From Geobacter sp. (lineage in GTDB: Bacteria; Desulfobacterota; Desulfuromonadia; Geobacterales; Geobacteraceae), in assembly GCA_027356255.1 (NCBI GenBank), contig DAIEGL010000018.1, positions 1 to 35,400 of the forward strand: a DNA stretch of 35,400 nucleotides, read 5' to 3'. The notes beneath the pieces were generated by a model, which did not search any database, was not told where the DNA came from, and was given only the letters and a program-made list of their open reading frames with translations. Positions 1 to 35,400 of this stretch are shown here, one piece after another. The stretch's first letter is position 1; each line of letters starts with the position of its first letter. The position numbers and the translations under genes are program-made.

Positions 1-264
1 CCTCTAATTAGGAGCCTTATACCATTTCTGCCGTAAAAAATGTATAAAAAAATCTCTGTGTAGTCATCGGCTTAGTAATATTTTCTTACACTTATTTATG
101 TTAAGTTGACTTCATATGCTCAATATTGTAATACTAACCCGGTATTTTGCCGTGATGTGCAATACCCGTATTTGTCTATTCTTATAGTCGTATTTAATGA
201 TTGTTTGCTGCTGCCTTTGACTTATTCAATGAATAACTGAAGCTGTGCAGAGGAGGGGGTATCG
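1..264 (+). promoter_or_regulatory. AT-rich upstream region of the cytochrome-barrel gene, with small palindromes
   Basis: No gene is seen here. The stretch is much more AT-rich than the coding DNA that follows and presumably carries the promoter of the gene at 265. Three small palindromes are visible: AATAC-N7-GTATT at 130-146, AATACCCGTATT at 161-172, and TTATTCA-A-TGAATAA at 222-236. The last ends 28 bases before the start codon, where a repressor site would be plausible. No clear -35/-10 pair could be assigned. The operator role is inference only. Confidence 0.3.
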
Positions 265-1617
265 ATGCAAGGCCGGCCTACGATCAGGCTGTTTCTGCTA
301 GTGATCGTCGCTTTCGAGTTTATGAGCGCCGGTAAGGCGCATGCAATTCCCGCATTCAGCCGCCAGCATAAGACCGAATGCTCAACCTGCCATACGATCT
401 ACCCTGAACTCAACGAGTACGGGGAAGACTTTCAGAAAAACAGCTATGTTCCGCTGGTCAAGCCTTCCGAAGCCAAGGCTCCCGCATCACCGGTTGCCAG
501 GGCTCCCATTGCCGGTGAAGGCGATCCCGAGTTGCTTGACAAGCTGAAGGCCCAGGCAGCCACTTCCGGTGATGAAAGCGCCCAGGCACCGGTGCAGAAG
601 AAAAAGGGGAACGAGGGACTCTGGCTCGCCGGCATACCGGAACTGCTTCCCGTCTCCTTCAGGGCGACGCAGAATATCGTCTATGACGACCATGCGGCCG
701 ATGGAGACAAGTTTAATTTTTCGACCCGCACTTTTGCCCTCCAGGCGGGCGGCGCATTCCGCGAAAAGTTCGGATTTTTTGCCTCGTACATGCTGACCAC
801 GCATGCGGACGACACCAATGATGCCAACAAGCTGCACGAACTGTTTCTGCAGTGGCGCCACATCCTGGATACCCCGATAAACCTGAAATTCGGCAGGTTT
901 GAGCCGAAGCTCAGCCTCTGGAAGAAAAACAACAAAGTTACGACCGCTTCCTCCCTGGCCACCCTGTCGTACCGGGTGGGAAGCTCGCCGTTCACCCTGG
1001 AGTCGAGCCAGGATGCGCTTGAAGCCAACACCGTTCTCTTGAAGAGGCTCTTTGTCGCAGGCGGGATCGTGGACCGGAAGGGACAAAACGAAAAGGAGTG
1101 GTACGGTCATGTTTCGGTGAAGATCGGCGGATCGGATTTCCTCGGCAATGAACCGGAGGTTGACCTGGAAAGCGACAGCGTGTGGGACTATCTGTCGGTG
1201 ACATTAGGCGCGTTCGGCTATTTCGGGCGCAATACCATCAACGACACCGATACCTTCATTAAAAACAGGTTCTATCGCGCCGGGGGCGAGATGGACCTAC
1301 AGTACAAGCGTTTGAGAGTCAAAGTGAGCGGCGTAAAGGGACGGGACGATAACCCGGATTTTGACCCAGTTCCCCTTGCGAAGGACTCCGTCGTGCTGGC
1401 TTCCGAGGCGGAGTACTATCTCGGTTCGCCCGTCGATGCCGTCGGTCTTTTTCGCTATGAGCGCCAGGATGATGGTACTGGGATCGTGCGGCGTTACATA
1501 CCGGCGATCGCCTACACACCCTTGCAGAACGTGAAGCTGACCCTCGAATATCGGTACGAAGATGCCCCCGAAGAGATTTCAAGGATTACACTCCTTGGTG
1601 TAACATACAGTTTCTGA
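265..1617 (+). CDS. Outer-membrane beta-barrel protein with an N-terminal c-type heme site
   Basis: This 450-residue exported protein starts with a signal peptide (about residues 1-27, ending AHA). A single heme-binding motif CSTCH follows at residues 39-43. Next is a Pro/Ala-rich linker (about 65-115), then about 330 residues rich in alternating aromatic and polar residues that end in Phe, as outer-membrane barrels do. I read it as a porin-like barrel carrying one covalent heme in its periplasmic N-terminal part. A role in electron transfer across or at the outer membrane is inferred. The start is supported by AGGAGGGGG just upstream. The small cytochrome gene follows 34 bases later and is probably co-transcribed. 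The exact family name is not certain. Confidence 0.8.
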   Translation: MQGRPTIRLFLLVIVAFEFMSAGKAHAIPAFSRQHKTECSTCHTIYPELNEYGEDFQKNSYVPLVKPSEAKAPASPVARAPIAGEGDPELLDKLKAQAATSGDESAQAPVQKKKGNEGLWLAGIPELLPVSFRATQNIVYDDHAADGDKFNFSTRTFALQAGGAFREKFGFFASYMLTTHADDTNDANKLHELFLQWRHILDTPINLKFGRFEPKLSLWKKNNKVTTASSLATLSYRVGSSPFTLESSQDALEANTVLLKRLFVAGGIVDRKGQNEKEWYGHVSVKIGGSDFLGNEPEVDLESDSVWDYLSVTLGAFGYFGRNTINDTDTFIKNRFYRAGGEMDLQYKRLRVKVSGVKGRDDNPDFDPVPLAKDSVVLASEAEYYLGSPVDAVGLFRYERQDDGTGIVRRYIPAIAYTPLQNVKLTLEYRYEDAPEEISRITLLGVTYSF

Positions 1618-1651
1618 TCGCAAACAAACAACAAGGTGGAGGATTTTTGCA

Positions 1652-2011
1652 ATGAAAAAAGGTATTTTTCTTCTTTTTCTGCTCTGCTTGTTCAGCACCG
1701 CTGCCCATGCCGGTCTCAGGGTCATTGGAAGGGGGGATAACATGCGCCTGGATCCGTCCGCATTCCCTCCCGCCATGAAGGCCAATTACGAGATAATGAG
1801 GGTCCGGTGTGTCAAATGCCACACCCTGGAAAGGACCATAGTCGCAATCCAGACGGGGGTTGCACCCATCACCGGGCAGCTCTTCGACCGGAGCGCCACC
1901 AGGGCGTACGGTATAAAGATGCTGCGTAAGCCTGATTCAAACATGAGCAAGCCGGAGGTAAAGGCGACCGTCGATCTCATGAACTATCTCCTGGATGTGG
2001 CACAACATTGA
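1652..2011 (+). CDS. Small periplasmic monoheme c-type cytochrome
   Basis: The 119-residue product has a clear signal peptide (residues 1-20, cut after AHA) and one heme motif, CVKCH, at residues 53-57. Met98 in the sequence SNMSK, or Met90, could be the distal heme ligand, giving a class I-like single-heme cytochrome. A GGAGG ribosome-binding site lies 9 bases before the ATG. It sits directly behind the barrel-heme protein and ahead of a chemoreceptor, so it may pass electrons to or from the barrel protein. That pairing is inference; no specific partner can be named. Confidence 0.8.
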   Translation: MKKGIFLLFLLCLFSTAAHAGLRVIGRGDNMRLDPSAFPPAMKANYEIMRVRCVKCHTLERTIVAIQTGVAPITGQLFDRSATRAYGIKMLRKPDSNMSKPEVKATVDLMNYLLDVAQH

Positions 2012-2063
2012 TCAGACCGTGGTCTCCGACAAAACCCGTCGATAAACCAACAGAGGGGTCGTT

Positions 2064-4274
2064 GTGAAAAACATGAAACTTAGTCATCGCCTTGTCGGTT
2101 CTTTTATGATAATGGCCCTGATCGTTGCCATAACCGGTGCTTTCGGCTCCTGGAGCATGAAAAGGGTCAGTGAGCAGATTCAGGACATCATGCAGAATCT
2201 GGCCAACCGGCAGAAACTGGTTCTGCTCATGGGGGTGACGCAGAAGTATTGCCATGTCAGCCTCATGCAGGCTGCGATGGTCCGTAACGAAATGGACAAG
2301 TTCGAAGATTATGCCGATGATTACCGGATGAAGCGGGATCTCTTCAGAAGCCAGTGCGAAATCATGCTGAAGGGGAATGCGAAACTCGGGATCAAGCCCG
2401 CGCACCATGGGAGCGTTATCGAAAAACGGACCCAGGCGGCCCTTGCCAGTTGGGAAGAGTTCGAGAAGATTGCAGACGAGCTTCTCGCCCGCAAGGAAGC
2501 GCTGCTGAAAGGGCTCAGGGCAGGGAGTGTCGATCAGGCGGCCATGGCCGCCCTGGCCGACGAAAGGTTGCACCGTCTCACGGAAGACGACATCAACCCG
2601 GCCATAGAAAAGGCCAAGGCCGATACCGACGACCTCATGGTGGAAGTGGGAAGCCAGATGACCAAGGCGGACAAGCAGATCCGCGAAATCCAGAATTCTG
2701 CGGGAATCGCCTTTGTCGTGGTAATCATCGCTGCCGTCGTTCTCGGGTTGTTACTGGGTCTCAAGACCACGAAGAACATCGTCAGCCGAATCAAGCAAAT
2801 GGCCGATGCCCTGGATAGCGGGGCAGAGGGCGACCTTACCGTCAAGCTTGCAATCGACTCGGGGGACGAGCTCGGCAAGCTGGGTAGCGATTTTAATGTG
2901 ATGGTGGAAAAACTGTCGGGAATGGTCGGCAAGGTCAACAGATCTGCGGCGGAGTTGACCCATTTGTCCGGCACCATTACCGACTCTTCGCAGAAGGTCG
3001 TGTATACGGCCAAGCTGCAGGCAGAGAGCGTCAACAATACCTCTGCTGCGGTCAGCCAGATCAACGCATCGGTCAAAGAGGTCTCCCAGGGGGTCGACAG
3101 CCTTTCCCTCTCCGCCTCCGAGAGCTCATCCTCCATCCTGGAGATGGCGGCCAGCGTTGAAGAGGTGGCCCAGAACGTGGAAACACTCTCGCACTCCGTC
3201 GATGAGGTGAGCTCTTCCATCGTCCAGATGGCCGCTTCCATCAAGCAGGTGGGGAACGGCGTGGTCAGCCTCCTGGAGGCCTCGACCACCACCGCTTCGT
3301 CGGTCATGGAGATGGACAGCAGCATCAAGCAGGTGGAAAAAAACGCCATGGAGACTGCTGCCATATCCGATGCGGTCCGCAATGACGCCGAGACCGGCAA
3401 GGAAGCGGTGGAGGCGACCATAGCAGGCATCAACGAGATAAAGCGTTCGTCGCGTATCACCTACGAGGTCATCGATACCCTCTCCGGCAGGGCCAACGAC
3501 ATCGGAACGATCCTTTCGGTGATCGACGAGGTCGCCGAACAGACCAACCTCCTGGCGCTGAACGCGGCCATTATTGCCGCCCAGGCCGGTGAGCACGGCA
3601 AGGGATTTGCCGTTGTCGCCGACGAGATAAAGGAGCTTGCCGAGCGCACCAGCAGTTCCACCCGCGAGATCGCTATGGTCATCAAGGCGGTGCAGGACGA
3701 AACCCACCGGGCGGTCGATGCCATCGAGCAGGCGGAAAAGAGCATCGCCGACGGGGAGCTCCTCTCCCAGAAATCGGGCGAGGCGCTGACCAAGATCGTA
3801 TCCGGTGTGAAGAAGGCGACGGATCAGGTGGAGGAGATAGCCCGGGCCACGGTCGAGCAGGCGAGGGGGAGCCAGATGATCCGTGACGCCATGGAACAGG
3901 TCTCCGAGATGGTCGGACAGATCGCCAAGGCCACCCGCGAGCAGGGACAGGGGAGCGAGCTCATCATGACCGCGGTGGAGAAGATGAAGAACCTTACGAC
4001 CCAGGTGCGGTCTTCGACCCGCGAACAGAGCAACGTCGGCAATTTCATCGCCCAATCCACAGAAAACATAACGGACATGATCCAGCAGATAAAGCGGGCC
4101 TGTGACGAGCAGAACCGGGGGGGCGAGCAGATCGTGGTCGCAGTCGAGGACATTCAGCAGTCAACCCACATCAATCTCGAAGCGACACGGGTGATGGACG
4201 AGGCTGTTTCCGGCCTGTTCCGTCAAATAGAAATCCTGCGCAACGAGATGGGGATGTTCAAGATAGAGGGGTGA
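2064..4274 (+). CDS. Methyl-accepting chemotaxis protein with extended, repeat-built signalling hairpin
   Basis: This 736-residue chemoreceptor has an N-terminal membrane helix (about 9-30), a helical periplasmic sensor of roughly 180 residues (four-helix-bundle type), a second membrane helix (about 215-235), a HAMP domain and a very long cytoplasmic coiled coil. The conserved tip runs from about residue 490 to 535. It reads [16 protein letters not shown], with Ile and Gln where the common form has Glu and Arg. Four tandem 28-residue repeats precede the tip (327-438) and four follow it (598-709). The GTG start at 2064 is chosen because AGAGGGG lies 5 bases upstream; an ATG at 2073 is the alternative. 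The cytoplasmic part is much longer than in enteric receptors, near the 58H-64H length classes by my rough count. Its ligand is unknown. Confidence 0.93.
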
Positions 4275-4299
4275 ATCGGATGTTCGGGGAGTTCCATTA

Positions 4300-5106
4300 A
4301 TGAGCAGAATCGCAGCAATGTTCGCCAACCTGGCGAAGAAGAACGAGAAGGCGCTTGTCACGTTTATCACCGCAGGAGATCCCGATCTGGCGACAACAGA
4401 GGAACTGGTCCTGGAGCTTGAAAAGTCCGGAGCCGACCTGATCGAACTGGGGGTCCCTTTTTCCGATCCGATGGCCGACGGCCCGACCATCCAGCTTTCT
4501 TCCGAGCGTGCCCTTTCTTCCGGCACGACGCTTCCGAAGATTTTAGCCATGGTAAAATCCGTAAGGCGAAAGACGGAGATACCAATCATCCTGATGGGGT
4601 ATTACAATCCGGTCTTTCTTTACGGGCCGGAGCGGTTCGTGACCGATGCCGCTGCTGCCGGGGTCGACGGGGTGCTGCTGGTTGACCTCCCCCCTGAAGA
4701 AGCGGGAGAATTCAAGACGGCTGCGGACCGGCAGGGGCTGAATGTGATATTCCTCCTGACCCCCACATCCGATGAAACCAGGATCGGCAAGGTGGCGAAA
4801 CTGGGGGGCGGCTTTATCTACTACGTTTCGGTTACCGGCGTTACCGGCGCCCGCACGACCGTAGCGGACACGGTTTTCCCCGATGTGAAGAAGATACGGG
4901 AGCGTGTGTCGCTGCCGCTTGCGGTCGGCTTCGGCATTTCCGACCCGGCGCAGGCCGGCCGGGTGGCAGCCGTCGCCGACGGGGTGGTCGTGGGAAGCGC
5001 ACTGGTGAAGCTTTTTGAGGAATTCCGGGGGGACGAGCTCAGGGAGCGCCTGGGCGAATTCGTCGCAGCATTGAAGGCGGGAGTGACGGCGGTCGATGGT
5101 CGGTAG
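4300..5106 (+). CDS. trpA: Tryptophan synthase alpha chain
   Basis: TrpA cleaves indole-3-glycerol phosphate to indole and glyceraldehyde-3-phosphate and passes indole to TrpB. The 268-residue length is normal for the family. The catalytic Glu (in [11 protein letters not shown]) and Asp (in SDPMADGPT) are present, as is the phosphate-binding Gly-rich region near [10 protein letters not shown]. The ATG at 4300 has GGGGAG about 10 bases upstream. trpB is not the adjacent upstream gene; a chemoreceptor is. The last residues (AVDGR) and the stop codon are encoded inside a palindromic heptamer repeat that begins at 5090, so the C-terminus appears to have been rewritten by that element. accD follows, an arrangement common in bacteria with trp-acc-fol gene order. 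Confidence 0.96.
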
Positions 5107-5149
5107 TCGATGGTTTACCATTAACCATCGACCATCGACTGCCGACCGC
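5090..5149 (+). repeat. Heptamer-periodic palindromic element A, overlapping the trpA stop codon
   Basis: From 5092 to 5147 the sequence can be read as eight successive 7-base units: GTCGATG, GTCGGTA, GTCGATG, GTTTACC, ATTAACC, ATCGACC, ATCGACT, GCCGACC. The first three are roughly the reverse complement of the last ones, so the whole forms an imperfect stem-loop centred near 5119. The trpA stop codon (5104-5106) falls inside the left arm. It resembles element B at 16469 in design but not in base sequence. It may work as a transcript-end hairpin, but no T-run follows, so a classical terminator is not supported. Confidence 0.7.
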
Positions 5150-5157
5150 ATTAAGAA

Positions 5158-5187
5158 TTGACACCTCCCCCTTTTTTCTGTTAATAG
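5158..5187 (+). promoter_or_regulatory. Possible accD promoter
   Basis: A perfect -35 hexamer TTGACA lies at 5158-5163. The -10 candidates at suitable spacing (TTAATA at 5181 or TAATAG at 5182) are poor matches, so this is tentative. It follows palindromic element A and precedes accD by about 60 bases, consistent with accD having its own promoter. Confidence 0.3.
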
Positions 5188-5242
5188 ACGGTTTTATTCA
5201 AAATAAAATCTACTGGCATAGGCTGCCGCAAAGAGGCTGAAT

Positions 5243-6091
5243 ATGGGTTTTTTCAAAAAAAGCAACGTTGCTCCGGAACAGGTGGAAAAGAAGAGGGTCC
5301 GGGTGCCCGAAGGGCTCTGGACAAAGTGCCAGAATTGCGGTGAGGTGATCATCACCAAGGAGATCGTGAACAACCTCAACGTCTGCCCCAAATGTAATTT
5401 CCATTTCCGTGTCTCCGCCCGCAAGAGACTGGAGATCCTGCTCGACCAGGGGAGCTTCACGGAGTTCGACGCAAACATGGTGTCGGTGGATTTCCTTGAC
5501 TTCAAGGACTCCAAGAGTTACCAGGACAGGATCAATGCCGCGGTCGCCAAGGGTGGCTCCAAGGACGCCATCATCTGCGGCGAAGGGCTGATCGATGGGA
5601 CTCCGGTGCAGATGGCGGTCTTCGACTTCTCCTTCATGGGGGGGAGCATGGGGAGCGTGGTAGGCGAGAAGATCACCCGGGCCATCGAGCGGGGGATCGA
5701 ACGGCGTACGCCGGTGATTATCATCTCCGCTTCCGGCGGGGCACGCATGCAGGAGAGCATCCTCTCCCTCATGCAGATGGCAAAAACCTCGGCTGCCCTG
5801 GCCAAGCTCAAGGAACAGGGGCTGCCGTTCATCTCCATCCTTACCGATCCCACCACCGGCGGTGTCACCGCGAGTTTTGCCATGCTGGGCGACATCAACA
5901 TGTCCGAACCAAAGGCGCTGATAGGTTTCGCCGGCCCACGGGTCATCGAGCAGACCATCCGCCAGAAGCTCCCGGTCGGCTTCCAGCGCGCCGAATACCT
6001 CCTCGACCACGGCATGGTCGATATCATCGTCGAGCGCAGGGAAATGCGGCAAAAACTTTCACAGATACTGCGGATGCTCTACCGGCAGTAG
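5243..6091 (+). CDS. accD: Acetyl-CoA carboxylase, carboxyltransferase beta subunit
   Basis: AccD pairs with AccA to move the carboxyl group from biotin to acetyl-CoA, giving malonyl-CoA for fatty acid synthesis. The 282-residue protein has the usual N-terminal zinc ribbon (CQNC near residue 30 and CPKC near residue 50) followed by the crotonase-like carboxyltransferase fold. Landmark sequences are [10 protein letters not shown] and [21 protein letters not shown] lies about 8 bases before the ATG. It is followed by a good terminator at 6124, so it seems to be transcribed apart from folC. Confidence 0.97.
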
Positions 6092-6123
6092 CCGCTGGTG
6101 CCAGCGCCCGGCTCCAGATTGCT

Positions 6124-6165
6124 AAAGCCGCCATCGTCACCGCAGACGAGGCGGCTTTTCTTTTT
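6124..6165 (+). terminator. Rho-independent terminator after accD
   Basis: The stem AAAGCCGCC (6124-6132) pairs with GGCGGCTTT (6150-6158). An inner CGTC/GACG pairing shortens the loop, and a T-rich run continues to 6165. It ends accD transcription before the folC promoter. Confidence 0.85.
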
Positions 6166-6215
6166 CCCGAATAACGGCCTAAGAGTCACGCTGCTGTTCC
6201 TCGCCGCTAAAAATA

Positions 6216-6244
6216 TGGACTTTCAGCGCCTATTTCCCTATAAT
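6216..6244 (+). promoter_or_regulatory. Sigma-70-type promoter of folC
   Basis: A perfect -10 box TATAAT lies at 6239-6244, and TGGACT at 6216-6221 matches the -35 consensus at four of six positions with a 17-base spacer. The expected transcription start (about 6250-6252) is only a few bases before the folC ATG at 6256, which suggests a leaderless or nearly leaderless mRNA. Confidence 0.6.
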
Positions 6245-6255
6245 CGCCGCCTGTC

Positions 6256-7530
6256 ATGACCTATCGGGAGACCCTCTCATATATCTACGGCCTCGGGCGT
6301 TTCGGCATGAAACCGGGGCTTGCGCGGATCACCGCCCTCCTGAAGGCGCTCCATGATCCGCAGGACGCCTTCAAGATCATCCACGTTGCCGGCACCAACG
6401 GCAAGGGTTCCACCTCCTGCTTCCTTGCCTCGATCCTTGCCGAAGGAGGGCACAGGGTGGGGCTTTTCACCTCTCCGCACCTGATAAGCTTTACCGAACG
6501 GATCCGCATAAACGGACGGGAGATAGCCGAAGAGGAGGTGCTTTCCCTGGCCGAGCGGGTCATCGCCGCGGCTTTGCCGGAAACAACCTTTTTCGAGATG
6601 GTGACGGCCATGGCCTCGCTTTACTTTGCCGAACAGGGTGTCGATCTGGCGGTCATGGAGGTGGGGATGGGGGGGAGACTGGATGCCACCAACGCGCTTT
6701 CCGGCATCCTTTCGATCATCACCTCCGTTTCCCGCGACCATTGCGAATACCTGGGCGATTCCCTCGCGGCGATTGCCCGGGAAAAGGCGGGGGTGATAAA
6801 GGCGGGGCGCCCCGTTGTGGTCTCCCCCCAGGAGGAGGACTCCCTTGCCGTCATCAGGGCGCGCTGTCAGGAGACGGAAAGCCCCTTCTACGGTTTCGGG
6901 GAGGCGTTCACCGCTTCCTGGTCTGAAGGGGGTCTTTCCTACCGGGGGCTCGGTCTGGGCCTGGACGGCCTATCTTCCGGCCTTGCGGGTCGTTACCAGT
7001 TGGTGAACGCGGCTTCTGCCCTGGCTGCGGCCGAACTGCTCGGCGCTGCGGGTTTCAATATGGACGCGGACGCACTTCGGTGCGGCATCGAAAAGGCGCA
7101 GTGGCCGGGGAGGATGGAGATGCTCGGTCCTTCCCCTCGAATCCTTCTGGACGGTGCGCACAACCCTGCGGGGAGCAAGGCCCTGGCCGAGGCGCTTGAA
7201 GACGTTTCGCGCAAGCGCCTCCTGCTTGTCGCCGGGGTGATGGGGGACAAGGATGCGGACGGCATCCTCGGGCCGCTTTTTCCCCTCGCAGACGAGATCT
7301 TTGCCGTCGCCCCCTCCCTTGCGCGTGCGCTGCCGTCGGACCGGCTTGCCGGATTCTGTCGGTCGAGAGGGGCTTTCGCCCATGATGCGGGGAGTGTCGC
7401 CAATGGGCTCTCGTCTGCCCGGGATGCCGCCGGTCCCGACGACCTGGTACTGGTCTGCGGCTCGCTCTTCACGGTGGGGGAGGCGAGGGCCTTCCTCCTT
7501 TCCAGGGACTTCGAACCTTTTCGTGGCTGA
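6256..7530 (+). CDS. folC: Bifunctional folylpolyglutamate synthase / dihydrofolate synthase
   Basis: FolC adds glutamate to dihydropteroate and to folates, using ATP, in the cytoplasm. The 424-residue protein shows the family N-terminus (MTYRETLSYIYGL), the P-loop VAGTNGKGS at about 44-52, the Mur-ligase-like middle and the DGAHNPAG segment of the C-terminal domain. The start is set by this conserved N-terminus. No Shine-Dalgarno sequence precedes it, and the promoter -10 box ends only 11 bases upstream. lptD follows after 35 bases. Confidence 0.95.
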   Translation: MTYRETLSYIYGLGRFGMKPGLARITALLKALHDPQDAFKIIHVAGTNGKGSTSCFLASILAEGGHRVGLFTSPHLISFTERIRINGREIAEEEVLSLAERVIAAALPETTFFEMVTAMASLYFAEQGVDLAVMEVGMGGRLDATNALSGILSIITSVSRDHCEYLGDSLAAIAREKAGVIKAGRPVVVSPQEEDSLAVIRARCQETESPFYGFGEAFTASWSEGGLSYRGLGLGLDGLSSGLAGRYQLVNAASALAAAELLGAAGFNMDADALRCGIEKAQWPGRMEMLGPSPRILLDGAHNPAGSKALAEALEDVSRKRLLLVAGVMGDKDADGILGPLFPLADEIFAVAPSLARALPSDRLAGFCRSRGAFAHDAGSVANGLSSARDAAGPDDLVLVCGSLFTVGEARAFLLSRDFEPFRG

Positions 7531-7565
7531 CCTCCACCTTCCTTCGCCTGTCATAAGAGAGAAAG

Positions 7566-9632
7566 ATGAAGCATCCGATTGCGCTAGCGATTTTTTCAAA
7601 TATATTCCCACTGTTCCTCCTTTTCCAGGCCGCTTCCGCTACAGAAATCACCCCTGCCGGCAGCGTTAAAATCACGGCGGACACTCTCTCCTATGAATCG
7701 AAGAGCGCCTCCTATCAAGCCAAGGGGAACGTGCACATGCGCTACGACGGGGTTAGCCTCCTGGCCGACAGCGTGATCTTCAGGGAAGAGCAGAATGAGG
7801 CATTTGCCGCCGGCGGCGTTGTCATGGAAAGGGATGGCGACGTGCTGCACGGTGACACCCTATCCCTGAACACGGCAACCGAGCAGGGGGAGGTCGCAAA
7901 CGGCGACCTGTTCATCAAGAAGCCGAACTTCCATATCCGCAGCGGCAAGATGAGCAAGCTCGGGAAGGAGGATTACCGGATGGAGCGCGGCAGCTTCACC
8001 ACCTGCGATGGCGACTCCCCCAGTTGGCGGTTCACAGCCCGCGACCTGAACGTGACCCTTGAAGAGTATGCTACCGGCAAGGATGTCGTCTTTTATGTGA
8101 AGGATATCCCGCTCCTCTACACCCCGTACATCATCTTTCCCGTCAAGAGGGAGCGGCAGTCCGGCTTCCTGATCCCCGCGATACGCAACTCCTCGAAAAA
8201 AGGGTTCAATGTCGACCTCCCCTTCTACTGGGCCATCAATCCAAGCCAGGATGCCACCTTCGATCTGGACATCCAGAGCAAGAGGGGGGTCGGCACCGGC
8301 CTTGATTACCGCTACATGGGGCAGCGGGGGAGTGAGGGGACATTCCGTGGCTACGGCATCTTCGATACCTCACAGTCGCGGTTCCGTGGCGATGTCGTCG
8401 AGAAGCACTGGGAGGCGCTATCAGACACCCTGATCTTCAGGTCGGACATCAACATGGCCTCAGACCGGGACTTTTACACCGACTTTGCCGAGGAAGCCGG
8501 GGAATACAACCGGCAGGACCTGGAATCCACGGCATCACTGACCCAAAATTGGCAGGATTACGCGCTTGCCGCTGAACTCAGGTACGTGGAGGACCTCTAC
8601 GCGCCGAACAACAGTGCGACCCAGCAGAAACTCCCGTCTGTGTCGTTCACCGGCATACGGCGCAAGATCGGCGCGACGCCGCTTTTTTTCTCCCTCGATT
8701 CGAGCTTCGTGAACTTCTACCGCGAAGAAGGGCTGAACGGGCAGCGTCTGACCCTCCACCCGACCGTCGCCACATACTTCCAGCCGATCGCAGGGGTGGG
8801 CGTCTCGGCCTTTGCCGGTTACGGTCAAAGGCTTTACAACGCCTACGGCGCCGATCCGGGACGAGGCTCCCGCGGAACAGGGGTGGCCGACGCCGGGGTC
8901 ACGGCATCGACCAGCTTTGCCAGGGTCTACGATACGGAGTGGGGAGCACTGCGCAAGGTGCGGCATCAGCTGGTGCCGGAGGTGGGGTATGCCTTCGTCC
9001 AGCAGAGGAACCAGGAAGAGCTCCCCTTCTTCGACTACGACGACCGGGTCGTGGGGCAGAACCTGGTGACCCTTTCCCTCACGAACTACCTGGCGGGCAA
9101 GTTCATCCAGGCCGACGGTTCCCCGGTTTACCGCGATCTCCTCTATCTGCGGTTAAGCCAGGGATACCAGGCGAGCGGTTCGCGGCGGGACCTCCTCACC
9201 CTGGTGGACGAGGGACGCACCCTGACCGACCTCCGCCTGGAGTCGCGCTTTACGCCGACCCCTGCGCTCTCCCTCGACCTGGACAGCCGCTTCAACACCT
9301 ACCAGGGGCGCTTTTCCACGGCAAACCTTTCCGCCGACTACAAGGACGGCGGCGGCAACAGCGCCGGCATAGGGTACCGCTTCTCCCGCGACCAGGTGGA
9401 GTACATGGAGGGGCGGATCGGTGTGGCCCTTGTCAAACCGTTCGTTTTCAATTACACTAACCGCTACTCATTCGACAAGGGGAGCTTCCTCGAATCCGAC
9501 TACGCCCTTGAATACAAACACCAGTGTTGGAATGTGACCTTTTCCTACCGCGACCGCCCGGACAACCGGGAATTCATGGTGACCTTCAGCCTAGCCGGTC
9601 TAGGTGCCATCGGACCGATCAAGACGTTTTAG
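7566..9632 (+). CDS. lptD: LPS-assembly outer-membrane protein LptD
   Basis: LptD inserts lipopolysaccharide into the outer leaflet of the outer membrane, with the lipoprotein LptE as partner. The 688-residue protein has a signal peptide (about 1-25, ending ASA) and a periplasmic OstA/beta-jellyroll domain (about 30-150). A large beta-barrel follows, containing LYTPYIIFPVKRERQSGFLIP and a C-terminal tail with HQCWNVTFSYRDRP. One Cys is present in the N-terminal part (FTTCDGD) and one near the end, which would allow an inter-domain disulfide. It is shorter than the E. coli protein, as is common outside the gammaproteobacteria. It is the last GC-rich gene before the AT-rich restriction-modification insert. 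Confidence 0.93.
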   Translation: MKHPIALAIFSNIFPLFLLFQAASATEITPAGSVKITADTLSYESKSASYQAKGNVHMRYDGVSLLADSVIFREEQNEAFAAGGVVMERDGDVLHGDTLSLNTATEQGEVANGDLFIKKPNFHIRSGKMSKLGKEDYRMERGSFTTCDGDSPSWRFTARDLNVTLEEYATGKDVVFYVKDIPLLYTPYIIFPVKRERQSGFLIPAIRNSSKKGFNVDLPFYWAINPSQDATFDLDIQSKRGVGTGLDYRYMGQRGSEGTFRGYGIFDTSQSRFRGDVVEKHWEALSDTLIFRSDINMASDRDFYTDFAEEAGEYNRQDLESTASLTQNWQDYALAAELRYVEDLYAPNNSATQQKLPSVSFTGIRRKIGATPLFFSLDSSFVNFYREEGLNGQRLTLHPTVATYFQPIAGVGVSAFAGYGQRLYNAYGADPGRGSRGTGVADAGVTASTSFARVYDTEWGALRKVRHQLVPEVGYAFVQQRNQEELPFFDYDDRVVGQNLVTLSLTNYLAGKFIQADGSPVYRDLLYLRLSQGYQASGSRRDLLTLVDEGRTLTDLRLESRFTPTPALSLDLDSRFNTYQGRFSTANLSADYKDGGGNSAGIGYRFSRDQVEYMEGRIGVALVKPFVFNYTNRYSFDKGSFLESDYALEYKHQCWNVTFSYRDRPDNREFMVTFSLAGLGAIGPIKTF

Positions 9633-9665
9633 ATTCTTAATCTGTTATGAAAACTTGGAACACAC

Positions 9666-11456
9666 ATGCCCACAGCAAGCCGTAGGAAATACAGCCGGTA
9701 CGATCAGCAAGAGTTGCCGCTCATGGGCAGTTTGTCGTCTTATGTGAATGCTCAACAGAGTGGGGAACTTGATATCTCCAGCATCGATGCGGACATCATC
9801 AATACCCATCTTGGAATTCTTATTCCGGATACCTTCCCAGCCAGACATAATTTACATAAATACTGGGGGAAAAAACCGGCAAATGTATTTAGCAAGTGTA
9901 TTTCATTTTTTTCAAAAGAAGGGGAATTGGTCTTAGATCCCTTTTGTGGCAGTGGTATTACTGTTGTTGAAGCTATTATTCAAAAAAGAAAAGCTGTCGG
10001 TTTTGATCTTAACCCTTTTGCCGTTTATTTAACCGAAACATTGATAGCCGGCAATAAATGTGAAGAGATTGACCATGCTGCGGCTACAATAATGGCTGAG
10101 TTACTGCCTCACTTATATAATATTTACGGAAGTCGTTGTATCTTGTGCGGGGCAGAAGTTATACCAAGATCGTTTGGTTGGCATAAAGAAGAACTTGTCT
10201 CAGTGCGTTATAACTGCATTAAATGTAAAAAGAAACTGGAACATCTGCCTACGGATGAGGATTTGCGGAAAACATCAGCTCAGTATGAAGTCTCCTGTCC
10301 GGATATGGAAATGTATTACGGCTGGGAGATGCAAAAGCTGAAAAGAAGGAAAATCGAAAAGTTTTCCGACTTGTTTACTCCCCGTAACCTGCTGGTATTG
10401 TCGCGGCTCTGGTCATTGATTTCTCAGGTGGAAGATGAAGTTTGTCAGAGGTTTCTAAAGCTTACCTTTACAGCGAATCTCGCCCAGTCGTCGAGGATGA
10501 TCGCGGATTATAAGGAAAACGCAGGCGGCCCGAGCTGGAAAATTAACTGTTACTGGCTACCGGCCGATTGGCAAGAACTTAATGTTCTTCACTATTTTAA
10601 AAATAGATTGGTGCGGACAAAAGCTGCGTTAAATGAATTAAAAGAAGTCCTGCCTGATAATGCCGCAAATTGGGGTAAAGTGCTGATCCATGATTCGCGG
10701 AAGAAGTTTGCCTCACTCCAGGATAATTCCGTGGATTACATCCTTACTGATCCACCTTACGGCGGCGAGGGGATTCAGTATGGCGAACTGTCTATGCTGT
10801 GGAACCTCTGGCTGGGATTCCATGAAGACCTCGATGCGGAAGTTGCCTTTAATCCCTACCGGAACAAGTCTGAAGTCGACTACGCCGCAGGGTTGAAAAA
10901 AGTATTTGCCGAAGCTTATCGTCTTCTAAAGCCGGGTCGCTGGATGAGCGTGACATTCAATAACAAGGATATCAAAGTTTGGAACTCATTAATTTCAGCC
11001 TGTAAGGACAGCGGTTTTGAGTTGGTTGTGGTTGCTCCGATACGGAGGAGTGCACCGTCGCTAACGGAAAGCGTTATGACCAAAGCCCCTAAAAGCGATG
11101 TCCTTATCCACTTCAGAAAACCCGATGGTTCCATTAAGAGGCATGTTTTCAGCAAGGGGCTTTTTAATGTCTTTGACGAAACTTTGCGGTTGGCGCGTGA
11201 AATCGTGCACAAGAAAGGTTTTGCCCATAGCAGCGATATTCTTGACGCATTAACCGTAGAGTGGTTTACCTTTCAATACAGTGTGGAAAACGGCAAAACA
11301 GACGGTGAACTGACCCTGCATACGGTTAATGACGTATTGGCTCAATCGTCGCAATTCAAATGCCTGCATAAAATTTCCAAACAGATAGACGAAAAATTCT
11401 GGATTCATGCTAACCGTGGAGATGCAAATCATGAAATTGCCGTTAACACCGATTAG
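9666..11456 (+). CDS. DNA methyltransferase (probable modification enzyme)
   Basis: The 596-residue protein carries both hallmark motifs of an amino-methyltransferase acting on DNA: the S-adenosylmethionine site LDPFCGSG at 90-97 and the catalytic TDPPYGGEG with D362-P-P-Y365. It thus makes N6-methyladenine or N4-methylcytosine. The motif order, AdoMet site first and DPPY later with a long insert between, fits an alpha- or gamma-like arrangement. The insert has two Cys pairs, C158-x2-C161 and C184-x2-C187, probably a zinc ribbon. NLHKYWGKKP upstream of the AdoMet site is also typical of this group. Only a weak ribosome-binding site is visible. The gene overlaps the next one by 26 bases, as restriction-modification partners often do. 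The recognition site cannot be read from sequence. Confidence 0.85.
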   Translation: MPTASRRKYSRYDQQELPLMGSLSSYVNAQQSGELDISSIDADIINTHLGILIPDTFPARHNLHKYWGKKPANVFSKCISFFSKEGELVLDPFCGSGITVVEAIIQKRKAVGFDLNPFAVYLTETLIAGNKCEEIDHAAATIMAELLPHLYNIYGSRCILCGAEVIPRSFGWHKEELVSVRYNCIKCKKKLEHLPTDEDLRKTSAQYEVSCPDMEMYYGWEMQKLKRRKIEKFSDLFTPRNLLVLSRLWSLISQVEDEVCQRFLKLTFTANLAQSSRMIADYKENAGGPSWKINCYWLPADWQELNVLHYFKNRLVRTKAALNELKEVLPDNAANWGKVLIHDSRKKFASLQDNSVDYILTDPPYGGEGIQYGELSMLWNLWLGFHEDLDAEVAFNPYRNKSEVDYAAGLKKVFAEAYRLLKPGRWMSVTFNNKDIKVWNSLISACKDSGFELVVVAPIRRSAPSLTESVMTKAPKSDVLIHFRKPDGSIKRHVFSKGLFNVFDETLRLAREIVHKKGFAHSSDILDALTVEWFTFQYSVENGKTDGELTLHTVNDVLAQSSQFKCLHKISKQIDEKFWIHANRGDANHEIAVNTD

Positions 11457-12957
11457 CAGCACAGACGCCTTGTTGGAGTTCGATATATGGTTGACGCCGA
11501 CGCTGGGGGAAATTCGCGATACGGAGCGCTTCAATAAGGAGATGGAGAGCGCGGTGCGAATTTTTGAGGTTTTGGGAAGGACGACCGACAAATTTTCGCT
11601 GAAAAAACGGCCTGACATAAGCAAAGTAGCCGAAGCAGTAGAGGTGGAAATAGCTAACTCCGATAAGAAATCGGCAAAGAAATTTCTCACGTCGATATCA
11701 GACCTTATCTATCTTGTTAGCGGGAAATCCGACAATAACTGCAAGTGCCAGTTGCCGATTTACATCAGACAAAAAAATATACTTAACAGTATGCCTGTTG
11801 TGAGTAAAGGATGCTTGAATTATCAGGATTGGCCCAGGGTCATAAAAGCAGAACAATTTATGACAATTGTAGCTAATTTAAAAAAGTACACGGACATACA
11901 GACGGAACTGTTACGAGAGTTTTTCGAATTTACTCTTTCAGATGACGCTTACTTGTCTCAACTATGGGCCATCGGTAACTGTTACTATTCTTTGAAACCT
12001 TACAACAAAGAGAAATCACTCTTATCTCCCCTAGTTATTTTCAAGATTAAGGGATCGGTTACCGCTTCTGGGGGGCATAATCCCGAACAGCTGTTGCGAA
12101 CAATGATGACTGATTGGGGTATGAAGCAAGGAGTAGATTTCAATAATGATGATGTAGTGATTAATACTGCTGCCGCAAGAAAGAAAGCCGACAGCTTAGA
12201 TCGGACCAAAGTTAGGAAATATGATTTTATCCTTCCCTACAACACTGTCGGATGGCATCCTAAACTATTCGTTCAATGTCAGTTTTATGCAGGAGATTCA
12301 GGCAGTGTAAGTCATAAAAACGTAGATCAGACCTCATCTGCAAGGCGTTTTACGGTAAATCATTTTCCTAAAGCCCTGTTTGTTGAATATGTTGACGGCG
12401 CCGGTTATTTTGCTTCTCTTAACGGCGATCTGAAAACCCTCCTCCAAATGAAAAATACCCATTCGTTTTTTCAGATCAAAAGCGCGCCGATCAGGTTGCG
12501 CCGTGAACTTCAACGGATAGGCTTTCTGACAGATCTGGAACTTGAACACGCTTTGTTGAAGTTCGATGGCGATAAGCCCCAAACTGTAAAGGCGCTGGCA
12601 GAGGACGGTTACACTATTTCTGAAATCGAAAGAGTTTTCACATCTGCAGTCGATGACGGGAATATACTTAAAACGGAAAAACACAAGTTCAGCCTCTCTG
12701 AGACAAGGATGGAAATGTCTCGCCGCTATCTGATCCTGGATACGATCGCAGTTAATGGCAAAACCGTCTCAACGCAAAAATCCGGTGGATATGTTCTCAT
12801 TCCGGGATTTGGACCATTTTATGGTCTTAAACTAAAAGATATTCCCAATCTGGTTGCCCAATATGCACCTTCATTGAAACCGGCAATCGGTAATACGACA
12901 AGATTCCTCGATGATATAGAGTGGTTGTCGAAACAGGGATATATCATGATGTCTTGA
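11431..12957 (+). CDS. Putative type II restriction endonuclease partner of the methyltransferase
   Basis: I do not recognise the family with certainty. The 508-residue protein is soluble, has no signal peptide and is encoded in the same AT-rich insert. It overlaps the 3' end of the methyltransferase gene in another frame. The ATG at 11431 is preferred because GTGGAG lies about 9 bases upstream; ATGs at 11407 and 11422 are alternatives. A possible nuclease core is D265 (KYDFILP) followed by Q282-C-Q284-F-Y, reminiscent of a degenerate PD-(D/E)xK site. The C-terminal 150 residues look helical and may bind DNA. The restriction role rests mainly on gene context. Confidence 0.55.
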   Translation: MKLPLTPISSTDALLEFDIWLTPTLGEIRDTERFNKEMESAVRIFEVLGRTTDKFSLKKRPDISKVAEAVEVEIANSDKKSAKKFLTSISDLIYLVSGKSDNNCKCQLPIYIRQKNILNSMPVVSKGCLNYQDWPRVIKAEQFMTIVANLKKYTDIQTELLREFFEFTLSDDAYLSQLWAIGNCYYSLKPYNKEKSLLSPLVIFKIKGSVTASGGHNPEQLLRTMMTDWGMKQGVDFNNDDVVINTAAARKKADSLDRTKVRKYDFILPYNTVGWHPKLFVQCQFYAGDSGSVSHKNVDQTSSARRFTVNHFPKALFVEYVDGAGYFASLNGDLKTLLQMKNTHSFFQIKSAPIRLRRELQRIGFLTDLELEHALLKFDGDKPQTVKALAEDGYTISEIERVFTSAVDDGNILKTEKHKFSLSETRMEMSRRYLILDTIAVNGKTVSTQKSGGYVLIPGFGPFYGLKLKDIPNLVAQYAPSLKPAIGNTTRFLDDIEWLSKQGYIMMS

Positions 12958-12996
12958 CGAGTTGTCGATTATATCAATAAAATTCAGGAGGAACAG

Positions 12997-14073
12997 ATGC
13001 CCGAGCACTTCACCCCACGCGCCATTCTCGTAACCGGCGGCGCAGGCTTCATCGGCTCGAACTTCGTCAACAGCTTCATGGCCGGCAATCCCGGCTGCCG
13101 CCTGGTCAACCTGGACGTGCTTACCTACGCCGGCAACCTGGAAAATCTGAAGGGGGTGGAGAACAACCCCTCTTACCGCTTTGTCAAGGGGGACATCTGC
13201 GACGGGGGGCTGGTGGCGCGGCTTCTGGCCGAGGAGCGGATCGACGCCGTGGTCCACTTTGCCGCCGAATCCCACGTGGACCGCTCCATTACCGGGCCGG
13301 AGATCTTTGTCCGCACCAACGTGCTCGGCACCCAGATCCTCCTGGAGGAGAGCCGCAAGCACTGGCAGGCCAAAGCGGTCCCCGAGTTCCGATATCTCCA
13401 GGTCTCCACAGACGAGGTCTACGGCTCCCTCGGCGATACCGGCTTTTTTACCGAAGAGACGCCGCTCGCCCCCAATTCTCCCTACTCGGCGAGCAAGGCC
13501 GGGGCTGACCTCCTGGTGCGGGCCTATCACGAGACGTACGGCTTCCCGACCCTCAATACCCGCTGCTCCAACAATTACGGCCCCTACCACTTCCCCGAAA
13601 AGCTGATCCCGCTCATGATCCACAACATCATGAACAAAAAGCCGCTGCCGGTCTATGGCGACGGGCTCAACGTCCGCGACTGGCTCCACGTGAAGGACCA
13701 TTCGGTCGCGATCGAATGCGTGCTCAAGAAGGGGGCGCCCGGCCAGGTGTACAACATCGGCGGCAACAACGAGTGGCGGAACATCGACATCGTCAACCTG
13801 GTCTGCGACCTGCTCGACGCCAAGCTGGGGCGGGCGCCGGGGGAAAACCGCGGGCTCATCACCTTTGTGAAGGACCGGCCGGGGCATGACCGCCGCTACG
13901 CCATCGACGCGTCGAAGATGCGCCGCGAACTCTCGTGGGAGCCGTCTTATACCTTCGAGCGCGGCATTGCCGAAACCATCGACTGGTACCTGGCCAACCA
14001 GGAGTGGGTGGGAAAGGTGACGTCCGGCGCCTACCGCGACTACTACGACAGGCAGTACGGGGTAAAACCTTAA
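12997..14073 (+). CDS. rfbB: dTDP-glucose 4,6-dehydratase
   Basis: RfbB converts dTDP-glucose to dTDP-4-keto-6-deoxyglucose, the second step of dTDP-rhamnose synthesis. The 358-residue protein is an extended short-chain dehydrogenase. It has the NAD-binding GGAGFIGSN near residue 12, the catalytic YSASK tetrad segment, and NNYGPYHFPEKLIPLMI typical of RfbB. AGGAGGA lies 7 bases before the ATG. It starts the GC-rich sugar-nucleotide cluster right after the AT-rich insert. rfbA and rfbC are not in this cluster and must lie elsewhere if the pathway is complete. Confidence 0.96.
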   Translation: MPEHFTPRAILVTGGAGFIGSNFVNSFMAGNPGCRLVNLDVLTYAGNLENLKGVENNPSYRFVKGDICDGGLVARLLAEERIDAVVHFAAESHVDRSITGPEIFVRTNVLGTQILLEESRKHWQAKAVPEFRYLQVSTDEVYGSLGDTGFFTEETPLAPNSPYSASKAGADLLVRAYHETYGFPTLNTRCSNNYGPYHFPEKLIPLMIHNIMNKKPLPVYGDGLNVRDWLHVKDHSVAIECVLKKGAPGQVYNIGGNNEWRNIDIVNLVCDLLDAKLGRAPGENRGLITFVKDRPGHDRRYAIDASKMRRELSWEPSYTFERGIAETIDWYLANQEWVGKVTSGAYRDYYDRQYGVKP

Positions 14074-14077
14074 TATT

Positions 14078-14098
14078 GTGATTGGTGATTGGTGACCA
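14078..14098 (+). repeat. Partial heptamer-periodic element C
   Basis: Three successive 7-base units, GTGATTG, GTGATTG and GTGACCA, fill most of the gap between rfbB and rfbD. The design resembles one arm of elements A (5090) and B (16469), but no matching right arm is present, so it may be a truncated copy. Confidence 0.5.
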
Positions 14099-14112
14099 TC
14101 AGGAGGAAGGTA

Positions 14113-14943
14113 ATGATACTTGTTGTTGGTGCGAAAGGGATGCTGGGGCAGGACCTCATGGCGCTCCTGGGTGCTGAGGCGCGCGGGGTGGATATCGATG
14201 ACATCGACATAACATCGCTCGAATCGGTGCAGAAGGTGCTCGTCACCCTCAAGCCGCGGGTGGTGATCAATGCGGCAGCCTACACCGATGTGGACGGCTG
14301 CGAGGGGAATCAGGAACTGGCCATGGAGGTCAACGGCGAAGGGGTCGCCCACCTGGCCATGATAAGCAAGGAAATCGGCGCCAAGCTGGTGCAGGTAAGC
14401 ACCGATTACGTCTTCGACGGCGGCAAGGGGAGCCCGTACCTGGAAGACGACCTCCCCAGTCCACTCAGCGTTTACGGTGAGTCCAAGCTGGCTGGCGAGA
14501 TGAACGCCGCTTTCAACCCGGACCACCTCATCGTGCGCACCCAGTGGCTTTACGGCCTGCACGGCAAAAACTTCGTCGAGACCATGCTCCGGCTGGCCGG
14601 GGAGAAGAAGGAGCTCGCAGTGGTGGACGACCAGATCGGTTCCCCCACCTGGACCGTTGACCTGGCCTTGGCCATCAAGGCGCTGATCGGCAAGGGGTGC
14701 CGTGGCACGTACCATGCGGCCAACGGGGGGTTCTGTTCCTGGAACGAGTTTGCCCGGACCATCTTCGCCGAGGCGGGGATGGCGGTCACGGTCAATCCCA
14801 TGGCCACCAAGGATCTGGGGCGCCCCGCGCCGCGACCGCTCTATTCGACCCTCGACTGCGGCAAGCTGAACCGTGACGCGGGCTTTCAGCCACAGCCGTG
14901 GCAGGAGGCGCTGAAACACTATCTGAAGCTGAGGAGGCAGTGA
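14113..14943 (+). CDS. rfbD: dTDP-4-dehydrorhamnose reductase
   Basis: RfbD makes the last step to dTDP-L-rhamnose, reducing dTDP-4-keto-rhamnose with NAD(P)H. The ATG at 14113 is chosen because AGGAGG (14101-14106) precedes it by 6 bases and the protein then starts with the family form MILVVGAKGMLGQDL. An upstream TTG at 14089 lies inside repeat element C and is not supported. The 276 residues include the nucleotide-binding GAKGMLG, STDYVFDG and the catalytic YGESK segment. Its stop codon overlaps the start of the next gene (TGATG), a sign of translational coupling. Confidence 0.95.
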   Translation: MILVVGAKGMLGQDLMALLGAEARGVDIDDIDITSLESVQKVLVTLKPRVVINAAAYTDVDGCEGNQELAMEVNGEGVAHLAMISKEIGAKLVQVSTDYVFDGGKGSPYLEDDLPSPLSVYGESKLAGEMNAAFNPDHLIVRTQWLYGLHGKNFVETMLRLAGEKKELAVVDDQIGSPTWTVDLALAIKALIGKGCRGTYHAANGGFCSWNEFARTIFAEAGMAVTVNPMATKDLGRPAPRPLYSTLDCGKLNRDAGFQPQPWQEALKHYLKLRRQ

Positions 14944-15308
14944 TGGAACGCGGCGAGAGACCCTGGGGAACCTACACGGTCCTTGAGGAGAACAAGAATT
15001 ACAAGATCAAGCGGATCGAGGTGAATCCCGGGCAGCGGCTCTCGCTGCAGATGCATCACCACAGAAGCGAGCACTGGATCGTCGTTTCCGGGACTGCAAA
15101 GGTCACCTGCGGCGAGCGGGAGCAGATGGTAAACATCAACGAGTCCACCTTCATCCCGATCGGCACAAACCACCGTCTGGAAAACCCCGGCGTCATCCCC
15201 CTGACCATCATCGAGGTGCAGAGCGGCGAGTACCTGGGAGAAGACGACATCGTCCGTTTCCAGGATGACTACAACCGCGCGGGCAATGAGGAAGAGACGC
15301 TTCCTTAA
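14943..15308 (+). CDS. Stand-alone cupin, phosphomannose isomerase type II domain
   Basis: The 121-residue protein is a single cupin. It carries the metal-binding and active-site signature QMHHHRSEHWIVVSGTA and matches the C-terminal isomerase domain of bifunctional ManC/AlgA proteins, which interconverts fructose-6-phosphate and mannose-6-phosphate. Here it is a separate gene placed upstream of the guanylyltransferase gene instead of being fused to its end. GAGGAGG precedes the ATG, and the start overlaps the rfbD stop codon. Isomerase activity is likely but not proven by sequence alone. Confidence 0.85.
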   Translation: MERGERPWGTYTVLEENKNYKIKRIEVNPGQRLSLQMHHHRSEHWIVVSGTAKVTCGEREQMVNINESTFIPIGTNHRLENPGVIPLTIIEVQSGEYLGEDDIVRFQDDYNRAGNEEETLP

Positions 15309-15383
15309 ATAACGATTTTCACCACTTTCGATGCGAGTTCACAGGCCTGATCGTGCCTGCATCCCTTACCATGGAGACCTGCC

Positions 15384-16460
15384 ATGTATATCGTGATTCT
15401 TGCCGGCGGTTCCGGCACCCGTTTCTGGCCCCTTTCCCGGAAAAAGAGCCCCAAGCAGCTGATGTCGGTATTCGGCGGCAAGTCAATGCTGCAGCGGACC
15501 GTAGAGCGGGTCCTGCCGCTCAATCCGAAGAGGATTATGGTCGTCACCAACGCCCTCCAGGCCGAGGAGACGGGGCGACAGCTGGAGTACCTGCATGACG
15601 TTCCCATCGACATCATCGCCGAGCCGGTCGGGCGCAACACGGCCCCCGCCATCGGCCTGGCCGCGTCGATCATCGCCTACCACGATCCCGACGGGGTCAT
15701 GGCGGTGCTTCCCGCCGATCATTACATCGTCAACGAGGAAGGTTTTGCCCAGGTCCTGATGCGGGGGAAGGAGACGGCGCAAAACGGCTACCTGGTCACA
15801 CTGGGGATCACGCCGACCAGGCCGGAAACCGGCTATGGCTACATCGAGGCGGAGAGCGAGCTGCGCGGCGAAGGACCTTTCCCGGTGAAACGTTTCGTGG
15901 AGAAGCCGGACCGGGAGAAGGCCCTTGAATTTCTCGCCGCCGGCAATTTCTACTGGAACAGCGGCATGTTCGTCTGGCAGGCATGCGCCATTCTCGACAA
16001 GATCAACGCCCACATGCCGCAGCTTGCCTCATCCCTGGCAAAACTCGTCTTTTCCAACGACATCTGGGAGCTGAGCGATCTCAAATCCCAGATAGAGGCG
16101 ATCTACGGCGGGATCGGCGGAGAGTCGATCGATTTCGGCGTCATGGAGAAGGCGGACAACGTCCAGGTCATCCCGGCCGATTTCGGCTGGAGCGACGTGG
16201 GGAGCTGGAGCGCCATTCCGGAGGTAGTCGATGCGGATGCGGCCGGTCAAGTGGTGATCAACGCCCGAGGCATCGTCTCCGTCGATGCGGGCGATTGCCT
16301 TGTTTATGGCGACAACCGGCTCGTGGCGCTGGTCGGGGTGAGCGACCTGATCGTCGTCAATACCGCAGACGCGATGCTCGTCTGTGCGAAAGATCGGGCC
16401 CAGGATGTGAAAAAGGTGGTGGAAGAGCTGGAGCGGCGGGGGATGACGGAATACTTGTAG
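15384..16460 (+). CDS. manC: Mannose-1-phosphate guanylyltransferase
   Basis: This enzyme joins GTP and mannose-1-phosphate to give GDP-mannose for surface polysaccharides. The 358-residue length equals the nucleotidyltransferase part only. The signature LAGGSGTRFWPLSRKKSPKQ lies at residues 6-25, and the sugar-binding FVEKPD is present near 172. The isomerase domain that many homologues carry at the C-terminus is supplied by the cupin gene upstream. The start has GGAGA about 8 bases upstream. A perfect 20-bp palindrome follows 8 bases after the stop codon. Confidence 0.95.
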   Translation: MYIVILAGGSGTRFWPLSRKKSPKQLMSVFGGKSMLQRTVERVLPLNPKRIMVVTNALQAEETGRQLEYLHDVPIDIIAEPVGRNTAPAIGLAASIIAYHDPDGVMAVLPADHYIVNEEGFAQVLMRGKETAQNGYLVTLGITPTRPETGYGYIEAESELRGEGPFPVKRFVEKPDREKALEFLAAGNFYWNSGMFVWQACAILDKINAHMPQLASSLAKLVFSNDIWELSDLKSQIEAIYGGIGGESIDFGVMEKADNVQVIPADFGWSDVGSWSAIPEVVDADAAGQVVINARGIVSVDAGDCLVYGDNRLVALVGVSDLIVVNTADAMLVCAKDRAQDVKKVVEELERRGMTEYL

Positions 16461-16468
16461 TAATACCT

Positions 16469-16525
16469 GTTCGAGGTTCGAAGTTCGATGTTGAAACCTC
16501 GAACTTCGAACCTCGAACCTCGAAC
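16469..16525 (+). repeat. Heptamer-periodic palindromic element B
   Basis: Eight exact 7-base units run from 16470 to 16525: TTCGAGG, TTCGAAG, TTCGATG, TTGAAAC, CTCGAAC, TTCGAAC, CTCGAAC, CTCGAAC. The left arm 16469-16488 and right arm 16499-16518 are perfect 20-base reverse complements with a 10-base loop. It lies between manC and the aldehyde oxidoreductase gene. No T-run follows, so it is not a typical terminator, though the RNA stem would be very stable. The downstream gene has almost no Shine-Dalgarno sequence, possibly because the element replaced the native leader. Confidence 0.85.
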
Positions 16526-16535
16526 TGGATTCTTT

Positions 16536-18275
16536 ATGCACGGTTGGACCGGAAAAATACTGCGGGTTGACCTGACGAGCGGCAAGGCATGGCGTGAGGA
16601 TATACCTCTCGAACTGCTCCATGCCTATCTTGGTGGGCGTGGGCTGGGGGTGCGGCTGATACGGGATTATTTCATGTTTGACCCGTTCGCCCCGGAGATG
16701 CCGCTGATCTTCGCCGTCGGTCCCTTGTGCGGCACCGCCGCTCCCACTGCGGCAAGGCTGACGGTGGTTTCCCGTTCCCCCCTGACCGGCACCATTTACG
16801 ACTGTTCCGCGGGGGGGATGTTTGCCTGGCGCCTCAAGGCCGCCGGGGTGGATGCCCTGTTCGTCACCGGCCGGAGCGCGCGGCCCGTTGTGCTCGCCAT
16901 TAATGGTGAGCAGGCGGAACTGCTGCCGGCCCTGGAGCTATGGGGCAAAGGCGTCCACGACACGGTCTCCGCCCTGGCCGGAGAGGGGAGCGTCGCCTGT
17001 ATCGGCCCGGCCGGTGAAAACGGCGTCCTCTACGCCAACATCATGATGGGGGAAGGGAACTCCGTCGGCCGTGGCGGGCTCGGCGCGGTGATGGGGGGAA
17101 AAGGGCTCAAGGCGGTGGTCGTGAACGGTGAGGGAACCACTGCCGTGGCCGACCGGGAGCGCTTCGACCATGCCCGCCAGGACGTGATGCGCCTCTTCCG
17201 CGCCTCGCCGGTCATCTTCGGCGAGCTGGGGATATCCGAATACGGCACCCCCGCCCTGGTGGACCTGATGCGCCAGCGGCGCATGGCGCCCACGGAAAAC
17301 TTCAGAAAGACGGTATTCCCCGATTCCGGCAACTACTCCGGCCCGGCAATCCGCAAGGCGTGCGGCGCGAAAAAGGACGGCTGCTTCGGCTGCCCCATCC
17401 AGTGCAAGAAGAGCACTCCCCAGGGGGAACCGCTTCCCGAATACGAAACCGTTTCCCACTTCGGCGCCTTGAACGGCATCGCGAGTCTTTCCGCCATCGT
17501 CAGGGCCAATTCCCTCTGCAATGAGCTGGGGCTCGACACCATCTCCGCCGCCGCCACCCTGGCCGCCTGGGGAGAGGCGAAGGGGCGTTTCCCCGCTCCG
17601 GACGAGGTCGCACCGCTCCTTGTGGAGATCGCCCAGCGACGCGGGGAGGGGGAGCTCCTCTCCCTCGGGTCACGCCGGGTCGCCGAGGCCCTGGGCAAAC
17701 CTGGGCTCTCCATGAGCGTCAAGTCTCTGGAGCTTCCCGCCTACGATCCGCGCGGGGCATACGGCATGGCCCTCGCTTACTGCACCAGCAACCGCGGCGG
17801 CTGCCACCTGCGCGCCTATCCCATCTCCCACGAGATCCTGCGCAAGCCGGTTCCCACCGACCGCTTCTCCTTTTCCGGCAAGGCGCGCATCATCAAGATC
17901 GCCGAGGACACCAACGCCGCCGTCGATTCCCTGGTGGCCTGCAAATTCTCCTTTTTCGGTGCGACCATCGAGGAATACGCCGAACTCCTCTCCGCCGCGA
18001 GCGGCATGGAATACTCTCCCCAGTCGCTCAAGGAGATCGGCGAGCGGATTTATGCCACCGAACGTTTCTACAACTGCGCCAATGGGTTCACCTCCGCAGA
18101 CGACCTCCTGCCGGAGCGGTTTTACGAGGAACCCGGCTCCAGCGGCGAGGGGATCGACATCCCCCCCATCGACCGGCAGCGCTTCAACGAAGAGTTACAG
18201 AAGTACTACCGCATCCGCGGCTTGACGGCAGAGGGGACCTTTGCCGACCAGGGTTTCCTGACGCGCCAGCCGTAG
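16536..18275 (+). CDS. Tungsten-type aldehyde:ferredoxin oxidoreductase
   Basis: The 579-residue enzyme belongs to the AOR family, which oxidises aldehydes to acids with a tungstopterin cofactor and passes electrons to ferredoxin. Visible marks are the N-terminal GWTGKILRVDLTSG and ARLTVVSRSPLTGTIYDCSAGG. CxxCxxxC occurs in GCFGCPIQCKKS, and a later Cys (LVACKFSFF) can complete the 4Fe-4S site. The ATG at 16536 starts the conserved N-terminus; an upstream in-frame start at 16488 lies in palindrome B and is rejected. No small molybdopterin-synthase-like gene is adjacent. The substrate cannot be named. Confidence 0.92.
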   Translation: MHGWTGKILRVDLTSGKAWREDIPLELLHAYLGGRGLGVRLIRDYFMFDPFAPEMPLIFAVGPLCGTAAPTAARLTVVSRSPLTGTIYDCSAGGMFAWRLKAAGVDALFVTGRSARPVVLAINGEQAELLPALELWGKGVHDTVSALAGEGSVACIGPAGENGVLYANIMMGEGNSVGRGGLGAVMGGKGLKAVVVNGEGTTAVADRERFDHARQDVMRLFRASPVIFGELGISEYGTPALVDLMRQRRMAPTENFRKTVFPDSGNYSGPAIRKACGAKKDGCFGCPIQCKKSTPQGEPLPEYETVSHFGALNGIASLSAIVRANSLCNELGLDTISAAATLAAWGEAKGRFPAPDEVAPLLVEIAQRRGEGELLSLGSRRVAEALGKPGLSMSVKSLELPAYDPRGAYGMALAYCTSNRGGCHLRAYPISHEILRKPVPTDRFSFSGKARIIKIAEDTNAAVDSLVACKFSFFGATIEEYAELLSAASGMEYSPQSLKEIGERIYATERFYNCANGFTSADDLLPERFYEEPGSSGEGIDIPPIDRQRFNEELQKYYRIRGLTAEGTFADQGFLTRQP

Positions 18276-18323
18276 ACCTTCACCTTCATCGTTTCTCCCC
18301 CGTCCGCACTTTTCCTTTCACAT

Positions 18324-18350
18324 TAAAGTCCCGCCGTTTCTGGTCGATAA
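18324..18350 (+). promoter_or_regulatory. Sigma-28 (FliA)-like promoter of the diguanylate cyclase gene
   Basis: TAAAGTCC (18324-18331), an 11-base spacer and GTCGATAA (18343-18350) match the enterobacterial FliA consensus TAAAGTTT-N11-GCCGATAA at 6 of 8 and 7 of 8 positions with ideal spacing. Transcription would start near 18357, just before the GGAGGGGG ribosome-binding site. Use by the flagellar sigma factor is inferred. Confidence 0.6.
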
Positions 18351-18376
18351 ATTAATGAAAAGACCACGGAGGGGGA

Positions 18377-19456
18377 ATGGACGGGACCGGTGTCGTGAAC
18401 GATCTGGCCAAAAGCAATCAGGCCAGGTATGCTGGGTATGACAAGATCATGGGCAACATATCTTGGCTCCTGATCGCCCTTGTCTCCCTCGATATAAAGC
18501 TCCTTCCCCCAGACGAGCAGTCCACCGTCTTCCTTGCGGCATTCAGCATAGCCTTGCTTCTGTACAATGTGGGTGCCAGGTACGTGGTGTTTCCCGGCCG
18601 CTCAAGCCAGTTCAAGACCTTCGTCGATCTCATGGTCTTTCTCTGCTTCATCGTTGCCGTCAGCTGGTTTACCGGCAAGATAACCAGCCCTTTCATCTCC
18701 CTCATCTACCTGGTGCTCATGACAACCTCCCTCACCCAGGGGCGGAGGATCACCTATTTCATGGCCGCGCTGGCCGTCTCGTCCTATATCCTGCTGGCAT
18801 CGGAACACATCTCCGCCATGCTCTACGAACATAACTTCATCTCCCATCTCCTCGAACTGTTCCCTTTCATGCTGATCGCCCATCTGGGCGCCATGCTTTC
18901 CGGGGAGGCGGAAAACGCCAGGCAGGAGATCGAGAAGCTCTCCCTTACCGATGAGGTGACCGGTCTGAACAACATGCGCAATTTCTTCTACCTCTCCGAT
19001 ATCCAGGAAAAGCTGGCAAGGAGGCACCACCGGAAATTCACCATCTGCATGCTCGATGCGGACAATCTGAAGCAGATCAACGACCGCTACGGCCACTTTG
19101 CCGGCACTGAGCTCATCAACCAGGTAGCCCGGACAATCTCGCGCAACATCCGCTGCACAGACATCGCGGCACGGTACGGGGGAGACGAGTTCATCATCAT
19201 GTTCACCGATGCCGAGAAGGATGGGTGCTGCGGCGCCGTGCAGAGAATCGTCAGGGGGATGTCGGAAACTCCCTTCGAATGCAGGGGGACCATGCTCACA
19301 TCGACCATTTCGGCGGGTATCGCCTCCTTTCCCGAGGACGGCGCGGACGTGAAGAGCGTGATGGCAAAGGCGGACGAGGCGATGTACCGGAGCAAGAAGA
19401 ACGGCAAAAACATGGTGACCGTCTATAACGCGGAGGGAAAATCGGAGTTTACATAA
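18377..19456 (+). CDS. Membrane-bound diguanylate cyclase (GGDEF)
   Basis: The 359-residue protein makes the second messenger c-di-GMP from two GTP. About five or six hydrophobic helices fill residues 20-180, resembling a MASE-type membrane sensor. A GGDEF domain follows (about 190-355), starting with LTDEVTGLNNMRNF. The active site is intact, G268-G-D-E-F272. The product-inhibition site R259-x-x-D262 lies five residues before it, so feedback inhibition is expected. Its strong ribosome-binding site (GGAGGGGG) abuts the ATG, and a FliA-like promoter lies upstream, tying it to the flagellar programme. Confidence 0.94.
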   Translation: MDGTGVVNDLAKSNQARYAGYDKIMGNISWLLIALVSLDIKLLPPDEQSTVFLAAFSIALLLYNVGARYVVFPGRSSQFKTFVDLMVFLCFIVAVSWFTGKITSPFISLIYLVLMTTSLTQGRRITYFMAALAVSSYILLASEHISAMLYEHNFISHLLELFPFMLIAHLGAMLSGEAENARQEIEKLSLTDEVTGLNNMRNFFYLSDIQEKLARRHHRKFTICMLDADNLKQINDRYGHFAGTELINQVARTISRNIRCTDIAARYGGDEFIIMFTDAEKDGCCGAVQRIVRGMSETPFECRGTMLTSTISAGIASFPEDGADVKSVMAKADEAMYRSKKNGKNMVTVYNAEGKSEFT

Positions 19457-19484
19457 AAAAGGGGCGGTGATATGGTTGTTGACC

Positions 19485-20639
19485 ATGAGAGACCAGATCA
19501 GCAAATATACGCACAAGCTCATTTCCGACCGCTCGGCCCTCGCCGGGGGGATCGCCTTTGCCGCCCAGGACGATACGCTCATAACCGGCGGGAACGCCGA
19601 TCTGGCATTGCTGGCGGAAGAAATCATCTCCGGGCTCAACTGCCTGGGCCTGGTCTTTGCCCGGCCGTCACTCCCCTTTGCCGATTTGCTGGTGCGGCGG
19701 GCACCGGCGGGGGAGCACTCGATCGTTCCCCGGGACACCGAGACCCGCACCTTTCTCCATGACATCCCCTTTCTCCGCAGCTTTGAGCTGGGCGACGACC
19801 CGGCAAGGAGGATCGCGCAGCTTCTCGGCAACCGCAAGGGGGTCATCGTCGAGGGAATCGGCATCGTCGCCAGCGGCGCGGTAACCATCGAACAGGCCTA
19901 CATCAACTACTCATCGGTGTTCCATTCCACCTTCGTCAAATACCTTCAGGATGTGCTGAACGAGGGGTTCCTCCTGCCGGGGGAGGAGGATCTCTTCAGC
20001 TCCTTTCGCAGCGAGTGGCTCCGCCACCTGAGCGCAGAAGGGTTGGTCTTCAGGACCGGCCCGCTCACCCTGCCTGAGGAAATTATTCGCGAGGTTGAAA
20101 CCGTCGGGCGCTACACGGTGGAAAGGGGGCTTGTCGACTCGTTCTTCGGCAATATCTCCGCCCGGGCCGGGGATATGATCTACATCTCCCAGACCGCTGC
20201 CAGCCTCGATGAGCTGGCCGGATGCATCGACCCGGTCCCCATGGACAACTCCACCACCACCGGCATCACCGCCTCCAGCGAACTGCTCGCCCATCGGCGC
20301 ATTTACGAGGAAAGCGGGGCGGCCGTCATCCTCCACGGCCACCCAAAGTTTGCCGTGGTGATGAGCATGCTCTGCGAGGAAAAGGACTGCCCGATCAGGG
20401 ACTGCTGGAAGGATTGCCCGAAGGTGCGCTTTTTGGGCGACACGCCGGTGGTGGCTGGGGAGATCGGTGCCGGCGGCCTGGCCAAGCGCGTGCCGCCGGT
20501 GATCGGCGGGCCGGGCAAGGCGGTGGTCTATGGCCACGGGGTCTTCACCATCGGCAGAAAAGGGTTCGAAGAGGCTTTCCGCGCCCTGGTCGAGGTGGAG
20601 AACTGGTGCCGGGATGAGTATTTCCGGCTGCTGGCCTGA
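19485..20639 (+). CDS. Class II aldolase/adducin-family protein with extra N-terminal domain
   Basis: The C-terminal half of this 384-residue protein is a class II aldolase fold. GNIS near 222 is the phosphate-binding segment, HGHPK at 284-288 carries zinc ligands, and GHGVF near the end gives the third His. The N-terminal 180 residues form a separate region that I do not recognise. A Cys-rich stretch (CEEKDCPIRDCWKDC) follows the HGH motif, which is unusual for simple sugar-phosphate aldolases. The start is uncertain: ATG 19485 is given, but TTG 19476 has better spacing from GGGGCGG, and GTG 19467 is also in frame. The substrate is unknown. Confidence 0.8.
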   Translation: MRDQISKYTHKLISDRSALAGGIAFAAQDDTLITGGNADLALLAEEIISGLNCLGLVFARPSLPFADLLVRRAPAGEHSIVPRDTETRTFLHDIPFLRSFELGDDPARRIAQLLGNRKGVIVEGIGIVASGAVTIEQAYINYSSVFHSTFVKYLQDVLNEGFLLPGEEDLFSSFRSEWLRHLSAEGLVFRTGPLTLPEEIIREVETVGRYTVERGLVDSFFGNISARAGDMIYISQTAASLDELAGCIDPVPMDNSTTTGITASSELLAHRRIYEESGAAVILHGHPKFAVVMSMLCEEKDCPIRDCWKDCPKVRFLGDTPVVAGEIGAGGLAKRVPPVIGGPGKAVVYGHGVFTIGRKGFEEAFRALVEVENWCRDEYFRLLA

Positions 20640-20748
20640 TTCGTCCTTTGCCAGGGTAGCACAACGCGGCGAGAACTGAAAAACGATACCAATTACCCAC
20701 CGGTTATGGTAAATACCTACCCTGATTTAAATTCATCCAGGGGAGACC

Positions 20749-22317
20749 ATGTCCGAAAAAAAGAATATCGCCCGGGCCGCAGGTGTGCTCGGTTGTGCCA
20801 CGATCCTCTCACGCATCATGGGGATGGTGCGGGACATGGTGGTGTCGCGTCTGTTCGGCGCCGGGTTTGCTACCGACGCCTTCTTTGCCGCCTTTCAGAT
20901 TCCCAACATGCTGCGCCGTTTTTTTGCCGAGGGGGCGCTCACTTCGGCCTTTGTTCCCACCTTTTCCGAGTGGTACACCAAAAAGGGGGGGGATGAGGCG
21001 CGTAATCTGGCCAACGTCTGCTTCACCTTGCTCACCATTGTCATGGCGGCCGTCACTCTCCTCGGGGTCTTATTTTCCCCCGTCATCGTCCACCTCATGT
21101 TCCCCGGCTTCAGGGCCGACCCCGCCAAGCTGGAATTGACCATACTCCTCAACCGGCTGATGTTCCCCTACATATTTTTAGTCAGCCTGGTGGCGCTCTG
21201 CATGGGGATTTTGAACACGGTGCGTCATTTTTTCACGCCGGCTATCTCCACCGTCTTCCTCAATATTTCCATGATTTCCTGTGCCGTCTTCTTGCACAGC
21301 CTTTTCCAGGTCCCCATAGTTGCCCTTGCCGTGGGTGTCTTGCTCGGCGGGGTGCTGCAGCTCCTGCTGCAAATCCCGGTTCTCTACCGGAAGGGGTTTC
21401 CGCTCCGGTTTCGCTTCGATCTGAAACATCCGGCTGTGCGCAGGATCGCCCTCCTGATGGGGCCGTCCGTGTTCGGCGTCGGCGTCTACTATCTGAATAT
21501 CGCGGTCGGCGCCATTCTCGCCTCGCTTCTGCCGCAGGGGAGCGTCTCATACCTCTACTATGCCCAGCGTCTCTTCGAGTTTCCACAGGGGATATTCACC
21601 GTCTCCGTCGCCCAGGCGGTCCTCCCTTCCATGAGCAGGCAGGCGGCGGCCGGGGAGATGGATGCCCTGAAGGAGTCGCTCTCCTTCGGCCTGAAGCTGA
21701 CCCTGTTCATCACCCTGCCGGCCATGGCGGGGCTTATGATCTGTGCCACACCCATATTCTCCCTGATCTTCATGGGGGGGGCGTTCGACTATGCCAAGGC
21801 CGAGCTGTGCGGGGTGGCGCTTTTTTACTATTCACTCGGGCTGTCGCTGGTGGCCCTGGTGAGGGTACTGGTGCCCGCATTCTACGCCCTCAAGGATACC
21901 AGGACGCCGGTCGTGACCGCCTTTGTCGCCTTTGTCCTCAACCTCTGCTTCAGCCTCGCTTTGATGGGTCCGCTCAAGCACGGCGGCCTGGCGCTGGCTT
22001 CAAGCCTCTCAGCCCTTGGCAACATGATCCTCCTCCTCTATTTCCTCCGGAGAAAGATCGGGCCGTTCGGCGGCAGGGGGATTCTTCGCGCCGGGGTGAA
22101 GGCTGCGGCCGCATCCATCCCCATGGCTTTTGCCGTCTACTGGGCGATGCAGCTTACCGATTGGTCGCAAAAGGGGCATAAGCTGGCAAAGGGGGGCGTC
22201 CTTGTCGGCGCAGTCGGCGGGGGGATGGTTGTCTACCTCGTTTTTGCCCACCTGCTGCGCTGCGAGGAGGCGCATGAGGCGGTTGCGCTGTTCCGCAGGA
22301 AGGTTCTGAAAAGGTGA
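20749..22317 (+). CDS. murJ: Lipid II flippase MurJ (MviN family)
   Basis: MurJ moves the peptidoglycan precursor lipid II across the inner membrane. The 522-residue, highly hydrophobic protein shows the family N-terminus (TILSRIMGMVRDMVVSRLFGAG), FFAEGALTSAFVPTFSE and about 14 membrane helices. GGGGAG lies 6 bases before the ATG. The next gene, ogt, starts 10 bases after the stop codon, so the two are probably co-transcribed. Confidence 0.96.
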   Translation: MSEKKNIARAAGVLGCATILSRIMGMVRDMVVSRLFGAGFATDAFFAAFQIPNMLRRFFAEGALTSAFVPTFSEWYTKKGGDEARNLANVCFTLLTIVMAAVTLLGVLFSPVIVHLMFPGFRADPAKLELTILLNRLMFPYIFLVSLVALCMGILNTVRHFFTPAISTVFLNISMISCAVFLHSLFQVPIVALAVGVLLGGVLQLLLQIPVLYRKGFPLRFRFDLKHPAVRRIALLMGPSVFGVGVYYLNIAVGAILASLLPQGSVSYLYYAQRLFEFPQGIFTVSVAQAVLPSMSRQAAAGEMDALKESLSFGLKLTLFITLPAMAGLMICATPIFSLIFMGGAFDYAKAELCGVALFYYSLGLSLVALVRVLVPAFYALKDTRTPVVTAFVAFVLNLCFSLALMGPLKHGGLALASSLSALGNMILLLYFLRRKIGPFGGRGILRAGVKAAAASIPMAFAVYWAMQLTDWSQKGHKLAKGGVLVGAVGGGMVVYLVFAHLLRCEEAHEAVALFRRKVLKR

Positions 22318-22327
22318 AGGTGGGGTG

Positions 22328-22888
22328 ATGAGGAAACAGGAAACCAAGACATATCGCTCTTTCTTTGACACACCATACGGTTCCGGTGGGGTGGTTGCGA
22401 GCGCCGACGGGCTTCTGGAGGTGTACCTGCCGTTTGACGGGGATTCCCCCGAAAAGATGGCGGGGCGGATTGCCTGGGCGTACCCGTCTGCCGAGAGCGG
22501 GAGTCCGCTGACCATGAAGGCGGCAGGGCTCTTGGCGCGTTATTTCGCCGGGGAGCGGGTGGCGTTCGATCTGCCCATCGATCGGCGCGGATTCACACAG
22601 TTTCAGGATGCCGTTTACGTGGAGGTCTCGCAGATCCCCTACGGCGCGGTGAAAACCTATGGCGAGGTGGCCGGTGCAATCGGGCGGCAGAGGGCGGCCA
22701 GGGGCGTCGGGACAGCGATGGCGCACAATCCCCTGCCGATAATCATCCCCTGCCATCGGGTCGTCGGCGGGTCGGGCGCCATGACCGGCTATTCCGGGGC
22801 GGGCGGGGTGGACTCCAAGAGGCTTTTGCTGGCGATGGAAGGGGTTGCACTGGATGCGCGCGGCCGGGTGAAACAGCACAGTTTATAA
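22328..22888 (+). CDS. ogt: Methylated-DNA-protein cysteine methyltransferase
   Basis: This suicide repair enzyme takes the alkyl group from O6-methylguanine onto its own cysteine. The 186-residue protein has the active-site PCHRVVG with Cys142, followed by SGAMTGYSGAGGVDSKR. The N-terminal domain is present, as in Ogt. The ATG at 22328 follows AAGGTGGGG; a GTG directly before it (22325) is an alternative. It converges with mazG across a 257-base AT-rich gap. Confidence 0.93.
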   Translation: MRKQETKTYRSFFDTPYGSGGVVASADGLLEVYLPFDGDSPEKMAGRIAWAYPSAESGSPLTMKAAGLLARYFAGERVAFDLPIDRRGFTQFQDAVYVEVSQIPYGAVKTYGEVAGAIGRQRAARGVGTAMAHNPLPIIIPCHRVVGGSGAMTGYSGAGGVDSKRLLLAMEGVALDARGRVKQHSL

Positions 22889-22889
22889 A

Positions 22890-22910
22890 CATGTAAAAGT
22901 TTGTTACATG
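22890..22910. repeat. Perfect inverted repeat CATGTAA-N7-TTACATG
   Basis: Two 7-base half-sites (22890-22896 and 22904-22910) are separated by 7 bases just after the ogt stop codon. No T-run follows, so it is not a clear terminator; it has the form of a protein-binding site. Its role is unknown. Confidence 0.5.
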
Positions 22911-22953
22911 GGTATTCTTTATGCAAAGGCAAGGCTTGCGGTCTCCAATAGAA

Positions 22954-23105
22954 CAATATTATATGATAGTGTGCAACTTATCGAAATTATTTAAATATAT
23001 TGATTGTTTAAAAAATGGGCAGATTGCTGAAACGCTTTGAAAAGTATCCATTTCCGGAATTGTCCACACCGTTATCAACAGGTTATGCACAGGATTTGTG
23101 GAAAA
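22954..23105. other. AT-rich tract plus DnaA-box cluster (replication-origin-like)
   Basis: An AT-rich stretch (about 22954-23016) is followed by four 9-mers resembling DnaA boxes: TTGTCCACA (23060-23068), TTATCAACA (23072-23080) and TTATGCACA (23083-23091) on the + strand, and TTTTCCACA on the - strand (23097-23105). Two match TTWTNCACA exactly and two have one mismatch. Their starts are 11-14 bases apart, close to one helical turn. The flanking genes converge here, so promoter function does not explain it. It could be an origin, a DnaA-titration site or a regulatory site. dnaA and dnaN are not in the window. Confidence 0.5.
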
Positions 23106-23145
23106 TCGGTTACATCGTTGAAAAGACGTAACAATTGGCCGATTC

Positions 23146-23937
23146 TCATGTTTCCCGCTCCATCCTCTTCGCCTCTTCCCATAGTTCGTCCATCTCCGCC
23201 AGGCTCGCTTCCTGCATGTGCATGCCGCGCGCATGGAGGGTATCCTCCACATGGCTGAAGCGGCGGGCAAACCGGTCGATGGTTTTGCTCAACGCCTCCT
23301 CGGGATTCAGTGAGAGGAATCGCCCCAGGTTGACGATGGCGAAGAGGAGGTCTCCCAGCTCAGCCTCCATCCGCTCCTCATCCCTTTCGGCCATGGTCTC
23401 CTCGAATTCGTGCAGCTCCTCCAGCACCTTGGCGAAGACCTGGTCCACGTGTTCCCAGTCGAAGCCGACCCTCGCCGCCTTCTCCGTGATCTTCTGCGCC
23501 TTCATCAGGGCGGGAAGCGCCGGTGGAACGCCTGAAAGGGCCGATGTCCTCTCCGCACCCTTCTCCGCCTTCTTGATCCGTTCCCAGTTCGCCACCTGTT
23601 CCTCGGCGGTTTTTACCTTTTCCTCGCCGAACACATGGGGGTGGCGGCGGATGAGCTTGTCATTGATGGCGTCGAGGACGTCTTCCATGGTGAAGTTACC
23701 CGCCTCCTCGGCGATGGCCGCGTGGAACACCGGCTGGAGCATGAGGTCCCCCAGTTCTTCCTTGAGGAGCGCCTGGTCGTTCGCGTCGATCGCTTCGATC
23801 ACCTCGTAGCTCTCCTCCAATAGATACCGCTTGAGCGATGCGTGGGTCTGCTCCGCGTCCCACGGGCAGCCGCCCGGGGCTCGCAGACGGCGCATGAGTT
23901 CCATGAGGCGTTCAAAGCCCCTCTTCTCTTCGGTCAT
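23146..23937 (-). CDS. mazG: Nucleoside triphosphate pyrophosphohydrolase MazG
   Basis: MazG hydrolyses (d)NTPs to monophosphates and pyrophosphate, a house-cleaning role. The 263-residue protein holds two MazG-like all-alpha domains. The first has the metal-binding set E41-E42-x2-E45 with E61-x2-D64 (KEELGDL). The second repeats the pattern in EAELGDLLFAIVNLGRFL. RRHPHVFGEE, a family mark, joins them. The start at 23937 is chosen because GGGAGGAG precedes it on the minus strand; an upstream in-frame start would add 28 unrelated residues. Confidence 0.95.
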   Translation of the reverse strand: MTEEKRGFERLMELMRRLRAPGGCPWDAEQTHASLKRYLLEESYEVIEAIDANDQALLKEELGDLMLQPVFHAAIAEEAGNFTMEDVLDAINDKLIRRHPHVFGEEKVKTAEEQVANWERIKKAEKGAERTSALSGVPPALPALMKAQKITEKAARVGFDWEHVDQVFAKVLEELHEFEETMAERDEERMEAELGDLLFAIVNLGRFLSLNPEEALSKTIDRFARRFSHVEDTLHARGMHMQEASLAEMDELWEEAKRMERET

Positions 23938-24023
23938 GGCTCCTCCCTTGCTGGTTCTGATTTTACAATCGTCATACCATACCACGCATCTTCCGGTTGC
24001 CGCAAGGGAGGAAACCATCACCC

Positions 24024-24052
24024 TTTGCTGTAACCCGCGAACGTGGTATGAT
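24024..24052 (+). promoter_or_regulatory. Probable promoter of the peptidase gene
   Basis: TGGTATGAT at 24044-24052 is a good extended -10 element. TTTGCT at 24024-24029 is a weak -35 at 17-base spacing. The expected start of transcription leaves a leader of about 90 bases before the ATG at 24152. Confidence 0.4.
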
Positions 24053-24151
24053 GCCCCCCATCATGGAACAACGGATCTCGGAACATAGGTGTCGAGTGCA
24101 AATACAGAAAAGTCAGGCAGCTTTCGCAGCCGCCGCGTGAAAGGACAAAAA

Positions 24152-25273
24152 ATGATCGATAGAGACAGGCTGTATGCCATATTCATGGAGCTTTGCGCCA
24201 TCGATTCGGAACCGACCAGGGAGCGCCTGCTGGCGGACAGGCTCAGGGAAATCCTGACGGAACTCGGCTGTACCGTCACAGAGGATGATACGGGGGAGAA
24301 GATCGGCGGCACCGCGGGGAACCTCATCGCTCGCCTGGAAGGGACCGGACCGGGGGAGCCGCTTCTCTTATCCTGCCACATGGACCGGGTCGTTCCAGGT
24401 ATCGGCGTTAAGCCGCGCATCGAGGGGGAGTTCATTATCAGTGACGGCACGACCGTTCTCGGCGCCGACGATGCCGCAGGGCTGGCTGCCATCCTGGAGG
24501 GGGTGATGGTGCTCAGGGAACGCAACATCCCCCATCCCCCCCTGGAGATCGTCCTCACCGTGGCCGAAGAGCTCGCCCTGCTCGGTTCCGGCCACCTCGA
24601 CACCGGCCGGCTCACGTCCCGCTGCGCCTTTTTCCTCGACGCGGGCGGCCCGGTCGGGGAGATCGTCGTCCAGGCGCCGGAACAGGCGAAAATCAACGCC
24701 GTCTTTCATGGCAAAAGCGCCCACGCGGGGTTCAACCCGGAACATGGGATCTCGGCCATCCAGATAGCCGCCGCGGCCGTCGGCCGGATGAAGCTCCTGC
24801 GGATTGACGCGGAAACGACGGCCAACATCGGCAGCATTATGGCCACCGGACCTACCAACATCGTCGTGGAGCGCTGCGAGATGCAGGCAGAGGCCCGCTC
24901 GCTCGATCCGGTAAAGCTGCGGGCCCAGGTGGCGGCGATGACCGATGCGATGGAGGGTGCGGCGAGGGAGTACGGCGGCAGCGTGGATATAAGCGTCGTA
25001 TCCTGTTATCAGGCGTACAAGCTCGCGGAAGACGCTGCTCCTGCGCAGCGCGCGGCAAGGGCGGCCCTTGGAATCGGCGTGCCTGTCAGGTTCAAGGCAA
25101 CCGGTGGCGGTTCCGACGCCAATATTTTCAACCGCAGGGGGATTCCATCCGTGGTCCTCTCCTGCGGTTACGAAAAGGTCCATACCACCGCGGAGCGTAT
25201 CGCGCTCAAGCAGCTGGCCCTGCTGGCGCAGTGGGTGGTGGCGATTGTTGCGGACGGGGCGGTTAGCGGGTGA
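24152..25273 (+). CDS. M20-family metallopeptidase (peptidase T-like)
   Basis: The 373-residue protein is a cytosolic di-zinc peptidase related to tripeptidase PepT. Metal and catalytic residues are visible: H76-x-D78 in LLSCHMDRV, the bridging Asp in LGADDAAG (106-107), the Glu pair E139-E140 in VAEELALLGS, and the late His (VHTTAE, H344). A dimerisation insert occupies the middle (HGKSAHAGFNPEHG). The ATG at 24152 has GAAAGGAC upstream; a GTG at 24089 would add 21 residues without family support. The true substrate may be a small peptide or an acylated amino acid. Confidence 0.88.
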   Translation: MIDRDRLYAIFMELCAIDSEPTRERLLADRLREILTELGCTVTEDDTGEKIGGTAGNLIARLEGTGPGEPLLLSCHMDRVVPGIGVKPRIEGEFIISDGTTVLGADDAAGLAAILEGVMVLRERNIPHPPLEIVLTVAEELALLGSGHLDTGRLTSRCAFFLDAGGPVGEIVVQAPEQAKINAVFHGKSAHAGFNPEHGISAIQIAAAAVGRMKLLRIDAETTANIGSIMATGPTNIVVERCEMQAEARSLDPVKLRAQVAAMTDAMEGAAREYGGSVDISVVSCYQAYKLAEDAAPAQRAARAALGIGVPVRFKATGGGSDANIFNRRGIPSVVLSCGYEKVHTTAERIALKQLALLAQWVVAIVADGAVSG

Positions 25274-25290
25274 GTGGTATTGCTTTTGAT

Positions 25291-26469
25291 TCACACCTTG
25301 AATTTTTTTGCCATCGCCGAAAGCCTGGCTGCGGTCCCGGCGAGGTCGGAAGACGCGTCGTCGGTTGCCTTGGTGCCGCGGGAGACGTCGCCGATGATTT
25401 CGGTGATGGCGCTGACATTGGTCATCACCCCTGCGGTCGTCGCTGACTGCTCTTCCACGGCGGTGGCTACCTGCGCCACCGTTTCCGTCAGGACCTCGAT
25501 ATGGGATTTGATGTCTGAGATCGCGCCGCTTGACAGCCTGACGCGCTCCACCCCTTGCCGGACGCTTTGCGAACTCTGCCCCATTGACTCCATTACGTTC
25601 CTGACGTCCTGTTGCAGCGTCTGAATGATCTTCTGGATGTCCCCCGTCGCCTTGGTCGTGCGTTCCGCCAGCATTCTCACTTCGTCGGCAACCACTGCGA
25701 AGCTGCGCCCCTGTTCTCCGGCCCTTGCCGCCTCGATCGCCGCATTGAGCGCCAGAAGGTTCGTCTGGTCCGCTATGTTTTCGATCGTCGCAACGATTTC
25801 GCCGATCTGGCTGGAGTTCTTCCCGAGCGATCCGACGGCATCGGTGGTGTCTGTGACAATTTTTCCTATCTCGTCCATCATCTGCGCCATCTCGTCGACG
25901 GTTCGTGTCCCCTGGTTCGTGGATGTTTTCGTTTCAGCGGCCTCGTCCGCCATCAGTTGGCAGTTTTTTGAGATGTCCGTACTCACGGAGGAAAACTCGT
26001 CGACCGAATGGGCGACCGATGTAGACTGCTCCACCGCCAGTTCCGCGTTGCCGGCGATGCTTTCCGATGTCTGCTTCAGACCGGCAGCGGCGGTCATGAG
26101 TTCGTTCGAGGTTGTCTGAATCTCGGCAATCATCGTACGCATGGAGGTCTGGACCTCCATGATCGAGGTGAGGACCCAGCTGATTTCGTTATTGTTCCTG
26201 ACGATGATCTTCCGGCTCAGATCCCCCTCTGCCATTGTCTCCAGATAGCCGATGACTCGCTTGATGGAGCTGCCTATCCCCCACATGTTGAGAATGCCCC
26301 AGAAAGCGCCGACAGTGATGAACAGAACCAGCGAACCGTAACGGACCAGCGGGAGGTCCGAGCGGCCGAGGATCGCCGCTGCGATGATGCAGAGGCTGTA
26401 GCAGAAGCAGAGCAGCCCTATCCTGGTTTTGATGGAGAGCCTGAAGTAGCGCTTTTGGAGGAACTGCAT
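25291..26469 (-). CDS. Methyl-accepting chemotaxis protein without a periplasmic sensor domain
   Basis: The 392-residue receptor has two closely spaced membrane helices (about 17-35 and 43-65) with only a short loop between them, so no external ligand domain. A HAMP-like segment (about 65-115) and a signalling hairpin with the standard tip [23 protein letters not shown] follow. It may sense membrane state or work with another sensor. The ATG at 26469 is preferred over the GTG at 26478 because GGGAGG lies about 11 bases upstream of the ATG. It converges with the peptidase gene, leaving 17 bases between them. A sigma-28-like promoter precedes it. Confidence 0.92.
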
Positions 26470-26502
26470 TGTTCTCACCTCCCGATGAACCTTCTCGTCT
26501 GC

Positions 26503-26530
26503 TCATCGGGAATGTACCTGAGAAACTTTA
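26503..26530 (-). promoter_or_regulatory. Sigma-28 (FliA)-like promoter of the second chemoreceptor
   Basis: On the minus strand a perfect -35 TAAAGTTT (26530-26523) is followed after 12 bases by CCCGATGA (26510-26503), which matches GCCGATAA at 6 of 8 positions. The spacer is one base longer than ideal. The -10 also forms one arm of an 8-bp inverted repeat with 26481-26488. Confidence 0.5.
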
Positions 26531-26546
26531 GCGGGGTTATTCCGAG

Positions 26547-26593
26547 AAACGAAAACAGCCGCTCCCGTTTGCCGGGAGCGGCTGTTTTCGTTT
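26547..26593. terminator. Perfect hairpin between tgt and the chemoreceptor gene
   Basis: Two 21-base arms (26547-26567 and 26573-26593) are perfectly complementary with a 5-base loop. The GC-rich core CCGCTCCCG is bordered by A/T-rich outer parts. It lies 21 bases beyond the tgt stop codon on the minus strand and upstream of the chemoreceptor promoter, so it most likely ends tgt transcription. Confidence 0.8.
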
Positions 26594-26613
26594 GTGGCGA
26601 TGGGCGCGATTCC

Positions 26614-27774
<1,161 letters not shown>

Positions 27775-27890
27775 TTAGCAGAATGGCCGGGAAAAAGCAA
27801 CAACACATCTGTCGATTTCTCGCGTCCAGGCGGGAATAATTGCTGTTAAACCCCGATAATTTTGGTTGCATTTTGATAAAACGACGTTTA

Positions 27891-27903
27891 GTATACAGTA
27901 TAC
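27891..27903. promoter_or_regulatory. Palindromic operator candidate GTATACAGTATAC
   Basis: Two self-palindromic GTATAC hexamers flank a single A. GT...AC half-sites of this kind are typical for GntR-family regulators, but no regulator gene lies nearby. It sits about 100 bases before the leader ORF, in the likely frdCAB promoter area. Confidence 0.35.
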
Positions 27904-27996
27904 AATTTGAAGAAATTACAATATGTTAATCTAAGCGCCGTATGCATATCATGCTGGAATGTTATTTAATCAATCTCTTTAGAAGGAGGTAAGGCA

Positions 27997-28035
27997 ATGC
28001 TGACCTATAAAGAATGGCGCGCGCCCCCCTCCTGA
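27997..28035 (+). CDS. Twelve-codon leader ORF upstream of frdC
   Basis: The ORF would encode MLTYKEWRAPPS. A near-ideal Shine-Dalgarno sequence AGGAGGT (27984-27990) lies 6 bases before its ATG, the best ribosome-binding site noted in the window. It ends 137 bases before frdC, whose own site (AAAGGGAA) is modest. The peptide contains one Trp and ends Pro-Pro-Ser, a context in which ribosomes tend to pause. A regulatory leader peptide is inferred; it could also be a remnant of a longer gene. Confidence 0.45.
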   Translation: MLTYKEWRAPPS

Positions 28036-28172
28036 ACATTCCCTGTAGAACGTTGGATACACCGATTCGTCTCTCCAACCGGTTCTGAAAAAGGAATGCA
28101 AAACGATCTGAAGCAAATGGGTGTGTCAATTGCCCTCAGCAATTCTCTCAATTCATTCAAAGGGAAAAAATT

Positions 28173-28832
28173 ATGCAACTATTTAAAAGCGCAGTGGGAA
28201 GAAAGATCCTTATGGCCATCACCGGCCAACTGATGGTTCTTTTCGTAATTGTTCATCTGCTTGGTAACTCCTCTATTTTTATCGGTCCCAATGGCATCAA
28301 CGCTTACGCAGAGCATCTCCACAGCTTAGGACCCCTGGTCTGGGTATTCCGTCTGGCCATGCTTGCCTTCGTGCTCGTTCATGCCATCTACGGCATCCAG
28401 GTGAGCATAGAGAACAGCACCGCCAACTCCGCGAAATACGCGATAAACACCAAACTGAAACGGAACTTCGCCAGCGAAAACATGATCTGGACCGGCGTGC
28501 TCCTCATTATCTTCATTATCGGTCATATCTCCCACTTTACTCTCCGGATAACGCCCGATGTCGCCGCCTTTGCCGGCCAGGTGCCGGGCAACGTATTCGG
28601 CATGGTGACAACCAGCTTCTCCAACGGCATCATCGCTTTCGTTTACGTGGTGGCCATGCTGGTTCTCTGTCTCCACCTTTTCCATGGCATCCAGAGCTTT
28701 TTCCAGACCATGGGATGGAACTCCGACAAGAGTCTGCCGGTCATCAGCCAGGTGGGGCGCGTCCTTGCCGTCGTCTTCCTGGTCGGTTACAGCTCCATTC
28801 CGCTTTTCATCCTTGCAGGTATAATCAAATAG
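28173..28832 (+). CDS. frdC: Succinate dehydrogenase/fumarate reductase cytochrome b subunit
   Basis: This 219-residue membrane anchor binds heme b and links the FrdAB catalytic part to the quinone pool. About five membrane helices are visible. Conserved His residues in [25 protein letters not shown] and CLHLFHGIQ fit a di-heme single-subunit anchor of the Wolinella/Bacillus type. In Geobacter sulfurreducens the FrdCAB complex is known to work both as fumarate reductase and as succinate dehydrogenase; the same is likely here. It is the first gene of the operon, and frdA begins 10 bases later. Confidence 0.94.
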
Positions 28833-28842
28833 GGGGTTCATA

Positions 28843-30758
<1,916 letters not shown>

Positions 30759-30759
<1 letters not shown>

Positions 30760-31517
30760 TGAGCGATCACAAAACCATGACTCTGACTCTTAATGTATGG
30801 CGGCAGAAGGGGCCCAACGACCCCGGTAAATTCGAAACCTACACCGCCAAGGGAATAACCGAACACCACTCTTTCCTGGAAATGATCGATGTGGTCAATG
30901 AAGACCTCATCAAGTCCGGAAAAGAGCCGATCGTCTTCGACCACGACTGTCGTGAGGGTATCTGCGGCATGTGCTCCCAGGTGATCAACGGCGTGCCCCA
31001 CGGCGGGCAGGAACGGACCACTGTCTGCCAGCTCCATATGCGTAAATTCAAGGATGGGGATACGATCTTCATCGAACCGTGGCGGGCCACGGCCTTCCCG
31101 ATCATCAAGGACCTGGTGGTCGACCGCAGCGCCTATGACACCATCATTCAGGCCGGTGGCTACACCTCCTGCCACACGGGCGGGGTTCCAGACGGCAACG
31201 CCTTGCTGATTCCGAAGCCTGACGCAGATTATGCCATGGATGCCGCGGAGTGCATCGGTTGTGGCGCATGTGCCGCCGCCTGTCCCAACAGCTCGGCAAT
31301 GCTCTTCACCAGCGCCAAGGTGGCACAGCTGGCCGCTCTTCCGCAGGGTAAGCCTGAGGCCGCCAAGCGCGTCACGGCGATGGTCGATGCCATGAAAGAG
31401 TGCGGTTTCGGCAACTGCTCCAACCACTACGAGTGCCAGGCCGCCTGTCCCAAGGGAATAAACGTGAAGTTCATCGCCAAGCTGAACCGCGAGTATCTCA
31501 AGGCCCAGTTCAAGTAA
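30759..31517 (+). CDS. frdB: Succinate dehydrogenase/fumarate reductase iron-sulfur subunit
   Basis: The 252-residue protein carries electrons between FAD and the membrane hemes. The 2Fe-2S site is [11 protein letters not shown] plus the Cys in TVCQLHM; the 4Fe-4S site is [12 protein letters not shown]; the 3Fe-4S site uses [14 protein letters not shown]. The ATG shares one base with the frdA stop codon (TAATG), so translation is coupled. A strong terminator follows. Confidence 0.97.
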
Positions 31518-31545
31518 GCGGCTAAGGCATCTATAAATGCTGCAC

Positions 31546-31581
31546 AAAAAAGGGCGGGTCGTTTTGACCCGCCCTTTTTTT
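31546..31581. terminator. Terminator between frdB and the convergent cytochrome gene
   Basis: The stem AAAAAAGGGCGGGTC pairs perfectly with GACCCGCCCTTTTTT around a 5-base loop. A-runs and T-runs on both sides let it work in both directions, for frdCAB and for the six-heme cytochrome gene. Confidence 0.9.
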
Positions 31582-31597
31582 ACTGAAGCGCTGTTCG

Positions 31598-32404
31598 CTA
31601 TGATTTATCTTCTTTCGCTGAATGGCAGCGTTGGCAGTCGTGTAATGGGAACGCCACCGAGATGTGGCAGATGCCGCAATACTTTCCGTCGTTAATTTCG
31701 ACCATGGAATATTTGGTCATCCCCCTTTTTACCCCTGCGAACACCTCGGGATGGCAGACTTCGCAGCCGTTCCAGACGGTATGCTTTTTGTGTGAGAAGA
31801 TGATGTTCGGCAGTCCTCCCATCTTTGCTTCGAGGGCGAAATCTTTCTGTACGGACATCGGCGCCCTTTTTATGGATACTCCCTCCAGGAAATCAATCGG
31901 CTTTATATCCCCCTCGATTTCTGCTTTTTCCCAGTTTATTCCGTTGCCGAGCCGTTCCTTCGGGAGCTTTTCGCTGAACCGGAAGAATTCATCCGCCCTT
32001 GCCGGGTCCTTTTCCTTCTGGTGGCATCTTTCGCATTGCCGTTCTTCCGGAGTGGCAGACTTTTTTGAGCACGCCTTGAAGATCTTCGTCCCGTTGTATT
32101 CTCTTTCCCCGTCGTGGCATGTCCCGCAGAAGTAGCCGCGCATGTTGTCCTCGGCCTTTATTTCTGTGGCCCCTCTTTTCATGGCGAAGCCGATGTCCGC
32201 ATGGCACAGCCTGCAGGTGTACTTGGCCCTGTGGACCCAGTGATCGAATGTGACCGGTGGGAGCACTGCATTCGCGGAAGACGGATAGATGATGACCGTA
32301 CCGTATTCGTACGGTTTCGGTCTTTTCAGTTTTACGCCGGTTTGGGCCAAGGCGAGACCGGCCAGCAGGAACGTGCTAAACATCAGGATCAGCAGCTTTT
32401 TCAT
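31598..32404 (-). CDS. Periplasmic six-heme c-type cytochrome with internal duplication
   Basis: The 268-residue exported protein has a signal peptide (about 1-20, ending ALA) and six CxxCH motifs: CRLCH, CGTCH, CERCH, then CEVCH, CGICH, CQRCH. The first and last three belong to two similar halves. Each half opens with a His-rich strand (FDHWVH; FSHKKH) and carries a GYFCGTCH- or GKYCGICH-like centre, joined by a linker of about 90 residues. The halves resemble triheme c7-type modules common in Geobacter. A role in periplasmic electron transfer is inferred. GGAGGGGGG precedes the ATG. Confidence 0.9.
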   Translation of the reverse strand: MKKLLILMFSTFLLAGLALAQTGVKLKRPKPYEYGTVIIYPSSANAVLPPVTFDHWVHRAKYTCRLCHADIGFAMKRGATEIKAEDNMRGYFCGTCHDGEREYNGTKIFKACSKKSATPEERQCERCHQKEKDPARADEFFRFSEKLPKERLGNGINWEKAEIEGDIKPIDFLEGVSIKRAPMSVQKDFALEAKMGGLPNIIFSHKKHTVWNGCEVCHPEVFAGVKRGMTKYSMVEINDGKYCGICHISVAFPLHDCQRCHSAKEDKS

Positions 32405-32538
32405 ATCCCCCCTCCATAAAATAAGATATCGCTAATCATAGAGGAATCCTAATCGTTGTCAAGGAATAGATACGCCGAAATATCACAAAGTTACATCGCT
32501 TTCCCGGCTTCTGATCCCGTCATTCTAGAAATTTCCCT

Positions 32539-32559
32539 TTGACAAACCGCTGCGATAAT
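32539..32559 (+). promoter_or_regulatory. Possible promoter elements of the Cas6-like gene
   Basis: An extended -10 element TGCGATAAT lies at 32551-32559, about 50 bases before the start codon. A perfect TTGACA lies at 32539-32544 but is only 9 bases from it, so the two cannot work as a pair. Only the extended -10 is a reasonable candidate. Confidence 0.3.
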
Positions 32560-32608
32560 GTTTGATGACAGGGTGGTGCCGCATCTTCAACGCTAAAGGA
32601 ATCTTGCG

Positions 32609-33529
32609 ATGGACTTCAATTTTCTGAAATTCATAGTGACGCTAAAGTTATTGCGCAATATCGCTGACAGCCACTTCCTCTTCGGCCTCAAGACGGAGTT
32701 CGAGAACGCCTTTCGTCTGGCAATCGGTTGCAGCCGCAGCTCGTGTGAGGGGTGCCGAAGCTGCGATTCATGCCCTTTTCAACAGACATTTTCCCAGTCG
32801 ATCGCATCTGACCCCTCGGCAGTGAAGCGCTATCAGAAGCCGCCTTACCCTTTCATGTTTGATTTTCCGTTATTACCGCAAGCTCCAAACCGGGGGGCCA
32901 TTCTGGAGCTCGGCCTGACTCTGACGGGATCGGCAATCAACCATTTTCAGCATTATCTGGCTGCATTGCTCCATTTGACCAGCCTGAACGGTGAAAACAA
33001 GCCGGCTTTCGCTGCCGTCCTCAAGGTTGAATCGTGCGATTACGTGGGAGGGCGGGGTCTGGTGATGGGGAGGGATGGCGAGGTGTATCCTGACAGCCTC
33101 TTTTTGTTCTCCGCCGATGAACTGCAAAAGAGTTGCGGGCTGTTGCCGGATAAGGTGACGATCTCCATCGAAACGCCACTGCGCCTGATGCAGGACGGTC
33201 GGCCTCTGCGGGAATTCTCCTTTTCACCATTCATCCGCTCACTGTTCAGGCGCATATCGTCCCTGGCCTACTACTACGGTGGGGTGGAGATGGGACTTGA
33301 TTACAAATGGCTGGCGAGCCGCAGCACTGCCGTTGAAAGCCTGCGTGCGGACTTCCGTTGGGTAGATTGGGACAGGCGTCCGGGAGGGGGGAGGTTGAGC
33401 GGCATTGTCGGTGAAGGGGTTTTCGGCGGAGACCTGGTGGATTTTTACCCCTTTCTACTTCTCGGCCAATATTTCCATCTGGGGAAAGGGGCTTCTTTCG
33501 GCATGGGGAAATACCGCGTGGAAACGTGA
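32609..33529 (+). CDS. Orphan Cas6-like CRISPR RNA endoribonuclease (RAMP fold)
   Basis: The 306-residue protein matches the Cas6 pattern known from type I and III CRISPR systems. The N-terminal part has a Cys cluster (C41, C46, C49, C52, C55, then PF) where Cas6 proteins of this group carry a similar Cys-rich segment. The C-terminal RAMP domain ends in the glycine-rich RNA-binding loop GKGASFGMGKY at 292-302. ETPLRLMQDG and FIRSLFRRISSLAYYYGG also fit the family's C-terminal domain. H22 could be the catalytic base, but this is a guess. AAAGGA lies 8 bases before the ATG. No array or other cas gene is in the window, so its RNA substrate is unknown. Confidence 0.75.
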   Translation: MDFNFLKFIVTLKLLRNIADSHFLFGLKTEFENAFRLAIGCSRSSCEGCRSCDSCPFQQTFSQSIASDPSAVKRYQKPPYPFMFDFPLLPQAPNRGAILELGLTLTGSAINHFQHYLAALLHLTSLNGENKPAFAAVLKVESCDYVGGRGLVMGRDGEVYPDSLFLFSADELQKSCGLLPDKVTISIETPLRLMQDGRPLREFSFSPFIRSLFRRISSLAYYYGGVEMGLDYKWLASRSTAVESLRADFRWVDWDRRPGGGRLSGIVGEGVFGGDLVDFYPFLLLGQYFHLGKGASFGMGKYRVET

Positions 33530-33622
33530 TGCGTTATGCCGCGACCGTGCGATTCCCTTGTAAAACGGATGTCAGCGGGTAAACTGTTGATATGAATGAA
33601 CACTCTTTCTGAGGTGCATGGC

Positions 33623-35400
33623 ATGACGCCGTCTATCTGGAAGCCGATATTCCTGCTGCTTATACTGGTGATTTTCTTTGACCTGGTCTACACCGTGGTT
33701 GTAAAGCAGGCCATGGAGGAGGGGGCGGAAATATCCTACAGCCGCTTCAGGGAAGAGCTCGCTGCGGACAATATCAAAATGATTTCCATAAAAGGCTATT
33801 CGGTCAAGGGGGAATTTCGGAATAAAACCAAGGTCGCCTCGAAGGTCCAGGGACAAGAGGTAGCCCGTGACGTAACGGTGTTCAATACCGTCCTGCCGAA
33901 CATCGCCGATCCGACCCTGATGCCGGAGCTCTCGGCGAAAAAGGTGGAGTTGACCGCCGTATCCCAGGAAACCTCGTCTTTTGCGGGAATAATTGTCTAT
34001 ATACTCCCCTGGCTGCTCATCATCGGGGTCTGGTGGCTGATGATGAGGGGGGTGAAGGGGCAGGGCCCCGGTGCAATGATGGGCGGCTTTGCCAAATCCG
34101 GGGCCAAGATGTACGGCGGAGGGGAGAAGATCAACGTTACCTTCGACGATGTGGCGGGGATGGAAAACAGCAAGCTCGAGTTGAAGGAGATAGTCGATTT
34201 TCTGAAAGACCCGAAAAAATTTCAGAATATCGGTGGCAAGGTCCCCAAGGGGGTGCTTCTGGTGGGGCCTCCGGGCACGGGGAAGACCCTCCTGGCACGG
34301 GCGGTGGCGGGGGAGGCAGGGGTTGTCTTTTTCAGCATCTCCGCGTCTCAGTTCATCGAAATGTTCGTCGGGGTGGGGGCCAGCAGGGTGCGCGACCTGT
34401 TTGCCAATGCAAAAAAGGCGGCACCGAGCATCATATTCATCGACGAGCTGGATGCTGTGGGGCGCAGCCGCGGCGCCGGCTTCGGCGGCGGCCATGACGA
34501 GCGGGAGCAGACCCTGAATCAGCTTCTCTCCGAGATGGACGGTTTCGACCCCCATGAAGAGGTCATTGTCCTGGCAGCCACCAACCGGCCCGATGTGCTC
34601 GACCCGGCACTGTTGCGGCCGGGCCGGTTCGACCGGCATGTGGTTATCGACCGCCCCGACTGGCGGGACCGTGAGCAGATATTGAAGGTCCATACACGGA
34701 AAATCAAGCTGGACCAGGATGTGGACCTCTCGGTGATCGCCCGGGGAACGCCGGGGATGACCGGTGCCGATCTGGAAAGCCTGGTGAACGAGGCGGCCAT
34801 CCATGCCGCCAGGGAGGACGCGCCGAGCGTCAATATGGGGCATCTGGAAAAGGCCAAAGACAAGATCCTGATGGGGGGCGAGCGGAAGATGTTCATCTCC
34901 GACCAGGAAAAGCGCATCACCGCCTATCATGAGGCTGGTCACGCGCTCGTGGCCAAGCTCCTCCCCGGCACTGACCCGGTCCACAAGGTGACCATCATTC
35001 CGCGCGGCATGGCCCTTGGTGTGACCCAGCAGTTGCCGGAGGACGACCGTTATCACTACCCGAAAACCTATCTGGTAAACCGTCTCTGCGTTGCGCTCGG
35101 CGGACGGGTAGCGGAGCGTCTGATATTCAACGACCTATCCACAGGAGCCCAGAGCGACCTGAAAACGGTGACCGATCTGGCCGAGAAGATGGTTTGTCAG
35201 TGGGGGATGAGCGAAAAGATCGGGGCGATGACCTTCACCCGCGGTGAGGAGCACCCTTTCCTGGGCCGCAAGCTGGCGGAGGAAAAGTCCTTTTCGGAGC
35301 AGATGGCCTGGCTCATCGATCAGGAGATAGCAGCGGTCATCAAGGAGGCGGAACTCAAGGCCGAAGGGTTGGTGTTTGCCAACCGGCCGAAGCTGGATGC
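33623..35400 (+). CDS. ftsH: ATP-dependent membrane zinc metalloprotease FtsH (cut by window end)
   Basis: FtsH degrades membrane and regulatory proteins from its seat in the inner membrane. About 592 residues are visible and the end is missing, probably by a few dozen residues. Two membrane helices (about 8-27 and 122-142) enclose a short periplasmic domain. The AAA domain has Walker A GPPGTGKT (215-222), Walker [12 protein letters not shown] and the arginine-finger region LLRPGRFDR. The zinc site is H436-E-A-G-H440. The ATG at 33623 follows GAGGTG by 6 bases. Confidence 0.95.

Follow-up and report, generated by a model that had tools for sequence, protein, structure and literature searches.

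The closest described counterparts of the element reported here are the DnaA-reactivating sites of Escherichia coli, DARS1 and DARS2. Characteristic of DARSs, and essential for their function, is a head-to-head pair of DnaA boxes, I and II (PMC10380432). In E. coli MG1655, the cores of both loci share one arrangement, with boxes at 0 (+), +14 (−) and +26 (−) relative to box I. DARS2 also contains IHF consensus matches at +93 and +109, which lie 3 bp apart as in the published IBS1-2; an IHF requirement has been reported for DARS2 and not for DARS1 (PMC4245941). According to earlier work, γ-proteobacteria related to E. coli share the DARS2 core and its Fis sites (PMC4245941, PMC8682772), and a review mentions DARS-like sequences in many proteobacterial species (PMC10380432). 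Regarding Geobacter, we found nothing specific on DARSs or origins in the open-access literature, and in the literature accessible to us no DARS-type site is described for the class to which this genus belongs. G. sulfurreducens does have IHF, with the genes for both subunits duplicated (PMC7962754).

The window, that is, the whole stretch of 35,400 bp analysed here, is one contig (C156) of a Geobacter genome of 3.4 Mb (301 contigs, 84.6% complete). Two of its genes, ogt (methylated-DNA-protein cysteine methyltransferase, 22325..22888, + strand) and mazG (nucleoside triphosphate pyrophosphohydrolase, 23146..24021, − strand, start codon uncertain), converge on a gap of 257 bp (22889-23145). The initial annotation had pointed to four DnaA-like 9-mers in this gap, at 23060, 23072 and 23083 on the + strand and at 23097 on the − strand, next to an AT-rich tract flanked by the 3' ends of both genes. 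All four 9-mers were found at these positions, and the gap, whose AT-rich tract adjoins the cluster, is 65% AT. When the gap was shuffled 20,000 times with dinucleotides preserved, no 46-bp stretch held four boxes of at most one mismatch each, and three, the maximum, were reached 14 times; this confirms that the cluster is real and not due to chance. Note that the assembly of this genome yields no full-strength dnaA match, the gene being probably absent through genome incompleteness. Elsewhere in the window, the region 9500-12500 has a GC content of 0.42-0.46, versus about 0.60 around it, and contains two long ORFs; it is possibly acquired DNA.

The cluster forms one end of an element of about 220 bp (22883..23107, − strand), oriented with mazG and larger than initially noted: it also has a conserved block, a position of IHF type and, further on, a fifth box. 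Taken in the direction of mazG, with box I on the + strand and all other boxes on the − strand, it comprises (i) DnaA box I (TTTTCCACA, 23097..23105, − strand of the window, offset 0), placed head-to-head with box II (TTATGCACA, 23083..23091, + strand, offset +14), which matches the consensus TTATNCACA exactly; (ii) box III (TTATCAACA, 23072..23080, + strand, offset +25) and box IV (TTGTCCACA, 23060..23068, + strand, offset +37); (iii) a G(N13)C block with a T-tract, reading GCCCATTTTTTAAAC on the − strand (23006..23020, offset +85), which fits the Fis consensus; (iv) the position of an IHF-type site (TTTCGATAAGTTG, 22974..22986, − strand, offset +119), degenerate in the window with two mismatches to WATCAANNNNTTR; and (v) a distal DnaA box (TTATAAACA, 22883..22891, + strand, offset +214), which overlaps the ogt stop codon. 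A profile of the first ~124 bp of the element (R1), which was used for genome searches, matches the window at 22988-23107 (− strand) with 82.1 bits.

The form of the element was examined in DNA taken 3' of mazG from relatives, in which box positions were measured, a box being a 9-mer with at most one mismatch. The 44 aligned elements come from loci chosen for the presence of the element; the counts therefore tell what it looks like, not how common it is. Box I is present at offset 0 in 42 of the 44, boxes II and III at +14 and +25 in 40 each and box IV at +37 in 15, while a distal box in the − orientation lies between +212 and +216 in 39. Within the first 120 bp, boxes I-IV stand out with a majority fraction of 0.84-0.96, followed by the block spanning about +84 to +101 with 0.78, versus 0.46-0.69 elsewhere. 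In the block near +85, a T-tract is bracketed by an invariant G and an invariant C at a distance of 14 bp, and the match to the Fis consensus is exact in 26 of the 44 relatives; an IHF-type site with at most one mismatch to the consensus is found at +119/120 in 26 of the 44 as well. That stand-alone Fis binds the G(N13)C block was considered and rejected: among the HTH_8 matches listed for four closed relatives there is no stand-alone Fis, nearly all of them being in frames longer than 450 aa and NtrC-like.

Nearly all Geobacteraceae, as well as the sampled sister orders, carry the element 3' of mazG. Taking the window's own genome together with 57 relatives, R1 has a match in 56 of 58 at E <= 0.001, and in 49 of the 57 genomes with mazG (positions read off) a match lies on the same strand as mazG, within about 1.2 kb of its 3' end. 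In several genomes of one family (f3) the distance to mazG is about 1 kb, and in one genome (G005) the element is located elsewhere, not 3' of mazG. It is retained where ogt is missing, as is the case in several relatives, and murJ is the convergent neighbour. Across the class, R1 matches occur in 159 of 244 genomes at E <= 1e-9; of 30 sister-order genomes chosen because they had a match, 27 have mazG, and the element lies close to its 3' side in 26 of these. In a sample of the phylum, 52 of 297 genomes have a match at E <= 1e-7, and the 14 phylum-level loci that were read show approximately the 0/+14/+25 form and differ in quality. The initial annotation had itself made its proposal depend on the 9-mers being conserved in relatives, and their number, orientation and spacing are indeed kept across the class.

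Second R1 matches exist in four genomes (G000, the window's own, and G001, G003 and G004). They follow exactly the 0/+14/+26 arrangement and are continued by a block resembling TGCC..TTTTTT..GGCA. In the window's own genome, this second DARS-like copy lies on another contig (C80:11887-11998, − strand, about 1688-1799 of locus L305), the others being at loci L300, L302 and L303; the copy is flanked by a gene without NCBIfam match and a gene of the endonuclease/exonuclease/phosphatase family. When 2 Mb of DNA from five relatives were sampled, the sole match to 0/14/25 or 0/14/26 with at most four mismatches was the second copy of G003. A further type of secondary R1 match has boxes I and II 14 bp apart, the next good box at about +35 and the common stretch GTGTCAATA.TTA (L307, G037:C18:331823-331928; L308, G002:C1:4050895-4051005). 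DnaA-like boxes are also present in the dnaA–dnaN gap of Geobacteraceae, three to four of them in a similar layout (L209, L214, L215 and L216), and this gap is likely oriC. Finally, several genomes (G002, G003, G012, G015 and others) each encode several frames of about 320 aa that match the C-terminal, box-binding domain of DnaA more weakly, apart from dnaA itself.

Altogether, the element is a real, conserved predicted DnaA-box element located off the origin. From its architecture, we propose that it is a DARS-like DnaA-reactivating site, with a probability of roughly 0.6. This reading is supported by the fixed box layout, by the likeness to both E. coli DARS cores, by the second copies and by the class-wide place 3' of mazG. 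It is weakened by a box II–III spacing of 11 instead of 12 bp, by the two mismatches in the IHF-type site of the window, by the order of the accessory sites and by the marginal scores of R1 on the E. coli loci, where its best matches are exactly the DARS1 and DARS2 cores, at 12.0 and 9.8 bits; the Fis result in the four closed relatives and the variable position of the element relative to dnaA also speak against it. By analogy with E. coli, DnaA and IHF would bind the element, ADP would be released and initiation would be affected. More specifically, ADP-DnaA could assemble on the opposed boxes I and II, 14 bp apart, with another DnaA on box III (and IV); head-to-head contact between DnaA molecules would then expel ADP, and the freed DnaA could load ATP and become competent for initiation at the real origin near dnaA. 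Timing might be set by IHF bending at +119/120, by a factor bound to the G(N13)C block at +85 and by DnaA on the distal box.

The initial annotation had left the choice between a replication origin and a control site bound by DnaA. The sequence conservation across the class supports the latter, whereas dnaA distance and GC skew speak against the former. Like a bacterial oriC, the element has DnaA boxes next to AT-rich DNA and an IHF-type site, but it differs in its place on the chromosome, and it is extremely improbable that it serves as the chromosomal origin or as a second one. Indeed, dnaA is 0.8-2.1 Mb away from mazG in nine closed relatives, with which further closed genomes agree, and the dnaA–dnaN gaps of several genomes carry DnaA boxes of their own. 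GC skew was sampled in five relatives, at 20 stretches of 20 kb (400 kb) per genome. The skew is clear in two of the five, and there it points to dnaA: in G018 the best-fitted origin lies at 960 kb, against 963 kb for dnaA, and in G002 it lies at 0, against 1 kb for dnaA; the score of the mazG site is negative in both. Two others (G020 and G030) have a fitted origin nearer to dnaA than to mazG, with a weak skew, and in the fifth (G003, closed, 4304501 bp) the sampled skew stays positive around nearly the whole chromosome, shows no clear switch between origin and terminus and is uninformative. We therefore rejected oriC as an identity for the element, which is neither at the skew minimum sampled in relatives nor near dnaA/dnaN in this lineage.

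Among the readings that keep the element off the origin, the main rival to a DARS-like site is a titration or inactivation site, which would sequester DnaA or, together with IHF, stimulate ATP hydrolysis in the manner of datA, and would thereby hold back initiation. datA likewise combines several good DnaA boxes with an IHF-type site at a distance from the origin (PMC4585315), and opposed DnaA pairs could also serve a site of this kind. We nevertheless regard this reading as unlikely: comparison of box positions revealed no 0/+14/+25 or +26 arrangement in the E. coli datA region, whereas the DARS core arrangement is present in both DARS loci, and simple titration would not require the boxes to keep their exact distances, as they do in 40 of 44 relatives. 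The place and orientation of the element 3' of mazG, kept class-wide, would also be compatible with DnaA acting on the expression or the transcript ends of mazG or of its convergent neighbour. This is improbable, however, as the element lies beyond both gene ends, survives the loss of ogt and is found about 1 kb off, or elsewhere altogether, in the genomes mentioned above; furthermore, we searched the element for promoter- or terminator-like sites and found none, and a comparison with Rfam gave no match to any known RNA family. A role in nucleoid organisation or segregation, using DnaA and IHF while leaving the nucleotide state of DnaA unchanged, would agree with conserved non-coding DNA carrying an IHF-type site; it is very improbable, given that the opposed three-box core is the known signature of DARSs and that the distance to dnaA varies among genomes.

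If the DARS-like reading is correct, the recharging of DnaA becomes testable in a genetically tractable and very distant lineage, that of G. sulfurreducens, and the comparison would show which parts a DARS cannot do without: the opposed box pair is retained, whereas Fis itself seems dispensable or replaced. More tentatively, and with somewhat less than even confidence, we suggest that DARS-type recharging of DnaA is old in the phylum and not an E. coli speciality, this lineage having at least two copies, one of them fixed 3' of mazG, with a dyad-binding factor in place of Fis.

Compared to the E. coli sites, the mazG element has the head-to-head I/II pair, with box III oriented as box II, in a non-coding locus off oriC. 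The exact 0/+14/+26 arrangement is reproduced at +14, but box III lies at +25; the second copy does have a box at +26. Since the box II–III spacing differs and the activity is a predicted one, we call the element a DARS-like variant and do not file it as a DARS. It shares with datA the presence of DnaA boxes and an IHF-type site outside oriC. The likeness to DARS2, which occupies the rppH–mutH gap, extends from boxes I and II being 14 bp apart with box III beyond them to additional DnaA boxes, a non-coding location off oriC and, in relatives more than in the window with its degenerate copy, an IHF consensus some 93-121 bp away from box I. The differences are a distance of 11 bp, not 12, between boxes II and III, the neighbouring gene, here mazG, and the order of the accessory sites: the G(N13)C block stands between the core and the IHF site, whereas the sole exact match to the Fis consensus in E. 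coli lies beyond the IHF sites, at +145. DARS2 moreover requires a Fis site, while the HTH_8 matches listed in four closed relatives of the window genome include no stand-alone Fis. DARS1, in the bioD–uvrB gap, has no exact Fis consensus match nearby, whereas the mazG element has an extended accessory region; the three-box core is nevertheless the same, and the second copy in the genus displays the identical 0/+14/+26 arrangement.
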